Source: Natrinema salsiterrestre
GTDB taxonomy: Archaea > Halobacteriota > Halobacteria > Halobacteriales > Natrialbaceae
Reading direction: 5' to 3'
DNA length: 64,000 nt
Assembly (NCBI RefSeq): GCF_029502005.1
Contig: NZ_JAMQOT010000002.1
Location: 558,001-622,000 of the forward strand
The notes under the pieces: generated by a model
What the model was told of the DNA's origin: nothing
The model's input: only the letters and a program-made list of their open reading frames with translations
Database searches by the model: none
Made by a program: the position numbers and the translations under genes
Shown: piece by piece, positions 1 through 64,000 of the stretch
Layout of the letters: each line of letters begins with the position of its first letter
Position numbering within the stretch: position 1 is the stretch's first letter

Positions 1-27
1 GGCTCGCTGGAGGGCGACCGTGAGTAG
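1..27 (+). CDS. C-terminal tail of an upstream protein (partial)
   Basis: Frame 1 is open from the window edge for eight codons (GSLEGDRE) and stops with TAG at 25-27. The acidic composition suits a haloarchaeal protein tail. Eight residues cannot identify a product, so this is only a suggestion that a gene runs in from the left. Confidence 0.3.
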   Translation, partial: GSLEGDRE

Positions 28-110
28 CACCGCCCCCACCGCAGTCGCCGCCCCCGATACCGGATCGACTGCCAGCGTCCCGCACCCCGATCGACCCCCC
101 GTCACCAGCA

Positions 111-242
111 ATGCCCGATACCCTCTGCCCGGAGTGTCTGTCCAGCCCCTGTGACGTGACCGATCGAGCGGTCACCGACGACGGACTCCGAACGACCTTC
201 GAGTGCCAGCACTGCGGCCACGTCTGGGTCGTCGTCTTCTGA
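111..242 (+). CDS. small zinc-binding protein, 43 aa
   Basis: ATG at 111 opens a 43-residue protein ending in TGA at 240-242. It has two cysteine pairs, CPEC at residues 6-9 and CQHC at 32-35 followed by GH, with a further Cys14. This is the layout of a one-domain zinc ribbon. Haloarchaea carry many such CPxC microproteins with regulatory or unknown roles. No Shine-Dalgarno sequence is visible, which is usual for leaderless haloarchaeal mRNA. The target and function are unknown. The reading is supported by the intact cysteine pattern and the short, acidic central part. Confidence 0.6.
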   Translation: MPDTLCPECLSSPCDVTDRAVTDDGLRTTFECQHCGHVWVVVF

Positions 243-389
243 TCGACGGCCCAGATGTACCTGGCGCAATCGCTGGAATTCTCGACGCCGACGATCTGCC
301 ACTCGAATACCAGTCGGCATGACTGTTGGCGAATAAAATGCTATTTTCTCACGGGCAAACTGTGACACCCTAATACGTAAACGTGCTTG

Positions 390-980
390 CTAATCCAGGT
401 TGGAGATTAGTTTAGTCGGCGCAGTGAGTTCGACTCGAGTACCGTCGAGCGAGCGTGCCGACAGTCGGACCTCCACTTCGACCACATCTTCCTCAGAATG
501 AGTGGTTTCCATAACCGTGAGCAAGGTGTTGGCACGACCCGCCGTCGTTCCAAGCGGATATGCATATCGGCGCTTCGAAGGGAATGACTCCTTGGTTTCC
601 GAGGGAGATCCCCACACCGAACTATAGGCGGTCGCTCCACCGGGATCGAGGATCGTCCTGACATCACCGGTCACCGAAAGTTCGATGATAACGTCTGACC
701 AAAGCCCGTCCCGTTGTATTGCCCAGACGATATCCACAGCCACCGTTTGCACCGTCGTTCGATTGGGGATCGACATCCCGAGGACTGCGTTGTCGTCCTC
801 GACAGGGGTAACAGGAAGGCTGAGAGACTCGATCCGTTCACCGTCCTTTCGGACGACGGTACTATCGCCACTCCGTTCGAATCCGAGGCTGGATGATCCA
901 TACAGGGCATTGCCAACAATCGCACCAGTGCCGCCGAATGCGCTGAGTCCCCCGATGGCGATCACGTTGCGCCGCTTCAT
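390..980 (-). CDS. secreted or membrane-anchored hypothetical protein
   Basis: This 196-residue protein is not assigned to a known family. Residues 1-4 (MKRR) are followed by a hydrophobic, glycine-rich stretch to about residue 28, like an archaeal export signal or N-terminal anchor. The remainder is polar and probably extracellular beta-rich domain. On the minus strand an AT-rich TATA-like sequence lies at about 1021-1032, upstream of the ATG at 980. Codon use and base composition are AT-richer than in housekeeping genes of the window, fitting a variable strip that runs up to the tRNA at 2416. The N-terminus resembles other haloarchaeal secreted proteins, but no function can be claimed. Confidence 0.6.
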   Translation of the reverse strand: MKRRNVIAIGGLSAFGGTGAIVGNALYGSSSLGFERSGDSTVVRKDGERIESLSLPVTPVEDDNAVLGMSIPNRTTVQTVAVDIVWAIQRDGLWSDVIIELSVTGDVRTILDPGGATAYSSVWGSPSETKESFPSKRRYAYPLGTTAGRANTLLTVMETTHSEEDVVEVEVRLSARSLDGTRVELTAPTKLISNLD

Positions 981-1179
981 TTTAACCGACTTTCATTCTC
1001 ATCCACGAAGGACCTTCTGGTAATAAAATATTGATAACTGTGTTATCTGTACTTATTGCTGTCCTCGTGATTATGTATCGTGTCCATCAATGAGCTGCCG
1101 CGCAAGTACCAATCGAGGTGGACTGTCGGTGAATAGCATCTCATTTCACACGGTTGCACCGCACTGCCTCTTCTCAGGG

Positions 1180-1623
1180 TTACGTAGTGCGGTTGTCCCG
1201 GTGAAGTACGAAATCCCGTCCACGGTGGAGGATGATTCCGACGACGTACGCGATCGTACCGAAGCCGATTGATGCGCCTGCAGCGATTGCAAGACTGACT
1301 GGATCGAAGAGGAAGGCGAACTTACCGGTAAGCGAGTGGCTCGAAAGCCCGAGGAATGCCCACTCGGCGTAAAACCCTTGGTAGGCAGCGAACAGCGAGA
1401 TCCATGCAGCGAGCAATCCACCACGCCGGTATCCGACAGTGACCGCCACGATGATCCCGAGATATGTCGCATTCCCTGGAAGGAGGATAGCGCACCCTTC
1501 AACGGAGAACAGGTCAGTCGCGTACGCAACGAACGTCCCGAGGAAGATGAAAGGGACGACGAGAAACGTGAGATTTCGCTCGAACTGGCTGCCGAAGAGG
1601 TGTCCGCGGAGGGCAAGCGCCAT
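1180..1623 (-). CDS. small integral membrane protein, unknown
   Basis: This 147-residue protein has about four hydrophobic segments, near residues 18-36, 44-62, 68-86 and 105-132, with short charged loops and a basic C-terminus. No conserved catalytic motif is visible. A TATA-like stretch on the minus strand near 1638-1650 lies about 25 nt before the ATG at 1621-1623, which suggests a short-leader transcript. It lies in the AT-richer strip left of the tRNA gene, next to a secreted hypothetical protein and a decayed toxin-antitoxin pair. This suggests accessory DNA rather than a core function. Confidence 0.6.
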   Translation of the reverse strand: MALALRGHLFGSQFERNLTFLVVPFIFLGTFVAYATDLFSVEGCAILLPGNATYLGIIVAVTVGYRRGGLLAAWISLFAAYQGFYAEWAFLGLSSHSLTGKFAFLFDPVSLAIAAGASIGFGTIAYVVGIILHRGRDFVLHRDNRTT

Positions 1624-1740
1624 ACACCATTCGTGTTGTTAATTTATCAAAACGGTTTGGGTCCGATCGCAGTGTTCCAGTACGAGCGCTTATAATCGTA
1701 TTCTCACTATTCGTACCCACATAGCGAGTGCAACGCGCAA

Positions 1741-1995
1741 CGACCGCACTGGGGCGTAGAGTTCTATTCCGAGAGCGACGAGAGTGTCACCGCCAAAGAT
1801 CTCGAGACCGGGCTCGCCCGCGGCGGGGAGACGCGTGCGGATGCACTCGCACAGCTGGCCGAGGTCCTCGAGCTTCACGAGGACGGCGGCGAGTCGATCG
1901 ACGATCCCGACACGTTTCTCGAAGAGGAGTTCGAGTGCGACGCCGACGATCTCGAAGACGTCGACGAAGCGGACCGATCCGATTTCATGCAGTAA
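1741..1995 (+). pseudogene. decayed HicB-family antitoxin
   Basis: This frame encodes a HicB-like sequence. It includes SVTAKDLETGLARGGETR, then an Ala/Leu helix (ADALAQLAEVLELHEDG), an acidic tail and the ending DFMQ before TAA at 1993-1995. The block 'D-ETG-A--GETR-EAL--L-E' is typical of haloarchaeal HicB antitoxins. The frame has no ATG, GTG or TTG between the upstream in-frame TAA (1693-1695) and the HicB core, and the usual N-terminal strand is missing or unrecognisable. It therefore cannot be translated as a normal HicB, and I read it as a truncated relic. A TATA-like sequence sits at about 1688-1697. A HicA-like relic follows in the same frame. Confidence 0.7.
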
Positions 1996-2244
1996 CGGAT
2001 CGTCCGGACGACTTTTTCCGGCCACGAGGTCGTCGAAGTATTATCGTCGTTCGGCTACAGGCCCGTCTCACGCCACGGGAGTCACGTTCGCCTCCGGTAC
2101 GAGAATACCGACACCGGTGAGGTCCGCCACGCCGACGTTCCCCAACACAGCGAAATCGAGATCGAACCCCTTCGGAGCATCGCCGATCAGTGCGGTGCTG
2201 ACGACTTCGACGAGTGATGTCGATGGATCGATGAACATAGCTGA
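1996..2244 (+). pseudogene. decayed HicA-family toxin
   Basis: Directly after the HicB relic, the same frame encodes a HicA-like protein. It reads TTFSGHEVVEVLSSFGY, a conserved SRHGSHVRLRY carrying the catalytic-histidine region, then DVPQHSEIEIEPLRSIADQ and GADDFDE. A TGA at 2215-2217 interrupts the frame, but the following codons read CRWIDEHS and then TGA, which is the standard HicA C-terminus. A TGG-to-TGA change would explain the stop. No start codon exists between the HicB stop and TTFSG. The gene therefore lacks a start and carries a premature stop. HicA is normally a small mRNA interferase; this copy looks dead. Confidence 0.7.
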
Positions 2245-2415
2245 TTCACTGCGTACCTCAGTTCTCTCCAATACCGTCGACGAGTTCGAGACCGGTCCTC
2301 CTCGTCACCGTTCCGGATCTGGACGCGATGTTCGCCGTCGATCTCGCCGTTTTCGCGGAAGCATCTCTCGAGGCAGCGATCGCGCGTTGCTCCTCGTATT
2401 GCGATGCGGGAAAAG

Positions 2416-2488
2416 TGGGCCGGCGCAGATTCGAACTGCGGTTACGGCCACCCGAAGGCCGAAGGATACCAAGCTACCCCACCGGCCC
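2416..2488 (-). tRNA. tRNA-Pro (anticodon CGG)
   Basis: Read on the minus strand, the 73 nt fold as a tRNA. The acceptor stem is GGGCCGG pairing with CCGGCCC, with discriminator A. The anticodon stem is CGGCC/GGCCG around the 7-nt loop TTCGGGT, giving anticodon CGG. The T arm is CGCAG/CTGCG around TTCGAAT. No intron is present and CCA is not encoded. A TTAAA sequence about 30 nt upstream (2517-2521) could be its TATA box. The 3' end faces the variable strip 1-2415, so this is a plausible integration target. I saw no second copy of its 3' end in the window. Confidence 0.95.
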
Positions 2489-2594
2489 GCACATTCTGAG
2501 TGTACGCATCCGTTCGTTTAACGCTTCCGAAAGTCGCCGTCGGATCACCCGAGGGAGGTCCGATTCCTCGAGTCAGCGATACCCCAGAGTCCCT

Positions 2595-3197
2595 TCAAAA
2601 CCGCTCGTAGCCGTCCGTATCCAGGTAGTGGTGGGCGACGGTGATCGCTTGATCCGCGTGCAGCAGTTCGGGGCCGAGCCGAAGCCGCTGGTCGCCGAAG
2701 CCCTCGAGCAGCGCCGCCTCCGCGTCGGTGACGTCCCGGTGGTCGGACAGGACGAAGATCGAATCGGCGAGCGCCTCCGCACCGACGTCGACTACCGCGT
2801 CGCCGTCCTCGTGGAGCTGGACGATCGGGCCGTCGTCGGCGATGGCCTCGAGCGTGCCCTCGAAGCCGCGGCGGTAGAGCTCGATACCGGGGCTGGGTTC
2901 GGCGGGCAGCGCGCCGATGGCGTCCTCGCGGTGCTCGAGGGCCTTGCGAACCAGTGCGGCGGTGCTTCGTTCGTCGGGGTTGAGCCGCTGGAGTTCCCGT
3001 CCGTCGAAGGTGATGGTGTATTCGTCCCGAGCGATCAGGTGGACGCGGACGTCCTCCCGGATGCCGTGGGAGGTGACAAATGCGGCGGTGATCGAGCGAC
3101 AGAGCGCGTCGAGGCGACCGGCCCCGCCCGCGAGGTCGTCGAGCGAGAACTCGGGCGTCGTGGGGACGTCGTGACCGATGAGTACGAACTGGCGCAT
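2595..3197 (-). CDS. trmY: tRNA (pseudouridine(54)-N1)-methyltransferase TrmY
   Basis: The 200-residue protein starts MRQFVLIGHDVPTTPEF and has the C-terminal VLSDHRDVTDAEAALL segment that forms the SAM-binding knot of this SPOUT family. TrmY methylates N1 of pseudouridine 54 in the T loop of archaeal tRNAs, giving m1-Psi54, in the cytoplasm. Its length equals the family norm (about 195-200). It lies 107 nt downstream of the tRNA-Pro gene on the same strand and about 3 kb from pus10, the enzyme that makes pseudouridine 54. Confidence 0.9.
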   Translation of the reverse strand: MRQFVLIGHDVPTTPEFSLDDLAGGAGRLDALCRSITAAFVTSHGIREDVRVHLIARDEYTITFDGRELQRLNPDERSTAALVRKALEHREDAIGALPAEPSPGIELYRRGFEGTLEAIADDGPIVQLHEDGDAVVDVGAEALADSIFVLSDHRDVTDAEAALLEGFGDQRLRLGPELLHADQAITVAHHYLDTDGYERF

Positions 3198-3257
3198 ACC
3201 GGACGGAGGCCGGCCGGCGGGATAGCCGCCACGGTTCGGTGCCGGGTCGGTCGCCGC

Positions 3258-3815
3258 TCACGACTGGGTCCCGAATCGCCGGACGATCGGGGCGGTGACG
3301 AGTTCGAGTCCGGGCATGCCGTCGCGATACCAGGCGAGGGCGGCGACGGCGAAGAGGCCGAACTGGACCCACTCGTAGGGACCCAGCGTGTAGTAGTGGA
3401 GGATCGCATCGAGAATCCCGGCGACGGGCTCTTCGGGGGGCTGCTTGAGGACCGGCCACAGGAGGTAGGCGGCGTGGGCGAATTCCCCGGAGAGGACCGC
3501 GGGCGGGATATCCGAGAGGAGGTGCGAGCCGTAGCCGACGAGGAAGCCGACGCCGACCGCTCGGTGTCGGAGCCGATCCGAGACGAGGAGAACGGCCGGG
3601 ACGAGGAGGGCGACGACGAACAGCGAGTGTGCGAGGGTTCGGCCGCCAGGCAAGATCCCGAAATTCCACGCGAGGGGTTTGTCGATCAGGTCCGGGGTCT
3701 GCGACCCGACGGCGAGTGCGATGACCGGGAGGGCGGACGGCGGCCGATCGAACCGCTGGCGGATGCTGATGGTGTATAACAGGTAGGCGACGGCGAGGTG
3801 TCCCCAGGGCCACAT
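3258..3815 (-). CDS. YdjM-like metal-dependent hydrolase family membrane protein
   Basis: The chosen start is ATG 3813-3815 (MWPWGHLAVAYLL), the usual beginning of the family. The longer frame up to 3890 adds an unlikely cysteine-rich lead. The 185-residue protein has several membrane segments and the conserved histidine and aspartate signatures GHLAVAYL, SQTPDLIDKP, AHSLFV and GYGSHLLSDIP. These match the DUF457/YdjM 'LexA-binding, membrane-bound metal-dependent hydrolase' family. The substrate is unknown. It follows trmY's start region on the same strand with 60 nt between them, so co-transcription with trmY is possible. Confidence 0.75.
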   Translation of the reverse strand: MWPWGHLAVAYLLYTISIRQRFDRPPSALPVIALAVGSQTPDLIDKPLAWNFGILPGGRTLAHSLFVVALLVPAVLLVSDRLRHRAVGVGFLVGYGSHLLSDIPPAVLSGEFAHAAYLLWPVLKQPPEEPVAGILDAILHYYTLGPYEWVQFGLFAVAALAWYRDGMPGLELVTAPIVRRFGTQS

Positions 3816-3923
3816 CCCCCGGCAGTACGCCGAAGGGATGCATAGGGGCTTCGACTCGAGCCCGTTTCGACACTGCATAGGCATGGCCAACCGTTTCCCC
3901 GATATCCGATATGGAGTGAGTAC

Positions 3924-4109
3924 ATGGCGAAATCAGAGCCGTCGAAGCCCGGCGGGAAACGGCAGTTGTTCGCGATGCTCGAGGGGCGGCCCTGCCCGGA
4001 CTGCGCCGAGGGCGAACTCGAGCGAGGGCGCTACAAGAACAACAGAGCGGTCGTCTGTGACAGCTGCGAAACGCCGCGGGTACAGGTCTGGTCGGCCTCG
4101 CTCGAGTAG
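3924..4109 (+). CDS. HVO_A0556-like zinc finger protein
   Basis: This 61-residue protein has one zinc-binding site formed by CPDC (residues 24-27) and CDSC (45-48), preceded by the helix RQLFAMLEG and followed by a conserved TPRVQVW end. It resembles the small haloarchaeal zinc finger family named after HVO_A0556; this is recalled, not searched. Its function is unknown. It is transcribed divergently from the hydrolase gene at 3258-3815 and convergently with another zinc microprotein gene at 4146-4304. Confidence 0.7.
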   Translation: MAKSEPSKPGGKRQLFAMLEGRPCPDCAEGELERGRYKNNRAVVCDSCETPRVQVWSASLE

Positions 4110-4145
4110 TCGTCGGCTCGGTCATCGGAAACCGCGACCCCGACG

Positions 4146-4304
4146 CTATCGCTCGAGCGCACCGATCCACGCGTCGCCGCTGCGAACTGCACACCAGTCG
4201 TCGTGTGCATCGTAACACCGCGAGTCCATGGCCTTGCCACAGCGACACCAGTGCTGTGCGTCGCTGGGAACGAGGCGACGGCAGAGCGGACACCGGGTTT
4301 CCAT
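4146..4304 (-). CDS. cysteine-rich zinc microprotein, 52 aa
   Basis: The minus-strand ATG at 4302-4304 opens 52 codons ending in TAG at 4146-4148. Cysteines occur at residues 5, 8, 20, 22, 30 and 38, beginning METRCPLCRRLVPSDAQ and continuing WCRCGKAMDSRCY. The CPxC plus CxC pairs and the conserved-looking DAWIGALE end argue for a true gene. A zinc-binding or protein-interaction role is likely but unproven. It is the third zinc microprotein in the first 4.3 kb. Confidence 0.6.
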   Translation of the reverse strand: METRCPLCRRLVPSDAQHWCRCGKAMDSRCYDAHDDWCAVRSGDAWIGALER

Positions 4305-4427
4305 GTGTGATAACACCACACAGGAACACTTAGCGCTTTTTAGCCCACTGCTTACCGGTTCGAAATCGGAACTGACAACCGACTCGGAGCGACGCGAAAC
4401 TCCGCCTCGACGAGCTGTGGAGGGGTA

Positions 4428-4616
4428 TCACCGGGATCGAGAGCCGGAATAGTCGTGGCCGACGATGAGGGCGAGGACGTGGATCGACAGGAGCGCGACG
4501 AACAGCGACAGGCGCTGCACCGAGTCGATACCGGCGAAGATGACGGGGAGATAGACGATGGGGAGCACGGTTCCGAGCCAGAAGCCGGCGACGGTGACGG
4601 AGCGGTTCAGGTGCAT
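4428..4616 (-). CDS. small two-helix membrane protein
   Basis: This 62-residue protein has two hydrophobic helices (about residues 8-28 and 34-54) and a basic, polar C-terminal tail (HDYSGSRSR). It begins 7 nt after the stop of the DUF7511-like gene on the same strand, so the two probably form one transcript. The family is not recognised and no catalytic residues are evident. Confidence 0.6.
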   Translation of the reverse strand: MHLNRSVTVAGFWLGTVLPIVYLPVIFAGIDSVQRLSLFVALLSIHVLALIVGHDYSGSRSR

Positions 4617-4623
4617 CGTCGGA

Positions 4624-4815
4624 CTAGCGCATCGACTCGAGGTCGACGAAGGAATCGTCGTGAGCCGAGATCCAGGTGGTCATCAGTTCGTCCTCGCCGG
4701 CCCCGCGGGGAAAGATCGCACACTCGGCCGGGGCGTCGTCGTGTTCGACCGTGACGTGGTCGAGTTCGACTGGCGGTTCCTCGGTGGTTGGTGAGTGGAA
4801 ATCGGCGTCGGTCAT
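4624..4815 (-). CDS. DUF7511-like protein
   Basis: This is a 63-residue acidic protein. The core ELDHVTVEHDDAPAECAIFP, then DELMTTWISA and the ending FVDLESMR, match my memory of the haloarchaeal DUF7511 domain; I could not check this. Its function is unknown. It is the first gene of a likely two-gene unit with the small membrane protein at 4428-4616. The 284 nt upstream, to the HtrA gene, show no further gene. Confidence 0.65.
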   Translation of the reverse strand: MTDADFHSPTTEEPPVELDHVTVEHDDAPAECAIFPRGAGEDELMTTWISAHDDSFVDLESMR

Positions 4816-5099
4816 GGGGTATCGGGCGACGGCTACTCGCCGACCGGGGCTACCGGATCCGGTGGTATTGTTATCGAGTATCTAACGGTACCGTTTCCGT
4901 CGATAGCGTTCGGTTCCGGCCCGATTCGAACGGTTCGATCGGGCGAAAAAGAACTCAACGAGCCCTGTCGTGTACGATACCGCTACGGATCGATGCGCGC
5001 GGGAATCCGGAGGCGGGGACGAGGTAACGACCGATTTCGGCCGGCCGTCGACTGGCGGACGACCGACCGCCGTCTCCCAGTGGCGTCCGGAACGACGGG

Positions 5100-6215
5100 T
5101 TATCTGGAAACCGACGGCCGAGCGCCGAGCGTGAGGTCGCGGGTGATCGTCCGTTCATTCCGTCGGAGACGCATTTCGAGCGTGTCCCCGGGACTGGTCT
5201 CGAGCGCGAGATACGTCGAGAGCGCGTGGCGATCGGGGATCGGGTTGCCGTCCAGCTCGACGATGACGTCACCACCGACGGGGATCGATTCGCCGCGTCG
5301 CTGGACCGTCTCCGAGGAGGGCCGGAGGACGCCGTCGGCGGCCGATCCGTCGGCGACGGAGACGACGAGGATGCCGGTCGCCTCGGGGAGGTCGTTCGCC
5401 TCCGCGACGATGCGATCGACCGTCCTGAGCCCGATTCCCATGTAGGAGTGATCGTACGAGCCCGATTCGATGAGCGCTGGAACGACGCGGCCGGCGAGCG
5501 CCGCCGAGATGGCGAAGGCGATGTTGTCGCCGCCGCCGGAGTTGATGACGCCGACGACGTTCCCCTCGAGGTCGACGAGCGGCCCCCCGCTGTTGCCGGG
5601 GTTGACCGCAGCGTCCGTCTGGATCACGTTCGGGTACGAGAACTGCCGCTGGGGTGCGTTGAGCGTCCGGTCGACGCCGCTGACGATCCCCGCGGACATC
5701 GATCCCTCGAGGCCGTAGGGGTTGCCGACCGCGGCGACCTGCTGACCGACGACGGGGCGGCGCTCAGTCAGGGACAGCGGCGTCGCCGCGTCGGGGGCGT
5801 GATCGACCTCGAGGACGGCCAGATCGCTGTAGTAGTCGCGGCCGACGAGCGTCGTGCTCGTCCAGTCGCCGTTGATGTACTGGAGGTCGGCCGCCTCGCC
5901 GTCCGCGATGACGTGGTCGTTGGTGACGACGTGGCGGTCGTCGTAGAGAAAGCCCGATCCCTGACCCCGACCTTCGGCACCGGTATCCGGATTTTCGATG
6001 CCGAACACGCGGACCTGTGCCACCGATTCGATGATCGCATCGTAGAGGTCGGTAAACGCCGATCCCTCCGCGAGGTTCTCTCGATCGATGGTGTACGAGG
6101 AGTCGCCCTCGATCGAACTATCGGCCTGGGGCTCGGCACAGCCGGCGACGGCACCGGCGAGGCCGGCGCTCGCGGCGGCGAGAAGAGAGCGCCGACCGAG
6201 TCGGGAATCCTGCAT
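5100..6215 (-). CDS. HtrA/DegP-type serine protease lipoprotein with PDZ domain
   Basis: The 371-residue protein opens with twin arginines (GRRSLLAA) and a lipobox ending LAGAVAGC with Cys26, so it is probably exported by Tat and anchored as a lipoprotein outside the cell. The trypsin-like triad is visible: His101 (VTNDHVI), Asp131 (YYSDLAVL) and Ser209 (NPGNSGGP). A single PDZ domain fills residues 260-365. HtrA proteases degrade misfolded exported proteins. The ATG at 6215 lies 120 nt from the divergent pus10 start, so the two genes share a promoter region. Confidence 0.9.
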   Translation of the reverse strand: MQDSRLGRRSLLAAASAGLAGAVAGCAEPQADSSIEGDSSYTIDRENLAEGSAFTDLYDAIIESVAQVRVFGIENPDTGAEGRGQGSGFLYDDRHVVTNDHVIADGEAADLQYINGDWTSTTLVGRDYYSDLAVLEVDHAPDAATPLSLTERRPVVGQQVAAVGNPYGLEGSMSAGIVSGVDRTLNAPQRQFSYPNVIQTDAAVNPGNSGGPLVDLEGNVVGVINSGGGDNIAFAISAALAGRVVPALIESGSYDHSYMGIGLRTVDRIVAEANDLPEATGILVVSVADGSAADGVLRPSSETVQRRGESIPVGGDVIVELDGNPIPDRHALSTYLALETSPGDTLEMRLRRNERTITRDLTLGARPSVSR

Positions 6216-6335
6216 AGCCGGGGGATGGGACCCGACCCATTTGAACCTCCGGGCCGTCGGCTGGCGGTTTCGGCCACCGGCGGTCGTTCCCCCGAAGGGA
6301 AAACGTGTTACCCGCGGCTCCCCGAGTCACGGGAT

Positions 6336-7715
6336 ATGATCACGGAAGACGCCCGCGCGTTGCTGGCGACGGGAGCGATCTGCGACTCCTGTCTCGGGCG
6401 GCCCTTCGCCGAGCGGAGTTTCGGGCTGACCAACGCCGAGCGGGGCCGGGCGCTGCGCACGACGGTCGCGCTCGCCGACGACGACGACTTCGAACCCACC
6501 GACCCCGCGGACTGCTGGGTCTGCGAGGGGTACTGCGGCACCTTCGACGCCATCGCCGACGCGATCGTGGACGCTCTCGAGGCCGTCGACTTCGCCACCT
6601 ACCAGGTCGGGTCGCGAGTCACGCCGCTCGTCGAAGAGAACGAGCGACTCCTCCGGGAGGACGCCGGTCTCGAGCCCGACGCCGGCGAGTCGATGAAGCG
6701 CGAGGTCAACCGCGAAGTCGGCCGACGCGTCGGCGCGGCGACCGGAACCGAGGTCGACTTCGACCGGCCCGACGTGCTCGCGATCGTCGATCTCGAGGGG
6801 TTCGACCCGCTCGAGGCCCTCGAGTCGGGCACCGTCACGAGCCACGCGGTCGACGTCCAGGTCAACCCCGCGTTCGTCTACGGCCGCTACCGCAAACTCG
6901 AGCGCGATATCCCGCAGACGGAGTGGCCTTGCCGGGAGTGTGGCGGCAGCGGCATTCAACTGGGCGACGACGGCGAGGAACCATGTGACTACTGCGGCGG
7001 CTCCGGCTACATGTACGATACCAGCGTCGAACAGGTCGTTCGACCCCACGTCGTCGAAGCTATGGACGGCGACGAAGGAACGTTCCACGGCGCGGGACGG
7101 GAAGACGTCGACGCCCGCATGCTCGAGGGCGGGCGGCCGTTCGTCCTCGAGGTGAAACGGCCTCGCGAGCGCGATCCGGACCCCGACGCGCTCGAGCGCG
7201 AGATCAACGCGGCCGCTGACGGCTCCGTCGAGGTCGAGGGGCTGCGGCTCGCGACCTACGAGATGGTCGAACGCGTCAAGGAACACGACGCGAGCAAACG
7301 GTACCGGGCCGACGTCGAGTTCGCGGAGCCGGTCGAGGAGGACGCCCTCGAAACGGCGCTCGCCGAACTCGAGGGGACGACCGTCGATCAGTACACGCCC
7401 GAGCGGGTCGACCACCGGCGAGCGGGACTGACCCGCGAGCGAACCGTCTACGGGATCGACGGCGACCTCCGCTCGCCGACCGAGGCCGAAATTCGGATCC
7501 ACGGCGAGGGCGGCCTCTACGTGAAAGAGCTCATCAGCAGCGACAACGGCCGGACCGAGCCGAGTCTGGCGGGCCTCCTCGAGACCGACGCCGAGGTGAC
7601 GGCGCTGGACGTGACCGGCGTCGAGGGAGCGGACGAGCCGTTCGAGCTCGAGGAGTACTTCCTGGACGAACGGCCCGCGGACCGCGACGACGAGGTCGCG
7701 GAGACGGCCGACTGA
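6336..7715 (+). CDS. pus10: tRNA pseudouridine synthase Pus10
   Basis: The start is ATG 6336, giving MITEDARALLATGAICDSC; the open frame extends further upstream but antisense to htrA. The 459-residue enzyme has an N-terminal cysteine-rich region (CDSC, CWVC), a CRECGGSG plus CDYCGGSG pair that looks like a DnaJ-type zinc insert, and the catalytic loop HGAGREDVDARML containing the active aspartate. Pus10 makes pseudouridine 54 and 55 in archaeal tRNA. RNase HII follows after 60 nt on the same strand. TrmY, which methylates Psi54, is encoded nearby at 2595-3197. Confidence 0.92.
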   Translation: MITEDARALLATGAICDSCLGRPFAERSFGLTNAERGRALRTTVALADDDDFEPTDPADCWVCEGYCGTFDAIADAIVDALEAVDFATYQVGSRVTPLVEENERLLREDAGLEPDAGESMKREVNREVGRRVGAATGTEVDFDRPDVLAIVDLEGFDPLEALESGTVTSHAVDVQVNPAFVYGRYRKLERDIPQTEWPCRECGGSGIQLGDDGEEPCDYCGGSGYMYDTSVEQVVRPHVVEAMDGDEGTFHGAGREDVDARMLEGGRPFVLEVKRPRERDPDPDALEREINAAADGSVEVEGLRLATYEMVERVKEHDASKRYRADVEFAEPVEEDALETALAELEGTTVDQYTPERVDHRRAGLTRERTVYGIDGDLRSPTEAEIRIHGEGGLYVKELISSDNGRTEPSLAGLLETDAEVTALDVTGVEGADEPFELEEYFLDERPADRDDEVAETAD

Positions 7716-7775
7716 ACGCGGGCTTCCCCGCGACGAGTCGCAACGATTTTCCTCACCGCTACCGACGGAGAGCGT

Positions 7776-8447
7776 ATGCCATTCGGCGTCGACGAGGCGG
7801 GAAAAGGTCCCGCACTGGGGTCGATGTTCGCCGCGGCCGTCAACTGCGAGGAGCCGAGCGACCTCCCCGAGGGAATCCGAGACTCGAAACGACTCACGCC
7901 CGAGCGACGCGAGGAGTTGGCGGCGAGCCTGCGGGCCGACGACGGGATCGCGATCGGCGTCGCCGAGATTACGCCGGCGCGGATCGACGATCCCGAGACG
8001 GACATGAACTCCCTCGCGGTCGACGCGCACGCGAGCGCGATCGAGCGGGTCGTCGCCGACCTCGAGCGAACCGAGGCGACGAGCGGCTCGATTTCCGGGC
8101 TCTGCGACGCCTGCGACACCGACGCCGACCGGTTCGCTCGCCGGGTCACTGCCGCCTGCTCGCTCGAGCCGCTCGAGATCGACGCGCGCCACGGTGCCGA
8201 CGACGACTCGCCGCTCGTCGGCGCGGCCAGTATCGTCGCCAAGGTCGAACGCGACGCACACGTCGCTACCCTGGCTGAGGAGTACGGAGAGATCGGCAGC
8301 GGCTATCCCGGTGACGCGACCACTCGCGAGTTCCTCGCCTCCTACGCCGACGAACACCACGAGCTCCCGCCGTTTGCCCGGGAGTCGTGGTCGACCTGCG
8401 AGGAGGCGATCGCCGCGGCCGAGCAGACGGGGCTCGAGCAGTTCTAA
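7776..8447 (+). CDS. rnhB: ribonuclease HII
   Basis: The 223-residue enzyme begins MPFGVDEAGKGPALGSM, the family signature with Asp6 and Glu7, followed by DSKRLT at residues 36-41 and SIVAKVERD at 152-160. Likely metal ligands are Asp6, Glu7, Asp111 and Asp142. It removes RNA primers and single ribonucleotides from RNA-DNA hybrids. It follows pus10 by 60 nt and may be co-transcribed. The length is typical for archaeal RNase HII. Confidence 0.93.
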   Translation: MPFGVDEAGKGPALGSMFAAAVNCEEPSDLPEGIRDSKRLTPERREELAASLRADDGIAIGVAEITPARIDDPETDMNSLAVDAHASAIERVVADLERTEATSGSISGLCDACDTDADRFARRVTAACSLEPLEIDARHGADDDSPLVGAASIVAKVERDAHVATLAEEYGEIGSGYPGDATTREFLASYADEHHELPPFARESWSTCEEAIAAAEQTGLEQF

Positions 8448-8560
8448 CGGGATGACGGCACGAGGCTCGGGCAGTACCTGGACCCGAGATCACTGACTTC
8501 TGGGTCGCCCTCGAAGACGGTCAGTAGTCGATCGGGAAGCACGTCCCGTTCGGTGCCCGA

Positions 8561-9259
8561 TCAGTAGCCGTCGTCTTCCGATCCCTTCTTCGCCTTTTTC
8601 TTTTTCTTCTCTTTGGCGTTCGGTTCTTCTGGTTCTTCGGGCTCTTCTGGTTCTTCTGGTTCTTCGGGCTCTTCTGGTTCTTCTGGTTCTTCGGGCTCTT
8701 CTGGTTCTTCTGGTTCTTCGGGCTCTTCTGGCTCTTCTGGTTCTTCGGGCTCTTCTGGCTCTTCGGGCTCTTCTGGCTCTTCTGGTTCTTCGGGTTCCTC
8801 AGGTTCCTCAAAATTCCCACAGAAGCGGATATTGGAAATCCCAGCCTGTTGACCACCTTGCCCGGCTTGCAAATCCGTCGAAACGTCTCCGTCGGTTTCG
8901 TTATCCTGGTCGATGTCTACGCAGTCACTTCCCCCGTATACGCGTATATGGGACACGGTACAGTCGTCGTTTTCTACCGCCCAGCTGAAACCGAATGCGT
9001 CACACGACCCGTTCCCGTCTTCCGATTCCTCGACCTCGACGGCAATATCGCAATCGCCCTCCGTTTGCGAAACCGAGCAACCATCGAATTCATGTACCGC
9101 GAGTAACTCGCCGTCCGGACATTCGAACTGTCCCGGTGGACCGCAGTTCGTATCACCCTGTTGGCTCAGATTGTTTTGTGCGGAACCGACGCAACCACTT
9201 AGCGACCCGATAGTTATGCTACTGGCAAGGAGGATTTTTCGTCTGGTAGAGTCCACCAT
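8561..9259 (-). CDS. secreted lipoprotein with (EEP)n tail
   Basis: This 232-residue protein starts MVDSTRRKILLASSITIG and has a lipobox-like LSGC (Cys22), so it is probably exported and lipid-anchored. The central part has six or more cysteines and a vegetative beta-like domain of unknown family. It is followed by 21 uninterrupted Glu-Glu-Pro units, a lysine run (KEKKKKKAKK) and an acidic end. A TATA-like sequence at 9277-9291 lies about 25 nt before the ATG. The composition is AT-richer than its neighbours, which suggests an accessory gene. The EEP tail is expected to be rigid and extended, perhaps a cell-surface spacer; this is inference. Confidence 0.7.
   Translation of the reverse strand: MVDSTRRKILLASSITIGSLSGCVGSAQNNLSQQGDTNCGPPGQFECPDGELLAVHEFDGCSVSQTEGDCDIAVEVEESEDGNGSCDAFGFSWAVENDDCTVSHIRVYGGSDCVDIDQDNETDGDVSTDLQAGQGGQQAGISNIRFCGNFEEPEEPEEPEEPEEPEEPEEPEEPEEPEEPEEPEEPEEPEEPEEPEEPEEPEEPEEPEEPEEPNAKEKKKKKAKKGSEDDGY
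8621..8809 (-). repeat. 9-bp tandem repeat (21 units) coding for Glu-Glu-Pro
   Basis: 189 bp are built of 21 nine-base units, each encoding EEP on the minus strand. The units differ by synonymous changes (CCA/CCG/CCC/CCT for Pro and GAA/GAG for Glu). The protein repeat is therefore exact while the DNA is degenerate, which suggests selection on the peptide as well as replication slippage. Confidence 0.9.
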
Positions 9260-9554
9260 GTCAGGTTCGCCATCAGTATATCATATTGTTAGTTACAGTT
9301 TGGCCGACTGGTAGACAGCGCGAATAATCAACATATACCGGTACTCTTCCGTATTCAGCCATTATTTTGTCAGTGTTTAGCCAACCCAAATCTAACTATA
9401 TATGACCATTTCCATCAGACATATGTCCGGACGTAGCAAGGTGGTCGGATTATTGTTATCGAATAGCGACAGGTTCCAATCGGTCGGTGAAACGATGTTG
9501 CGACTAGAAGGGCCCTACCACCCGAGCAGGGGAAGAGAATCGGCGATCCGCCGT
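9260..9554. other. AT-rich intergenic region, no gene seen
   Basis: These 295 bases contain the lipoprotein promoter (TATA-like at 9277-9291, minus strand), a second AT-rich patch around 9395-9405 and no convincing reading frame. The low GC compared with flanking genes is consistent with an accessory insertion around the EEP lipoprotein gene. Confidence 0.5.
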
Positions 9555-9899
9555 TCAATTCGAGCGCCACGCCGCATAGACGTAGCAGCCGACCCCCGCG
9601 AAGACGAGGACCGACGACAGCGTATCGACCGCGAGCGACCTCGTAACGACGGCGACGAACGCGAGGACGCCGCCCGCGATCAGACAGCCCGCACCGACGG
9701 TCAGCACCGACCGCGGTCCCTCGCTCCGGCCGTACAGCATCGCCCCGACGGCGATCGCGATGACGCCGAAGCCCAGTTCCACGACGGTGGCCGCCAGCGG
9801 ATCGTTCGTGATCGTCGCGTATGCCAGTACGACGAAGTACCCCAGAATCAGTGCCGTGATCGCTCGAGACCGAGCCGTCGAGCCGGCGGAGACGTCCAT
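9555..9899 (-). CDS. small membrane protein, four helices
   Basis: The chosen start is ATG 9897-9899 (MDVSAGSTARSRAITALILG); the longer frame adds a charged lead absent from a typical membrane protein. The 114 residues hold four hydrophobic helices (about 14-32, 39-58, 65-84 and 92-110) with a short basic loop. No family is recognised. It lies 86 nt downstream of the CPBP protease gene on the same strand and could be the last gene of the lonB-CPBP unit. Confidence 0.6.
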   Translation of the reverse strand: MDVSAGSTARSRAITALILGYFVVLAYATITNDPLAATVVELGFGVIAIAVGAMLYGRSEGPRSVLTVGAGCLIAGGVLAFVAVVTRSLAVDTLSSVLVFAGVGCYVYAAWRSN

Positions 9900-9985
9900 G
9901 CCTCGACGAACTCGAGCCCGCCCCTTATAGTAGTCGTTGAAACGATTTACGCACCGCTCGCACTCGAGCGGGAGTGCAGTGACTT

Positions 9986-11023
9986 TCACCGATGACTATA
10001 CCGTTCGAGGGCCTCGGCCCACTCGAACTCGAAGCCTTCGTGGACGACGAACTCGAGGGCGTTCACGAGGTAGTGGGCGACGACGACGACCAGGAAGCTC
10101 CCGGTGACGATGAAGACGGCGGCGAGGACGAACCCCAGCGCGCCGGTGACGACGACGCCGACCGAGCCCTGCATGCCGTGGCCGACGGCGAAGGCGACGG
10201 ACGAACCGATCGCGAGCAGCCACGGCGAGACGCCGAAGCCGGCGGCGGGGACGCCGATCAGCGCCGCCCGGAAGAGGAACTCCTCGAAGACGGCGATGAT
10301 CGGCAAGACGCCCACCAGCAGCACGAGCCACCCGCCGATCGAGTCGGGGGAGAGCAGTTCCCGGAGGGCCTCGTCGTGATCGAAGCCGAGATGGGTCGCG
10401 GCCGCCGCGGCGAGTTCGTTCGCGACGTAGAGGGCGATCCCCGCGGCCGTCCCCCACACTAGGCCCGTCCGGAGATAGTCGACGGAGAACTCGAGACCCA
10501 GCGCCGACGCCGGGATGGCCGTATAGACCGCTGCGCCGAGCAGGACGAGCGCGAACAGCCCCTGCGAGAAGGCGACGTTCGCGAGGACCATCCCGGTCGA
10601 CAGCGAGTCCGGATCGACGCCGCGGTCGGCCGGCCGTCGGCGCTCGGGGTCCGCGACGACACCATCACGCCTCTCGCTCGAGGCGTCGGTGTCGACCCCC
10701 GTCCGGACCTCGGTGGCGGTATTCGGGGTACTCGAATTCGAGTCGTCGCTCGCGCTCGAGGGAGAATCGGCGGCGTCGACACTCCGAGCACCGTGCTCCG
10801 TCCCGATCGAGTTCGCGTCCGAATCGAACGGCGCGTCGTCCCGCGGGCTCGGACCGGTCGCCTCGTCGACGGACTCCGCGGCCGCCGGGTCAGTTCGCGC
10901 TCCGGCGCCGTCGCCGGAGTCGGGTTCGCCGTCGGTAAACGCGGACTGTGTCAGATGCGATAGAACGAGCAGCAACACGAGGACGACGCCCGTGAGACCG
11001 ACGAACGTCGTCCACTGGGGCAT
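9986..11023 (-). CDS. CPBP-family intramembrane glutamic protease
   Basis: The 345-residue protein has one N-terminal helix (residues 7-24), a long disordered acidic/Ser-rich stretch (about 30-140) and a multi-helix membrane domain. That domain carries EEFLFR with Glu247/Glu248, GHG with His282 and HYLVNALEF with His317. These are the Rce1/Abi (CPBP) catalytic motifs. The ATG at 11023 is the base next to the lonB stop codon at 11024-11026, so the two genes are directly coupled and probably translated from one mRNA. It may handle membrane peptides related to LonB quality control, which is inference from adjacency. Confidence 0.85.
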   Translation of the reverse strand: MPQWTTFVGLTGVVLVLLLVLSHLTQSAFTDGEPDSGDGAGARTDPAAAESVDEATGPSPRDDAPFDSDANSIGTEHGARSVDAADSPSSASDDSNSSTPNTATEVRTGVDTDASSERRDGVVADPERRRPADRGVDPDSLSTGMVLANVAFSQGLFALVLLGAAVYTAIPASALGLEFSVDYLRTGLVWGTAAGIALYVANELAAAAATHLGFDHDEALRELLSPDSIGGWLVLLVGVLPIIAVFEEFLFRAALIGVPAAGFGVSPWLLAIGSSVAFAVGHGMQGSVGVVVTGALGFVLAAVFIVTGSFLVVVVAHYLVNALEFVVHEGFEFEWAEALERYSHR

Positions 11024-13183
11024 TTACTGCGGGCTCGGGTTCGATCCGCCGGCGGAGCCGACGGTGCCCTGGTCGAACGCCGTGCCGGTGATCGACTTGA
11101 GCCGGTCGACCAGCGAGTCCTTCTTCGGTTCGCCCATCAGGGCGACGTCGAGAACTTCGCTGATGTTCGCACAGGGGATGATCTCGATCATCTCCTCGTA
11201 CTCCTCTTCGATCATCACGTCCTGTTCGTTCGCCTCGGGGATGATGACCTTCGTACAGCCGGCCTTCGCGGCGGCTTCGATCTTGTGGGTGACCCCGCCG
11301 ACCGGCAGCACGTCGCCGCGCACCGACAGCGACCCGGTCATCGCGACCGACTGGTCGACCGGAATGTTCTCCAGTGCGCTGATGACGGCGGTCGCCACCG
11401 TGATGGAGGCGGAGTCGCCGTCGACGCCCTGTTGCCCGGCCTGAACGAACTGGATGTGGATGTCCTTCTCCGAGAGATCGACGTCGGAGAACTTCTTGAT
11501 GATCGCGGAGACGTTCTGGACCGATTCCTCGGCCATCTCCTGGAGCTTCCCGGTGGCGATGACCTGCCCGCCGCCCTGTGCGGGGGCGATCTCGGCCATG
11601 ACGGGGAGCATAATGCCCGAGTCTTCGCCCATGACGGCGAGGCCGTTGACGCGACCCTCGACGCCGCCTTCGTTGACCTGCAGTTCGTAGTCCTTGCGGC
11701 GCTCGATGTAGTCGTCGGCGAGCTGTTGCTCGATCGAGCGCGACCGCTTCTTGGCCTGCAGGACGTCGTCGCGGGTCGTGTACTCCCGGTCTTCGGCGCG
11801 AGCGATGTCGCCCGCGACGCGGACCAGGCCACCGAGGCTGCGGAACAGCAGCGTGAGGTGGTTCTTCCGGCCCGACCGGCGCTTGGCCTCGAGGATGACT
11901 TCCTCGACGGCGTCGTCGGTGAAGTGGGGCAGACGACCGTCGCGTTCGACCTCCTGGGCGATGAAGCGGGCGTACTTGCGCCGCATCTCGGGGGTGTCCT
12001 CGATGGTGTCGTCCATGTAGACCTCGTAGCCGTACCCCTTGATCCGGTTGCGGAGCGCGGGGTGCATGTTCTCCATGGCGTCGAGGTTGCCCGCGGCGAC
12101 CATGATGAAGTCACAGGGGACGGGCTCGGTCTGGACCATCGCGCCCGAGGAGCGCTCGGACTGGCCCGTGATGGCGAACTCGCCCTCCTGGATGGCCGTC
12201 ATCAGCTTCTGCTGGGTCCGGATGTCGAGCGTGTTGATCTCGTCGACGAACAGCACGCCCTTGTTGGACTTGTGGATCGAGCCCGGTTCGACGCGGTCGT
12301 GGCTCGGGGTCTCCATGCCGCCGGACTGGAAGGGGTCGTGGCGGACGTCGCCCAGCAGCGCGCCGGCGTGGGCACCGGTCGCGTCCTCGAAGGGCGCGAC
12401 GCGCTGATCGCCGTTGTTGACGATCATGTTGGGCACCATCGCGTCCGAACCGCGAGAGGTGTAGCGGAAGATCAGCCAGATGATCCCCGCCGCGAGGACG
12501 CCGAGCAGGATGCTGGCGGGGCTGAGGATCGCGTAGCCGATGACGACCGCGATGATGATCCACATCAGGATCGAGCGCATCTGGTTTCGCTTGCGGGCCT
12601 CTTCCTTGTGGGCGTCGATGATCTGTTCGCCCTTCCCGGCGGGGACGGTCCGGACTTTCGGCTCGTTCCCGTCGTCGGGGTTGTGATAGACCAGGACGTC
12701 CTGCAGGTCCTCCTTCGGAAGCAGCTGGCTCATCGCCTTCGCCAGCATCGACTTGCCGGTCCCCGGCGAGCCGATCATCATGACGTGGCGACGCTGCTTC
12801 GCTGCCTTGATGATGATATCTCGAGCCTCGTCCTGGCCGATGACCTGATCGACGAGCCGATCGGGGACTTCGATGTCCTCCGTCGAATCGATCTTGAGCC
12901 CGCCCAGGAGGTCGTCCTCGGCGATCTCCTCGTCGACTTCGACCCCCGGATCGACCTCGACCGTGCTACCGAGGTCCTCGACGGTCTCGATGTCCTCGTC
13001 CTCCTCCTCCTCGGACGTCGGCTCGAACTCGTCGATCGGATCGTCGACGTCGTGACGACGGTCACCGTCTTCCTCGGGCGGCGACCGGTCTCCCTGACGC
13101 TCGGAGCGCTCCGCGGACTCGCCGTCCTCGCGAGCGTCCGTGACGTCTTCGGGAGGGTCGTCAACGTTCGTATCGTTACTCAT
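11024..13183 (-). CDS. lonB: membrane-bound ATP-dependent protease LonB
   Basis: The 719-residue protein has an extended acidic N-terminus (1-100), Walker A GSPGTGKS at 138-145, a two-helix membrane anchor inserted around residues 205-240, Walker B GVLFVDEIN, and a C-terminal serine-lysine protease domain with Ser591 (DGDSAS) and Lys634 (GGVTHK), 43 residues apart as in other Lon enzymes. LonB is the essential membrane protease of haloarchaea, degrading membrane and regulatory proteins. It is followed immediately by a CPBP protease gene. A TATA box at 13222-13231 lies about 40 nt upstream of the ATG. Confidence 0.95.
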   Translation of the reverse strand: MSNDTNVDDPPEDVTDAREDGESAERSERQGDRSPPEEDGDRRHDVDDPIDEFEPTSEEEEDEDIETVEDLGSTVEVDPGVEVDEEIAEDDLLGGLKIDSTEDIEVPDRLVDQVIGQDEARDIIIKAAKQRRHVMMIGSPGTGKSMLAKAMSQLLPKEDLQDVLVYHNPDDGNEPKVRTVPAGKGEQIIDAHKEEARKRNQMRSILMWIIIAVVIGYAILSPASILLGVLAAGIIWLIFRYTSRGSDAMVPNMIVNNGDQRVAPFEDATGAHAGALLGDVRHDPFQSGGMETPSHDRVEPGSIHKSNKGVLFVDEINTLDIRTQQKLMTAIQEGEFAITGQSERSSGAMVQTEPVPCDFIMVAAGNLDAMENMHPALRNRIKGYGYEVYMDDTIEDTPEMRRKYARFIAQEVERDGRLPHFTDDAVEEVILEAKRRSGRKNHLTLLFRSLGGLVRVAGDIARAEDREYTTRDDVLQAKKRSRSIEQQLADDYIERRKDYELQVNEGGVEGRVNGLAVMGEDSGIMLPVMAEIAPAQGGGQVIATGKLQEMAEESVQNVSAIIKKFSDVDLSEKDIHIQFVQAGQQGVDGDSASITVATAVISALENIPVDQSVAMTGSLSVRGDVLPVGGVTHKIEAAAKAGCTKVIIPEANEQDVMIEEEYEEMIEIIPCANISEVLDVALMGEPKKDSLVDRLKSITGTAFDQGTVGSAGGSNPSPQ

Positions 13184-13221
13184 AGAACTCTGTTCGGTAC
13201 CTGAGTCGAAGGGATTGCGAC

Positions 13222-13231
13222 TGATATACTT
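13222..13231 (-). promoter_or_regulatory. TATA box of lonB
   Basis: The minus strand reads AGTATATCAG, preceded by the purine-rich GAGAA typical of a BRE. With transcription starting about 25 bp downstream, the lonB mRNA would have a leader of roughly 15-20 nt. Confidence 0.55.
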
Positions 13232-13300
13232 TCTCCATGCGGAGGATGGTGTCAGTTGCTGATACCGGGACAGACAGCGGTCGACGGGAGGATTCAGGAT

Positions 13301-13327
13301 ACAACGTTCGATTATTTAATACGTTGT
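13301..13327. promoter_or_regulatory. inverted repeat between lonB and nadM
   Basis: ACAACGT (13301-13307) and ACGTTGT (13321-13327) form a perfect 7-bp inverted repeat around a 13-nt AT-rich core (TCGATTATTTAAT). It lies in the 330-nt gap between divergent lonB and nadM and is the only palindrome I noticed there. It could be an operator or an upstream TATA element. The remainder of the gap holds the two promoters and no gene. Confidence 0.4.
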
Positions 13328-13513
13328 TGATAGTGTCGGAATATACGCTCACCTGACCTGTCGAAATCGTGGTGTCCGAGTGTGGCAATGAACACCTCAT
13401 CGGTCGACTGATGAGCGCGGTAATAGCTCCCGACTACCGACGCTCGGCGTGCCGACGTATCGGATCGCGGGAAACTCGCCACGCTTAAGCGCTGTGCCCG
13501 AGCAGTTCCCGCT

Positions 13514-14032
13514 ATGACTCGGGGGTTCTACATCGGTCGCTTTCAGCCCTTCCACAACGGTCACCGAAGTATGGTCGAGAAGATCGCCGAGGACGTCGAC
13601 GAACTCGTCCTCGGGATCGGGAGCGCCGACGACTCGCACACCGTTCGGAACCCGTTTACAGCGGGCGAGCGGATCATGATGATCACGAAGTCGCTCGTCG
13701 ACTCCGATCTCGTGACCTACGCCGTCCCCATCGAGGACTTAGAGCGGAACTCCGTGTGGGTGAGCCACGTCCAGAGTATGAGCCCCGACTTCGACGTCGC
13801 GTACTCGAACAATCCGCTGGTCATCCAACTCTTCCGCGAGGCCGGGATCGAGATCCGCCAGTCCCCGATGTTCAACCGCGAGGTCCTCGAGGGATCGGAA
13901 GTCCGCGAGCGGATGATCACCGGCGGCGACTGGGAGTCGCTCGTCCCGGAGGCCGTCGTCGAAGTCGTCGACGAGACCGGCGGTCTCGAGCGCATTCAGA
14001 TGGTCAGCGACTCGGATTCGAACGAGAACTGA
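13514..14032 (+). CDS. nadM: nicotinamide-nucleotide adenylyltransferase NadM
   Basis: The 172-residue enzyme starts MTRGFYIGRFQPFHNGH. GRFQPFHNGH (residues 8-17) is the nucleotidyltransferase HxGH motif, and EGSEVRERM near 126-134 is the second nucleotide-binding motif. It condenses NMN and ATP to NAD+. Length and sequence are those of the archaeal NadM family. A TTAA-containing sequence (13485-13489) about 28 nt before the ATG is the likely TATA element. A SAM hydrolase gene follows on the same strand after 91 nt. Confidence 0.93.
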   Translation: MTRGFYIGRFQPFHNGHRSMVEKIAEDVDELVLGIGSADDSHTVRNPFTAGERIMMITKSLVDSDLVTYAVPIEDLERNSVWVSHVQSMSPDFDVAYSNNPLVIQLFREAGIEIRQSPMFNREVLEGSEVRERMITGGDWESLVPEAVVEVVDETGGLERIQMVSDSDSNEN

Positions 14033-14123
14033 TCGGCCGAGATCCGACCGATCGGTCCCGACGAGAGACGGCCGATGGCTCGAGTCCGCGCCGTCTTTGA
14101 GCGAGCACCGCCTACGGTCGCGT

Positions 14124-14966
14124 ATGATCACGCTCGCATCCGACTTCGGGACGCCGTATCCGGCGGCGATGAAGGGCGTCCTGTTGCAGCGGACGGACGC
14201 TCGACTGGTCGACGTCGCACACGATTTCCCCCGACAGGACGTCCGAACGGCCGCCTTCTGGCTCCGGGAAGTATTACCGTACTTCCCGCCCGCGACCCAC
14301 CTCGTCGTCGTCGACCCCGGCGTCGGCACCGACCGGGCGGCGATCGTTCTCCGCGCGGGCGACCACGCGCTCGTCGGCCCGGACAACGGCGTCTTGGTCC
14401 CGGCAGCCCGACGGCTCGCAGGCGGCGACGAGGATCGACTCGAGACGTACGTGATCAACGAGCGGGCGCTCGATCCCGCGGATCCGACGACGCCGACGGA
14501 CTCCCCGACGGTTTCCAGCGACGGGGAGGCTCCGCGGAGTAACACGTTCCACGGACGGGACGTCTTCGCGCCCGCCGCCGGTGCGGTTCACGAGGCCGAT
14601 ATCGACGCGCTCGCCTCGCTCGAGTGGCTCGAACCGGCCGCGATCGACGTCGACCTCGAGCTCCCGGTCCCCGCGCTCGAGGACGACCGGGCGACGGGGG
14701 AAGTCATGGTGATCGACGGGTTCGGAAACGCGATCACGAACGTTCCCGGCTCGTATCTCGACGGACGGGAGCGCGTGCTGGTCGACGGCGACCGCGTCCC
14801 GGTCGGGGAGACGTTCGCGGCCGTTCCCGTCGGCGACCGACTCGCGACCGTCGGGAGTCACGGCTACGTGGAACTCGACGTCAATCGGGGGCGCGGTGAC
14901 GAGGCGTTCGGCCTCGAGCCCGGCGATCGGGTCGTCCTCGAGCCGGACGGGAGTGGCCGTGACTGA
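14124..14966 (+). CDS. S-adenosyl-L-methionine hydrolase (DUF62/SAM hydroxide adenosyltransferase)
   Basis: The chosen start is ATG 14124 (MITLASDFGTPYP), the standard family N-terminus. The 280-residue protein has SDFGT with Asp7, DPGVGTDR, VGPDNGVL and the late GFGNAITNVP motif. All are conserved in the fluorinase/DUF62 family, which cleaves SAM to adenosine and methionine using water. A short acidic low-complexity insertion (about residues 118-135) is halophile-like. It sits behind nadM on the same strand. Confidence 0.88.
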   Translation: MITLASDFGTPYPAAMKGVLLQRTDARLVDVAHDFPRQDVRTAAFWLREVLPYFPPATHLVVVDPGVGTDRAAIVLRAGDHALVGPDNGVLVPAARRLAGGDEDRLETYVINERALDPADPTTPTDSPTVSSDGEAPRSNTFHGRDVFAPAAGAVHEADIDALASLEWLEPAAIDVDLELPVPALEDDRATGEVMVIDGFGNAITNVPGSYLDGRERVLVDGDRVPVGETFAAVPVGDRLATVGSHGYVELDVNRGRGDEAFGLEPGDRVVLEPDGSGRD

Positions 14967-15007
14967 CGGGGACGAGTGGCCGTACGTCGGGCTCTCACCC
15001 GGACCCG

Positions 15008-15379
15008 TCAGCCGCCGGTCGGCGCGACGTGCCGTCGCGTCGGATCGATCACGATCTCACCGTCCGACCGCACCGTCACGGCACACTGTGAGAACGTAAA
15101 GGAGACCGAACCGTCGCCGATGCGGGGCTCGTCGCCTCGCCAGTGGACGAACAGCGCGTTCAACGCGTCCGGTTCGACGCACTCCGAGAGCGCCTCGAGA
15201 TCGTCCGGCTCGACCCCGAGCACCGACGAGACGGTCATGAGGAGGGCCGTACTCACCGGTTCGTAATCGCCCTCGTCACACCACGTGTGGTACGTCCCCC
15301 GGTCCTCGTCGTAGTAGACCGTGCGACCGTCAGTGTCGCCGATCGCCGTCAGAGTCTCTCGCGGATCGGGTCCGGACAT
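15008..15379 (-). CDS. HalOD1 output domain protein
   Basis: This 123-residue acidic protein matches the HalOD1 output domain. It has a TALLMTVSSVLGVEPDDLEA helix pair, ECVEPDALNALF, then GDGSVSFTFSQCAVTVRSDGEI. In haloarchaea this domain appears alone or behind response-regulator receivers, and its molecular role is not known. The C-terminus ends with a short Arg/His/Pro tail. It converges with the SAM hydrolase gene, with 41 nt between the ends. An AT-rich sequence precedes the ATG at 15379. Confidence 0.8.
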   Translation of the reverse strand: MSGPDPRETLTAIGDTDGRTVYYDEDRGTYHTWCDEGDYEPVSTALLMTVSSVLGVEPDDLEALSECVEPDALNALFVHWRGDEPRIGDGSVSFTFSQCAVTVRSDGEIVIDPTRRHVAPTGG

Positions 15380-15503
15380 AATATATTAAACTGATATGCG
15401 TTAGCACTTAGCATTGGTGGCCGGGCGGCATGCTCACCGCTACATCGATGCGGTATCGGTCGAAAAAGTCAGGTAGAGAGAACGACTGCCGCGAACAGCG
15501 ACG

Positions 15504-17081
15504 TTATTCGGCGGCGATGACGTCGTCGATGCGGGCGATCATCGTGGCGGCTTCCGTCGCGCTCTCGACGGCTTCGCGCTTGACGTCGGCAGGGTCGACG
15601 ACGCCGTGCTCGAAGGGATCGTCGATCGTGACCTCGTCGCCCTTGGTGATCAGCCCGGCGCGACCGTCGGACTCGTGGGCGGACCGGAGGTCAACCAGCA
15701 CGTCGATGGGATCTCGGCCGGTGTTGGCGGCGAGGGTCCGGGGGACGATGTCGACCGCGTCGGCGAAGGCCGTCACGGCGAGTTGCTTGCGGCCCTCGAT
15801 ACCCGCGGCTTCCTCGCGGACCTTGTCCGCGATCGCGATCTCGGTCGCGCCGGCTCCCGGAACGACTTCGCCGGACTCGAGCGCCGTCGCGACGACGTCG
15901 AGCGCGTCGCCGATGGCGCGCTCGAGTTCGTCGACGATGTGTTCGGTACCGCCGCGGACGAAGACGGTGACGGTCTCGGCCGCCTGACCGCCCTCGACGA
16001 ACGCGAGGTCGTCGTCGCCGTAGGTTTCGGTGTGGATCCGGTCGGCCGAGCCGAAGTCGGATTCCTCGAGGTCGTCGAGGTCGCCGACGCGGCGCGCGCC
16101 GGTCGCGGAGGCGACCTGACGGGCGTCGCTGTCGCCCAGTCCCTCGAAGACGAGAACGCCCTCGTTGGCGAGCGCGTTGGCGACGCGGTCGTGGACGTCC
16201 TCGGTAGTGAAGACGACGTCGGCCCCGCTCTCGGCGACGGTCTGGGCGTAGCCCTCGAGCTCGCCTTCCTCGGCGTCGATGGCGGCGTTGAGCTGGTCGA
16301 TCGAGTCGATGGCGTACTCTGCGTCGACGTCGCCGGTTCTGACGCCGAGTTCGACGTCCAGAATGGCGATCGACGCGTCCTCGACCTCGCTGGGCATGCC
16401 GTCGTGGACGGGCTCCTCGTCGACGATGATCCCGGGGACGAGTTCGGTCGCGTTCGACGACGCACCGATCTGGGTGTGGACGGTGACGTTGTCGCGTGCG
16501 ACGCCCGCGCCGGTGTCGACGTGGCGGATCGCTTCGACGACCGTCTCGGCCAGCGACGCGGCGGTGAGACCGCCGGTTCCCTTGCCGGTCATACAGGACT
16601 CGGCGACCTGCCGCAGGATCTCGTCGTCGACGTCGGCCTCGTTGACCTGCTCGTCGATCGCCTCGAGGGCGATCTCGGCGGCCTCGTGATACCCTTCGAC
16701 GATCGTCGTCGCGTGGACGTCCTGCTCGATGAGGTCTTCGGCCTCGCCCAGCAGGTTGCCCGCCAGCACCGCCGCGGTCGTCGTCCCGTCACCGACCTCC
16801 TCTTCCTGGGAGTCGGCGACCTCGACGATCATCTGGGCCGCGGGGTGCTCGATGTCCATCTCGTTGAGAATGGTCGCGCCGTCGTTCGTGATGACGACGT
16901 CCCCGCCGGAGTCGACGAGCATCTTGTCCATTCCGCGGGGTCCGAGCGTGGTGCGTACCGACTCGGCCACGGCCTTGCCGGCCATGATGTTGGACGACTG
17001 CGCGTCCCGACCCTGCGTTCGTTGACTGTCCTCGCTCATAATGAACATGGGCTGCCCACCCATGCGTCGCTGTTGTGCCAT
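15504..17081 (-). CDS. thermosome (group II chaperonin) subunit
   Basis: The 525-residue protein has chaperonin motifs [20 protein letters not shown] (about 31-50), [16 protein letters not shown] and EVGDGTTT (95-102, with the ATPase Asp98), and the apical and C-terminal equatorial domains ending in [13 protein letters not shown] and the final RIDDVIAAE. Thermosomes fold cytosolic proteins in an ATP-driven double ring. This subunit lacks the C-terminal Gly-Gly-Met-rich tail of many haloarchaeal CCT subunits. It may therefore be the divergent member of a set of paralogues, but I cannot assign a number. The promoter is at 17113-17124. Confidence 0.93.
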
Positions 17082-17112
17082 CGTTGATCCTCACTACCTA
17101 TGTCGTTAGCAC

Positions 17113-17124
17113 TTCTATATAACC
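17113..17124 (-). promoter_or_regulatory. TATA box of the thermosome gene
   Basis: The minus strand reads GGTTATATAGAA, preceded by the purine-rich GGGAAAA, and the TATA core lies about 35-40 nt upstream of the ATG at 17079-17081. This predicts a leader of about 10-15 nt. Thermosome genes are usually heat-induced, but no specific heat-shock operator was identified. Confidence 0.65.
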
Positions 17125-17231
17125 TTTTCCCTCCAACCACCGCTCCGTCTTGCGATTGCGTGTGAGAACGACCCACAGGAAGGTGTCGCAAAGAGCCGGT
17201 AGCAAGATATGGCTCGACCCGGAACACCCCG

Positions 17232-18071
17232 ATGGGAATGCTGGAGCTGGAACACGGGTTTCGCGTCGTCGACATCTCGGCGCGGCTCCCGCCGACCGAC
17301 GGCGGTGGGGAAAATCGGGGACCGTCGATTACGGCGGACCGACTCGAGCGGGAGATGCATCAGGCTGGGGTCACGAAATCGGTCGTCTTCCCGCCGTCGG
17401 ATCCGGGGACCGGCTACGTCGCGCCGAACAACGGGGTCGCCAGACGCAGCGTCGACCGACCGTTCGTGGCGTTCGCCCGGATCAACGGGACCCAGACACC
17501 GGGCCGGAACGCGACTGGAAAGCTTCGCAACGCGGTCAGTCGCCGCGAGGAACACCACACGTCGCCGAGCGACGTCGAGAAATACGCGTACGACGACCGG
17601 TTTCACGGGTTCGTTCTCGATCCCGCCGTCGACGGCTATCCGGACGACGATATCCTCACAGCACTCGAAGACGTCGACCTCCCGGTGATCGTTCGCGGCG
17701 GCACCGACGCACCGCCCGAGACGCTCGAAGAGACCCTTCTCGATCGATCCTTCCCCGTTATCGTCGGCCGCTTCGGCGGCCATCCGCTGAATCGGGCGCT
17801 CATGGACGAACTGATCGACCTCCTCGACGACTACGACGACTGCTACCTCGAGACGAGCTTCGTTCGGTACCGCGAACAGCTCGAGCGGGCGCTCATGGAG
17901 CACCCCGATCGCGTCTTCTTCGGCAGCGGCGCGCCCGCCTGCCACCCCAACGTCGCGGTCATGGAGATCCTGACCCTCGACGTGTCGGAGGACCTGCTCC
18001 GGCGCGCGTTCTCGAAGAACGCCTGTCGGGTAGTCGAGGCGCTCACCGTCCACGCGGACCGGCGGATCTGA
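17232..18071 (+). CDS. amidohydrolase-2 fold protein lacking metal ligands
   Basis: The 279-residue protein has the amidohydrolase TIM-barrel order: an N-terminal strand, a GVTKSVVFP strand, FHGFVLDP, a PVIVRGG strand, VIVGRFGG and RVFFGSGAP. In active PF04909-type enzymes these positions read DxHxH, K-L-H-P, H, H-x-GG and GSD. Here they read DISAR (Ser16, Arg18), VLDP (Asp130), R155, R180 and Gly233. Every expected zinc-binding position is replaced, so hydrolysis is unlikely and a binding or structural role is more plausible. A second in-frame ATG at 17238 is a possible start. Confidence 0.75.
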   Translation: MGMLELEHGFRVVDISARLPPTDGGGENRGPSITADRLEREMHQAGVTKSVVFPPSDPGTGYVAPNNGVARRSVDRPFVAFARINGTQTPGRNATGKLRNAVSRREEHHTSPSDVEKYAYDDRFHGFVLDPAVDGYPDDDILTALEDVDLPVIVRGGTDAPPETLEETLLDRSFPVIVGRFGGHPLNRALMDELIDLLDDYDDCYLETSFVRYREQLERALMEHPDRVFFGSGAPACHPNVAVMEILTLDVSEDLLRRAFSKNACRVVEALTVHADRRI

Positions 18072-18239
18072 GGTCGATCGGGCTTCACTGGCGGACCGCG
18101 ACGCAATTCGATTCTCGCCGCCGGGACCGACACGCCTCCGCTCGCGACCGGCGTGTTCGATGCCCTCTCGTCTCCCGCGAAGCTCCCCTCGAGCGGCGGT
18201 CGGCGATCGGTCGGCGGCCGCGACGGCACGTGTTCGGAA

Positions 18240-18392
18240 GAATACTATTGAAGGAATAATATAATCTATATTGACAATATATATCGGTTCGTACGATTCG
18301 AGCCCAATATATACCGAAAACACGTATCTCCAATATCAACAATACCGACAGATCGCTACATTAATCATATTTTATGATCGACGCCCGACTGC
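18240..18392 (+). promoter_or_regulatory. AT-rich control region of gntP
   Basis: These 153 bases before gntP are unusually AT-rich. A near-identical 12-bp motif CAATATATAyCG occurs at 18275 and again at 18305, exactly 30 bp apart, with a shorter CAATATC at 18331. An 8-bp palindrome TCGTACGA lies between the first two. A TATA-like ATATTTTATG is near 18366-18375, close to the ATG at 18393. Helically phased repeats like this suggest regulator binding. The rest of the gap from 18072 shows no gene. Confidence 0.45.
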
Positions 18393-19754
18393 ATGCTCGA
18401 AGGATTTCCACTAGTACTGTTACTCGCCGCGGCGGTGGCCTTTATCATCCTCGCCACGGCGAAACTCGATCTTCACGCGTTTCTCGCATTGCTCCTCGCC
18501 GCGTACCTGACCGGTCTCGCCGCGGGGCTCGACCCCGCCGAAGTCGCGTCGCTCGTGACCGACGGGTTCGGCGGCATTCTCGGCTACATCGGGATCGTAA
18601 TCATCGCCGGGACGATCATCGGCACCTGCCTCGAGCGGTCGGGTGCTGCGATCGTCATCGCGGAGACGATCCTCGATTACGTCGGTGAAGAGTACACGAC
18701 CCAGGTGATGGCGATCACGGGGAGCTTCGTCAGCATTCCCGTGTTCTGTGACTCCGGATTCGTCATCCTCTCGGGACTGAACCGGTCCCTCGCCCAGCGC
18801 TCCGGGCTCTCGCTGTCGACGCTCGGGGTCGCGCTCGCCGGCGGTCTGTACGTCACCCACGTCTTCGTTCCGCCGACGCCCGGTCCGATCGCGGCCGCGG
18901 GGATCATCGGCGCAGACATCGGTCTCGTCATGCTCGCCGGTATCATCGTCAGTATCCCCATCGTCTTCGTCGCCGCGACGTGGGCCGACAAGGTCGCTTC
19001 GAACTATCACATCGATCCGGATCCGGAGATGACGATCGACGAGATCAAAGCCGAGTACGGAACGATGCCCTCCCGTGCGGCCTCCTTTGCGCCGCTGCTC
19101 GTGCCGATCGCGCTCATCGCGCTCGGCTCGATCGCGGCCTACCCCGAAGCCGAGAACCCCGAACTCATCACCGGGACGCTTCAGCGCTGGCTGCTGTTCG
19201 TCGGCGACCCCGCGGTCGCCCTGCTCGTCGGTGCCTTCATCGCCTTCGCGATCGTTCCCGACTTCGATAGCAGCGTTACGGACGAGTGGGTCTCCGACGG
19301 AATCACGAACGCCGCCGTCATCCTCGCCGTGACCGGTGCCGGCGGCGCGTTCGGCGAAGTCCTCTCCGCGCTGCCGCTCGAGAACTTCATCACCGAGACG
19401 CTCGGCGGCCTCGGCATCGGCCTGTTCGCCGCGTTCGTCGTCGCCGCGGCGATGAAATCGGCGCTCGGTTCCTCGACGGTCGCGATCCTGACGACGGCCA
19501 GCCTCATCGCGCCGCTACTCGGTTCGCTCGGTCTGAACACCGAGATCGGTCAGGTGTTCACCGTCCTCGCGATCGGGGCCGGCAGCATGACCGTCAGCCA
19601 CGCCAACGACTCCTACTTCTGGATCATCACGGAGTTCTCCGACATGGAGACCGAGACGGCCTACCAGGCCTGGACCCTCGCGACGCTGGTGCTCGGCGTC
19701 TCGAGCATCCTCTGGATCGTCGTGCTCCGAAACGTCGCCGGAGTCGTCTTCTAA
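18393..19754 (+). CDS. GntP-family permease (probable glycerate/gluconate uptake)
   Basis: The 453-residue integral membrane protein has about 12-14 helices and typical GntP segments such as SIPVFCDSGFVILSGL, HVFVPPTPGPIAAAG and GAGSMTVSHANDSYFWI. The family takes up gluconate or related sugar acids by proton symport. It overlaps tail-to-tail by 4 bp with a glycerate 2-kinase gene, which makes D-glycerate a likely substrate (inference from context). It has its own AT-rich promoter region with phased repeats. Confidence 0.9.
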   Translation: MLEGFPLVLLLAAAVAFIILATAKLDLHAFLALLLAAYLTGLAAGLDPAEVASLVTDGFGGILGYIGIVIIAGTIIGTCLERSGAAIVIAETILDYVGEEYTTQVMAITGSFVSIPVFCDSGFVILSGLNRSLAQRSGLSLSTLGVALAGGLYVTHVFVPPTPGPIAAAGIIGADIGLVMLAGIIVSIPIVFVAATWADKVASNYHIDPDPEMTIDEIKAEYGTMPSRAASFAPLLVPIALIALGSIAAYPEAENPELITGTLQRWLLFVGDPAVALLVGAFIAFAIVPDFDSSVTDEWVSDGITNAAVILAVTGAGGAFGEVLSALPLENFITETLGGLGIGLFAAFVVAAAMKSALGSSTVAILTTASLIAPLLGSLGLNTEIGQVFTVLAIGAGSMTVSHANDSYFWIITEFSDMETETAYQAWTLATLVLGVSSILWIVVLRNVAGVVF

Positions 19755-21082
19755 CGAACGACCAGCACTCGCAGGTCGTTCAGATTCGTCCCGGTCGGTC
19801 CCGTGACTACCAGGCCGTCTCGGGACTCGAGATACGGATAGACGTCGTTGTCGGCGAGGGCCGCACGCGCCGCATCGGCGTCTTCGACGGTCGTCCAGTC
19901 GGCCACCCCGCCGGCCGCGTCGGTCGCACCGTCGATGCCGTCGGTATCGACCGCGGCGACGGTAATCCCGACGTCCTGTCCGCTCCCGAGCTCGAGCGCC
20001 GCGCTCGTCGCGAACTCCTGGTTCGGCCCGCCCGTCCCGTCGCCCCGGACCGTGACCGTCGTCTCGCCGCCCGAGAGGATCACGGCCGGCGGTTCGACCG
20101 GCGTGCCCGTCGCTCTGCTCTCCTCCGCGATGGCGACGTGAGTAGTGGCCGCGTCGCGGGCCTCGCCGCGAACGCGCGAGGAGAGCACGAGCGTCTCGTA
20201 GCCGCGCCCGGCCGCCGCGCCGCGAGCCGCCTCGAGCACCGTCATCCCGTCGGCGACGACGTGATTCGAGACGGACTCGAACGCCGGATCGTCGGCTTCC
20301 GGCGTCTCGGCGATCTCGCCGGCTGCGCCTCGCTCGAGACGGTCCACGACGGCGTCCGGCGCGTCGATCTCGTACCGCTCGAGGACTGCGAGCGCGTCGT
20401 CGAAGGTCGACTCGTCGGGCGCGACGGGTCCGCTGGCGATCACGCTCAGGTCGTTCCCCACGACGTCGCTCAGGATCAACGAGGCGACCGTCGCGGGGGC
20501 TACACGGCGCGCCAGCCGGCCGCCTTTCAGCGCCGAGAGGTGTTTGCGGACCGCGTTGATCTCGTGGATGTCGGCCCCGCTCGCGAGTAGGGCATCGGTG
20601 GTCGACTGGAGGTCCGCGAGGGAGACGTCGCCCGCGGGCGCGGCCATGAGCGCGCTACCGCCGCCGGTGATCGCCGCGAGGACGAGCGTGTCTTCGGTCG
20701 CCGTCTCGGCCGCCTCGAGCAGCGCTCGCGTTCCCTCGACGCCGCGCTCGCTCGGGACCGGGTGATCGCCCTCACGGACAGTCACACGTTCCGTTTCGAC
20801 GGGGTCGTCCGTGACCACGATTCCGCGATCGATCCGGTCGCCCAGGACCGTCTCGAGGGCCACGGCGACGTGTGCTGCGGCGTTGCCACCGCCGAGGACG
20901 ACGATCTCCTCGTACTCGCGAAGGTCGTACGTCGCGTCGCCGACTCGGAGGGTGTCACCGTCGAGCGTCACGGCGTCTCGGACGACCGTCCGGGGATGGC
21001 CGGCCTCGATACCAGCCTCAATACACTCGAGCGCGACGTCGCGGGCCTCGGTCGACGCGAGGCGATCGCGATCCTCGATCAC
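19751..21082 (-). CDS. glycerate 2-kinase (MOFRL/DUF4147 type)
   Basis: The 443-residue enzyme starts at a GTG (21080-21082). It contains the glycine-rich VVLGGGNAAAHVA, ITGGGSALM, NAVRKHLSALKGGRLA, SDVVGNDLSVIASGP and the C-terminal GPTGTNLNDL of the MOFRL fold. These kinases convert D-glycerate to 2-phosphoglycerate, feeding it into glycolysis. The family's usual GKA lysine in the first loop reads GNA here; I do not know whether this is a lineage variant. It is convergent with the GntP permease gene, with stop codons overlapping. Confidence 0.9.
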   Translation of the reverse strand: MIEDRDRLASTEARDVALECIEAGIEAGHPRTVVRDAVTLDGDTLRVGDATYDLREYEEIVVLGGGNAAAHVAVALETVLGDRIDRGIVVTDDPVETERVTVREGDHPVPSERGVEGTRALLEAAETATEDTLVLAAITGGGSALMAAPAGDVSLADLQSTTDALLASGADIHEINAVRKHLSALKGGRLARRVAPATVASLILSDVVGNDLSVIASGPVAPDESTFDDALAVLERYEIDAPDAVVDRLERGAAGEIAETPEADDPAFESVSNHVVADGMTVLEAARGAAAGRGYETLVLSSRVRGEARDAATTHVAIAEESRATGTPVEPPAVILSGGETTVTVRGDGTGGPNQEFATSAALELGSGQDVGITVAAVDTDGIDGATDAAGGVADWTTVEDADAARAALADNDVYPYLESRDGLVVTGPTGTNLNDLRVLVVR

Positions 21083-21280
21083 GTGCGATCACCCGCTGTT
21101 GCTCCTGAGAGGGGACTGAAACGAGCGTTCGAGACTGTGATTCGACGGCGTGATCTCGTCTCCTTCATAAACGAGCGGTCTTCCGGGAAACGCTAAAACT
21201 AGCGGATTCGGTGTGGGGATCCCATCGCGTCCCCGCGACACAGCGCGGGCCACCGCCGTGAGTCACCGTCGGTTGCGAGC
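21083..21280. other. intergenic region left of the tandem repeat
   Basis: These 198 bases lie between the glycerate kinase start and the first repeat unit. A TTTATG sequence on the minus strand at 21162-21171 may be part of the kinase promoter. A small inverted repeat, CGCTA/TAGCG, flanks AAAAC at 21191-21205. No coding frame is convincing. Confidence 0.35.
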
Positions 21281-21652
21281 TCAGTCGTGCTTGAACGACC
21301 GCTGTCCCGTAAACGCCATCGCGGCATCGACCTTTTTCTCGTCGGGTTCGCTCGCTCCGCTCGCTCGCCCTCCTCGAAAAATCTCGACCAAAAAACCGCT
21401 CGCTCACTCCGTTCGCTCACGGCCGTTCCACTCTCGCCCTCGAGTTCAGTCGTGCTTGAACGACCGCTGTCCCGTAAACGCCATCGCGGCATCGACCTTT
21501 TTCTCGTCGGGTTCGCTCGCTCCGCTCACTCACCCTCCTCGAAAAATCTCGACCAAAAAACCGCTCGCTCACTCCGTTCGCTCACGGCCGTTCCACTCTC
21601 GCCCTCGAGTTCAGTCGTGCTTGAACGACCGCTGTCCCGTAAACGCCATCGC
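21281..21652 (-). repeat. 165-bp tandem repeat (2.25 copies) carrying the 3' end of the purine gene
   Basis: Units start at 21281 and 21446, with a 42-bp partial third copy at 21611-21652 that is the genuine end of the purN-AICAR transformylase gene. The two full units differ at only two bases. Each begins (minus-strand reading) with the last 13-14 codons and the TGA of that gene (TGQRSFKHD-stop). About 123 bp follow, with the haloarchaeal motif GAGCGAACGGAGTGAGCG and a poly-T tract on the minus strand (GCGGTTTTTTGG). The period is 55 codons exactly. The poly-T tract may act as a terminator after each copied gene end. Confidence 0.85.
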
Positions 21653-23248
21653 CATCCCGTGTTCGTCCGCGGCCTCGATCACGTCCTCGTCGTTGACCGA
21701 GCCGCCGGGCTGGATGACCGCCTCGATGCCGGCCTCGGCGGCCTCCTCGATGCCGTCCGGGAACGGGAAGAACGCGTCCGACGCCATCACGGCACCCTGC
21801 GAGCCCTTCCCCTCGGCGTGCTCGTCGGCCTTCATCGCTGCGAGGCGGACTGCATCCACGCGGGAAACCTGCCCCATCCCGATACCGACTGTCTCGGTGC
21901 CGTCCGCGAAGAGAATCCCGTTGGACTTGACGTGTTTGAGCGTCTGCCACGCGAAGACCATCGTCTCGAGTTCCTCGTCGGTCGGCTCGCGCTCGGTGAC
22001 GACCTCGAGGTCGTCGACCGAGATCGACTGGAGGTCGCGCTCCTGCACCAGTCGGCCGCCGACGAGCGGCTTCTCGGTGAACCGTTCCGTCTGTTCTCCC
22101 AGCTCGCCCACGTCCAGCACGCGCAGGTTGTCCTTCTCGAAGAGGACCTCGAGCGCGTCGTCGGTGTAGCCGGGCGCGACGACGACTTCCTTGAACGAGT
22201 CGATGATCCCCTCGGCGGTCGCGGCGTCGCACTCGCGATTGAGGGCGACGATGCCGCCGAATGCGCTCATCGGGTCCGTCGAGAGGGCCTTCTCGTAGGC
22301 CTCGGACAGCGAATCGGCGGTCGCACAGCCCGCGGGGTTGGTGTGTTTGATGACCGCCGCCGCGGGCTCGTCGAACTCCTTGATCAGGTTGAGCGCGCCG
22401 TCGGCGTCGTTGTAGTTGTTGTACGACAGCGCCTTCGCGCCCTCGTTCAACTGGTCGGCGTGGACGACGCTGGCCTCGTCACAGGTGTAGTCGGTGTAGA
22501 CCGCGGCGTCCTGATGGGGATTCTCCCCGTAGCGCAGCGTATCTGCGCGGTCGTCGGAGACCAGCCGTCGCGCCGGCAAGCCGTCGTGGTCGTCCCCCTC
22601 GGCGGTCGCCACGTCGGCGTCGACGGTGACGTCGCCCGACTCGAGATCCACGTCCATCGCACCCTCCGCGAACCACTTTACCGCGCGCGGATAGGCGCGG
22701 AACTCGCACTCGTAGAGGACTCGCTCCTTGAGAGTCTCCTCGTCGTCGCCCTCGTAGACCGGGATCGGCTCCTGCGTGACGATCGGCCCGGCGTCGACCT
22801 CGCTCTCGACGACCTCGCCGTTCTCGTCCGTCGCGTCCGTGACGACGTGGACCGTACAGCCCGTCACCGAGACGCCGGCCTCGAGCGCGTCGCCCCAGGC
22901 GTCCATCCCGGGGAACGACGGCAGTAGCGCGGGGTGGACGTTCAGCGTCGTCGGCGCCTCCTCGAGGAAGGTGTCCGAGAGGATCCGCATGTAGCCGTCC
23001 AGACAGACGAGATCGAACTCGTAGTCCGAGAGGGCCTCGAGCACCCGTTCCTCGTGCTCGCGGCGGCTCAGCTCGTCCGCGAGCGGGACGACTTCCGTGG
23101 GAATCCCGCGCTCGGCCGCGGCCTCGAGCACCGGCGCGTCAGCGTCGGTCGCGAGGATCACGCCGAACTCGGCTCCGCCCGGCTCTCGGTCGGCGATGTT
23201 CAACAGGTTGCGCCCTCGGTTGCCGGCCATCCCGGCGATTCGCGTCAT
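21611..23248 (-). CDS. purH: fused PurN GAR formyltransferase - AICAR formyltransferase
   Basis: The start is ATG 23246-23248 (MTRIAGMAGNRGRNLLNIAD); the open frame upstream lacks family similarity. Residues 1-200 are a PurN-like glycinamide ribonucleotide transformylase with LNVHPALLPSFPG (Asn103, His105) and VDAGPIVTQ (Asp152). Residues 235-545 are the AICAR transformylase half of PurH (LRYGENPHQ, IKHTNPAGCA, PTDEELETMVFAW). The IMP cyclohydrolase domain of bacterial PurH is absent. Both halves use formyl-tetrahydrofolate, so one protein performs purine steps 3 and 9. The promoter region is shared with divergent purB. The 3' end is copied in the adjacent tandem repeat. Confidence 0.88.
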   Translation of the reverse strand: MTRIAGMAGNRGRNLLNIADREPGGAEFGVILATDADAPVLEAAAERGIPTEVVPLADELSRREHEERVLEALSDYEFDLVCLDGYMRILSDTFLEEAPTTLNVHPALLPSFPGMDAWGDALEAGVSVTGCTVHVVTDATDENGEVVESEVDAGPIVTQEPIPVYEGDDEETLKERVLYECEFRAYPRAVKWFAEGAMDVDLESGDVTVDADVATAEGDDHDGLPARRLVSDDRADTLRYGENPHQDAAVYTDYTCDEASVVHADQLNEGAKALSYNNYNDADGALNLIKEFDEPAAAVIKHTNPAGCATADSLSEAYEKALSTDPMSAFGGIVALNRECDAATAEGIIDSFKEVVVAPGYTDDALEVLFEKDNLRVLDVGELGEQTERFTEKPLVGGRLVQERDLQSISVDDLEVVTEREPTDEELETMVFAWQTLKHVKSNGILFADGTETVGIGMGQVSRVDAVRLAAMKADEHAEGKGSQGAVMASDAFFPFPDGIEEAAEAGIEAVIQPGGSVNDEDVIEAADEHGMAMAFTGQRSFKHD

Positions 23249-23424
23249 GGTCGTACGCCCGCCCGCGAACGGCAAAGTGGTTGCGGTCTCGACGGGCGAT
23301 GTATCCACGTCCGTGTATCAATCAGGCGGTATTCGAGAGCTGTTTCTGCGAGGTATGCACGCTCGTGGCATCGGACGCCGCGGGTTTCGACACGCTTTTG
23401 CGACACGCTCGACCAACGCTCGGT

Positions 23425-24810
23425 ATGACAGAGACCGACGCCCTGTACGCCGTCTCGCCGCTGGACGGCCGGTACGACGGCCGGACGGCACCGCTGTCGC
23501 CGTACGCGAGCGAGGCCGCGCTCATGCGCGCCCGCGTTCGCGTCGAAGTCGAGTACCTCATCGCGCTGGCCGAGCTCGAGGCGACGCCCCTCGAGCTCTC
23601 CCTCGAGGAGCGCGAACACCTTCGCGGGCTCTACACCAATTTCGCCGAGGAGGACGCCCGCCTGATCAAGACGCTCGAGACGGAGGGCTACGAGGAGTTC
23701 GAGGCGACGAACCACGACGTGAAGGCCGTCGAGTACTTCGTCCGGCACCGGCTGCCCGGCGACAGCGACGCCTCCGCCTGGATCCACTTCGGCCTGACCA
23801 GCGAGGACGTGAACAACCTCGCCCACCGGCTGCTCGTCCGGGATGCGGTCGACGAGGTGCTCCTGCCGACGCTGTACGACGTGCGGGAGACGCTCGCCGG
23901 GATGGCCCGGGACTACCGCAACCTCCCGATGCTGGCCCGCACGCACGGCCAGCCCGCCACGCCGACGACCTTCGGCAAGGAGATGGCCGTCTACGCCGCG
24001 CGGCTCGGCAGAGCGACCGGCCGCATCCGGCAGGCGACGGACGATCTCAGCGGCAAGCTCGGCGGCGCGTCGGGAACCTACGCGGCCCACGTCGCCGCCT
24101 ACCCCGACGTCGACTGGCAGGCGTTCGCACGGGACTTCGTCACGGGGCTGGGTCTCGAGTTCGAACCGCTGACGACGCAGGTCAACCCCTGTGACGACCT
24201 CGCGGCGCTGTTCGATGCGTTCCGCGGGGCGAACACCGTCCTGCTCGACCTGGACCTCGACATGTGGCTCTACGTCTCCGATCGCTATCTGGGCCAGGAG
24301 GCCGTCGAGGGCGAAACCGGCTCGTCGACGATGCCCCACAAGGTCAACCCGATCGACTTCGAGAACAGCGAGGGCAACCTCTCGAAGGCGAATTCGGATC
24401 TCACCTTCCTCGCCGACTACGTCACCACCTCCCGGCTCCAGCGGGACCTCTCGGACTCGACCGTCAAGCGCAACATCGGCGGCGCGTTCGCCCACTGCCT
24501 GCTCGCCTACGGCAAGACCGCGTCGGGCCTCTCGAAGGTCGTCCCCAACGAACGGGTCATGCGCGATGACCTCGAGGACACCCCCGAGATCATCGGGGAG
24601 GCGGTCCAGACCATCCTCCGGCGCGAGGGACAGGCCGACGCCTACGAGCGCGTCAAGGCCGTGACCCGCGGGAAAGACGTCACGCTCGCGGACTTCCGCG
24701 AGATGTTCGACGACCTCGACGTCGACGAGGACGTCCGCGAGGAACTGCACGCGCTGACGCCGACGGGCTACACCGGCGTCGCGAGCGAGCTGGTCGACGA
24801 CCTCGAGTAG
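23425..24810 (+). CDS. purB: adenylosuccinate lyase
   Basis: The start is ATG 23425 (MTETDALYAVSPLDGRYDG), the normal family start; the open frame upstream is ignored. The 461-residue enzyme has THGQPATPTTFGKEM with His174 and the superfamily signature GSSTMPHKVNPIDFENSE at 299-316, with the catalytic serine. It cleaves SAICAR to AICAR and adenylosuccinate to AMP. It is divergent from the purN-AICAR transformylase gene with 176 nt between starts, so two purine steps are probably co-regulated. The AICAR it produces is the substrate of its neighbour. Confidence 0.95.
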   Translation: MTETDALYAVSPLDGRYDGRTAPLSPYASEAALMRARVRVEVEYLIALAELEATPLELSLEEREHLRGLYTNFAEEDARLIKTLETEGYEEFEATNHDVKAVEYFVRHRLPGDSDASAWIHFGLTSEDVNNLAHRLLVRDAVDEVLLPTLYDVRETLAGMARDYRNLPMLARTHGQPATPTTFGKEMAVYAARLGRATGRIRQATDDLSGKLGGASGTYAAHVAAYPDVDWQAFARDFVTGLGLEFEPLTTQVNPCDDLAALFDAFRGANTVLLDLDLDMWLYVSDRYLGQEAVEGETGSSTMPHKVNPIDFENSEGNLSKANSDLTFLADYVTTSRLQRDLSDSTVKRNIGGAFAHCLLAYGKTASGLSKVVPNERVMRDDLEDTPEIIGEAVQTILRREGQADAYERVKAVTRGKDVTLADFREMFDDLDVDEDVREELHALTPTGYTGVASELVDDLE

Positions 24811-24884
24811 GCGACGGCCGCGGCGATCGACGGCGACCCCGACGTGTCAGTACCTATTTTTGTCCCTCGCGACAACGTGAGTTC

Positions 24885-25664
24885 GTGTCCTCGAGACGAC
24901 GGAGCAGCCGGGTTGGAGCGCGACTCAAACGCGGTGGCCGAGCGGTCGGGCTCTGCCTCGCGATCGGGCTTCTGGGCTACTTCAGCGGGATGGCCGCGGG
25001 AACGGGGGCGGTCGGTCACCTCTCCGTCCTGGGGTACAGCACGGAAACCGTCGACGAGATCGGGCTCTCGGTGGCGTTCAACGTCGTCGGTGCCGGCGGG
25101 ACGGCGCTCTCCTACCTGATCATTCGCCGGAACGGCTTCGATCGGGCGTTCGCCGTCGATTTCCTCCGGATTCGGCGGCCGAACTGGTGGGACCTCGCCT
25201 GGATCTTCCTCGGACTCGTCGGGGCGTTCGTCGTTCTCGTCGGCTACCAGCAAATCGTCGACCTGATCGAACCGCTCGGGGGGAGCGAGGGGACGACACA
25301 CTCCGGGATCGAGGCGGGTCGGGAGTATCCCGCCCTGTTGCTCCTGGGGATTCCGCTCGCGCTGCTGTTGACCGGTCCCGGCGAGGAGCTCCTGTTCAGG
25401 GGCGTCCTCCAGTCGCGGCTCAAAGAGACGTTTCCGACGGTCGTCGCGGTCGGACTCACCGGCCTCGTCTTCGGCGCGATCCACCTGCCCGTGTACGCGG
25501 GCACCGAACCGAGTGCCGTGATCGTGAGTCTCGGCACGGTGACGACGCTGGGGCTGTATTTCGGCACGCTCTACGAACTCAGCGGCACTCTCGTCGTCCC
25601 CGCGCTGATCCACGGCTGCTTCAACGCGACCGTCTATCTCACCAACTACCTGACGTACGCCTGA
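24885..25664 (+). CDS. CPBP-family intramembrane glutamic protease (second copy)
   Basis: This 259-residue protein from GTG 24885 has a basic N-terminus (RRRSSRVGARLKRGGR), about eight membrane helices and the catalytic motifs EELLFRG (Glu167/168), FGAIH (His200) and HGCFNA (His243). A TATA-like CTATTTTTG about 30 nt upstream supports this start. Members cleave prenylated or signal peptides or act in bacteriocin self-immunity; the substrate here is unknown. It lies 74 nt after purB on the same strand but probably has its own promoter. Confidence 0.82.
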   Translation: MSSRRRSSRVGARLKRGGRAVGLCLAIGLLGYFSGMAAGTGAVGHLSVLGYSTETVDEIGLSVAFNVVGAGGTALSYLIIRRNGFDRAFAVDFLRIRRPNWWDLAWIFLGLVGAFVVLVGYQQIVDLIEPLGGSEGTTHSGIEAGREYPALLLLGIPLALLLTGPGEELLFRGVLQSRLKETFPTVVAVGLTGLVFGAIHLPVYAGTEPSAVIVSLGTVTTLGLYFGTLYELSGTLVVPALIHGCFNATVYLTNYLTYA

Positions 25665-25723
25665 CCGTCGGCCGGGGTCATCGGCGCGTGGCTCCCGAAC
25701 GGCGGCCGCTCGCGGAACTCCTA

Positions 25724-26554
25724 TCACCGCTCGTCTCGAGCGGTATCGACTCCTCGCGTTCCGCGTGCGTCGCTTCGGCCGCCGTCGCCGCAGTCGTCCG
25801 GTGTCTCTCCGCGGCCGGACGGGGCCGGTACTCGCTCGCTCTCGGAATCGGGCTCGACCGATCGCTCCGACGGACCGGCGCTGGATTCGATTCGCCCCGC
25901 GCGGGTCCGTGGTGGAGTCTCGATCGGTCGAGCGGCGGTGCGAGCGCTCGACGAGGCCAACAACGGCTCCCCGCGCCACCGTTCGTACCCGCGGTTGACG
26001 ATCGCGCCGCTGCCGACGACCCCGACCACGATCGTCACGATAGTTCCGAGGATCGGCACCAGTTGACTCCCGCCGACGACCAGCGTCCCGACCGCCAGCG
26101 ACCGCCACAGCGACGGCGATTCCGGGCCGAGCCGGCCGGCGACCCGATCGCCGGCGACGAGAGTCCCGACACAGCCGCCGACCAGCAGCAACGCGGCACA
26201 CGCGATCAGTCCCGGCGTGGCCGCGATCAGTCCGGCCGTGATCAGCGTCGGGTGCTCGAGCGACGTCCCGACGTACAGCGGCAGCGCGGAGCAGACGAGC
26301 ACGCCGAAGACGGCGACGAATCCGACGGCGAAGCTCGTATCCGGTCCGGTGACGGCGTCGTTCCGAAGTCCCCGTACGGACTGCGGGACGGCGACGACGA
26401 GAACGGCGGCGATGGTTGCGGTGACGACCATCCAGGAGAGCGCGACGCCCGCAGCCTGCGAGAGGGGAGAGTCAGCGAGCGGACCGAAAGCGATCGCTGG
26501 GATACCGGTGGGCGGAAGCGACGACGGAGCGAGGATATATTCGACGACGACCAC
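25724..26554 (-). CDS. membrane protein with long polar C-terminal tail
   Basis: The 276-residue protein has about five to six hydrophobic helices in residues 1-190, followed by an Arg/Ser/Pro/Asp-rich tail of about 80 residues, probably disordered. The sequence RGYERWRGEPLLASS ends the membrane part. No family is assigned. It converges with the CPBP gene (stop codons 59 nt apart) and is divergent from the EamA pair. Confidence 0.55.
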   Translation of the reverse strand: MVVVEYILAPSSLPPTGIPAIAFGPLADSPLSQAAGVALSWMVVTATIAAVLVVAVPQSVRGLRNDAVTGPDTSFAVGFVAVFGVLVCSALPLYVGTSLEHPTLITAGLIAATPGLIACAALLLVGGCVGTLVAGDRVAGRLGPESPSLWRSLAVGTLVVGGSQLVPILGTIVTIVVGVVGSGAIVNRGYERWRGEPLLASSSARTAARPIETPPRTRAGRIESSAGPSERSVEPDSESERVPAPSGRGETPDDCGDGGRSDARGTRGVDTARDER

Positions 26555-26705
26555 GGTTTCGTCCCGAGACAGACAGCAGACTGATAAAAAAGTGCGGTTA
26601 CGCCGCCGGAATCCGAGCCTCGTCGACCCCGTTGCTCGATCTCGTCACCGGCGCGAACGGCGCGAATCCGAGCAATAAAAGTCGTCGGTACTGCGACGAA
26701 CGCGT

Positions 26706-27128
26706 ATGGAGTACCTCCTCTGGGTGCTCGTCGCGCTCGTGGCCTACGGACTGATGGCACCGCTGACGAGCGCCGTGACGGCGGACGTCCCGCCCGCGGT
26801 CGCGCTCTTCCTGTCGACGACGATCTTCCTCTGCCTGACGGCCGTCGTCCTCGCCGCGACGGGGACCGGCCGTCCCGCCGACGCGGTGACCCCCGCAGCG
26901 GGAATCGTCTACGTCGCCGGCCTGTTCCTCTCCTCGGGCATCCTCGCCTACTATCAGGCGCTCGAGCGCGGCCCGGTGAGCGTCGTCGTCCCGATCTACG
27001 GCCTGTTCATCGTCGGGAGTTCGGTCATCGGAATCGCGTTCCTCGGCGAGGAGCTGACCGCCACCCGCGCCGCCGGGATCCTCGTCGCGGCGCTCGCGAT
27101 CTATCTCGCCGCAGGGGGTGAGGAGTGA
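26706..27128 (+). CDS. half-size EamA/DMT transporter, first subunit
   Basis: The 140-residue protein has five hydrophobic helices, the size of a single EamA repeat. It contains the family feature ILAYYQALERGPVSVVVPIYG followed by a GEELT loop. A TATA-like AATAAAAG at about 26673-26680 lies about 30 nt upstream. A second half-size gene starts 1 nt after its stop, so the two are probably co-translated and may form a heterodimeric carrier. The substrate (drug or metabolite) is unknown. Confidence 0.75.
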   Translation: MEYLLWVLVALVAYGLMAPLTSAVTADVPPAVALFLSTTIFLCLTAVVLAATGTGRPADAVTPAAGIVYVAGLFLSSGILAYYQALERGPVSVVVPIYGLFIVGSSVIGIAFLGEELTATRAAGILVAALAIYLAAGGEE

Positions 27129-27129
27129 G

Positions 27130-27546
27130 ATGCGGCGCTACCTCGGCTTGTCACTGGTCGCCTGTCTGGCGTACAGTCTCGTCGCACCGCTGCTCTCGAT
27201 CGCGATGACGGAGTTACCCAGCACGCTGGCCGTCTTCCTGTCGAACTCGGTCATGTTCGTGACCGTCGGTCTGGTACTCCGCTATCGCGGCCTGTCGGTG
27301 CGACCATATCTCCGCCACCCCCGCACCCCGTACATCGTCGCGATGGGCGTGCTACTGACGATCGGCCTGTTGACCTACTACCGGGCGCTCGCGCTCGGCC
27401 CCGTGAGCGTCGTCGTCCCGATCTACGGGCTCTTCATCGTCGTCAGTTCGCTTGTCGGCATCGTCGCCTTCGAGGAGACCGTCACCGCCCGCAAAGTAGC
27501 CGCCATCGGTTTGAGCGTGCTGGCGATCGCCCTGATGTCGGTGTAA
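27130..27546 (+). CDS. half-size EamA/DMT transporter, second subunit
   Basis: I choose ATG 27130 (MRRYLGLSLVACLAYSLVAP), 1 nt after the upstream stop; a GTG at 27118 would give an 11-bp overlap. The 138-residue protein has five helices. It repeats the motif LTYYRALALGPVSVVVPIYG followed by a conserved glutamate (FEETVTARK), nearly the same as its upstream partner. The pair looks like a tandem duplication of one EamA unit kept as separate subunits. Confidence 0.75.
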   Translation: MRRYLGLSLVACLAYSLVAPLLSIAMTELPSTLAVFLSNSVMFVTVGLVLRYRGLSVRPYLRHPRTPYIVAMGVLLTIGLLTYYRALALGPVSVVVPIYGLFIVVSSLVGIVAFEETVTARKVAAIGLSVLAIALMSV

Positions 27547-27568
27547 CGGCCCCGTCGCCGGCGAGCCG

Positions 27569-28642
27569 TCACCGCTCTTTCGACTCGACCTCGCTCGAGT
27601 CCTCGTACCGAACTGACTCCAGTTGCTCCGTTTCCCGGAGAATGAACGGCCCGATGGCGAGCGTCCGCTTCATCACCGTGAGGACGCGGAGGAGGTAGGC
27701 GAGCAACACGGCGAACGGGGAGAGCGTGAGCACGTAGAGCGCACTGACGACGAGGTAGGCCGTGCTGATGCCGAACATCGTTCCCGTGACCATCGCGGCG
27801 TCGAACTCGAGCATCATGTAGGCCGCGATCGCCAGCGCCGGCATCGCGCCGTAGAGGACGCCGCGCGAGATGTTGATGATCTCCCACTGGACGTAGAGCG
27901 TCTTGAAGTGTTCGCGCGCCGGGCCGAAGAACTGCAGCGCTTCGATCAGGTCGTCGAACGCCGCCGTGGCGTCTGCCGAAAGCGACTCGGCGTACTTTTC
28001 CCGGAGCGTTCGGGCGGTGAAGATCTTCCACGAGTAGTTGTAATTCAGGATCGGAAGCAGCGTCTCGAACGAACCGAAGTCGGCACCCGCCAGTTCGTCG
28101 CTGACGATCCGGCTGTGTTCGATGAGCCCCTCGGTGAACGCGGCGATTTCGTCGAACTGCTCCGACTCGGTGCCACCGGTGACCATGTCGTCGAGGCTCC
28201 GCGCTCGCGTCTCGGCCGTTTCGATGAGCGTCTGGAGAAAGCGAGACGGTTCGACCGGACTCACACCGATCGCCGCGGCGTCCTCCACCTCTTCGCGGAA
28301 CTCGGTCTCGTTCGACATCCGTTTGCGCTGTTCGCCGAGCGGGCCGATCTCTTCGGCGAGGACGAACTGCGAGATCGACAGGACGAGAGTCACGCTCGTC
28401 ACGACGGCGATGACCATCGAGCCGAACAGCGACGCGATTCCGCCGGTCGATACCAGCTTTCCCGGTGCGCTCGGCCCGAAAACGTGCAACACGAGGAGGA
28501 AGACGTACGTGCTCGCGAGAAAGACGGCAGTGACGAGCCACCGGTTCGCACTGATCAGGAACCAGATCTTGACGCGCGTTTCGCCGACGCGCTCGCGCAT
28601 CGTGTCGGCCGGCCGCGGAACGGCGTCCGTGTCGCCACCCAT
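27569..28642 (-). CDS. multi-span membrane protein, unknown
   Basis: The chosen start is ATG 28640-28642 (MGGDTDAVPRPADTMRERVG), because the longer frame lacks membrane-protein character. The 357-residue protein has two N-terminal helices (about 35-55 and 72-95), a large central soluble, helical region (about 100-260) with many acidic residues, and two or three C-terminal helices (about 265-330). It resembles no family I can name. It is convergent with the EamA pair; the stops are 23 nt apart. Confidence 0.6.
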   Translation of the reverse strand: MGGDTDAVPRPADTMRERVGETRVKIWFLISANRWLVTAVFLASTYVFLLVLHVFGPSAPGKLVSTGGIASLFGSMVIAVVTSVTLVLSISQFVLAEEIGPLGEQRKRMSNETEFREEVEDAAAIGVSPVEPSRFLQTLIETAETRARSLDDMVTGGTESEQFDEIAAFTEGLIEHSRIVSDELAGADFGSFETLLPILNYNYSWKIFTARTLREKYAESLSADATAAFDDLIEALQFFGPAREHFKTLYVQWEIINISRGVLYGAMPALAIAAYMMLEFDAAMVTGTMFGISTAYLVVSALYVLTLSPFAVLLAYLLRVLTVMKRTLAIGPFILRETEQLESVRYEDSSEVESKER

Positions 28643-28733
28643 GGCCCCGTCGTACACCGACGCGCGGGTTAAATCGTCTGCTACCGACAGTTCGGAGCGT
28701 CGACCGACACGTTGGTTCGGCGATACCCCGTCG

Positions 28734-29903
28734 TCACTCGAGCAGGTCGGCCACCGTCGCCTCGAGCGCCCGCGCCGCTTCCCGAACGGCGTCGACGCGG
28801 ACGTACTCCCGCGGCGCGTGCGCGACGGCACCCTCGTCGTCCGCCAAAACGCCGGGTCCGAAGACGACTGTGGGGGCGTCCGCCGCGAAATAAGAGGCCT
28901 CCGTCGCCGCAGTAAACGGTCGTACGTCGCCGCCGGCCGCGTCCGCGAGGACGTCGACGACCGCCGCGTCGGGGTCGGTCTCCCAGGCCTCGAGGAACGG
29001 CGTCGGCCGGTCGGTAAACCGGAACTCGAGCCCGACGTCGTCGGGAACGGCGGCCCGGAGGCGGGCCGTCAGGGAGTCGCGGAACTCCGCGGCCGTCTCC
29101 GGCGGCACGCTCCGCCGGTCGACCGTCAGCGCGCAGTCGGCCGGCACCTGATTGGTCGCGTCGCCGCCCTCGACGACGGTCGGGGTCAGCGTCGCCGCGC
29201 CGAGTTGGGGATGAATCGGCGGCGCGTCCGCGCGGTCCCCGAAGGTCCTGATCGCCTCGAGAACGCCCTCGAGGGCGGCGACGGCGTTCGTTCCGGTCTC
29301 GGGTTCGGCCGCGTGGGCGTTCGTCCCGGTCAGGTGGATCGTCCCCTGAAACCGTCCCTTGGCGGCCGTACAGACGTCGAGATCGGTCGGTTCGCCGACG
29401 ATCACCGCGTCCGCGTCTCGCGTGGGCGACTCGTCGCTCGAGACGAGCGCGTACGCTCCCGTCGAGAGCACCTCCTCGTCGGGCGTGATCGCGAGCGTGA
29501 CGCGGCCGTCGGTCGGTTCGACCGCGAAGAACGCGGAGAGCAGGGCCGCGAGCGGTCCCTTCGCGTCGCAGGAGCCGCGACCGCGGACGACGGGTCCCCC
29601 GTCGGCTTCGGCGGCGTCCTCGTCGCGCTCGTAGGGGACGTGCGGCGAGACCGTGTCGATGTGGGTGTTCAAGACGACGTGCGTCTCCGCCTCGCGTTGC
29701 GGGACGCCGCGGCTCGCGAGCACGTTCCCGGCGTCGTCGACGCGGGGGTCGATTCCGCGGGTCTCGAGCGTCTCGCAGAGGTGCTCGCGCATCGATCCCA
29801 CGTCCTCGTGGGAGGGGTGCTGGACGGCCGTCTCGAGGAAAGTGATCGGATCGAACGCGCCGTCGTCACCGTCGGTCTCGTCCGCAGAGTCGGTGCCAGT
29901 CAC
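28734..29903 (-). CDS. dapE: succinyl-diaminopimelate desuccinylase (M20 metallopeptidase)
   Basis: The start is GTG 29901-29903, which overlaps the dapF stop in a GTGA arrangement; the open frame beyond it belongs to dapF in another frame. The 389-residue enzyme has LNTHIDTVSPH, GRGSCDAKGPLAALL, ITPDEEVLSTGA and VGEPT, the M20 zinc and catalytic motifs. It removes succinate from N-succinyl-LL-diaminopimelate. It is the last gene of the lysA-dapF-dapE unit. An ArgE/LysK-type role cannot be excluded from sequence, but the dap context decides the call. Confidence 0.85.
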   Translation of the reverse strand: MTGTDSADETDGDDGAFDPITFLETAVQHPSHEDVGSMREHLCETLETRGIDPRVDDAGNVLASRGVPQREAETHVVLNTHIDTVSPHVPYERDEDAAEADGGPVVRGRGSCDAKGPLAALLSAFFAVEPTDGRVTLAITPDEEVLSTGAYALVSSDESPTRDADAVIVGEPTDLDVCTAAKGRFQGTIHLTGTNAHAAEPETGTNAVAALEGVLEAIRTFGDRADAPPIHPQLGAATLTPTVVEGGDATNQVPADCALTVDRRSVPPETAAEFRDSLTARLRAAVPDDVGLEFRFTDRPTPFLEAWETDPDAAVVDVLADAAGGDVRPFTAATEASYFAADAPTVVFGPGVLADDEGAVAHAPREYVRVDAVREAARALEATVADLLE

Positions 29904-30730
29904 GGTTCGACCGGCGACTCGACGGCTACCTCGCCGTCGAACTCGTGTTCGACGGGGCCGGCGAGCGTCGGCCGCCCGCGGTCGTTGAAACTCACGCGCA
30001 GGTCGCCGCCCGGCGGGCTGACGTCGACCGGATCCGCGTCGGTGAGGCCGAGGCGGCGCGCTGTGACTGCGATGGCGACCGCACCGGTGCCACAGGAGTC
30101 GGTTTCGCCCTCGACGCCGCGCTCGTAGGTGCGCTGACGGAAGCCGCCCGACCCGTCGGGGCTCGCCACGCAGACGTTCGTTCCCCTCGGGAAGGCGTCC
30201 GCGTAGCGAACCGGCGGCGCGACCTCCTCGAGGTCGACGTCGTCGACGTCGTCGACGAAACTCACGGCGTGGGGCACGCCAGTGTTGACGACCGAGACCT
30301 CGAGCCCCTCGATCTCCTCCCGGAGGACCGGCTCGTCGGCCAGGACCGGAACCTCCTCGGGGTCGAAGGTGAGGCCGGTCATTTCGATGACGACGTCCTC
30401 GCCGTCGCGGTCGGCGCGCAGGGTCCCCGCCTGCGTGTCGATCATCACGCTGTCGGTGCCCGTCCGCTCCATGGCCCACTCTGCGGCACAGCGAGCGCCG
30501 TTGCCGCACATCGGTGCGGTCGAGCCGTCGGGCTGGACCAGCGTCATCACGACGCGGGGCGGGTTGAACTTCTCCTCGAGGGCGAGAAAGAGGATCCCGT
30601 CGGCACCGACGCCGGAGTCGCGGTCGCACTCGCGTTCCGCGAGCATACTCCGATCGGGAACGGATTCGTCCGCGTGGATAATTAGAAAGTCGTTGCCGGT
30701 GCCGTGGTACTTCTGGAATGGAACAGTCAT
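29900..30730 (-). CDS. dapF: diaminopimelate epimerase
   Basis: The 276-residue enzyme has KYHGTGNDF, the catalytic MCGNGARC with Cys75, and DSCGTGAVA with Cys213, the thiol pair that racemises LL- to meso-diaminopimelate. It starts 4 nt after the lysA stop and overlaps dapE by 4 bp, so the three genes form an operon. Haloarchaea have no peptidoglycan, so the product is used for lysine. Confidence 0.95.
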   Translation of the reverse strand: MTVPFQKYHGTGNDFLIIHADESVPDRSMLAERECDRDSGVGADGILFLALEEKFNPPRVVMTLVQPDGSTAPMCGNGARCAAEWAMERTGTDSVMIDTQAGTLRADRDGEDVVIEMTGLTFDPEEVPVLADEPVLREEIEGLEVSVVNTGVPHAVSFVDDVDDVDLEEVAPPVRYADAFPRGTNVCVASPDGSGGFRQRTYERGVEGETDSCGTGAVAIAVTARRLGLTDADPVDVSPPGGDLRVSFNDRGRPTLAGPVEHEFDGEVAVESPVEP

Positions 30731-30734
30731 CGTG

Positions 30735-32075
30735 CTATCGTACTGGGTCGTTGTCCGTGTCGGTCGCTCGGGGATGGTCGTTCTTTCGGTTGCCGCGCGA
30801 GCCGCTCCGGGCTCCGCGCTCCGGCCGCGTCACGTCGTCGACGGTCTCTCGACGCCGCGAGAGTCGAACGTCGCCGTCTTCGAGGACGACGGATGCGGGT
30901 CGCGGGCGGGAGTTGTACTGGTTCGCCATCTCGTAGCCGTAGGCCCCCGCGTTGCCGATCCCGAGGACATCCTCACGTTTGCTAACTGGTAGTTCGCGCT
31001 CGGTACAGAAAACGTCGCCGCTCTCGCAGATCGGTCCGGCGACGGTCTGTGGGACGATCTCGCGCTCTGGGGAACCGCCGTCCGACTCCGCCGTCAAATT
31101 CCGGATCGGGTGGTACGCGCCGTACATCGCGGGCCGGATCAACGTCGTCATTCCCGCGTCGACGCCGACGACGGTCGTGTCTCGGGCGTCCTTGACGGTG
31201 TTCACGTCCGTGAGAAGCACCCCCGCGTCGGCGACGAAGTAGCGGCCGGGCTCGATCGTCAATCGCGCGTCGATCTCGCCGATCGCGTCTCGAGTGGCGG
31301 CCGCGACGGACGCGAGGTCCAGCGGGTCCTCGTCCTCGCGGTAGGGGACGCCGAAGCCGCCGCCGACGTCGACGAGCTCGAGGTCACCGACGGCCCCTTC
31401 GACGTCTCTGGCGAGGTCACCCATTCGCGCGACGAACTCCCGGTGAGCGTCGAGCTGGTCGCTCGAGACGCCCGAGCCGACGTGGGCGTGGATCCCGACG
31501 ATGTCGAAGCCGCGGTCGGCGGCGTCGGTGAGTACGTCGACCGCGCGCTCGGCCGGAACGCCGAACTTCGCGGCAGCGCCGGTCCGCACCTTCTCGTGGT
31601 GGCCGGCACCGATACCGGGGTTGACCCGCAGACAGAGCCGGCCGTCGTAGCCCCGATCCGCGAGGCGGTCGATCGTGTCCTCGGAGCCCGCGGTGACCGT
31701 CAGCTCCGGGTGCTCGTTCCAGGCGTCGACGATCCAGTCGAGGTCGCCCGCGGGCGGATTCACGGCGGTGTAGTGGACCTCCGACCCCGACGCGCCCGCC
31801 TCGAGCGCGCGCTGTACTTCCCCGGCAGAGGCACACTCGAGGCCCGCGCCTTCCTCTCGGAGCGTCGAAAGCACGTCGCCCAGCGCGTTCGCCTTCACCG
31901 CGTACAGGATATCGGCGTCGGGAAAGACGGCCTCGAGTCGACGGTAGTTTTCCCGGACGCGCTCGAGGTCGAGGACGTACAGCGGCGAGCCGTAGTCGTC
32001 GACCAGGGACTCGAGTTCGGCCGGGTCCCAGTCGGCGAGGCGGCGGACGGGCGGCGAAGCCCTCACGTCAGTCAT
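30735..32075 (-). CDS. lysA: diaminopimelate decarboxylase
   Basis: The chosen start is ATG 32073-32075 (MTDVRASPPVRRLAD). The 446-residue PLP enzyme has YAVKANAL with the Schiff-base Lys61, GIHAHVGSGV, DVGGGFGVPY and GPICESGD, all LysA signatures. It decarboxylates meso-diaminopimelate to lysine, the final step. The C-terminal tail after residue 410 is an Arg/Asp/Asn-rich extension. It is the promoter-proximal gene of the lysA-dapF-dapE unit. The upstream dap genes are separated from it by a plus-strand gene, so lysA must have its own promoter in the 172 nt before it. Confidence 0.94.
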   Translation of the reverse strand: MTDVRASPPVRRLADWDPAELESLVDDYGSPLYVLDLERVRENYRRLEAVFPDADILYAVKANALGDVLSTLREEGAGLECASAGEVQRALEAGASGSEVHYTAVNPPAGDLDWIVDAWNEHPELTVTAGSEDTIDRLADRGYDGRLCLRVNPGIGAGHHEKVRTGAAAKFGVPAERAVDVLTDAADRGFDIVGIHAHVGSGVSSDQLDAHREFVARMGDLARDVEGAVGDLELVDVGGGFGVPYREDEDPLDLASVAAATRDAIGEIDARLTIEPGRYFVADAGVLLTDVNTVKDARDTTVVGVDAGMTTLIRPAMYGAYHPIRNLTAESDGGSPEREIVPQTVAGPICESGDVFCTERELPVSKREDVLGIGNAGAYGYEMANQYNSRPRPASVVLEDGDVRLSRRRETVDDVTRPERGARSGSRGNRKNDHPRATDTDNDPVR

Positions 32076-32247
32076 TATCGTGTTCAGGTGGCCGTGAGAA
32101 TTCAACGTTTGGGTTTCGGTCGTCACTCTCGCTGCCGCTGTCGGCTACAATGGGTTGTAGAACACGCCGTGCATCACCTGCACCCAAATACACCACCCAT
32201 AGGTTAGAAAACAACCATTATTTCCCCGGGTTGCAGATGTGGAATAG

Positions 32248-33039
32248 ATGGCACCAGATCGTCTCCTCCCATCACTTCGCCATGACCTCGTTTTCGCCGT
32301 CGTTGCGCTCGGACTCCTCACTGCCCCCCTGTGGGTCGCCCACCTGCCGGTAGGGGAACGGACGTATCACTACGAGCGGGTCGAAGTGGTACCCAACGGA
32401 ACGGACATCGAATACGGAACCGACACCGACCGATTTCCCGGGCCCATCAGCGACGAAATCGCGTGTGCACCCGCAGGTTCCTTAGAGGTCCGTCCCTGTG
32501 CGCTCGAGCAACTAGTCCTCGACAACGAGACCATCCCGACGGAGGTCTACTCCAGCCATCCGGGTCCGACTCGGCTCCCGGTGACGACCGAAGAACGTTA
32601 CCAATACGTCCGCATCGACGGCTCCATCTACGAACCGACGTACGTCGCCAATGATTCGGAACAGCGGGGAGATGGCATGTATCGCGTCGATCTGACCCTG
32701 AATCGGACTGCGCCAGATCGGGCACTGGAGTCCGTGAGCCGCCGCGTGACATCGGACGATCTGTCACCGACCGTCGTCGAAGCCGCACGGAGCGGCGACG
32801 CTCGAGCGCACCGCGAGGCGGACGTTCCGGAGACGCCGATCCGACTCGAGGACGGGACGTACTACCGCGTGTATCTGACCGAATACGGCGACTCATCGGC
32901 GGTGTCGAGCGGTATCTATTTCGTACTGCGGTATATCGCCCCACTGGCAGGACTCATTATAGCTCTCGACATCTGGCAGCGCATCGAGGTGACCCACACG
33001 GGCGCGACGGACGCCGCTACCGAGTTCGACACGGAATAG
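32248..33039 (+). CDS. membrane-anchored hypothetical protein inside the dap cluster
   Basis: The 263-residue protein has two membrane helices (about residues 13-32 and 222-245) flanking an extracellular-type domain. That domain is rich in Asp, Thr and Tyr and has possible N-glycosylation sites (NGTD, NDSE, NETI, NRTA). No family is recognised. It is transcribed against the direction of the dap genes and splits the cluster. A TATA-like ATTATTTCC lies about 30 nt before the ATG. Its base composition is somewhat AT-richer upstream. Confidence 0.65.
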   Translation: MAPDRLLPSLRHDLVFAVVALGLLTAPLWVAHLPVGERTYHYERVEVVPNGTDIEYGTDTDRFPGPISDEIACAPAGSLEVRPCALEQLVLDNETIPTEVYSSHPGPTRLPVTTEERYQYVRIDGSIYEPTYVANDSEQRGDGMYRVDLTLNRTAPDRALESVSRRVTSDDLSPTVVEAARSGDARAHREADVPETPIRLEDGTYYRVYLTEYGDSSAVSSGIYFVLRYIAPLAGLIIALDIWQRIEVTHTGATDAATEFDTE

Positions 33040-33080
33040 TGACAGCAGTCCACACGGAAAGCGGACCGCAACGAAAGCAG

Positions 33081-33917
33081 CTACTCCCGCAGCGCGTCCT
33101 CGCGCTCGGTCGCCTCGAGCGTCTCCGTCTCCAGATCCGTCGCGACGACGGCGGGTTTGTACGCGCCGCCGTCGAAGAGGTCGTGGTCGCTGATCGAGGA
33201 CTCGACGAAGCGGGTGAACGCGCGCCGGTCGGCGGGCAGTTCGCCGTAGATGACCTCCTCCTCGACGAGGTCGTAGACGGGGATGCGCGGCGTCAGCAGC
33301 GTGTTCTCCCCGACGACGCTGTTTTCGCCGACGACGAAGCCGCTGGTGACGCGACAGCCCGCGCCCAGCGAGACGTTGTCCTCGACGATGACCGGCGCGT
33401 CCTCGACCGGCTCGAGCACGCCCCCGATGAGCGTGTTCGCGCCGAGTTTGACGTTGTCGCAGATCTGGGCGCAGGAGCCCACCGTATCGCAGGAGTCGAC
33501 GAGCGTACCGTCGCCGACGCGAGCGCCGATGTTGACGAACGCGGGACTCATCAGGATGCAGTCGGAGCCGATGTTCGCGCCGCGACGGACGACGGTGCCG
33601 TCGGGCGTGTTGCGACTCCCGCGAGCGCCGTAGTCGCTCGCGTCCGCGAGCGGCAGGACGTCGTTGTACGTGACGCCGCCGTGTTCGTACTGGCCGATCT
33701 CGCGGAGGCCGAAGTTGAGCAGGATTCCCTGCTTGACCCACTCGTTGGCCTCCCACTCGCCGCCCCGTTTCTCGGCGGCGCGGACCTCGCCCTCCTCGAG
33801 GGCGTCGAGGAATGCGTCGAGGGTCGCGTACGCGTCCTCGCCCGCGGTTTCGGCGTCGATCTCGCCCGTTTGTTTGCGGTCCCACAGCTCGTCGATTTCG
33901 GTCTCGAGTGCGCTCAT
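33081..33917 (-). CDS. dapD: 2,3,4,5-tetrahydropyridine-2,6-dicarboxylate N-succinyltransferase
   Basis: The 278-residue enzyme has an acidic alpha-helical N-terminus and hexapeptide repeats of a left-handed beta helix at about 100-230 (VVRRGANIG, DCILMSPAFVNIGARVG, LVDSCDTVGSCAQIC, NVSLGAGC). It transfers succinate from succinyl-CoA to tetrahydrodipicolinate. It overlaps dapB by 4 bp (ATGA), so dapA-dapB-dapD are translationally coupled. It is the last gene of the upstream half of the cluster. Confidence 0.93.
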   Translation of the reverse strand: MSALETEIDELWDRKQTGEIDAETAGEDAYATLDAFLDALEEGEVRAAEKRGGEWEANEWVKQGILLNFGLREIGQYEHGGVTYNDVLPLADASDYGARGSRNTPDGTVVRRGANIGSDCILMSPAFVNIGARVGDGTLVDSCDTVGSCAQICDNVKLGANTLIGGVLEPVEDAPVIVEDNVSLGAGCRVTSGFVVGENSVVGENTLLTPRIPVYDLVEEEVIYGELPADRRAFTRFVESSISDHDLFDGGAYKPAVVATDLETETLEATEREDALRE

Positions 33918-34681
33918 TCTGCGATCACGTCCGAAAACTCGTACCAGCCTGCCTTCTGTCCGGCGATCCAGACCGCCGCATCGACCGCGCCCGCGGCGAA
34001 TACGCCGCGGTCCTCCGCGCGGTGAGTCAGTCGAACCTCCTCGTGGTTGCCCGCGAGGACGATCTCGTGTTCGCCCGTCACGTCGCCCGCCCGGAGCGCG
34101 TGGACGCCGATCTCGCCGTCCTCGCGGGGCGCTTCGCCCTCGCGGCCGTGCGTGCGCTCGGTGAAGTCGCCGTTCGCTTCGATCTCCTCGAGCAGGCGGT
34201 TCGCCGTCCCGCTCGGAGCGTCGCGCTTTCCGTTGTGGTGGGTCTCGACGAGCTCGACGTCGTAGCCCGGCAGGTGCTGGACGGCCTCGCCGACGACGTT
34301 GACCAGCGCCTGGACGCCGCGGGCGAAGTTCGGCGCGTGGAGGACGGGGACGTCCTCGCTCGCCTCCTCGAGGGCTTCGAACTCATCGTCGTCGAACCCG
34401 GTCGTGCCGGTGACGAAGGCGACGCCGGCGTCGGCACACGCCAGCGCGTAGTCGGCGGCCGACTCCGGCCCGGTGAAGTCGATCACGACGGCCGGTTCGC
34501 GATCGACGACGAGCGAGTCGAACTCGCTCGCGGGTTCGATTTCAACGCCGGCGATCGTCTCGTCGCCCGGCTCCCGGTTGACCGCGAAGACGACCTCGCA
34601 GTCCTCCCGTCCCGCCGCAGCGGCGATGACTTCCCGCCCCATCCGGCCCGTAGCGCCGGTGACGCCGATCCGCGTCGTCAT
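33914..34681 (-). CDS. dapB: 4-hydroxy-tetrahydrodipicolinate reductase
   Basis: The 255-residue enzyme has the nucleotide motif GVTGATGRMGREV, FTGPESAADYA, ATGTTGFDDD and ELVETHHNGKRDAPSGTA, which contains the catalytic histidine and lysine. It reduces hydroxy-tetrahydrodipicolinate to tetrahydrodipicolinate with NAD(P)H. Its start and stop codons overlap dapA and dapD by 4 bp each, so it is translated as part of a coupled dapA-dapB-dapD unit. Confidence 0.95.
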   Translation of the reverse strand: MTTRIGVTGATGRMGREVIAAAAGREDCEVVFAVNREPGDETIAGVEIEPASEFDSLVVDREPAVVIDFTGPESAADYALACADAGVAFVTGTTGFDDDEFEALEEASEDVPVLHAPNFARGVQALVNVVGEAVQHLPGYDVELVETHHNGKRDAPSGTANRLLEEIEANGDFTERTHGREGEAPREDGEIGVHALRAGDVTGEHEIVLAGNHEEVRLTHRAEDRGVFAAGAVDAAVWIAGQKAGWYEFSDVIAE

Positions 34682-35604
34682 CGATCACCCTCCGCCGCGT
34701 CGGCGAGTTCGGTCGTGTCGCGCTCGAGGTCGGCGAGCACCGCCTCGAGGTCGGCGCGGTACTCGTCTGCCAGCCGGGAAAGCGGCGAGCGCAGTCGGGC
34801 GGGGCCATAGCCGCGGATCTGCATGGCTTCCTTGACCGGAATCGGGTTGGTCTCGACGAAGAGTTCGCGGACCAGCGGGCCGAGTTCGTGGTGGAGGTCC
34901 CGTGCGCGCTCGTAGTCGCCGTCGAGCGCCGCGCCGACCATCGCGCAGGTCCGTTCTGGCTCGATGTTCGCCGAGACGCTGATCGTTCCGGTGCCGCCGA
35001 CGGAGATGACGGGCAGGGTGAGCGCGTCGTCACCCGAGAGGACCGCGAACTCCTCCGCCGCCGTGCGCTCGGCGATCTCGCCGATCTGGCCGAGGTCGCC
35101 GCTGGCAGCCTTGAAACCCGCGATGTTCTCGTGGCTCGCGAGTTCGACTGCCGTGTCGGGCTCGATGTTCCGGCCCGTCCGCGAGGGCACGTTGTAGACG
35201 ATCTGTGGCAGATCGACGGCGTCCGCGATCGTCCGGTAGTGTTCGATCAGGCCGCGCTGCTCGGGCTTGTTGTAGTACGGCGAGATGAGCAGGAGGCCGT
35301 CCGCACCGGCGTCGGCGGCGCGTTCGGACAGCTCGAGCGCCTCGCGCGTGTTGTTCGAGCCGGTGCCCGCGATGACGGGGACGTCGTCGACGGCGTCGAT
35401 GACCGCCTCGACGACTTGGACGTGTTCGTCGTGGGTCAGGGTCGCCGATTCGCCGGTCGAGCCGACGGGGACGAGCCCGTCGACGCCCGCCGCCTCGAGG
35501 CGCTGGGCGTCCGCCTGCAGTGTTTCGAAGTCGATACGTTCGTCGTCGTCGAAGGGCGTGCACATCGCCGGAAAGACGCCCGAAAGGTCGATATCTGAAC
35601 TCAT
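34678..35604 (-). CDS. dapA: 4-hydroxy-tetrahydrodipicolinate synthase
   Basis: The 308-residue TIM-barrel enzyme has VGSTGESATL (active-site threonines), IVYNVPSRTGRN with Tyr137 and NIAGFKAASGD with the Schiff-base Lys165. It condenses pyruvate with aspartate semialdehyde and is the entry point of the lysine branch. It is the first gene of the dap cluster, and expression of the first half probably starts in the 355-nt gap upstream. Confidence 0.95.
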   Translation of the reverse strand: MSSDIDLSGVFPAMCTPFDDDERIDFETLQADAQRLEAAGVDGLVPVGSTGESATLTHDEHVQVVEAVIDAVDDVPVIAGTGSNNTREALELSERAADAGADGLLLISPYYNKPEQRGLIEHYRTIADAVDLPQIVYNVPSRTGRNIEPDTAVELASHENIAGFKAASGDLGQIGEIAERTAAEEFAVLSGDDALTLPVISVGGTGTISVSANIEPERTCAMVGAALDGDYERARDLHHELGPLVRELFVETNPIPVKEAMQIRGYGPARLRSPLSRLADEYRADLEAVLADLERDTTELADAAEGDR

Positions 35605-35959
35605 GGGTTTGGTATGCGTTGGGTCGTGTGTCGGTCCCCAATCGGTAGGGTGTATCGGTTCCGATCGGTGGACCAGCAGTAGTCAGCCGCGCGGTAATCG
35701 CCGCGTGCGGTCGGATCGTACCCGAAACGGGGTGCCAGCCTGCCACGAGCACACTCACACGCGTTTGCGTTTCGGAAAACGAGGGCAGACGCCGCTCACG
35801 ACGGGACCACCGGTCGAGCGAGCGACGTGGCGCATACGCCAGAGAGGGAACCGAACCGACTTATCCGTTGTGTCTTCGCTCGACGCGAACCCCTAATTGT
35901 GATACCCAGTGACGTACAATTCCACGTCATTTATCCCCAGTCGTTACTTACTACTCCCG
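35605..35959. other. intergenic region between dapA and htpX
   Basis: These 355 bases separate divergent dapA and htpX and show no convincing gene. Near htpX an ATTTATCC sequence (about 35929-35936) lies about 25-30 nt before the ATG and is a likely TATA element. On the dapA side no strong TATA is visible close to the start. I saw no tRNA-like or riboswitch-like fold. A CCGCGCGG palindrome near 35687 is not supported by other evidence. Confidence 0.5.
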
Positions 35960-36784
35960 ATGACAGATTTCGGATTGAAAGTGCGAATGGCGGTCGTCGG
36001 ATCGATCCTGTTCGCGTTCTACATGCTCGTCGGGGCCTTCGGCCTGGCGATGTTTGGCCTCAGCGCGTGGCCCCTCGTCCTCCTGGGGCTGCTCGTGTTA
36101 CCGGTCATCCAGTACAAGATCGGGACGTGGTCGGCGACCAGACGGGCCGAGGAGATGCCCGAAGACGGCCAGTATCAGGAGATCCATCAGATGACCGACT
36201 CGCTGTGTCGGGACATGGGCATCAAAAAACCCAAACTGATGGTCATGGACATGGGCGTCCCCAACGCCTTCGCCACCGGGCGGAAGGGCAACGGCGTCGT
36301 CGTCGTCTCGACGGAGCTCATCCGGCTCCTCCAGCGCGACGAACTCGAGGGCGTGATCGCCCACGAACTCGCCCACATCAAGAACCGCGACGTCCTGGCG
36401 ATGGTCGTCGGGAGTTCCGTCGCGATGATGGTTGGATGGGTCGCGTACATGGTCTACATCATGAGCAGCGAGCGCGGTATCGGCGGTATCATCGTCGGGA
36501 TGATCATCTCGAACATCGCACAGATGCTCGTGATGGTCTTCGTCCTCGCCATCTCGCGATACCGCGAGTACGTCGCCGACGAGGACGCCCGCCAGTACAT
36601 CGGCAGCGGCGACCCGCTCGCTCGTGCCCTCGAAAAGATCTCGCAGGGCTCGCAGGGACGGGAGTCACAGCTCGACGACAGCATGAGCGCGCTGTGTATC
36701 TTCAACTCGGAGAAGGGGCTCCTGCAGACGCTGTTCGCGACGCACCCGCCGACCGAAAAGCGCATCCAGAAGCTCCGGAACTGA
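35960..36784 (+). CDS. htpX: HtpX-type membrane zinc metalloprotease (M48)
   Basis: The chosen start is ATG 35960 (MTDFGLKVRMAVVGSILF); a longer frame from 35909 is less likely. The 274-residue enzyme has two N-terminal membrane helices (about 9-28 and 33-51), the zinc motif HELAH at 135-139 with a third ligand Glu203 in YREYVADEDA, and two central helices (about 150-168 and 178-198). HtpX removes damaged membrane proteins. It is divergent from dapA. This is one of two M48 membrane proteases in the window. Confidence 0.92.
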   Translation: MTDFGLKVRMAVVGSILFAFYMLVGAFGLAMFGLSAWPLVLLGLLVLPVIQYKIGTWSATRRAEEMPEDGQYQEIHQMTDSLCRDMGIKKPKLMVMDMGVPNAFATGRKGNGVVVVSTELIRLLQRDELEGVIAHELAHIKNRDVLAMVVGSSVAMMVGWVAYMVYIMSSERGIGGIIVGMIISNIAQMLVMVFVLAISRYREYVADEDARQYIGSGDPLARALEKISQGSQGRESQLDDSMSALCIFNSEKGLLQTLFATHPPTEKRIQKLRN

Positions 36785-36870
36785 GGACTGACCGGCGACT
36801 GACCGGCGGTCGGTGATGCCACCGAGTCGAACGCCGCGATTTTTTATGGTGGCCCCCGCCATTCTAACCC

Positions 36871-37368
36871 ATGACGGAAATTCATCCCGGTCAGCGCGTC
36901 GCCGTCCTCGTCGACGCCCAGAACCTGTACCACACCGCACAGAGCTTGCACAGCCGGAATATCGACTACTCCGCGCTGCTCGAGAAGGCCGTTCAGGACC
37001 GCCAGCTCACGCGCGCGATCTCGTACGTGATCCGCGCGGACTCTCCCGAGGAGGAGAGCTTCTTCGATGCGCTGGTCGACATCGGCTTCGAGCCGAAGAT
37101 CAAAGACATCAAAACGTTCTCCGACGGCACGAAGAAGGCCGACTGGGACGTCGGGATGAGCCTCGACGCGGTGACGTTAGCGAATCACGTCGACACCATC
37201 GTCCTCTGTACGGGCGACGGCGACTTCTCGCGGCTCTGCTCGCACCTGCGCCACGAGGGCGTGCGCGTCGAAGTGATGGCCTTCGAGTCCTCGACGGCCG
37301 AGGAGCTCATCGAAGCGGCCGATTCGTTCCTCGATCTCGGCGATCGAGGCGAGACGTTCCTGCTCTGA
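36871..37368 (+). CDS. LabA-type NYN domain protein
   Basis: The 165-residue protein has the NYN/PIN-like fold: VAVLVDAQNLYHTAQ at the start, KKADWDVGMSLDAVTLAN and TIVLCTGDGDFSRLCSHLR with the conserved acidic residues. Homologues (LabA/DUF88) are probable nucleases acting on RNA, and some are regulators. The substrate here is unknown. A TTTTTTATGG sequence about 25 nt before the ATG is a probable TATA box. It stands alone after htpX. Confidence 0.85.
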   Translation: MTEIHPGQRVAVLVDAQNLYHTAQSLHSRNIDYSALLEKAVQDRQLTRAISYVIRADSPEEESFFDALVDIGFEPKIKDIKTFSDGTKKADWDVGMSLDAVTLANHVDTIVLCTGDGDFSRLCSHLRHEGVRVEVMAFESSTAEELIEAADSFLDLGDRGETFLL

Positions 37369-37501
37369 GCGCTCGCCGTGAATCCGGTGCGCTCCGATCG
37401 AGTCCGGGCTCGAGAAGGGAGCAGTTCGGCGTCGGGGTACAGTAGCCGCGACTCGGTGCGAACGTGATCGCACGGCAGCCGTGCGTCGAGCGTTGACGGA
37501 A

Positions 37502-37690
37502 TCAGTTCTTTCCGTAGCTCGGCTGCCGGCGCTGCGAGAGGCCGATTACCAGTGCATACCCCGTGACGAGCAGGATCGCGGCCGTCAGGAGATAGACGAA
37601 CGGCCCCGTGACGAGCGTGGCCGGACCGGCGAGCGTCAGGGTGCCGAGAACGAGCAGGGCGACCCCGAGACCGATTTGCGTGACGTCCAT
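37502..37690 (-). CDS. small two-helix membrane protein
   Basis: The start is ATG 37688-37690. The 62 residues hold two hydrophobic helices (about 4-22 and 30-50) and a short basic tail (QRRQPSYGKN). The family is unknown. It is convergent with the NYN gene. Confidence 0.55.
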   Translation of the reverse strand: MDVTQIGLGVALLVLGTLTLAGPATLVTGPFVYLLTAAILLVTGYALVIGLSQRRQPSYGKN

Positions 37691-37886
37691 GCGATGCCGG
37701 TAGTACTGAATCAACTGTTATAACGTTCACCATCTTGTTCCGCTCAATACGCGGCCACATGTCGTGTAAGTAGAACTACCGCTCCGGCGGACGAGCGACG
37801 GCAGTCCCCCGGTCCGGAGCGCTGTCGGCGTCGATCCGCGCAGCCAGGTCGAAGGGCTTTCGACCCGTCGCATCGAATCCCGGTCA

Positions 37887-38375
37887 ATGAGCGAGTCAGC
37901 AGACGGGAGCGCGGGGTTGCCACAGCTCCGAACCATCGCGGACTACCAGTTCGGATCGGGAGCGGGCGCGGCGCTGTTCCCGCCCGACGAATCGCTGACG
38001 GTCAAACGAACGACGTCGGGACGGCCACAACAGATCCACGCCGAGGCGGGCCGAATCGTCTCCTTCGGCACCGACGGCCGGTTCACGCTCGGACTCGAGG
38101 GCGGCCGTCGGCTCGAGACCGCGCTCGCCCATCCCGCCTATCGCGTCGTCGTCGACGACGAGAGCGAGCCGTTCGTTCGCGAGGAAAAGAACGTCTTCGC
38201 GAAGTTCGTCCTCGAGGTGGGCGACGAAATCAGGCCGGGCGACGAAGTGCTGGTCGTCCACGAGCGCGGCGAGTTGCTCGCGGTCGGGACGGCGCGGCTC
38301 GACGCCGGCGCGATTCGGGACTTCGAAACGGGAATGGCGGTGAACGTCCGCGAGGGGTCGTCCAACGGCGCGTGA
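37887..38375 (+). CDS. PUA-domain protein (archaeosine transglycosylase-like)
   Basis: The 162-residue protein has the PUA RNA-binding fold at the C-terminal half. It includes the feature EKNVFAKFVLEVGDEIRPGDEVLVV and RGELLAVGTARLDA, and an N-terminal part (LPQLRTIADYQFGSGAGAALFP) like the module attached to archaeal tRNA-guanine transglycosylases. No catalytic domain is present, so it probably binds RNA. It could partner with a TGT/ArcS-like enzyme encoded elsewhere. Confidence 0.78.
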   Translation: MSESADGSAGLPQLRTIADYQFGSGAGAALFPPDESLTVKRTTSGRPQQIHAEAGRIVSFGTDGRFTLGLEGGRRLETALAHPAYRVVVDDESEPFVREEKNVFAKFVLEVGDEIRPGDEVLVVHERGELLAVGTARLDAGAIRDFETGMAVNVREGSSNGA

Positions 38376-38500
38376 GTCGTCGCCCAGGCTACGGCAGGCT
38401 CGGTTTCTCTCCCGTCCGGTTCGCACGTCGAAAACGCCAATCGGGTGTTCGGGCGTTTGACATGGACTATTAGTGACGCGAACGCGAGTGATACGTACGG

Positions 38501-39346
38501 ATGCTACAGAAACCGGATCTGAGCGGCCAGACCGCATTTATAACGGGCACCACACGGGGGATCGGAAAGCAACTCGCGCTCGCGTTCGCCGAACAGGGCT
38601 GTAACGTCGTCTCGACGGGCAAGACCGTCGACGACTCGGACTCGGACCTCGAGGGAACGATTCACGAGACGGCCGAGGAGTGCGCCGAGAAGGGCGTCGA
38701 CGCGCACGCGATCCAGTTGAACGTGCGCGACGAGGACAGCGTCGATGCGGCCGTCGAGGAGGCGATCGACGAGATGGGCGAGATAAACATCGTCGTCAAC
38801 AACGCCTCGGCCATCCAGATGGGGAACGTCGAGGACATTCCGGCCAACCGGTACGACCTCCTGAACGAGGTCAACGTGCGCGGCACCTACCTCGTCTCCC
38901 GAGGGTTCGTCAATCACCTCAGAGAGACCGACGAGGACGCCTGGATCCTGACGAACGCGCCGCCGGTCGAGATCGACCGCGCGCCGGGGAAGGCGGCTTA
39001 CTCTTGGTCGAAGATGGGGATGTCGTTCGTCACGCTGTCGCTGGCCCAAGAGCTGGCAGACGACGATATCGGCTGTAACTCCTTCTGGCCGGTGACCGCC
39101 ATCGATACGCGCGCGACCCGCTACTTCGAGATGGGGACCGAAGACGACTGGCGCACGCCGGAGATCGTCTCCGATACCGTCCTCGAAATCCTGAATCGCG
39201 ACCCGGCCGAGTTCACCGGGAACCACATCTACGACGAGGATTTCCTCCGCGAGGCCGGCGTCGAGGACTTCGCGCAGTATAACCTCACCGAGGGAGATCC
39301 GGCGCCGATGTCCGCACAGATCTTCGATCCGGACTACTCGCGGTGA
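38501..39346 (+). CDS. SDR-family oxidoreductase (HSDL2-like)
   Basis: The 281-residue protein has the NAD(P) motif TGTTRGIG at 15-22, NNAS at 100-103 and the YxxxK pair Tyr167/Lys171 (AAYSWSKMGMSF). The region where the family usually has a catalytic serine (as in ILTLSPP of HSDL2-type proteins) reads ILTNAPP, so the serine is replaced by Ala153. The enzyme may work with altered chemistry or be impaired. A TATA-like ACTATTAG lies about 30 nt upstream of ATG 38501. Confidence 0.85.
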   Translation: MLQKPDLSGQTAFITGTTRGIGKQLALAFAEQGCNVVSTGKTVDDSDSDLEGTIHETAEECAEKGVDAHAIQLNVRDEDSVDAAVEEAIDEMGEINIVVNNASAIQMGNVEDIPANRYDLLNEVNVRGTYLVSRGFVNHLRETDEDAWILTNAPPVEIDRAPGKAAYSWSKMGMSFVTLSLAQELADDDIGCNSFWPVTAIDTRATRYFEMGTEDDWRTPEIVSDTVLEILNRDPAEFTGNHIYDEDFLREAGVEDFAQYNLTEGDPAPMSAQIFDPDYSR

Positions 39347-39494
39347 CGGGTCGCGTCCGAGCCCGATGAGGGATCGCCGGTCTCCGCTGGCCGCCGCCAG
39401 CGACTCCCGAGCGCCGAACACATCCCGCAGACGTCGGATCGTCGCTCCTCGAGGAACGACAAAGTAAAAGGTCGCCCGCGGCGACGTGCCGAGT

Positions 39495-39884
39495 ATGTTT
39501 GGAGGAGGCGGCGGCGGACTCAACCCGCGCAAGATGGAACAGATGATGGAACAGATGGGCATCGACGTCGAGGACATCGACGCCGAAGAAGTCATCATCC
39601 GGACCGACGAGTACGACCTCGTGTTCGACGACGCCGAGGTCACCAAGATGGACGCCCGCGGGCAGGAGACCTACCAGGTCATCGGCACGCCCGAAGAGGT
39701 CGAGGCCGGCTCGGCCGGCGGCAGCGCCGGTGGCGCTGACGACGGGACCGACGCGGACTCGTCGATCCCCGACGAGGACGTCGAACTCGTCGCCACGCGC
39801 GCCGGCGTGGGCGAAGACGAGGCCCGCGAGGCCCTCGAGGACGCGGACGGCGATCTCGCCGCAGCAGTCGAGTCCCTCGAGTGA
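39495..39884 (+). CDS. nac: nascent polypeptide-associated complex protein (alpha-NAC)
   Basis: The start is ATG 39495 ([20 protein letters not shown]), the standard archaeal NAC beginning; a GTG at 39486 is not used. The 129-residue protein has the NAC beta-barrel ([19 protein letters not shown]) followed by a Gly/Ala/Asp linker and a C-terminal UBA domain (about 92-129). It binds nascent chains at the ribosome exit. It shares a 4-bp GTGA overlap with the next gene, trmI, so translation is coupled. Confidence 0.93.
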
Positions 39885-40666
39885 GCGGCAACGACACGGC
39901 GGACGACGCTGACGCGGCCGAGGGCGAGAGCGGTCGCGTCCCTGTCTTGCTCGTCCGCGGCGACCGCGAATATCTCGTCGCACCCGGCGGCGAACAGGGG
40001 ACCGACCTCGGCGTGCTCGAGGTCCCCGAAGACGTCCAGTCGGGCGACACGCTCGAGACGCATCTGGGCGACGAGTTTCAGGTGCGCCGACTGCGCGGCC
40101 CGGACCTCTTTCATCACTTCGAGCGGACCGGTGCGCCGATGGTCCCCCGCGACATCGGGCTGGTGATCGGCGAAACCGGCATCGCCCAGGGCGACCGCGT
40201 GCTCGACGCCGGGACCGGAACCGGCGTCCTCGCGGCCCTGATGGGTCGCGCCGGTGCCGAGGTCGTGACTTACGAACGGGACGCCGACTTCGCCGACGTC
40301 GCCCGCGAGAACATGGCGCTCGGCGGCGTCTCGGATTCCGTCGACGTTCGAACCGGTAACGTACTCGAGGAGATCGACGACCTCGAGCCGTCGTCGTTCG
40401 ACGTCCTCACGCTCGATACGGCCGACGCGCCCGCGATGGTCGAGCACGCGCCGGACCTGCTCGTCGACGGCGGGTTCGTGGCGGTCTACAGCCCGTTCAT
40501 CGAGTCGACGCGCGAGGTATCCAAAACGGCCCGCGAGGTCGGCCTCTCGAACGTGACGACTCGAGAGACGATCCAACGCGAGATGCAGTTCGACGAGCGC
40601 GGGTCGCGGCCGTCGACCGCTCCCGTCGGTCACACCGGCTATCTGACCATCGCGCGCAACGAGTAG
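39881..40666 (+). CDS. trmI: tRNA (adenine-N1)-methyltransferase TrmI
   Basis: GTG 39881 overlaps the NAC stop. The 261-residue protein has an N-terminal small domain and a class I methyltransferase domain with [17 protein letters not shown] (SAM motif I, about 107-123), [12 protein letters not shown], and [10 protein letters not shown]. Archaeal TrmI makes m1A57/58 in tRNA. The NAC-TrmI pair is common in archaea. Together with TrmY and Pus10 it is the third tRNA T-loop enzyme in this window. Confidence 0.9.
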
Positions 40667-40758
40667 CGCGGGTTCTGTTCGCTCGAGCGCGTCGACGCTC
40701 AACGAGACGATCTTTCAGCCAGTTCTGACTTGGATTCACCAGTGACTCGAGAGAGCGG

Positions 40759-40969
40759 TGGCCGGAAGCGGACTCCGAGCAACGCGAGGAGTCCGCGATC
40801 CGGGGGAGGGCAGGCCGTCACCCAAAACTGACCGCGAGCGAACGAAGTGAGCGAGCGGGCCGACGACCGATGTGGAAGGCGCTCTCGAGCGCCTGGAACG
40901 GAGGGAGGAGTGCTTTTGATCGAAATTTTGCCGAGGGCCAGCTCTGCTGGCCCGCAGAGCAAAATTTCG
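40759..40969 (-). repeat. dispersed 3'-end repeat with covarying hairpin, copy A
   Basis: This 211-bp element abuts the stop codon of tfs (40970-40972) and shares most of its length with copy B at 52202-52412. Read on the minus strand it begins with a hairpin: CGAAATTTTGC pairs with GCAAAATTTCG over 11 bp, and an inner GGGCCAGC/GCTGGCCC stem of 8 bp closes a 3-nt loop. It continues ATCAAAAGCACTCCTCC, then CGCTCACTTCGTTCGCTCGC, and ends near GGAGTCCGCTTCCGGCCA. The hairpin followed by A/T-rich and pyrimidine tracts could terminate transcription from tfs, or mature into a small RNA. Confidence 0.8.
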
Positions 40970-41278
40970 TTAGTTGTCGTCCTCGCGCCACTTGTGCTCG
41001 CACTCGGTGCAAATGAAAAAGCGGGTCTCGGACTCGTCGGCCGAGCGGATCTGTTGCATGTACCAGTGGGCGCGGTCGTTGCCGCACTCGGGGCAGATGG
41101 CGTCGGTCTCGGGAAGGGACGTCTCGCCGGAGGACTCGATGATCTCGCCGACTTCCTGATCGTCGGTGACGGTGTACTGGGCCGCATCGCCTTTCGGCTC
41201 CGTGTAGCCGCAGCTGCCACACTCCCAGACGCCGTCCTCGGCTTTCATCATCGAACCGCATTCGTCGCAGAATTCCAT
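40970..41278 (-). CDS. tfs: transcription factor S
   Basis: The 102-residue protein has two zinc ribbons: CDEC/CGSCG near residues 4-24 and CPEC/CTEC near 62-94. Between the second pairs lies RSADESETRFFIC, which holds the Asp-Glu dipeptide that stimulates RNA cleavage by stalled archaeal RNA polymerase. The stop codon directly adjoins a structured 3' repeat. It lies downstream of the DUF5789 gene, 87 nt away on the same strand. Confidence 0.93.
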   Translation of the reverse strand: MEFCDECGSMMKAEDGVWECGSCGYTEPKGDAAQYTVTDDQEVGEIIESSGETSLPETDAICPECGNDRAHWYMQQIRSADESETRFFICTECEHKWREDDN

Positions 41279-41365
41279 CGTTGTCCGGGCTACGGAGGTC
41301 GAGCGACTTAAGAGACCTGTTTAGGCTCGCCGAGCGGTCGCGGGAGCTGCTCCGTCTCGAGGAGG

Positions 41366-41620
41366 CTACCCCTCGCCCTCGGACTGATACGGCTCGCCGA
41401 CGGCTTCCCGCGGGAGGACGTTGTGGAGTTCCGCCCGGAGGTCGTCGATCGATTCGAAGCGGTCGCGCTCGCTCCGTTCGACGAGTGCACCCAGATTCCG
41501 CTCGCCGTCGGCGAGGAGGAGCGTGACGTCCTCGAGTTCCGCGGCGGCGTCGTCCTGCGAAATCGGGTACTCGAGGTCGGCGAAGACGGAGTCGATCCGA
41601 CTGAGTTTGATTTCGGACAT
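41366..41620 (-). CDS. DUF5789-like protein
   Basis: This is an 84-residue acidic protein. The pattern LSRIDSVFADLEYPISQDDAA, then LEDVTLLLADGERNLGALVE and the helix SIDDLRAELHNVLPREAVG match my memory of the haloarchaeal DUF5789 family. It resembles a small all-alpha regulatory protein. The function is unknown. It is 87 nt upstream of tfs on the same strand, so co-transcription is possible. Confidence 0.7.
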   Translation of the reverse strand: MSEIKLSRIDSVFADLEYPISQDDAAAELEDVTLLLADGERNLGALVERSERDRFESIDDLRAELHNVLPREAVGEPYQSEGEG

Positions 41621-41735
41621 GGATGGGACGACGCGGCGGACCGGCTTGTAGCTCTGCGACGGTCGGACGTACTGTCACGGAGTCCGACATTTCGGTTCGA
41701 AACTATAATCGGCCGGGATAACACAGATAGGGTCG

Positions 41736-43025
41736 ATGCGGGAAGTCCTCGATCGGGTCGTCGCGCCGTTCGCCGTCGATCGACGGGTACTCGCGCTGGC
41801 GGGGGCCCGGATGGCGGACGGGATCGGGAACTCGTTTCTGATCATCGTCATCCCGCTGTACGTGACCAGCGGCGTCGTGAGCGGAACGGCGTTCGGGCTG
41901 GGGGAATCGATGATCATCGGGCTGATCCTCTCCCTCTTCGGCTTCCTCAACAGCAGCGTACAGCCGTTTACCGGGCGGCTGTCGGACCGGGTGGGAAAGC
42001 GAAAGCCGTTCATTCTGATCGGGCTCGCCGGCCTCGCGACGACGAACATCGCCTACGTGTTCGCGGAGACGTACGTTTCCTTGCTCGTCATTCGCGGGCT
42101 CCAGGGCGTCAGCGTCGCCTTCATCATTCCGGCGTCGATCGCGCTCGTCAACGAGCTCGCGACGACCGGGGATCGGGGCGGGAACATGGGCGTCTACAAC
42201 ACGTTTCGACTGATCGGATTCGGAGCCGGTCCGGTGGTCGCCGGTGCGGTCGTGAGTCGCGGCCCGTACCCGCTCCCGAGCGGGGTGACGCTCAACGGGT
42301 TCGATGCGGCCTTCTGGATCGCGACGATCACGGCGACGATCAGCTACGGGATGGTGACGGTGCTCGTCTCCGATCCCGAATCGACGGTGGCGAACGCCGG
42401 TGCCGATCTCTCGATCCCGATCCGCGATCGAGCGGGACCGAACGCCCTCGATCCCGTCTTCACGCTCGGACTCGCGTCGCTGTTCATGGCGACCGCGATC
42501 GCGCTGTTCGCGACGATCCAGCCGCAGGTCAACGCCCGCCTCGAGCAGGGGGCGACCTGGTTCGGGCTGCAGTTCGCGGCCTTCATCATCGCGCAGGTGG
42601 CGCTGCAGACGCCGATCGGGCGTGCGTGCGACCGGTACGGCCGTCGGCCGTTCATCGTCACCGGGATGGCGTTGCTGATCCCGACGACGCTCGTGCAGGG
42701 GTTCGTGCTGTCGTCGGAGCTCATGTTTCTCGCACGGTTGAGTCAGGGGATCGCGGCGGCGATGGTGTTCGCCCCGTCGCTCGCGCTCGCCGGTGATCTG
42801 GCGGGCGCGGGCGAATCCGGATCGAAGCTGTCGGTGCTCACGATGGCATTCGGCTACGGGATCGCGCTCGGGCCCCTCTCCTCGGGCGTGCTGGTGAGCT
42901 ACGGCTTCAGGGTCCCGTTCGTTTTCGGGACGTGTCTCGCAGTCCTCGGGACGATCCTCGTCTACACGCAGATCGAGGAGACGCTCGAGACGACGTCACC
43001 GGTGCCCGTCGTCGGAGACGATTGA
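41736..43025 (+). CDS. MFS transporter
   Basis: The 429-residue protein has twelve membrane helices in two groups of six, and the loop 2-3 signature GRLSDRVGKRKPF with a second GRACDRYGRRPF, both hallmarks of MFS carriers of the drug/efflux type. A TATA-like AACTATAATC at 41701-41710 lies about 28-35 nt before ATG 41736, implying a leaderless message. The substrate is unknown. It is followed by an epoxide hydrolase gene 105 nt downstream on the same strand. Confidence 0.85.
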   Translation: MREVLDRVVAPFAVDRRVLALAGARMADGIGNSFLIIVIPLYVTSGVVSGTAFGLGESMIIGLILSLFGFLNSSVQPFTGRLSDRVGKRKPFILIGLAGLATTNIAYVFAETYVSLLVIRGLQGVSVAFIIPASIALVNELATTGDRGGNMGVYNTFRLIGFGAGPVVAGAVVSRGPYPLPSGVTLNGFDAAFWIATITATISYGMVTVLVSDPESTVANAGADLSIPIRDRAGPNALDPVFTLGLASLFMATAIALFATIQPQVNARLEQGATWFGLQFAAFIIAQVALQTPIGRACDRYGRRPFIVTGMALLIPTTLVQGFVLSSELMFLARLSQGIAAAMVFAPSLALAGDLAGAGESGSKLSVLTMAFGYGIALGPLSSGVLVSYGFRVPFVFGTCLAVLGTILVYTQIEETLETTSPVPVVGDD

Positions 43026-43129
43026 ACTCGAGCGAGGGTCACTTCTTTGTGATCCGGCCGAGTCGACGGACGCATGCAGTTCGGTTTCGACGAGCGCCGG
43101 GATGGAAGCGCTGAGGAGGGAGGCGAATC

Positions 43130-44296
43130 GTGACGGCGGACCACGGCGACGACTCGATTCGTCCGTTCGAGGTCGCGGTCGATAGAGACGACGTATCCGA
43201 TCTTCGAACGCGGTTGGAACGGACGCGCTGGCCGGATCAACTCCCCGATGCGGGCTGGGAGTACGGAGCCGAGTTGACGTATCTCCAGGACGTCTGCGAG
43301 TATTGGCGCGAGGACTTCGACTGGGCCGCCTTCGAGGATCGGCTCAACGAATTCGAGCAGTACGTGACGGAGATCGACGGCCAGCGGCTCCACTTCTATC
43401 ACGTGCGCTCGCCCGAGCCGGACGCGACGCCGCTCGTCTTGAGCCACGGCTGGCCGGGCTCGGTCGCGGAGTTCCTCGACGTTCTCGGGCCGCTCGCGGA
43501 TCCGGCGGCCCACGGCGGCGACCCGGCGGACGCGTTCCACGTCGTCGCCCCGTCTCTCCCGGGGTTCGGCTTCTCCGGCCCGACCAGCGAGCGAGGGTAC
43601 GACGTGCCGCGGGTGGCCGACGACGTCGCCGAACTGATGGATAGACTCGGCTACGATCGGTACGTCGCACAGGGCGGCGACTGGGGCGCGCTGGTCACCG
43701 CCCTGCTGGGCGCGAACTACCCCGATCGCGTCGACGCGATCCACACGAACATGCTCTTTCTGAACCCGTCCTCGCTCGAGGCCGAAGACCCGACGGAGCT
43801 CCTCGACGAACAGGGGTGGGCCGACTACGAGGCCACCGCCGAGTTCCGCGACGGGGAGACCGCGTACCACGAGATCCAGGCGACGAAACCGCAGAGCCTG
43901 GCGTACGGACTCAGCGACTCGCCGGCCGGGCTCGCGGGGTGGATCCTCGAGAAGTTCCGCACCTGGAGCGACTGCGACGGCGATCTCGATTCCCACGTCG
44001 ATCGCGACCGGCTGCTCGACAATCTCAGCGTCTACTGGCTCACGGGGACGATCAACTCCTCGATGCGGCTCTACTACGAGACCGACGTGGGCGCGGCGAC
44101 GCCGGACGCCGTCGACGTGCCCACCGGCCACGCCCGCTATCCGGCGGAGGTGTACAGGACGCCTCGCGCCTGGGCGGCGGAGGTCTACGATATCCGTCAC
44201 TGGAACGAGATGCCCGCGGGCGGCCACTTCGCGGCGATGGAAGTGCCGGAGCCGTTCGTCGACGACCTGCGGACGTTCGTCGGTGAATTCGGCTGA
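43130..44296 (+). CDS. epoxide hydrolase (EHN-type alpha/beta hydrolase)
   Basis: Start GTG 43130 has a good Shine-Dalgarno GGAGG at about 43114-43118. The 388-residue protein has the N-terminal EHN domain (FEVAVDRDDVSDLRTRLE...TRWPDQLP), the oxyanion HGWPGS at 106-111, the nucleophile Asp184 in QGGDWGAL and a catalytic His366 in GGHFAAME. It hydrolyses epoxides to diols; the natural substrate is unknown. It is probably co-expressed with the MFS carrier upstream, which could export or import related compounds (inference). Confidence 0.88.
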   Translation: MTADHGDDSIRPFEVAVDRDDVSDLRTRLERTRWPDQLPDAGWEYGAELTYLQDVCEYWREDFDWAAFEDRLNEFEQYVTEIDGQRLHFYHVRSPEPDATPLVLSHGWPGSVAEFLDVLGPLADPAAHGGDPADAFHVVAPSLPGFGFSGPTSERGYDVPRVADDVAELMDRLGYDRYVAQGGDWGALVTALLGANYPDRVDAIHTNMLFLNPSSLEAEDPTELLDEQGWADYEATAEFRDGETAYHEIQATKPQSLAYGLSDSPAGLAGWILEKFRTWSDCDGDLDSHVDRDRLLDNLSVYWLTGTINSSMRLYYETDVGAATPDAVDVPTGHARYPAEVYRTPRAWAAEVYDIRHWNEMPAGGHFAAMEVPEPFVDDLRTFVGEFG

Positions 44297-44369
44297 GGAG
44301 CCGTCGGCAGGCGACCAGTGTCGCAGTGTGACGCAACGCAAAAGTACCGGATCCGCATACCGTTCGACG

Positions 44370-44873
44370 ATGACGCTCTCGGAGGAGGCCAAGGACCGGT
44401 TGGCGGACGTGGTGGAGCTACAGCCGACGAAGAATTCCGAGCTCCAGGACCGATGGGAGATGGACAGCGGCAGCGAGGTCCACCAGTACCTCGAGAACGA
44501 ACTCGGCGACTACTACTTCCGGGACGACAACAGCCTGATCCGGGCGACCGCGGAGGCGGCCGACCTGGTCGACGTCGAGCCGGGACTGGTCAGCGATCCC
44601 GACGACGACGGCGTGCCCTCGAAGATTCGGGTCCCCGAATTACAGGCGCGGATCGTCGCGGTGCTGGCCGGCCCCGACGAGAGATCCGAGAGCGTCGTCT
44701 CGGTACTGCACAAGCTCCGGGACGAGTACGACGTCGATCCCGAGGCCGAAGACGTCCGCTCGGGCCTCCAGAGCCTGCGCCGCAAGGGCGTCGTCGAGGT
44801 CGAGTACCGCACCGTCCCGACGTTCCGGCTGACCGTCGAGCGCGACGACCTCGAGGTCGCCGTCTCCGACTGA
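44370..44873 (+). CDS. DUF5797-like protein
   Basis: The chosen start is ATG 44370 (MTLSEEAKDRLADVVELQP); a GTG at 44283 would add 29 residues overlapping the epoxide hydrolase end. The 167-residue protein has a winged-helix-like N-terminal part (TKNSELQDRWEMDSGSEVHQ), acidic linkers and a second helix-turn-helix-like region (DPEAEDVRSGLQSLRRKG) followed by a C-terminal strand. This is like the haloarchaeal DUF5797 family. A DNA- or RNA-binding role is possible but not shown. Confidence 0.75.
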   Translation: MTLSEEAKDRLADVVELQPTKNSELQDRWEMDSGSEVHQYLENELGDYYFRDDNSLIRATAEAADLVDVEPGLVSDPDDDGVPSKIRVPELQARIVAVLAGPDERSESVVSVLHKLRDEYDVDPEAEDVRSGLQSLRRKGVVEVEYRTVPTFRLTVERDDLEVAVSD

Positions 44874-44881
44874 CTACCGAG

Positions 44882-44928
44882 GTTTTTCCGCGAGTGGTTC
44901 GGCGCAGGAGAACCCGACGCGGAAAAAC
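44882..44928. terminator. bidirectional hairpin between convergent genes
   Basis: GTTTTTCCGCG (44882-44892) and CGCGGAAAAAC (44918-44928) form an 11-bp perfect inverted repeat. Inside, GGTTC and GAACC extend it as a second stem. The two ends carry A/T runs (TTTTT and AAAAA), so the hairpin could terminate both the DUF5797 gene and, on the other strand, the DUF5787 gene. The next 70 nt hold another short GGCCGA/TCGGCC inverted repeat. I saw no gene there. Confidence 0.55.
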
Positions 44929-45000
44929 GTCGATGAAAAAGGCCGACGGCTCGGCCTTCGGTCTCGCCGTCGGTGAACCGCTCGCTTCGCTCGCGGATGC

Positions 45001-46077
45001 TTACCGCGAGCTACTGGCGCGCTTGACCCCCGGTCGCCGTCGCCGCCGGCGCTCCTCGAGAATCCGCTGAACCCGTTTTCCGGGGCCGCCCTCGATCGGC
45101 CAGCCGCGAGTGCGCCAGGCCGGCGGCTCGGGTTCGAACTCACCACAGGAGCCGGCACACTCGGCCGCCGTCTGGCAGCGCCCCTTCGCGGCGCAGTAGG
45201 GCACCGCCTGACTCGCGTCGCGGGCGCGCAACTCGAAGCCCCGGCAGTCGGGGCGCATCGTCTCGACGAACGAGCGCCAGCCGCGTTCGTAGGCGCGCTC
45301 GGCGATCGCGAGTCGCTTGTCGGCTTTCCAGTCGGGATCGACGGACTCGAACTGGGCGGCGGAGCTGTCCCGAGTCCCGCCGTCGGGCCGGTCGAGGATC
45401 CGCGTCCCCGGCTCGTCGGCTCCGAGCGTGCGCGGGTGCCACGCGACGTCGGCGGTCAGGGCCGCGGGCTCGAGCGCGAGGATCCCCGCCTCGACCGGCA
45501 GGTCCTCGAAGAGGGCGGGTTCGACGCGGTCGCCGGTTTGTCGGGTCGCGACCCAGACCTCGTCGGCCAGCCCCATCGCGACGTCGTACTCGAGTTGCGA
45601 GCCGAGCGCGCGGGCCGCGCTGGCGTCGAGATCCGGTTTGTTCTCGATCGCGACGATGCGCTCGAGCCAGTCGGGATAGGGCCACTTCCGTCGGATCTCG
45701 ATTCGATTGCCGTTCTTGCGGGTCTCGAGGATCCCCCGGTCGTCGGCGCGGTGGATCGCCTCGCGGACGTACCGCCAGGGGTAGCCGGGATGTGGCAGGA
45801 CGTCGCGGTAGTAGGCCCACTCTGCGGGGGCGTTGCGGACGACGTGGAGGAGGTCGCTGTCGAGCCGCTCGAGGCCGAAGTTCGCGCGCCGGCGGAGGGC
45901 CTCGGGGTCGCACTCGAGGACGATGGTGTCCCAGCGGCGGCGCTTCGTGCCGAGCTGGCGGGCGACGACGATCGCAGTGTCGTCGCTCGTGGGCTCGCCG
46001 GCCGGGGGCCACTCGAGTTCGGCCCACCGGCAGGCTCGGAGCTCGAACTCGAATTCGCTCTCGGGGTCCCGAGTCAC
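45001..46077 (-). CDS. DUF5787-family protein (possible PD-(D/E)XK nuclease with Cys cluster)
   Basis: The 358-residue protein has a conserved N-terminus (FEFELRACRWAELEWPPAGE, Cys16) and a PD-(D/E)XK-like motif: AIENKPD with Glu145 and Lys147, then a helix with Gln (LGSQLEYDVAMGLADEVWVAT). Near the C-terminus there are five cysteines, Cys278, 295, 301, 307 and 311. One N-terminal plus several C-terminal cysteines around a nuclease core recalls iron-sulfur nucleases such as Cas4, Dna2 and AddB. The family name DUF5787 is recalled. The nuclease idea is inference. Confidence 0.75.
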   Translation of the reverse strand: MTRDPESEFEFELRACRWAELEWPPAGEPTSDDTAIVVARQLGTKRRRWDTIVLECDPEALRRRANFGLERLDSDLLHVVRNAPAEWAYYRDVLPHPGYPWRYVREAIHRADDRGILETRKNGNRIEIRRKWPYPDWLERIVAIENKPDLDASAARALGSQLEYDVAMGLADEVWVATRQTGDRVEPALFEDLPVEAGILALEPAALTADVAWHPRTLGADEPGTRILDRPDGGTRDSSAAQFESVDPDWKADKRLAIAERAYERGWRSFVETMRPDCRGFELRARDASQAVPYCAAKGRCQTAAECAGSCGEFEPEPPAWRTRGWPIEGGPGKRVQRILEERRRRRRPGVKRASSSR

Positions 46078-46206
46078 TGTCCTCCGTAGGGTCAGGGCCG
46101 ATATGTGTGTGACGGTGTGGGCGTCCGTTTCCGACGCCCGCTACTGAACGTATCGGGACCGGGGATCAGTAACAGCGAAAAAAGGTCGATCGTTTCGAAT
46201 CCGGGT

Positions 46207-46896
46207 TCAGACGGACGCGGACGCCGTGGCCGGCTGTGACGTAGCGCTCGCGCTGACTTTGGCGAACGCGTTGCCGAACATGCGGAAGATCGCGACGTTC
46301 GCGTAGAACCCGACGAACGGGACGAGTACCACGCCGATGACGGTGGCCGCCAGAATCGAATTGACGATCGTGAGGGCGAGGGCAACTCCCAACGGGAAGA
46401 GCGTCGCCAGCAGATAGTCGACGCTCAGCAGGACGGGCTTGATCGCGCCGACGTCGAACGCAGCGCCGATCGTGCCCTCGCGGGCGTAGTTAGTCAGCGC
46501 CGCGGGAACGATGTAGTAGATCAGCAATACGAGGGGAATGCTCGCGAATATCGTCACGAACCCGAGGCCAGCGAGGAGACCGCCACCGTCCCCGCCGATT
46601 CCGATACCGACGCCGATCAACCCGAACACGACGACGGAATAGACGACCGTCGGAACGATCGCGTACGCCAGTCCGATCACCGTCCCGATGACTCCCTTCA
46701 CGAAGAGGTCTCCCCACTCGTCGAACTCCGGCGGTTCGTCGTCTCCCGCGACCGTCTTCTCGAGCACTCGGACCCAGTATCCCATCAGAAGGAACACGGG
46801 GAACAGCAGCACGGAAAGGAATCCGAGCACGCCGCCGATGAGTATTCGTCCGACCCAGTCGCCTCGAACCGGATACGACAGTCCGTCTTCTAACAT
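46207..46896 (-). CDS. DUF4013 membrane protein
   Basis: The start is ATG 46894-46896 (MLEDGLSYPVRGDWVGRI); the longer frame from 46959 lacks similarity. The 229-residue protein has about six membrane helices and the DUF4013 features, the N-terminal DGLSYPVRGDWVGRILIGGV and the central YYIVPAALTNYAREG. A TATA-like CTTATATCC at about 46932-46940 lies about 38 nt upstream. The function of the family is unknown. The 285 nt between this gene and the Nudix gene hold no gene that I can support. Confidence 0.75.
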   Translation of the reverse strand: MLEDGLSYPVRGDWVGRILIGGVLGFLSVLLFPVFLLMGYWVRVLEKTVAGDDEPPEFDEWGDLFVKGVIGTVIGLAYAIVPTVVYSVVVFGLIGVGIGIGGDGGGLLAGLGFVTIFASIPLVLLIYYIVPAALTNYAREGTIGAAFDVGAIKPVLLSVDYLLATLFPLGVALALTIVNSILAATVIGVVLVPFVGFYANVAIFRMFGNAFAKVSASATSQPATASASV

Positions 46897-47181
46897 GTTA
46901 TTTCCACCACACGCCGAGAACTCAGTCGAGGATATAAGCTCTTGTGTCTGACAGATCATATTTTTGTTAATATAACGTAGCGTGCCACTCTGATTATCAC
47001 CTCAAGTTGCGTATTTTTCATCAGTGTGACGGAGCGATCACGAGTCCTGATCCGAAGCCGGTTCACGGACGGGACCTGCACCGAGAGTCGTCACTAGAGG
47101 TGTCACCGACGAACAGCGGCTAGCGGCGGTCGTCAGAGAGAACGCGCCGCCGCTGATCGCTTCGGGAGGTGGGTGAGGGGA

Positions 47182-47619
47182 CTATTCCTCGTCTTCCTCC
47201 TCGCGTTCGTCCAAGAACTCGTGGGCGTCCTCGAGGATCTCTCGGGGGCCGTCCTGCGTGACGGTGTTAATCGCCTGCTCGTAATCGCGCCACTGGAGGT
47301 CGCGATGCTCGTTGGACAGTTCCGCGCTGGCCTCGAACGACTTCGCGATGAAGAGGTGAACGGTCTTGTGGATCGTCTTGCCGTTCGCCTCGAAGACGTA
47401 GTCGTAGTCCTTGCGGAAGCCGTCGAGTAGTCTGAACTGTTCGATACCTGCCTCTTCCGTTACTTCGCGGATCGCCGTCTGCTGAAGTTCTTCATCTCCT
47501 TCGACACCGCCCTTGGGAAACTCCCAATCGCCTGGGCGGCTCTTGAGTAGAAGATACTCGCGCCGGCCCCGCGTATCGCGGAAGAGGATCGCGCCTGCGC
47601 TCGTAGCTTCGACTGCCAT
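47182..47619 (-). CDS. Nudix hydrolase (Ap4A hydrolase-like)
   Basis: The start is ATG 47617-47619 (MAVEATSAGAILFRDT); the longer frame lacks similarity. The 145-residue protein has the full Nudix box GGVEGDEELQQTAIREVTEE at 37-56, followed by AGI. The preceding WEFPKG and the FRKDYDYVF strand are typical of bis(5'-nucleosyl)-tetraphosphatase enzymes, which remove Ap4A-like alarmones. The extreme C-terminus is acidic (DEREEEDEE), a halophilic adaptation. Confidence 0.88.
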   Translation of the reverse strand: MAVEATSAGAILFRDTRGRREYLLLKSRPGDWEFPKGGVEGDEELQQTAIREVTEEAGIEQFRLLDGFRKDYDYVFEANGKTIHKTVHLFIAKSFEASAELSNEHRDLQWRDYEQAINTVTQDGPREILEDAHEFLDEREEEDEE

Positions 47620-47806
47620 TAAGTGGACTAATAGATGCGACGTTAAGAGAATATCGGACTGTTCGTCCAACGTACACTGATTCCGACTCGGATTTTCGTG
47701 CCGTCGTCGGCCAGTCGACTGCAGTCGTTTACTGACAGTGACTGGTATCGTCGCATCTCAGCAAGTTTTTACGCGCACACCGTGGACCTATTCGACACCA
47801 CCAGCC

Positions 47807-48142
47807 ATGACCTTCGTCACCCGTCTCACGCTCCAGAGCGGCGATCGCGCCGCGCTCGATGGTATCGTCGAGGACATCAAAGCCAACGCCGAACGGAAGG
47901 GAGCGGCGCTGAAAGGGCCCCACTCTCACCCGCCGGAGAAGCTCTCCGTCCCCCAGCGCTGTCGGCTCCACGCCGACGACGACCGACAGTTCTCCTCGTG
48001 GGAGTACACCGTCTTCACCCGCGAACTCGAGATTCACGGCCACGACAGCCTCGCGCGCAACATCGCCTCGCAGAGCTTCCCCGACTCGGTCCACATCGAG
48101 GCCGAAGTCGAACAGATCCACGGCGCGGGTCGCGGGAACTGA
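47807..48142 (+). CDS. uS10-like ribosomal protein family member
   Basis: The start is ATG 47807 (MTFVTRLTLQSGDRAALDGI). The 111 residues match the S10/mL48 fold: RGAALKGPHSHPPEKLSVPQ-like loop and a C-terminal strand ending in VHIEAEVEQIHGAG. It contains KGPHSHPPEKLSVPQ, close to the decoding-site loop of S10. It is not the canonical rpsJ, which in archaea sits elsewhere, so it may be a paralogue or an RNA-binding relative. An AAGTTTTTACGC sequence is the likely TATA element, about 35-40 nt upstream. Confidence 0.75.
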   Translation: MTFVTRLTLQSGDRAALDGIVEDIKANAERKGAALKGPHSHPPEKLSVPQRCRLHADDDRQFSSWEYTVFTRELEIHGHDSLARNIASQSFPDSVHIEAEVEQIHGAGRGN

Positions 48143-48325
48143 GAGCGGCTCGAGCGCGCAGCTTCCGATTGCGAATCCGCCGTTGGGCTTCTCATACCGT
48201 CGACGAACGTTGCTGCGATCGCCGGCGGAGAAGCGACTCGGGACCGTACCGACGAACCGGATCGGCGGTCGATTCCGCGCGAACCCAGCAGCAGGGCTTT
48301 TTACTGTTCCCGACGAGGACGAAAT

Positions 48326-49606
48326 ATGACCGCAGACGACCTGGTTTCGTTGCGTCGAGATCTCCACCGAAAACCCGAACCCGCCTGGCGCGAGTTCTAC
48401 ACGACCGCACGGATCGTCGACGAGCTCGAGTCCCGACTCGGCGACGACCTCGCAGCCCTCCACGTCGGCCCGGACGCCATCGCGGGCGACCATCGGATGG
48501 CAGTCCCCGACGACGCTGACCTCACTCACTGGTACGAACAGGCCCGAAACGCGGGCGTCGACGAGGCGACTCTCGAGCGACTCGAGGGCGGCTACACGGG
48601 CGCGGTCGCCGTCCTCGAGCGCGGCGAGGGACCCACGGTCGGTCTCCGGGTCGACATCGACGGCCTCCCGCGGCGGGAATCCGACGATGCCGTCCACCAG
48701 CCCGTCGCCGAGGGCTTTCGGTCCGAACACGACGGTGCGATGCACGCCTGCGGCCACGACGCCCACGCGACGATCGGAATCGGCGTCCTCGAGCGAATCG
48801 TCGAGAGCGACTTCGCGGGCACGCTGAAGGTGTTCTTCCAGCCCGCCGAGGAAGTCGTCGGCGGCGGGAAGTCGATGGCCGAGAGCGAACACATCCGGGA
48901 CGTCGACGCCCTGCTCGCGGTCCACATCGGGCTCGACCACCCCACCGGCGAGATCGTCGCCGGAATCGACGGCTTTCTGGCGGTGTCGCACCTCGAGGCG
49001 GAGTTCACGGGCGAGTCGGCTCACGCGGGCGGCCACCCGGAGCAGGGGCGCAACGCCGTCCAGGCGATGGCGACGGCCGTCCAGAACCTCTACGGGATCC
49101 CCCGCCACAACGACGGTGCGACGCGGGTCAACGCGGGCGTCGTCGAGGGGGGCAGCGCGGCGAACGTGATCCCCGACGAGGCCAGCATCGTCGCCGAGGT
49201 TCGGGGCGAGACGACCGAGCTGATGGAGTATATGAAACGACGGAGCCGACAGGTCCTCCGGAGCGCCGCCGAGATGCACGACTGCGAGGTGTCGATCGAG
49301 ACCGGGGCCGAGGCACCCAGCGCGACCAGCGACGGGGACCTCGTCTCGATCGTGGCCGACGCGGCGAGCGACACCGCGGGCGTCGACCGCGTCCTCGAGC
49401 GCGACGAACTCGGCGGTAGCGAGGACGCGACGTTCCTGATGAAGGAAGTCCAGGAGCGCGGCGGGGTGGCCTGCTACGTCGGCGTCGGCACCGACCACCC
49501 GGGCGGCCACCACACCGCGACGTTCGACGTCGACGAGGCGAGCATCGGCCACGGGATCGACGTGCTGGCGGGAGCGATCGAGCGAGTGGGACGGAGCGCG
49601 AACTGA
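48326..49606 (+). CDS. M20-family amidohydrolase (AbgA/N-acyl-amino-acid type)
   Basis: The 426-residue protein has LRRDLHRKPEPAWREF at the start, LRVDIDGLP, HACGHDAHATIG with the metal-binding cysteine/histidine cluster, FQPAEEVVGG with the catalytic glutamates, and a late VGTDHPGGHH. This is the M20D group cutting N-acyl or p-aminobenzoyl-glutamate type amides. The exact substrate is unknown. A CTTTTTACTG sequence about 30 nt upstream is a probable TATA box. An insertion near residues 60-80 is unusual and acidic. Confidence 0.85.
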   Translation: MTADDLVSLRRDLHRKPEPAWREFYTTARIVDELESRLGDDLAALHVGPDAIAGDHRMAVPDDADLTHWYEQARNAGVDEATLERLEGGYTGAVAVLERGEGPTVGLRVDIDGLPRRESDDAVHQPVAEGFRSEHDGAMHACGHDAHATIGIGVLERIVESDFAGTLKVFFQPAEEVVGGGKSMAESEHIRDVDALLAVHIGLDHPTGEIVAGIDGFLAVSHLEAEFTGESAHAGGHPEQGRNAVQAMATAVQNLYGIPRHNDGATRVNAGVVEGGSAANVIPDEASIVAEVRGETTELMEYMKRRSRQVLRSAAEMHDCEVSIETGAEAPSATSDGDLVSIVADAASDTAGVDRVLERDELGGSEDATFLMKEVQERGGVACYVGVGTDHPGGHHTATFDVDEASIGHGIDVLAGAIERVGRSAN

Positions 49607-49747
49607 TCGGCCGCGTCCCGGAAACCCGAACCGTGTTAGTAATCGAACCGAAACCAACGGCACGATGTCCGGTCGATCGTCGGGAGAGGATCGTCGACTC
49701 GAGGTGTGCCGGCGTGGACGAGGGTCGCGTCTCGAGGTGATCCGGTC

Positions 49748-51232
49748 GTGGGGGTAACCCGCGTTCGGGCCGCACTCTGGGGTCGCATGGCGCTCTCGGT
49801 GGTGCTCCTCGCGCTCGCGATGGGGCTCCTCGTCGCCGTCGAGGTCGTGCTGATCGGCCTCGCTTCCGGGATGGCGACGATCGTTCCGTACGGCCTCTTC
49901 GCGATCGCACTCGGGAGTTCGTCGCTCGCCCTGCTCCCCACCGCGGCCGTCTACGGTGGGCTGGCGTTCACGGCGTGGTGTGCCGTTCGCGTGATGCGGA
50001 CGGAACCGAACCCCTCGGAGACGACCGAGGAAGTCGTTGCGGTAACCTATCTGCTGGTAATCGTCTCGTCGCTCGTCGCAACTGGCTACCTTCTCGTCTC
50101 GGTCCTCGGGTTTCCAATCAGAGCAGCGATACTCGTCTGCGGGATCCTCGTAGCCACAGCGTTCGTCGGCTGGCTCCTCTACGCGGCGCTCGACTGGTCG
50201 AACCGAGACGAAGCGGACCGGTCGGAAGATCGGGGCGTCGATACCGATGACGCCACAGACACCGCGGCGAGCGACGATCCCGTCGGGATCGCGACCGAAA
50301 TGCGCCGGGTGTTCGGGGCGGTCGGAAATCTGACCGCCAGACCGGCGTACGGCTATCTCGGCGTCGCACTCGCAGCGAGTGCCGTCGTCGGATCGGTCTA
50401 CGCGGCAGCGACAGCCCTTCCGAGCGAGTATCATCTCCCAGGGCTGGCGGCGGTCGGCAGCGTCTGTATCGTCGGGCTGCACGTCGGCAGCACGATTCGG
50501 TCCGAGTTCACCGGCGAGCCCGCAGTGATCCGCGACCTCGAGCGAACCGAGCGCGACGGTTCGGGAGTCGTACCGGACGAGCGAGAATTGACGACGCTCC
50601 GAGCGACGGTCGGACGCCTGGCAGCCCAGACCGACGTTCCCTCGCCCGCAATTCGTCTCACCTCGAGCGCCGCCCCGAGGGCCGTCACGGCCGGGTATCG
50701 GCCCGCGACGTCGACGATCGTCGTCTCGCGCGGGCTGCTCGAGACCCTCGACGACCGCGAACTCGAGGCGGTGCTCGCACACGAACTCGCACACGTCGCG
50801 AACCGGGACGCGGCCGTGATGACGTTCCTCGCCGTGCCCGCGGCCAGCGCGAGTGCGACGGTCGACCGTCACGTCGCGAATCCCGTCGTCACGGCCGCCG
50901 CGGCCGTCACGTACGCGGTGAGTCGCTGGTGCGTCGCCCTCGTCTCGAGCTATCGGGAGTTCGTCGCCGACGACGGTGCCGTCGCGATCACGGGCGATCC
51001 GGCCGCCCTCGCGAGCGCCCTCGAGACGCTCGATCGCGACCTCGAGCGGCGGCCCGCGACCGATCTGCGCGACCACCGCTCCGCGGCGGCGTTTTCGATC
51101 GTCCCGCCGCCGTGGGAGGAGCACCGCTTCTTCGATCGGACGCGGCGGGTCATCGCTCGGAAGCTGTTCGGAACGCATCCCGAGACCGAAAAACGGATCG
51201 AACGGCTCGGGGCTGCCGTCGAGCGGTCGTGA
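49748..51232 (+). CDS. M48-family membrane metalloprotease
   Basis: I choose GTG 49748 (VGVTRVRAALWGRMALSV) because the longer frame from 49706 adds an atypical lead; the true start is uncertain. The protein has about six membrane helices, an acidic loop (about 155-185) and the zinc site HELAH near residues 345-349, with a later Glu ligand in YREFVADDGA. It resembles HtpX but is larger (about 494 residues). A second M48 membrane protease, HtpX, is encoded at 35960. Confidence 0.85.
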   Translation: MGVTRVRAALWGRMALSVVLLALAMGLLVAVEVVLIGLASGMATIVPYGLFAIALGSSSLALLPTAAVYGGLAFTAWCAVRVMRTEPNPSETTEEVVAVTYLLVIVSSLVATGYLLVSVLGFPIRAAILVCGILVATAFVGWLLYAALDWSNRDEADRSEDRGVDTDDATDTAASDDPVGIATEMRRVFGAVGNLTARPAYGYLGVALAASAVVGSVYAAATALPSEYHLPGLAAVGSVCIVGLHVGSTIRSEFTGEPAVIRDLERTERDGSGVVPDERELTTLRATVGRLAAQTDVPSPAIRLTSSAAPRAVTAGYRPATSTIVVSRGLLETLDDRELEAVLAHELAHVANRDAAVMTFLAVPAASASATVDRHVANPVVTAAAAVTYAVSRWCVALVSSYREFVADDGAVAITGDPAALASALETLDRDLERRPATDLRDHRSAAAFSIVPPPWEEHRFFDRTRRVIARKLFGTHPETEKRIERLGAAVERS

Positions 51233-51244
51233 TCGGCCGGCCGA

Positions 51245-52057
51245 TCAGGCGTCCATCACGACCTCGAGATCGAAGGCCTCGTCGGCGGGTGCCGAATCCG
51301 GCTGGAGGTAGCCGACGGCGAAGGCCGTGTAGACGCTGCCGCCCTCGGGTGCGACGTCGAACGTGCCGACGACGTCGCCGTCGTTGTTCTCGGTTGCGGG
51401 CCGGACCTCGAGCGTGTACTCGCCGCCGGGCACCTCGGTCGTCGCCGCGTCACCGAACTCGGCTCCCTCGAACAGCACCGTCTCGCCGCCGCCCGCCGTC
51501 ACGTCGACCGCGGGGGCGTCCGGCGACGCGTGGACCAGCCGCACCCGCGCGTTGTCGCCGGGATCGCTGACGTCGTCCTCGAGGATCGAGGGCGCGAACG
51601 GCTGGTTCTCCTCGCTCAGTTCGCCCAGTGCGGCGATGGTGAACTCGCCCTCGGGGATCTCGAGCTCCTCGTCGAAGACGACGGTATCGGAATCCCCAGC
51701 GGCCGTGATCATCACCTGATAGGTGCCCGCCGCGAGCTCGAGGTAGTCGCTCACCGCACGATACGGAACGTCCTCGAGGACGGGATCGCCGCCGACGTAG
51801 ACGTCGACGTTCGGCGCGTCCGGGGAGAGGTGAGCGACGCGGACGTTCGCCATCGGCTCGTCCGTCTCGTCCTCGGTTTCGTTGTCATCCATTTCGCCGT
51901 CGCCCATCTCTCCGTCGCCCATTCCGTCATCCGACTCGTTGTTCGTCTCGTTGCCGTCGCCGCCGTTACCGCCTCCCGTACAGCCGGCGAGTGCGATACC
52001 GCCTGCGGTCCCGATCACTGCGAGTGCGCGTCGTCGTGTGTGGTCTCGTGCCATCAT
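51245..52057 (-). CDS. DUF4397 lipoprotein
   Basis: The 270-residue protein starts MMARDHTRRRALAVIG with a Tat-like RRR and a lipobox ending LAGC. A low-complexity acidic linker (GDGEMGDGEMDDNETEDE) separates the anchor from two DUF4397 repeats, each with the VRVAHLSPDAPNVDVYV or VRLVHASPDAPAVDV signature. The domain is a beta-rich extracellular module of unknown function. The next ATG, at 52054, is an alternative start. It is encoded back-to-back with the repeat element copy B. Confidence 0.85.
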   Translation of the reverse strand: MMARDHTRRRALAVIGTAGGIALAGCTGGGNGGDGNETNNESDDGMGDGEMGDGEMDDNETEDETDEPMANVRVAHLSPDAPNVDVYVGGDPVLEDVPYRAVSDYLELAAGTYQVMITAAGDSDTVVFDEELEIPEGEFTIAALGELSEENQPFAPSILEDDVSDPGDNARVRLVHASPDAPAVDVTAGGGETVLFEGAEFGDAATTEVPGGEYTLEVRPATENNDGDVVGTFDVAPEGGSVYTAFAVGYLQPDSAPADEAFDLEVVMDA

Positions 52058-52201
52058 ATCCCGTTATTTGACGGATAGGAAAATCGAAATTCCCTAACGA
52101 AGTAGGGGTATAGTCACGGGAACTGGAATGTTAGATTAGACTAGATCGGTTCCGTAAGCGTCTGGTACTCGATTGCTCGAGAGGATTGACCGAACGCTAA
52201 C

Positions 52202-52412
52202 TGGCCGGGAGCGGGCTCCGAGCACTGCGAGGTGCCCGCGACCCGGGGAAGGGCAGGCAGTTGCCCAGTAACGGACCGCGAGTGAGCGAAGCGAACGAGC
52301 GGGCCGACGACTGACCTGGAGCGAACGAAGTGAGCGGAAGGGAAGGAGGAGTGCTTTTGATCGAAATTTTGCCGAGGGCGCGGCTTCGCCGCGCCCGCAG
52401 CGCAAAATTTCG
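52202..52412 (-). repeat. dispersed 3'-end repeat with covarying hairpin, copy B
   Basis: This 211-bp element sits 3 nt after the stop of the geranylgeranyl reductase gene (52416-52418, minus strand) and aligns with copy A (40759-40969). It begins with CGAAATTTTGC/GCAAAATTTCG (11 bp), and its inner stem is GGGCGCGGC/GCCGCGCCC (9 bp), closed by a 3-nt loop. The inner stem differs from copy A's GGGCCAGC/GCTGGCCC but is again perfectly complementary. The end toward 52202 shares TGGCCGGGAGCGGG and ACCCGGGGAAGGGCAGGC with copy A. The 144-bp stretch up to 52057 holds only a promoter area. Confidence 0.8.
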
Positions 52413-52415
52413 GTT

Positions 52416-53822
52416 CTAGTACTTGGGCTCCGCCCCGGTCGTCTCGTAGACCTTCTCCATCAGTTCGTCGCGGCGGTCCTGCCAGCCCGCGAGGCCCTCC
52501 GGACTCGTCGGATAGTTCTCGTAGTGGGAGAGCAGTTCGTCGGCCCGGCGCTTGGTCTGGTAGAGGTTCCAGATGGTCCCCCAGTGGCCGCGGCTCTTGA
52601 CCAGCGCCTCGAGTTTGAGCTTGAGTCCGATGTCCGTGCTGCCGGAGTAGAGCGCCTCGGCGAGCTTGTCGCCGGGCATCGCGGCGAGTAGCCCCATCAG
52701 ATCGTCGACGTCGACGGCCGTCGAGAGGATGTTGTAGACGTCCAGCGCGGCGTAGCGCGCGCCGAAGTGGTCCATCACCTTCTCGTTGTACTCCCAGAGG
52801 GTCTCCTCGCCGTAGTCGCCGGTCTCGAGGGCCTCGATGGCGCGCTCGGCGGCGTACTTGCCGCCGTAGGCGGCGCCGGCGATGCCGCCGCCGGTCGTCG
52901 GGTTGACGTGGCCCGCGGCGTCGCCGATGGCCATGTAGCCCGGATGCACGGCGGAGTCGTAGGGTCGCCGGGTCGGCAGCGCCGCGCCGAGTTTGTCCTC
53001 GACCTCCGCGCCGTCGAACTCGGGGCGGTTCTCGAGGTCGCGCTTGAGGTCGTCGACGAGCTGCATCGGTTCCTCCGTCATCTGGAAACCGAGGCCGGCG
53101 TTGATCTCGGTGTCGGTCCGCGGGAAGTACCAGAGGTAGCCCGCGGCCCGCTCGGTGGGCTTGAAGACGAGCGCGTCGTCCCACTCGACGGGCTCCTCGA
53201 CGTGAACGATCTCGCGGTAGGCCGAACAGAAGTGGCTGTAGTCGACGTTCGTGTCGAACGTCGAGTCCGAAAAGTCGACGTTGTCCTGCAGGACGGAGAG
53301 CGAGCCCGCGGCGTCGATGACGATGTCCGTCTCGTAGGTCAGCGGATCGCCCTTCCGGATCGCGTCGACGCCCGTGACGCGGCCGTCGTCGGCCTGGACG
53401 ACGTTTTTCACGACCGTATCGTAGTGAAACTCGACGCCGACGTCCTCCGCGCCGTCGATGATCCGCCGGCCGTACTCCCAGCGGTCGATGACGGCGAGCT
53501 CGCCCGGGACCGGAATCTCGAGGACGGTGTCCTCCTGTGGAATCTCGAAGCGGCCGTGATCGACGCCCGTGTTGGTAAAGGCCGGCTCGAGTTTGGACTT
53601 CGGAATCGCCTCGGGGAAGGCGTCGGCACCCTTCAGTGCGTCCCCGCAAGCGATGTGGCCCGCCTCCTCCTCGTCTTTCCGCTCGAGGATGACGACGTCG
53701 TACCCCTCGCGGGCGATGGTCGCTGCGGCGTAGCACCCTGCGGTTCCGGCGCCGACGACGACCGCGTCCGGCGACTTGGTCCCGGTTGTCGCGGCGGCGG
53801 CCGACTGTTCCTGCGTACTCAT
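52416..53822 (-). CDS. geranylgeranyl reductase family FAD enzyme
   Basis: The start is ATG 53820-53822 (MSTQEQSAAAATTGTKSPD); the open frame beyond it is a different gene's antisense. The 468-residue protein has the FAD-binding VVVGAGTAGCYAAATIA, a dinucleotide-binding ILERKDEEEAGH, GDAAGHVNPTTGGGIAGAAY and the C-terminal helical region. Such enzymes saturate the geranylgeranyl chains of archaeal lipids or other isoprenoids. The acidic N-terminal tail is halophile-typical. The gene ends at repeat copy B, a possible terminator. Confidence 0.85.
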   Translation of the reverse strand: MSTQEQSAAAATTGTKSPDAVVVGAGTAGCYAAATIAREGYDVVILERKDEEEAGHIACGDALKGADAFPEAIPKSKLEPAFTNTGVDHGRFEIPQEDTVLEIPVPGELAVIDRWEYGRRIIDGAEDVGVEFHYDTVVKNVVQADDGRVTGVDAIRKGDPLTYETDIVIDAAGSLSVLQDNVDFSDSTFDTNVDYSHFCSAYREIVHVEEPVEWDDALVFKPTERAAGYLWYFPRTDTEINAGLGFQMTEEPMQLVDDLKRDLENRPEFDGAEVEDKLGAALPTRRPYDSAVHPGYMAIGDAAGHVNPTTGGGIAGAAYGGKYAAERAIEALETGDYGEETLWEYNEKVMDHFGARYAALDVYNILSTAVDVDDLMGLLAAMPGDKLAEALYSGSTDIGLKLKLEALVKSRGHWGTIWNLYQTKRRADELLSHYENYPTSPEGLAGWQDRRDELMEKVYETTGAEPKY

Positions 53823-53914
53823 ACCAACACTGTGGACACCGCGATAAGAAAACGTTTTATGGTCGTTCGTTGCCCGGTCGAAGCCGAAATCCCGCGGCGA
53901 AGGCGGGGGTTCAG

Positions 53915-55666
53915 CTAGAACGGGTAGTGAGTCGCCTGCGAGGCGACGATCAGCCACGTGATCAGGAGGGCGTTGACGAACGCGCCCGTCCAGATCCGTC
54001 CGGTCCGGTGGAAGAAGTACGTCGAGACCACCGCGATGACCGGCAGCAAGCCGAGGAACTGCAGCGCGATGATCGTCTGCAACGCCGTGATCGGGATCGC
54101 GAGCGCGCCGGTGGCGAACAGGACGCCGTACTGCACGACGAGCAGGAGCGCGAAGCCACCGGTCAGGACGGCCGCGTTCGTCGCCATCGCCCGTGGAAGC
54201 GACTCGGTCGTCTCCTGCGTTCGAAGCCGACCGTGCAGCAGGACCTCGAGCGCGAGGAAGAAGGCGAGGAAGGCCGGCAGGTAGGTCGCGAAGATCCGGG
54301 CGTGGACGGCGGACATGAGTTTCAGGCCGAGGACCCAGACGCGGAAGTCGGTCATGAACAGCGCGTCGACGACCCACAGCAGGACGTAGAGGCCGCCAAC
54401 GGTGCCGACCGCGATCGCGAGCGACTTCGCGATCGTCGCGGCGCCGTCGCCGACGTCGAGCCCGTATCGGTCGTCAAGGGGCGACCGGCCGGCGTTGCGG
54501 TGCCACAGGCCGACGAGGCCGACGATGACGAGGACGTTCGCGAGCGCCCAGAGGACGATGCCGTTCGTCTCCCCCTGCGGTGTGACCGCCGTCACCGGCA
54601 TCGCCTGGCTGCCGAGGAGCATCGTCGGGTAGTAGAGGACGACCGGGATCAGGGCCGCGAGTAGCGCCGAGACGTACCAGCCCCGATCGCGTTCGGTGAC
54701 CGCGTCGGGCAGCGTCCGCGTCGCGTCGGCGAGCGGCTCCGGCCGAGTCAGGACGGAGCCGGCGGGCAACAGGAAGAGGAACCCGCCGAACAGCGCGAGC
54801 GCCGTGCCGATCTCCTTCCAGTACCAGATCTGATTATCGGGCCCCTCGTCGCCGCCATCGAGGGTCATCTGCGTCCAGCCGACGGCGTCGGCGACCGCAG
54901 TTCGCGAGTGGGTCGCGCCGGGATGTGTCGTCGCTGGCGTGTACAGCGCCCTTGCCGTCCCGTCGTCGACGCTTCCGTAGACCGCCCCCTCCTCGACCGT
55001 TTCGGTAGTGCCGACGACCGACTTGAGTTTCCCGCTGTCCAGTGTCGCCGATGCAGTCCCCGTTCCCCACATCAGCCAGTGGAACTCGTCGTAGTCGGCG
55101 AAAACCACGCCGAGATTTCGCGGGAACGTCTCGTTGCCCTCCGGCGCATCGGCCGACCCCGTTGACGAGCCTACGAGAACGACCGATTCGTAGCTGTTCG
55201 GATGTTCAGCGGCGGCCGAGACTGCTGCCCAGCCACCCATCGAGTGACCCTCGAGCCCGATATTGTTCTCGTCGACGAGTTCGTGGTTCGCGAGGTACTC
55301 GAGCGCCGGCGGGCCGCCCCAGCCGTTCGCAAAGGCCGGCGGATCGGAGTAGCCGTGGCCGGGTTGGTCGATCGCGAGGACGACGTGGCCCCGGCGGGCG
55401 TACTCGATCCCGAAACTCGATTGGGTTTCCTTGGAGTTGATGTAGCCGTGAATCGCGAGGACGCCGGGTGCGGGGTCGTCGGCGCTGACCCCCTCCGGGA
55501 CGTAGAGATAGCCGTCGATCGTCCCCCCGTCGTCGGTTGCTATTTCGACCTGCCGAACGTCGATCTCTCCCCCCGCCGTCTGCCCCCAGTGGGCGAGTGC
55601 ACTCCCGCTGAAGACGAGCAGCAACGAGAGCACCAACAATCCGATTTGTTTGCCTCCCAGTGACAT
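53915..55666 (-). CDS. alpha/beta hydrolase fused to a multi-span membrane domain
   Basis: The start is ATG 55664-55666 (MSLGGKQIGLLVLSLLLVFS). An N-terminal helix (about 8-27) anchors or exports the protein. Residues 45-290 form an alpha/beta hydrolase with AIHGYINSKETQ, the nucleophile elbow GHSMGG and a probable late histidine (THSRT). After residue 290 come about eight membrane helices. A TATA-like TTTTTATTTTTC at about 55694-55705 lies about 30 nt upstream. The substrate is unknown; it may act on lipids or peptides at the membrane. Confidence 0.8.
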   Translation of the reverse strand: MSLGGKQIGLLVLSLLLVFSGSALAHWGQTAGGEIDVRQVEIATDDGGTIDGYLYVPEGVSADDPAPGVLAIHGYINSKETQSSFGIEYARRGHVVLAIDQPGHGYSDPPAFANGWGGPPALEYLANHELVDENNIGLEGHSMGGWAAVSAAAEHPNSYESVVLVGSSTGSADAPEGNETFPRNLGVVFADYDEFHWLMWGTGTASATLDSGKLKSVVGTTETVEEGAVYGSVDDGTARALYTPATTHPGATHSRTAVADAVGWTQMTLDGGDEGPDNQIWYWKEIGTALALFGGFLFLLPAGSVLTRPEPLADATRTLPDAVTERDRGWYVSALLAALIPVVLYYPTMLLGSQAMPVTAVTPQGETNGIVLWALANVLVIVGLVGLWHRNAGRSPLDDRYGLDVGDGAATIAKSLAIAVGTVGGLYVLLWVVDALFMTDFRVWVLGLKLMSAVHARIFATYLPAFLAFFLALEVLLHGRLRTQETTESLPRAMATNAAVLTGGFALLLVVQYGVLFATGALAIPITALQTIIALQFLGLLPVIAVVSTYFFHRTGRIWTGAFVNALLITWLIVASQATHYPF

Positions 55667-55857
55667 AGATATGATGATAGTCATATTGGTGAAAAATAAA
55701 AACTATGATGATTAATAACAATAGTCTATGGCGCGATCGGCCACGGACACCGAGGGAGAGAGAACCGACTCGTCGCGACACGTACACCACTTTTCGTCGG
55801 AACAGTCATCAGAAGTGGGAATAAAGAGTTTTAGTGAGGTCGCTCGTACCTGCCCGT

Positions 55858-56190
55858 ATGACAGAGCACACCATCGAGTTCGTCGGGACGGGTGAGACGA
55901 TCACCTGTACCGACAAAGAGACGATCCTGAGTCGATGCCTCGAGGAGGGCATCGCCCAGGAGTACTCCTGCCGAGTCGGGATGTGTCTGGCGTGTTCGGC
56001 CGAGATCCTCGAGGGCGAAGTCACGCAGCCCGCGGCTCGCGGACTGACGGACGAAGAGGCGGAAAACTACGCGCTGACCTGCATGGCGCGACCGCAGTCG
56101 GACCTGAAACTCGACCGCGGGAAGTACCCGCCGAGCATCGAAGGCGACCTGACCGGCGGCGAAGCCGACGGCGCGGTTGCGGACGACTGA
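55858..56190 (+). CDS. 2Fe-2S ferredoxin
   Basis: The start is ATG 55858 (MTEHTIEFVGTGETITC). The 110-residue protein has the plant-type motif CRVGMCLAC (Cys-x4-Cys-x2-Cys) and a fourth cysteine in ALTCMA, binding one 2Fe-2S cluster. It is shorter than the large haloarchaeal respiratory ferredoxins, which have an extra acidic insertion, so it may serve another pathway. The C-terminus is acidic. It is divergent from the hydrolase gene. Confidence 0.9.
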   Translation: MTEHTIEFVGTGETITCTDKETILSRCLEEGIAQEYSCRVGMCLACSAEILEGEVTQPAARGLTDEEAENYALTCMARPQSDLKLDRGKYPPSIEGDLTGGEADGAVADD

Positions 56191-56196
56191 CGGCGG

Positions 56197-57384
56197 TCAG
56201 TCGGCGACCGCACAGTTGTTCGGCCCGAGCTCGAGTTCGAACGCCGTCTCCTGATCGACCGCCTCGAGGCCGAGGTTCGCGGCCACGATGCGCTCGTGGT
56301 TTTCCGGTCGCGGCGGGAGGTCGCTCGTGGCGTGGGCGACGAACGCGGCTTCGTCCATCGAGAGCGCGGCGAGTCGGTCGCGGAGGTCCGTGAGCGTCGC
56401 CGCGTACGTTCCGTCGGCCCGCGGTTCCGCGGCGTCGCTGTAGTGTCCCGGCGCGATCGTGGTCTCGGCCGGCTGTGCGAGAAGACGGTTTTGAATGGTC
56501 CCGTACAATCGCCGCGCAGCGTCGACTGCGCCCTCGTCGCCGCGTTCCAGATCCGGCCGGCCGACGCCCTCGAGAAACAGCGTATCGCCGGTGAACAGGG
56601 TTTCCGAGTCGCCCTCGAGCCGAAGCGAGACGGATTCTGTCGTGTGGCCCGGCGTCGCCAGCACGGTCAGCGTCGCGTCGCCGACGCGGAGTTCGTCGCC
56701 GTCCTCGAGCGTCGCGGCGTCGAACGCGAGCCCGCGGTCCGTCGCGCCGGCCGGGACGACCGCTGTCGCACCGGTCCGATCCCCGAGCGAACGGACGCCG
56801 CTGACGTGATCGGCGTGGACGTGCGTATCGATGGCGTACGTCAGTTCCGCTCTCCGATCGTCCGCATCCTCGGCGTACCGGTCGGCGAACGCGCGAAGCG
56901 GATCGATCACCGCCGCCTCGCCGCCGCTGTAGACCGCGTAGGCGAGACACCCGCTGGACGGCCGGTCGTACTGGACGACGGTCGCGGGCGCGTCGACCTC
57001 GAGTTCCCGGGCCGTGTACAGCTCGGCCCACGCGTCCATCCCGCCGGTGAGGTTGGACGCGTCGATCCCCGCCTCCCGGAGGAGGCCGACGGCGTGTGCG
57101 CTCGCTTCCCCGCGGCCGCAGACCGCGAGGATCGGTTCCTCGAGGTCGGCCACGAGCTCGGTGACGCGGCCGGTAGCCTGCGCCTGGATGAACTTCGCGT
57201 GTGGGACCTGGACGGCGTCGACCCCGTCACCGGTGAGGTGCCAGCGCTCGAACTCGTCGCGGTTACGAACGTCGAGGACGGTCAGCTCGTCGCCCGAGCG
57301 CAGCCGCTCGGCCAGTTCCTCGGGGCCGATCGAGGGGGCCTCGTCGGCCGGCTCGTCGGCGTCGGTTCGATCGGTCATACCCAT
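56197..57384 (-). CDS. rhodanese - metallo-beta-lactamase fusion protein
   Basis: Start ATG 57382-57384 or 57376-57378 (MTDRTDADEP) is possible. Residues 18-125 are a rhodanese domain with the catalytic Cys89 (ILAVCGRGEAS). Residues 132-395 are a metallo-beta-lactamase domain with HVHADH at 188-193, TPGHTTES and LFTGDTLF. Such two-domain proteins oxidise persulfides or detoxify sulfide, but here the rhodanese comes first. The start lies 82 nt from the divergent ferritin-like gene at 57467. Confidence 0.85.
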   Translation of the reverse strand: MGMTDRTDADEPADEAPSIGPEELAERLRSGDELTVLDVRNRDEFERWHLTGDGVDAVQVPHAKFIQAQATGRVTELVADLEEPILAVCGRGEASAHAVGLLREAGIDASNLTGGMDAWAELYTARELEVDAPATVVQYDRPSSGCLAYAVYSGGEAAVIDPLRAFADRYAEDADDRRAELTYAIDTHVHADHVSGVRSLGDRTGATAVVPAGATDRGLAFDAATLEDGDELRVGDATLTVLATPGHTTESVSLRLEGDSETLFTGDTLFLEGVGRPDLERGDEGAVDAARRLYGTIQNRLLAQPAETTIAPGHYSDAAEPRADGTYAATLTDLRDRLAALSMDEAAFVAHATSDLPPRPENHERIVAANLGLEAVDQETAFELELGPNNCAVAD

Positions 57385-57466
57385 CGATTCGCGCTCGAGT
57401 CGGGTAAAGTCGCTGCCGGGTGGTCCCGTCACCAACGTTCAACACGGGTCGCGTTGTCGTGCCGGT

Positions 57467-58099
57467 ATGGACGCCGCCGACTTCCAGCACTCGATCGAGG
57501 AATCGATGTCCACCGAACTCGAGCGCCTCGGGTCGTCGAAGCTCCTCGTCGCGCTCACTGACGCCGATCTGACGGCGGAGACGGTCCTCCGGACCGCCGC
57601 GGCGAGCGAACGGGCCGCGATGAAGACCCTCGAGAACTGGATCGACGACGAGGAACACGACGGCGCTCGCGAGCTCTTCGACGAGTATCGCGACCGGGAA
57701 CGCGAGCACTACGACCGGATCACGGCCATGCTCGAGGACGAGACGGTCGACCCCGAGGAGCCCGATGCGATGCACGCGGAGCTCCGATCGCTCGAGTCGA
57801 CCGCGGAGCGCCTCGGCGGGATCGTCGGGCGAGCGCTGGTCGGCGACCGAACGCACCTGCAACTGATAAACTTCTTCGTCAACGAGGGCGACGAGCGCCG
57901 CGCCGACGTCTTCCGAGAGCTCCGGAGCGAAACCGCCGCCCAGGGCGATCGTGCGGCCGAGGTGCTCGAGGAAGTCTGCGCGGAGAGCGACGACTGGGAC
58001 CGAGCACGGGCAGTCGCCGAAGACGTGGTCGACACCGCGTACGAGGCGTACGCGGGTTCGCTGGACGATCTCGGCATCGATCCGAAGCCGATCTGTTGA
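57467..58099 (+). CDS. ferritin-like/rubrerythrin-type helical protein
   Basis: The chosen start is ATG 57467; the open frame upstream is antisense to the rhodanese gene. The 210-residue protein is almost all alpha-helical, with repeated Glu/His pairs such as ERAAMKTLENWIDDEEHDG, REREHYDRI and RTHLQLINFFVNEGDER, compatible with a diiron or ferritin-like four-helix bundle. It ends in PKPIC, a single C-terminal cysteine. It is divergent from the sulfur-handling gene, so a redox or iron role is plausible but unproven. Confidence 0.7.
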   Translation: MDAADFQHSIEESMSTELERLGSSKLLVALTDADLTAETVLRTAAASERAAMKTLENWIDDEEHDGARELFDEYRDREREHYDRITAMLEDETVDPEEPDAMHAELRSLESTAERLGGIVGRALVGDRTHLQLINFFVNEGDERRADVFRELRSETAAQGDRAAEVLEEVCAESDDWDRARAVAEDVVDTAYEAYAGSLDDLGIDPKPIC

Positions 58100-58219
58100 G
58101 GCGGGGAGGACCCCACGTCCATCCGGACCCGACGCTGTCGGGACGCTGTCGCCGATCACAGGGAGAGACGGGTGAAAACGGGAACCGGGACTCGAATCGC
58201 CGACGCTGGGGCGAGTCGA

Positions 58220-59392
58220 CTACTCGACGAAGTCGATGTCCTCGCCGTCCGCGGGCGCTTCGGGCTGGACGGGCTCCTCGCCGTCGGGTCGGCCGTAGAT
58301 CTGGGGCGACTGGACCCCCGTGACGACGATCATCGTCCGCATGCTGCCCTCGAGGCTCTCGTCGATCGAGGTCCCCCAGATGATGCGGGCGTCGGGATCG
58401 ATCCGGTCGTAGATCTCCTCGACGACGCCTTCGGCCTCCTCGATGGCCATGTCGTTGCCGCCGGTGACGTTGACGAGCGCGGAGCTCGCGCCGGAGATGT
58501 CGACGTCGAGCAGCGGCGAGCGGAGCGCCGTCTTGACGGAATCTTCGGCTTTGGCTTCGGAGTCGGCTTCGCCGAGGCCGATCATGGCGACGCCGCCCCG
58601 CTCCATGACGGTGCGGACGTCGGCGAAGTCCAGGTTGACGAGGCCGGGCTTCGTGATGAGTTCCGTGATTCCCTTCACCGAGCGCATCAGCACCTCGTCG
58701 CTCACTTTGAACGCCTGCCGAACGGGCAGTTTGCCCACGGAGTCGAGCAGGCGGTCGTTGGGGACGACGATTACGGTGTCAGAGACGTCTCGCAAGCGCT
58801 CGAGGCCGGCTTCCGCGTTGGTCCGGCGGACCTCTCCCTCCGCGGTGAAGGGAGTCGTGACGATCGAGATCGTCAGCGCGCCGGCCTCGCGGGCGGCCTT
58901 GGCGACGACCGGTGCGGAACCGGTCCCGGTTCCGCCGCCGAGGCCGGCCGTGACGAAGACCATGTCGGAGCCGTCGATGGCGTCGTAGATGTCCTGCTGG
59001 CTCTCGAGGGCGGCTTCCTCGCCGACCTGCGGGAGCGAGCCGGCGCCGCGGCCGCCGGTCTTCTCCTCGCCCATGAGGATCTTGGTGTCGGCCTCGATCT
59101 CCACGAGGTGCTGGACGTCGGTGTTTGCGGCGACGAGCTTCGCGCCGTGGATGCCCTCCTCGTGCATGCGGTCGATCGTGTTACCGCCGGCACCGCCGCA
59201 GCCGACGACCGTAATGTCGGTCTGGAGATCCTGCAGGACGTCTTCCAGCTCGTCGTCGGTCATCGTCCCGGTCGTCCGACCGGACGACGGATCGCCGTCG
59301 GGGGAGCCCCCGTCCTGTGGCGAGCCGTCGTCGGGGACCGCGCCCTCCCCCTCTTCGGCCTCGTCGATTGCGTCGTCGATTATAGAGTCCAT
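58220..59392 (-). CDS. ftsZ1: cell division protein FtsZ1
   Basis: The 390-residue protein has an acidic N-terminal extension (about 1-55), then [23 protein letters not shown], the tubulin signature [10 protein letters not shown] at 152-161 and the GTP-binding core. In haloarchaea FtsZ1 is a tubulin-type division protein acting with FtsZ2. The extension and the start [14 protein letters not shown] are FtsZ1-like (family recall). An AT-rich promoter region lies upstream at about 59415-59500. Confidence 0.88.
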
Positions 59393-59414
59393 TCTTGGCC
59401 GTGTCTAAAAGATG

Positions 59415-59500
59415 GAGCATAATTACCTTTCCCCTACACGTCAGTCGCCTGTCTGACATAGTAATATATTATTACGTATTTATAATAGTATATGTTGAAT
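59415..59500 (-). promoter_or_regulatory. AT-rich promoter region of ftsZ1
   Basis: This stretch is AT-rich against a GC-rich genome. It contains GTAATA/TATTAC arms around 3 nt at 59461-59475 and TATAAATACG on the minus strand just beyond. A TAATTATG at about 59420-59427 lies about 30 nt before the ftsZ1 ATG. Which of these is the real TATA box cannot be decided by eye. Confidence 0.45.
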
Positions 59501-59550
59501 CTGGCAGAGTACGGAGTGTAGACTGATATTACTGTCGGCCGCCGGTCCGG

Positions 59551-60936
59551 TCAGATCGGAAATCGGTGGATCCGTTCGGTCCGAACCCTCTCGGGATTGA
59601 TCGTTCGTCCGTCGACGGTCACCGAGTCACCGTCGGCGAGCGCGCCGAACTTCGGTCCCTCGGGAACGCCGACCTGGTGTGCCAGCGCGGGGTCGAAAGC
59701 CGTCTCTTCGGCGACGACGGCATCGTCCTCGATTCGGACAGTCTCGTACTTCGCCTCGAGGAGCTCGGCCAGTTCTTCGACGATCCGCATCCGTTGGCCG
59801 CTCGAGGAGTCATCGCTCTGAGATTCCGTCGCACTCTCGTGTTCGATCCCACTCTCGCCGTCGTCGGGAACCGCCGCCCGCGAGCCGACCCGACTCCCGC
59901 CGTTGTCGGTGGTGAAGGCGACGGCGTGGTCCTCGACGATCGCCCGAACGCGATCGGGGTCGATCCCCTGTGCCGTCCCGAGGAGGTCCGCGGGGAGGTC
60001 GACGACGGCGATCGACTCCGCGAGGCGGTCACCGAACCGGATCCCATCTTCGACGGCCCCCAGTTCGGATTCGACCGCGTCGACGACCTCGAGCGGGCGG
60101 TCGTCGACCTCGCGCAGCCAGGTCTCGCCCACGACGCGGCAATCGACGTCCGCGAGGGTCTCCTCGAGAATCGGCCACTCGCCATCGAGTAGTGCGATGT
60201 CGGCCTCACTGGCCTCGAACGCGCGCTCGATGACGTCGCGGTGGGCCGTCGGGTGGTCCATCGCCTCGAGCGCCCAGTCGGGCGCGACGTGGCCGACCGC
60301 CCACGACGTGTTACGGACGATCCGCTCGAATCGCGGGGCGTAGTGGTTGCCGCCGAACCCGACGAGCTGTCTCGAGCGGTGTGGATCGACGTCTCGCAGC
60401 TCGAGGACGGCGCGAGCGACCGCTTCCGCACCGGCAGGGTCGTCCCACTGCTCGTCGCCGCTCCCGAGTTCCGCGAAGAGGGAGGGACAGCCGACGTCGG
60501 TGGGGCCGTGGTGGGTCCCTTCCACTCCCACCTCGTACGCTTCGGGTGCGTACTCGTCGAAGGCCGCGAGCAGACGGGCCAGCGCGTTCGGCGCTGCGTC
60601 GGCCAGGGCGTCGGGTTCGCCGCCGAACTCGGCCGGACCGAAGTTACCCGTGAAGTGGCCCGTCAGCAGCGCCCCGGTGTCCCCGGAGTGTCGCGAGGCG
60701 AAGACGAGCAGGTCGGGGTCGCAGTCGAACGCGTCGGCCGGGCGCTCGAGTTCGATGTGGAGATCGTCGAACGAGCGCAGTTCCGCGCCGTCGGTTCGGT
60801 AGTAGCTGCCGCCGCCGTCGGCCGCGGGTCGAGCGTCGTCGGTCCGTCGCTCCCAGTCGGCGTGCTCACGGACGTGGTCACAGATGTGCTCGGAAGCGCG
60901 GTCGGCGCGACTCTCGACGATCGCGAGCGTCGTCAT
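59551..60936 (-). CDS. dtdA: D-aminoacyl-tRNA deacylase (DTD2/GEK1 type)
   Basis: The 461-residue protein has FASRHSGDTGALLTGHFTGN, GVEGTHHGPTDVG, GFGGNHYAPRF and the late PKFGALADGDSVTV, motifs of the archaeal/plant GEK1 family. The enzyme removes D-amino acids from mischarged tRNA. It is longer than the common 270-300 residues because of an acidic insertion at about 330-380 and the C-terminal extension. It lies downstream of the ftsZ1 promoter region on the same strand. Confidence 0.85.
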   Translation of the reverse strand: MTTLAIVESRADRASEHICDHVREHADWERRTDDARPAADGGGSYYRTDGAELRSFDDLHIELERPADAFDCDPDLLVFASRHSGDTGALLTGHFTGNFGPAEFGGEPDALADAAPNALARLLAAFDEYAPEAYEVGVEGTHHGPTDVGCPSLFAELGSGDEQWDDPAGAEAVARAVLELRDVDPHRSRQLVGFGGNHYAPRFERIVRNTSWAVGHVAPDWALEAMDHPTAHRDVIERAFEASEADIALLDGEWPILEETLADVDCRVVGETWLREVDDRPLEVVDAVESELGAVEDGIRFGDRLAESIAVVDLPADLLGTAQGIDPDRVRAIVEDHAVAFTTDNGGSRVGSRAAVPDDGESGIEHESATESQSDDSSSGQRMRIVEELAELLEAKYETVRIEDDAVVAEETAFDPALAHQVGVPEGPKFGALADGDSVTVDGRTINPERVRTERIHRFPI

Positions 60937-61026
60937 ACCACGCGGTCGGAGTTTGGGGCCGTTAACGTCGCCGGTTTCCGCCCGCTTCCGGGCACCGTGA
61001 CCGCACGCTCCGCCGACCGGGGCGAA

Positions 61027-61971
61027 TCACGGAACGAGCAGATAAATGAATCCGACGTAGCCGACGACGAGGATCGCGCCGTCGAGTCGCGTGAGTCGCC
61101 GGCCGTATCCCATCATCCCGACCAGCACGAGGGTGAACGCGACCATGATCGGGAGTTCGAATCGAAGCGTCGCCGGTTCGATCTCGATCGGGGTGATCAG
61201 GGCCACGATCCCCAGCACCGCGAGGATGTTGTAGATGTTCGACCCGACGACGTTGCCGACGGCGAACTCGGTCTGCCCCCGGACGGCACCGACGACCGAG
61301 GCCGCCAGTTCCGGCAGCGACGTCCCGAGTGCGAGCACCGTCAGCCCGATGACGAGGTCCGAAATGCCGAGGGCCGATAGCAACCCGGTCGCGCCGGCGA
61401 CCAGCCACCGCGACCCGATCACGAGCGCGATCAGTCCGCCGAGGACGAGTCCGACGTCGCGCAGTGAGACGCCCGACCCCGTGTCCGGATCGTCGGCCAC
61501 CGCCGGGGGGTCTGCGTTGACGTAGTACAGGAGAAACGCCGTGAATCCGGCGAGGACGAGCAGGAAAAACGCCCCCTCGAGCCGACCGATCCGGCCGTTC
61601 GCGCCCAGTACGACGAGCAAAATCGCCGCGAGCACCATCGTGGGGACGTGCCGGCGCATGACCCGCTCCCCGATCGGGAGCGGTTTGATCAGCGCGGCGG
61701 CCCCGAGGACCAGCCCGATGTTCGCGATGTTCGAACCAACGACCGTCCCGAGGCCGACGTCGCTCGAGACGTTCAGCGCGCCGATCACCGAGACGAACAG
61801 TTCCGGCGCGGTCGTCGCGAACGCGATCACTGTCACCCCGACGGTCGTCGCCCGGAGACCGATTCCCAGCGCGAGCCGCCCCGCACCCGCAACCAGTAAC
61901 TCGGCACCGCCGTACAGGGCGGCGATCCCGGCCGCCAGCGAGAGGAGAAACAACGGCGTCCCTGAGATCAT
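61027..61971 (-). CDS. CaCA-family cation/calcium antiporter
   Basis: The 314-residue protein has ten or more membrane helices in two inverted repeats. The first alpha motif is AFATTAPELFVS followed by GTVVGSNIANIG. The second is ALGTSLPELAAS followed by GNVVGSNIYNIL. These define Na+/Ca2+ or related K+-dependent exchangers. The stop codon lies at 61027. It faces away from aroE (divergent), and its start lies about 200 nt before the aroE ATG. Confidence 0.9.
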   Translation of the reverse strand: MISGTPLFLLSLAAGIAALYGGAELLVAGAGRLALGIGLRATTVGVTVIAFATTAPELFVSVIGALNVSSDVGLGTVVGSNIANIGLVLGAAALIKPLPIGERVMRRHVPTMVLAAILLVVLGANGRIGRLEGAFFLLVLAGFTAFLLYYVNADPPAVADDPDTGSGVSLRDVGLVLGGLIALVIGSRWLVAGATGLLSALGISDLVIGLTVLALGTSLPELAASVVGAVRGQTEFAVGNVVGSNIYNILAVLGIVALITPIEIEPATLRFELPIMVAFTLVLVGMMGYGRRLTRLDGAILVVGYVGFIYLLVP

Positions 61972-62174
61972 GGGGGCGGCTACTCAGGTGTCCCCCAAAA
62001 GTGACGCGAAACGAGCGATGCGTTCAGTAGGCCGCTTCCGTGTCGCCGTGAAGACGGCGAGGTGCGACCGGAGGCCGTCTCGAGTGACGCACGTATGCCG
62101 ACCGACGGCCGACGGACCCCCCTGCCGAAGCCAGACCCATTATATCCCCGCCGCGACGAGTGACAGGGAGACCA

Positions 62175-62984
62175 ATGGCTATGGACGTATACGGCCTCCT
62201 CGGCAACCCGGTCGGCCACTCGCTGTCGCCGCCGATGCACGAGGCCGCCTACGACGAACTCGGACTCGAGGCCCGCTACGTGACCTTCGAGCCCGAACCG
62301 AAGGAGATCGACGACGCGATTCGCGGGGCCGACGCGCTCGGGATCGCGGGGCTGAACGTGACGATCCCGTTCAAGCAGGACGCCCTCGAGATCGTCGCAC
62401 CCGAGGACCTGGCGACCCGAATCGGCGCGGTCAACACGATCGACTTCTCGGGGTCGGGACCGCCGACGGGGTACAACACCGACGCCGTGGGCGCGTTGCG
62501 CGCGCTGCGCGATCACGACGTCGAGATCGACGGCGCTCGAGCGGTCGTCGTCGGGGCCGGCGGTGCCGGTCGGGCGGTCGCCTTCGGCCTCGCTGACGCC
62601 GGCGCGACGGTCGCGATCGCCAACCGAACCGAGCCGAAAGCCCACGACCTGGCCGACGAAGTACCCCGCGCGACCGGTCACGGGCTCGCCGACATCGAGC
62701 AGCTGGTGGCCGGTGCCGACGTGCTCGTCAACGCCACGAGCGTCGGGATGGAAGAGGACGCGACGCCGGTGCCCGCAGACGCGCTTCACGGCGATCTCGC
62801 CGTACTCGACGCGGTCTATCGGCCCCTCGAGACGCGACTGTTGCGCGACGCCGCCGACGCGGGCGCGACGACGGTCGACGGCGCGTGGATGCTGCTGTAT
62901 CAGGGCGTCGAGGCGTTCGAGATCTGGACGGACCGGGACGCGCCGGTCGACGCGATGAACGAGGCGCTCCGCTCGCGGCTGTAA
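62175..62984 (+). CDS. aroE: shikimate dehydrogenase
   Basis: The start is ATG 62175 ([19 protein letters not shown]), with GGGAG about 7 nt before it. The 269-residue enzyme has [26 protein letters not shown] with the catalytic Lys67, NTD with Asp103, and the NADP motif [14 protein letters not shown] at 127-140. It reduces dehydroshikimate to shikimate in aromatic amino acid synthesis. A TATA-like ATTATATCC (about 62135-62143) lies 35 nt upstream. Confidence 0.95.
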
Positions 62985-63063
62985 CCGGCTCCAGCGTACC
63001 GTCCTCCAGTTCCCCTGTCAATATCAGGCGAATTTAAGTGATGGAACCCACTACCACGAGATA

Positions 63064-63834
63064 ATGGCAATCTTGCAAAAGCTGAAGTCCCTGTTCGGGT
63101 TCGGCGAATCGAACTCGGAGCGCGGGGGCACTCGAGAGGTGGGGGTCACGGTCGAACGGGAAGGGTCGACGGACGACGGACCCGACGCCGCCGCGGAGTC
63201 CGATCGCGAGGAGACGACGACCGAAGGCGGGATCGCCGAACCGCCGCAATCGGCGACGGCCGGCTCGAGCTCGACAGAGTCGGCGGAGTCGGAGACGGAA
63301 TCGGAGGATGAGACCTCCGAACCGGCCGATGCGGCCGAATCGGAGACCGAAGATGCGGCGACGGCGGCGGGACAGACGCCGGCGGAGGCCGACGACTCGG
63401 CACCCGTCGAGGAGGCCGAACCCGACGACGACTCGGCCGCTGCGTCCGAGACGGACGACGCGTCCGCGGACGTCGAGAGCGAGACGGAATCCGAACCGGA
63501 ACCGGAGCCGGACTCGACAGCGGCCGACGACGAAGCGGCTGCTGTCGGCGCGGAATCCGCGGAGCCCGACACCGACGCGGAATCCGCGGTCGACGAGGAA
63601 GTCGAGCCCGAATCCGAGGAATCCGACGCTGACGAGGGGGAGGCCGACGAAGACAGTCAGGAATCCGTCGACGTGATCAAAGGGATCGGCCCGGCCTACG
63701 CCGACCGACTCACCGCTGCGGACGTCGAGACCGTCGGCGATCTCGCCGCCGCCGACGCCGCCGAACTGGCCGAGGAGACCGACATCTCCGAGAAGCGGCT
63801 GCAGGGCTGGATCGATCGCGCCGAAGTACGGTAA
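63064..63834 (+). CDS. HhH-domain protein with long disordered acidic linker
   Basis: The 256-residue protein begins with an amphipathic helix (MAILQKLKSLFGFGES). Residues about 20-200 are a low-complexity Glu/Asp/Ser/Ala stretch with little aromatic content and are probably disordered. Residues 205-256 form a helix-hairpin-helix domain: DVIKGIGPAYADRLTAADV, then ISEKRLQGWIDRA. The domain usually binds DNA or RNA. A TATA-like ATTTAAG lies about 28 nt before the ATG. It lies 79 nt after aroE on the same strand. The function is not known. Confidence 0.75.
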   Translation: MAILQKLKSLFGFGESNSERGGTREVGVTVEREGSTDDGPDAAAESDREETTTEGGIAEPPQSATAGSSSTESAESETESEDETSEPADAAESETEDAATAAGQTPAEADDSAPVEEAEPDDDSAAASETDDASADVESETESEPEPEPDSTAADDEAAAVGAESAEPDTDAESAVDEEVEPESEESDADEGEADEDSQESVDVIKGIGPAYADRLTAADVETVGDLAAADAAELAEETDISEKRLQGWIDRAEVR

Positions 63835-63978
63835 TCCGTCGCCCGACTCTCGGCCCCCGGCCTCGCGTTCGAGACACCGCCCCCGAGGGACTCTTTTCCG
63901 GACGCGTTCGGCTCGGTACTCGATCGTCGATGCCCCGAAATCGCAAGAGGATTACTCCTCCGCTCCCTCTCGAGGCGT

Positions 63979-64000
63979 ATGAGCGATCCGCGCGTCGTCA
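63979..64000 (+). CDS. start of a gene cut by the window end
   Basis: ATG 63979 opens MSDPRVV, and the frame runs off the end. The 22 bases available do not allow a product call. In haloarchaea such starts occur on chorismate-using enzymes near aroE-like genes, but that is only a guess. Confidence 0.3.

Follow-up and report, generated by a model that had tools for sequence, protein, structure and literature searches.

An old multi-copy hairpin element at the 3' ends of haloarchaeal genes, a candidate bidirectional terminator

The intergenic palindromic repeats of enterobacteria, among them REP/BIME and ERIC (IRU), include some that affect termination or mRNA stability. REP/BIME consist of units of about 35 nt, often in alternating arrays, and are accompanied by a RAYT transposase. 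Integration at the 3' ends of genes or tRNAs is known from integrases and casposons. Archaeal terminators and repeated intergenic elements are little known. The PATEs of Haloquadratum walsbyi are derived from IS605-type transposons and differ in position between strains (PMC3119063). T stretches have been shown in vivo to end transcription in Haloferax volcanii, where a hairpin gave partial termination (PMC7237163).

The window, i.e., the whole stretch of 64,000 nucleotides of Natrinema salsiterrestre DNA that was analysed, holds two copies of a palindromic repeat (Table 1). An earlier note on this DNA had placed two 211-bp elements against the stop codons of tfs and of a geranylgeranyl reductase gene, and these coordinates are correct: the gap is 0 nt to the TAA of tfs (40970-40972, minus strand) and 3 nt to the TAG of the reductase gene (52416-52418). 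Read in the orientation of their host genes (minus strand), both copies start with CGAAATTTTGC. In copy 1 a T4 tract follows 5 nt past the stop codon within hairpin 1 and is mirrored on the opposite strand. The two copies had been described as sharing their ends, the motif CGAACGAAGTGAGCG and a hairpin, with a different middle. They are indeed related, but the likeness is wider than that, because 81% identity runs across all 211 bp. The motif itself does not stand as a shared feature, since its positions are not homologous: copy 1 has it in hairpin 3 (40839-40853), copy 2 in the region of the variable hairpin 2 (52322-52336). The motif represents a type of hairpin frequent in these elements and not their defining feature.

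Table 1. Positions of the repeat elements, their hairpins and the associated gene-end copies in the window.
Feature	Position	Strand	Remarks
Element copy 1 (full form)	40759..40969	-	directly behind the tfs (transcription factor S) stop codon
Hairpin 1 (H1), copy 1	40921..40969	-	11-bp outer arms CGAAATTTTGC / GCAAAATTTCG
Conserved linker ATCAAAAGCACTCCTCCCTCC, copy 1	40900..40920	-	second T4 tract (plus strand)
Hairpin 2 (H2), copy 1	40877..40894	-	sequence and length vary among copies
Hairpin 3 (H3), copy 1	40832..40859	-	contains motif CGAACGAAGTGAGCG; tandem G-A mismatches possible on the plus strand
Hairpin 4 (H4), copy 1	40762..40803	-	optional module, absent from short forms
Element copy 2	52202..52412	-	3 nt behind the geranylgeranyl reductase stop codon
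Hairpin 1, copy 2	52362..52412	-	
Form-B short element, first unit	21493..21610	+	behind the purH stop codon (21611-21613)
Form-B short element, second tandem unit	21328..21445	+	antisense behind purH
Exact 41-bp copy of the purH 3' end	21446..21486	-	ends at the stop codon; between the form-B units
Further copy of the purH 3' end	21281..21321	-	behind the second form-B unit

About 25 copies, full or partial, are present in the genome of N. salsiterrestre. Nucleotide searching gave 37 matching pieces there, and a covariance model (R1, built from 22 copies) gave 41 matches, which correspond to 25 distinct elements when reverse matches of the palindrome are left out. Similarity between the copies within the genome peaks at about 86%. 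In a sample of the same genus all 24 other genomes have matches, and in an order-wide sample matches occur in 93 of 146 genomes and 33 of 56 genera. Where a genome has several replicons the copies are located on the main one; eight plasmid records matched. Phage records had no match to the element, and a viral carrier was rejected on that ground. A covariance-model search of Rfam 15 matched no known structured RNA family, and a search of the open-licence literature by motif and by concept found no description of the element. The earlier view of a dispersed repeat without a visible transposase frame is thus borne out, and the search of this genome and of other haloarchaea, which had been proposed alongside it, yielded many further copies.

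Alignment of the copies reveals four hairpins (H1-H4) with the conserved stretches AT(C/G/T)AAAAGCACTCCTCC, CA(C/G)(A/G)TC(A/G)GTCGTCGGCC and GCCTGCCCTCCCC between them; the invariant unpaired stretches include GCACTCCTCC and GTCGTCGGCC. Short forms terminate behind H3. Across 104 aligned copies, 96.2% of the paired cells hold standard pairs, compared with 82.7% in shuffles that keep the relatedness among copies, and 503 cells changed on both sides, compared with 131. The covariation score is 0.305; shuffling lowers it to 0.097 and sliding to 0.02-0.04. Fitting of the alignment to the model biases these counts towards the structure, but the margin is still large. Chance and low complexity are excluded as the source of the likeness by this covariation far above the controls and by the best whole-element match of the covariance model (E = 1e-61, two of the top matches belonging to the training set of the model). 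One copy (L022) has the inner part of H1 in inverted orientation between the H1 arms. In some species, and not in others, the 3' arm of H1 is broken by about 54 inserted bp that contain two hairpins and the motif GGACCTCGCGGGA; at six loci (L027, L043, L047, L050, L146 and L147) the insert lies behind the first H1 arm.

The position of the element relative to genes is narrow. A survey of five genomes (four of the genus and G153, with genes called by a simple codon model) gave 72 elements with an intact left end, 68 of which begin at -4 to +5 nt relative to a stop codon end, in strong agreement with the proposed tie to gene 3' ends, and the same position is seen in genomes of two other haloarchaeal families. 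In another genome (G049) the 3' end of a tRNA-Ser gene coincides exactly with the start of one copy, which together with the starts at stop codons suggests that the common factor is transcript ends and not translation. Host genes end in TAA (44), TAG (18) or TGA (6), i.e., in TAA or TAG in 62 of 68 cases, whereas among other genes TGA is the commonest stop (114, or 55%, with 52 TAA and 41 TAG; P = 2e-12, uncorrected for relatedness). Counted once per gene family, the host stops are 23 TAA, nine TAG and three TGA. Highly expressed genes may prefer TAA in any case, and this could account for part of the bias.

The neighbouring gene is convergent in 45 cases and codirectional in 36, and a terminator purely for convergent genes is therefore rejected. 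A small number of copies are flanked by divergent genes, as behind the promoter region of eS6. At one locus, observed in three species (L028 1700-1830, L192 and L178), the element is found not behind a stop codon but upstream of a divergent gene, some 40 nt from its start; we take this gene to resemble ribosomal protein eS6. At three other loci (L348 1290-1500; L222 1235-1440; L223, minus strand, 1256-1456 in reverse coordinates) a tRNA gene (Leu, Leu and Gly, respectively) is separated from the element by a cassette of about 95-105 bp. This cassette is followed by a copy of 20-22 nt of the tRNA 3' end, past which the element begins.

The sites of the element are old. The tfs stop codon is directly followed by the element, or by a form still recognisable as such, in 26 of the 29 species of the genus, one of the three species counted without it being unreadable with the C-terminal pattern used; none of these three has an obvious T tract instead. 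Behind uL16 the element or its relic is present in Natrinema, Haloterrigena, Natrialba, Natronococcus, Natronorubrum, Halobiforma, Halopiger, Salinadaptatus and Halovivax, and each of 19 host gene families recurs in two or more of the five genomes surveyed. These hosts are mostly housekeeping genes, which we take to include tfs, uL16, aIF1A, PAN, the large subunit of DNA polymerase D, GyrB, thermosome, EngB and mevalonate decarboxylase. The genes shared across species and genera indicate that the element did not move recently. Outside the family, four of 34 hosts are clear orthologues of hosts inside it (tfs, EngB, thermosome and an HD protein). The proposal that the repeat moved or was copied as a unit and then settled finds no support as an account of a recent event, given the age of the sites and a likeness of about 86% at most within the genome. 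Recent transposition is likewise rejected by the lack of near-identical copies, terminal inverted repeats and flanking direct repeats.

Element identity is 0.77 at orthologous sites, 0.74 at different sites of the same genome and 0.72 at different sites of different genomes. Between two close species with a mean coding identity of 0.95, the element is 0.89 and its downstream flank 0.83 identical. The copies of these two species behind PAN, EngB and mevalonate decarboxylase differ by whole hairpins in which both arms are changed. Those behind PAN differ only at the tip of H3 and in the stretch up to H4 (ACCCTACGGGT versus GGCCTTCGGCC), and behind EngB the entire H1 is swapped (TAG-AAC to TAA), with hardly any change in H4 and the flank. 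Differences in blocks the size of a hairpin at orthologous sites suggest an exchange among resident copies.

In 96 of the 104 aligned copies T4 lies among the first 13 nt, and in 92 the linker contains AAAA; the pairs of T4 display almost no change on both sides, while adjoining pairs of the arms vary. A T tract thus stands at the putative transcript end and is mirrored on the opposite strand, as expected of a bidirectional terminator. Among uL16 genes that lack the element, 31 of 46 have TTTT within 100 nt (6.7 expected), and relics behind uL16 that have lost the rest of the element keep TTTT within 20 nt in nine of ten cases. These T tracts, together with the termination at T stretches in Haloferax volcanii, are the principal, if indirect, evidence from which we infer that the element terminates transcription. 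T4 in the 5' arm of H1, just past the stop codon or tRNA end, would provide the U-tract for termination by the archaeal RNA polymerase. On the opposite strand the palindrome provides T4 again, and there a second T4 comes after hairpins 2 to 4; these tracts would halt antisense read-through before it enters the gene, and neighbouring genes would be insulated in both directions. Blocks of hairpins may be swapped among copies by ectopic gene conversion or template switching, which would keep the copies alike without transposition. Against termination it has to be considered that T4 is short for an archaeal terminator, and the mixture of convergent and codirectional neighbours implies that a bidirectional function is not always required. 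If the element is a terminator, transcripts should end at or just past T4 of H1 and antisense transcripts at CTTTTGATC.

The observed position, conservation of sites, covariation, block replacement and constancy of T4 lead us to favour, tentatively and from sequence comparison, an ancient multi-copy 3'-end element that is vertically inherited at stable sites and most likely acts as a bidirectional terminator or insulator, its copies swapping blocks. Its multiple copies, modular and palindromic build and lack of a coding frame would also suit a non-autonomous mobile element of the MITE, PATE or REP kind, inserted behind stop codons mostly long ago and now largely immobile. Small inserts nested within hairpin 1 in some species point in this direction, as do the copies of host gene 3' ends that flank form B (see below), which insertion would leave behind. 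PATEs of Haloquadratum are a precedent for transposase-free palindromic repeats without target duplication (PMC3119063). The element resembles them in having palindromes near its termini (hairpins 1 and 4) and neither terminal inverted repeats nor flanking direct repeats, but the strain-specific insertion of PATEs has no counterpart in its sites, which are common to species and genera. Repeated palindromes in intergenic positions behind genes are also typical of REP/BIME; the unit here is single and measures about 210 bp. A MITE should have terminal inverted repeats, whereas the element ends in CGAANTTTTGC and CCGGCCA, neither of which is the inverted counterpart of the other. Flanking direct repeats scored a mean of 8.7 at 95 standard elements, compared with 8.6 in the control, and hence indicate no target site duplication; decayed copies of the gene 3' end behind standard elements were found at none of 68 loci (P = 0.96). 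With the shared sites, the absence of near-identical copies in the standard form, the location on main replicons, no phage match and only eight matching plasmid records, we regard a mobile element as rather unlikely, and note that an old mobile origin is compatible with a function at 3' ends.

The remaining alternatives concern the RNA in which the hairpins would act. A regulatory element in the 3' UTR of the mRNA, serving stability, processing or a shared binding protein, would agree with the location flush with the stops of conserved, mostly housekeeping genes and with the invariant unpaired stretches. However, tRNA 3' ends also precede the element, and the gene strand shows no preference for G-U pairs (49 G-U versus 76 A-C, one invariant doubtful pair being left out). 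When each cluster is counted once, G-U and A-C on the gene strand number 18 and 12 in H1, six and 20 in H3, and 17 and 34 in H4. H1 thus has no strand preference, while H3 and H4 together favour G-U on the opposite strand by 54 to 23, a bias that fits an RNA of the opposite strand or pairing at the DNA level better than a plain 3' UTR structure. We consider the 3' UTR element improbable. A structured RNA transcribed from the strand opposite to the gene, either antisense or stand-alone non-coding, with its 3' end at the stop codon, would accommodate this tolerance of G-U in H3 and H4 as well as the tandem G-A mismatches of hairpin 3 on that strand and the slightly stabler predicted fold (z of -4.5, versus -4.2 on the gene strand). 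It is nevertheless improbable in our judgement, as it has no match in Rfam, the neighbour is convergent in only about half of the cases, and a TATA-like signal lies upstream in two of 52 cases, compared with one of 52 control stretches, with no peak of A+T. A promoter of its own on the opposite strand was rejected for the same lack of signal.

A related short form, form B, has H1-like arms and H3 in common with the standard element, and its T tracts are longer. Behind purH (minus strand) positions 21281-21610 are filled by two tandem form-B units of 118 bp, and after each unit come 41 bp that repeat the purH 3' end exactly, up to and including the stop codon. Arrangements of this kind recur at certain genes (purH and at least three others) in other species and families (L367, L370, L372, L384, L390, L396, L379 and L394). 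Copies of the gene end flank form B at seven of ten places in this genome and at 14 of 28 places in other genomes. In ten pairs of a gene end and its copy, 31 codon differences are synonymous and 19 are not, eight of the latter stemming from one frame-shifted copy; the differences are mostly synonymous in most pairs. It is possible, if unlikely, that forms A and B belong to one haloarchaeal 3'-end cassette system that recognises, replaces or duplicates gene 3' ends, in which form A would lie flush behind stops or tRNA ends, and form B antisense with a distal copy of the host 3' end including the stop codon. Copies of the uL16 3' end occur without any element at three loci (L323 from 2531 onward, in Halorientalis salina, L251 and L329), where they follow spacers of about 30-40 bp; at L323 spacer and copy form a tandem repeat.

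The repeat family offers a natural set of variants for testing transcript ends and the insulation of neighbouring genes in haloarchaea. Its value lies in the recurrence at the same gene ends across haloarchaeal genera, the strong covariation and the swaps of hairpins between copies. The gene-end copy of form B further raises the question of how such elements meet gene ends.

Among the known systems, the element resembles REP/BIME and ERIC in being multi-copy, intergenic, palindromic and typically located 3' of genes. Unlike these it is archaeal, has some 210 bp and four different hairpins, begins no more than a few nt from the stop codon, and sits at host genes that are conserved across genera. 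With PATEs and SMRs it shares the haloarchaeal hosts, the lack of a transposase, the near-terminal palindromes and the absence of target duplication, but in contrast to PATEs it is found at the same sites in different genera. Form B and the cassettes near tRNA genes leave a copy of the gene 3' end, as do elements that integrate at 3' ends; by contrast, they are only about 120 bp long and have no integrase, and the standard form lacks the duplication. Haloarchaeal terminators likewise have a T stretch behind the gene, with hairpins at some termination sites, but whereas those are short local signals (PMC7237163), the element is long, repeated and covarying, and present in many copies.

Follow-up and report, generated by a model that had tools for sequence, protein, structure and literature searches.

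Bidirectional intrinsic terminators of bacteria carry an A-tract, a hairpin and a U-tract in that order on each strand. Archaeal termination is usually described as requiring a U-tract only, with no RNA hairpin. In a Haloferax volcanii reporter, a T5C sequence terminated 95% of transcripts (PMC7237163), and in M. maripaludis aCPSF1 needed at least two U4 tracts to bind efficiently (PMC8716108). Here we describe a multi-hairpin element of ~210 nt from Natrinema salsiterrestre, present as two copies, A and B, on the + strand of the 64-kb stretch of DNA that we analyzed (the window), and in ~25 copies in the genome. Its anatomy, its position at gene 3' ends, both of its sets of U-tracts, its covariation, its recurrence at the same genes across species and an excess of G-U pairs in its first hairpin can all be read from sequence. 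Taken together, they suggest that the element is probably a two-way, tail-to-tail transcription terminator built around one central hairpin, P5, that both directions share.

Anatomy of the element and its terminal hairpin

A sequence-only reading of the window had placed a hairpin, P5, at 40921-40969 (copy A) and 52362-52412 (copy B), and we found both at these positions, supported by pairing, covariation and folding z-scores. The outer arms, CGAAATTTTGC/GCAAAATTTCG, lie at 40921-40931/40959-40969 in A and 52362-52372/52402-52412 in B. They enclose the inner stems GGGCCAGC/GCTGGCCC in A (40935-40953) and GGGCGCGGC/GCCGCGCCC in B (52376-52396), each around a 3-nt loop. P5 folds strongly as RNA on either strand in both copies, with z-scores for A of -6.2 (+ strand) and -6.4 (- strand) and for B of -5.2 (+ strand) and -4.8 (- strand). 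The arm sequence occurs in four places in the window and in no others even at one mismatch (0.23 expected), and A and B are two of the three inverted repeats with arms of at least 11 and a spacer of 3-40 in the 64 kb, where random sequences of equal composition contain 1-2. The hairpin is not a stand-alone unit: repeat searches in the same genome showed that P5 is the last 49-51 nt of each element. The sequence-only reading had missed this longer element, the further U-tracts that face the gene from the other strand, and the recurrence at the same gene ends in related species.

The complete elements span 40760-40969 (A; R2+R1 matches) and 52203-52412 (B), and their parts follow one another on the + strand in the order P1, P2 enclosing P3, P4, linker, double U-tract and P5. 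P1 (40762-40803 in A, 52205-52246 in B) is a hairpin of the form CCGGG..CYCGG, CCGGA/TCCGG in A, in which a tandem G.A internal loop accompanies an inner stem of 9 bp; its covarying pairs are seen in 47 copies. In P2, GGGAGGGCAGGC pairs with GCCGACGACYGA and surrounds P3, which has the form CCGC-GA-GC-GA..GA-GC-GA-GCGG. In A, P2 (GGGAGGGCAGGC with GCCGACGACCGA, from the RNAalifold consensus) occupies 40804-40870 and encloses P3 at 40832-40858; in B (GGAAGGGCAGGC with GCCGACGACTGA) it occupies 52247-52314, with P3 at 52276-52302. P4, located by folding at 40871-40900 in A, differs from copy to copy. A purine-rich linker, GGAGGAGTGC, then leads from P4 to the double U-tract, TTTTnATCGAAnTTTT, which lies between the linker and P5 and reads TTTTGATCGAAATTTT in both A (40914-40929) and B (52355-52370). 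Three single-stranded stretches, GGGAGGGCAGGC, GGGCCGACGACYGA and GGAGGAGTGC, are highly conserved, and the 5' boundary is sharp: position +1 is G, and 49 of 50 copies have a pyrimidine at -1. In about one third of the copies in the genome the 5' domain is absent or substituted, and P5 and the U-tracts are retained there.

Some copies depart from this layout in other ways. In two of them (L046 and L048; G000:C24:97274 and G000:C11:729547), another module, containing runs of T6, T5-6 and A6, takes the place of the stretch after P3, so that two double U-tracts follow one another. In L092 (G000:C24:97162-97233), P5 has been flipped where it stands and keeps its pairing, with the CCGAG and GCAGAG internal-loop motifs on swapped sides, as if inverted by recombination between its two arms; L236 (G027) has a P5 with a similar reversed internal-loop order or a symmetrised version of it. 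G.G mismatches recur in the outer stem of P5 (43 cells, with no C.C at those pairs). Two other candidates for what the element might encode were rejected on inspection. First, a small protein starting from a GTG after GGAGG (M-L-L-I-E-I-L-P), with nine codons seemingly conserved, is contradicted by hairpin lengths that shift the frame, and the constancy of these codons is explained by the U-tracts and stem. Second, an HDV-like ribozyme, prompted by the 5' GGCCGG boundary, does not fit the topology, as there is no P2 strand between the P1 arms.

Gene 3' ends and U-tracts

The earlier reading had put the hairpins at gene ends, and a larger sample agrees. In 84 of 105 copies, an ORF of at least 100 codons on the opposite strand has its stop codon between -6 and +10 nt from the end of the hairpin; at positions drawn at random from the same loci the figure is 6%. 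Among the copies that lack such an ORF are some at tRNA genes and at the SRP RNA. Element A adjoins the 3' end of the gene for transcription factor S (TFS; 40970-41278, - strand), the stop codon of which abuts the element, and element B adjoins that of a geranylgeranyl reductase family gene (52416-53822, - strand), with its stop codon (52416-52418) 3 nt from the hairpin. Most copies in the genome have 0-5 nt between hairpin and stop codon. The other adjoining genes there encode thermosome subunits, GyrB, the proteasome-activating nucleotidase Pan2, L16, aIF1A, the DNA polymerase II large subunit, EngB, MvaD, TbsP, TrkH and LarE, and are thus mostly housekeeping genes. At least 17 of 21 clusters of adjoining genes are common to at least one other genome, and the gene ends re-used across species include those of TFS, thermosome, GyrB, aIF1A and L16 as well as tRNAs and the SRP RNA. 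At the TFS 3' end, several other families carry modules of the same layout with unrelated hairpin sequences.

On the gene-sense strand, a run of at least four T starts 4-10 nt past the stop codon in nearly all of 85 copies. In A this U4 lies 5 nt past the TFS stop codon (40961-40964, - strand), and in B right after the reductase stop codon (52404-52407, - strand); both read AAAA on the + strand. Only two of 42 gene-like ORFs in the window have such a run within 25 nt of the stop codon, one of them TFS itself. Thus, the gene side has what is expected of an archaeal U-tract terminator, namely at least four T in the gene sense just downstream. A single tract is present on the gene-sense strand (96 of 105 copies). 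On the + strand, 94 of 105 copies carry two runs of at least four T, with a distance of 7-8 nt in 92 of them, matching the double U4 of aCPSF1/FttA-type terminators. P5 is flanked by U-tracts that face each other, and on each strand the U-tract comes before P5.

The double tract also occurs more widely. The pattern TTTTnnTCnAnnTTTT (two U4 tracts, 8 nt apart) is found 37 times in the genome and 0 times in a reversed control; it is strongly enriched in many Halobacteriales, and shows no enrichment over control in most genomes outside the order. Where double-tract sites had 1.5-kb flanks, 15 of 30 lay between convergent genes; for comparison, convergent pairs make up 9 of the 51 pairs of neighbouring genes in the window. 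Close double runs of at least four T occur five times in the window, in A and B and on the - strand at 44940, 21560 and 21395, and all five have the same TCGA-type internal spacer. Across 105 copies, the first and last bases of the TTTTnnTCnAnnTTTT spacer are associated (G with A or C, C with G, A with A or T). T6 comes directly after P3 in one related family, which also has T6C past the stop codon on the gene side. A related module, TTTTTCATCGACGTTTTT plus hairpin (44882-44940, - strand), lies between convergent genes ending at 44873 (+) and 45001 (-); it is the third inverted repeat in the window with arms of at least 11 bp, and has the double U-tract layout too. Two related double U-tracts, TTTTTTGGTCGAGATTTTT (21377-21560, - strand), lie in the sense direction downstream of purH. 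The purH end (...AMAFTGQRSFKHD*) and the terminator-like hairpins downstream of it are tandemly duplicated in a 165-bp unit (21250-21640, - strand), leaving three copies of the gene-end sequence and two of the double U-tract module.

How might a two-way module work? A polymerase leaving the adjoining gene would meet a U4-U6 tract 4-10 nt past the stop codon and may terminate there. A polymerase arriving from the other side would transcribe P1-P4, a folded leader, before reaching a pair of U4-U6 tracts spaced by 8 nt, where it too may stop. These tracts could be read by aCPSF1/FttA or by the polymerase itself. The GC-rich P5, between the opposing U-tracts, would act on both strands, either as a barrier or, in read-through RNA, as a hairpin at the 3' end, and may strengthen the stop; archaeal terminators have, however, been reported not to need hairpins (PMC8716108), which is a point against this reading.

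Several observations count against the two-way reading. First, among the 25 sites in the genome, the left neighbour (called with a codon-usage score) points towards the element at 13 and away at 12, so that at about half of the sites the double-tract side would often face antisense transcription only. Where no gene faces the double tract, the module would guard against antisense transcription, or this side would have another role. Second, a terminator needs no conserved 110-nt folded leader. Third, the order at P5, with the U-tract before the hairpin, is the reverse of that in a bacterial intrinsic terminator. Finally, a few plasmid copies lie away from annotated gene 3' ends. Elsewhere, pairs of elements stand back to back a few hundred bases apart (L238/L239 at G027:C1:345284 and 345598, L232 and L222), an arrangement that would follow if two adjacent gene ends have one element each.

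Covariation, strand preference and the history of the copies

In 15 copies of P5 from the genome, 97.4% of cells are paired, with 21 double-change cells compared with 5.2 after shuffling (0/500). Among 99 distinct copies from 8 genomes there are 223 double-change cells, compared with 55 in shuffled alignments and at most 40 when pairing partners were slid by 1-3 columns. Because related sequences can mislead, we also ran simulations in which every column evolved on its own along a FastTree tree and underwent as many changes as observed; this tree-aware null predicted 36±14 double-change cells, and none of 300 simulations reached 223. The sequence-only reading had proposed that the structure is under selection and had named a covariation test with many more copies as the way to check it. 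The paired substitutions proved significant, both in the genome and in the larger set, and the proposal stands. Its more specific argument, that the inner stems of A and B differ yet pair as a result of compensatory change, is right about the pairing and only partly right about the origin, as some differences are whole-hairpin exchanges.

P1 covaries as well, with 95 double-change cells in 47 copies compared with 29 after shuffling (maximum 41). At orthologous sites only, 18 of 44 variable positions in its inner stem are double changes that are still paired. A G-U pair on one strand is an A-C mismatch on the other, and so an excess of G-U indicates which strand acts as RNA. For P1, the + strand has 44 G-U and 8 A-C, and within the genome 15 and 1 (p=0.0005), pointing to a + strand RNA; mutational strand bias could contribute to this signal. 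P5 shows no strand preference in a model-based alignment (18 G-U, 18 A-C), as expected if it serves both strands. It is possible, and we suggest it only tentatively, that P1-P3, ~110 nt with tandem-GA helices and strand-specific G-U covariation, represents a new structured archaeal RNA class that acts in transcription towards housekeeping 3' ends, perhaps as a docking site for a termination factor or by making RNA polymerase stall. If so, RNA structure would assist termination in a domain of life in which terminators are generally regarded as independent of structure.

The same strand signature raises the alternative that the element is a structured non-coding RNA family, in which a + strand RNA of ~200 nt (P1-P4 plus a U-tract terminator) acts in trans or as an antisense to the gene that it faces. 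The strand-specific conservation expected of a stand-alone small RNA is present in P1 and absent from P5, and the sharp 5' boundary and the highly conserved single-stranded stretches would also suit such an RNA. However, the AT profile is flat upstream of P1 in 50 copies, with no TATA-like enrichment at about -26, which led us to reject a small RNA with its own promoter. Moreover, the 5' domain is the part that is lost or substituted while P5 and the U-tracts stay, and a trans-acting RNA would not need contact with another gene's stop codon at ~25 orthologous sites. We therefore regard this alternative as unlikely. Of the three functions offered by the earlier reading, a terminator, a 3'-end signal and a small RNA, position and U-tracts favor the terminator; for the small RNA there is the strand signature of P1, and no promoter was found.

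The distribution of copies bears on a second alternative, that the element is a REP/BIME-like or other miniature mobile repeat that inserts at gene 3' ends to no benefit of the host. A P5 covariance model has matches in 30 of 59 sampled Halobacteriales genomes, at 1-36 each (palindromic sites can score on both strands), and a search of 120 genomes of the phylum gave matches in Halobacteriales only and none outside the order. Clear matches to a P1-P3 model are found in the genus of the window, its sister genus and one further family, the others being marginal, and exact-pattern matches in named genomes are restricted to Natrinema species. Full-length median identity is 0.77 between orthologous copies and 0.75 between paralogous copies within the genome; for the P5 region it is 0.79 for orthologs, 0.75 for paralogs in the same genome and 0.72 for unrelated sites in different genomes. 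From these sequences, we infer that the copies evolve mainly by hairpin cassettes swapping between sites, which would make orthologous copies hardly more alike than paralogous ones, and the identities fit old sites that keep their structure while exchanging cassettes. The element also occurs on megaplasmids. Three plasmid copies (L266, L268 and L269, from Haloterrigena, Halomontanus and Natronorubrum) share a different upstream flank, agtacaggcggag, with no annotated gene 3' end adjoining, and a fourth, L267, sits immediately ahead of dnaJ and has the same orientation as that gene.

A mobile repeat would account for copies that are dispersed, palindromic, extragenic and mosaic, with a sharp 5' boundary, swapped cassettes, a P5 flipped in place and a presence on megaplasmids. 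Yet full-length identity between paralogs peaks at 0.90 across five genomes of the genus to which the window belongs, and no recent transposition is seen there. The sites are orthologous across species, the spacing to the stop codon is fixed within a few nucleotides in most copies of the genome, and U-tracts and pairs are kept despite diverging sequence. The core motif was not found in 2.9 million viral contigs, which also led us to discard a virus-borne element. A mobile repeat thus seems improbable. Least plausible of all, and in our view very unlikely, is a DNA-level element (a cruciform, a supercoiling or gyrase site, or a part of chromosome architecture, cf. E. coli BIMEs) at housekeeping gene ends, which would explain the lack of strand preference in P5, its location downstream of such genes and the flipped P5 that is still paired, but not the clear preference of P1 for G-U on one strand or the directional U-tracts, the most constant feature.

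Comparison with known systems

The element can be set beside four kinds of described system. Rfam families resemble the element in combining a covarying RNA fold with conserved single-stranded motifs. No family in Rfam 15 reached its gathering score in the window, however, and relaxed E-values gave no relevant match for seven copy-bearing loci. Among the open-access literature searched, which cannot prove absence, we found no paper describing the element. The REP and BIME repeats of enterobacteria and pseudomonads (PMC2817692, PMC3733652) are, similarly, extragenic palindromes downstream of genes, mosaic and multicopy. REP, BIME and REPIN sequences are present as more than 100 palindromes of 20-40 bp, whereas the element has ~25 copies of ~210 nt with several hairpins; unlike them, it is kept at the same genes across species, has no near-identical copies and contains U-tracts.

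With bacterial bidirectional intrinsic terminators, the element shares a single inverted repeat between transcription units that serves both strands. It differs in that the U-tract precedes P5 on both strands, and the bacterial order is resembled only by P3/P4 followed by the U-tract on the + strand. Thus, the element is not a bidirectional terminator of the bacterial type, nor a REP/BIME family, nor a known Rfam RNA.

The closest likeness is to archaeal U-tract terminators (PMC7237163, PMC8716108), which have in common with the element a U4-U6 tract right past gene ends (in related families a C often comes next), and to the double U4 terminators of aCPSF1/FttA (PMC8716108), with two U4 tracts on one strand. 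What sets the element apart from archaeal U-tract terminators is that its tracts stand tail-to-tail around a covarying GC-rich hairpin, that it has a conserved folded leader and that it forms a dispersed sequence family. It provides a large natural set of gene ends, common to several species, in which hairpins beside U-tracts are kept by compensatory change, and so a testable set of sites for asking how the archaeal polymerase and aCPSF1/FttA stop convergent transcription and why a folded leader is present. The TTTTnnTCnAnnTTTT spacing rule could serve to annotate haloarchaeal transcript ends, and ready-made two-way terminators would help haloarchaeal genetics. To judge by its sequence, the element would work like the archaeal U-tract terminators on the gene side and, on the + strand, like their double-tract form.
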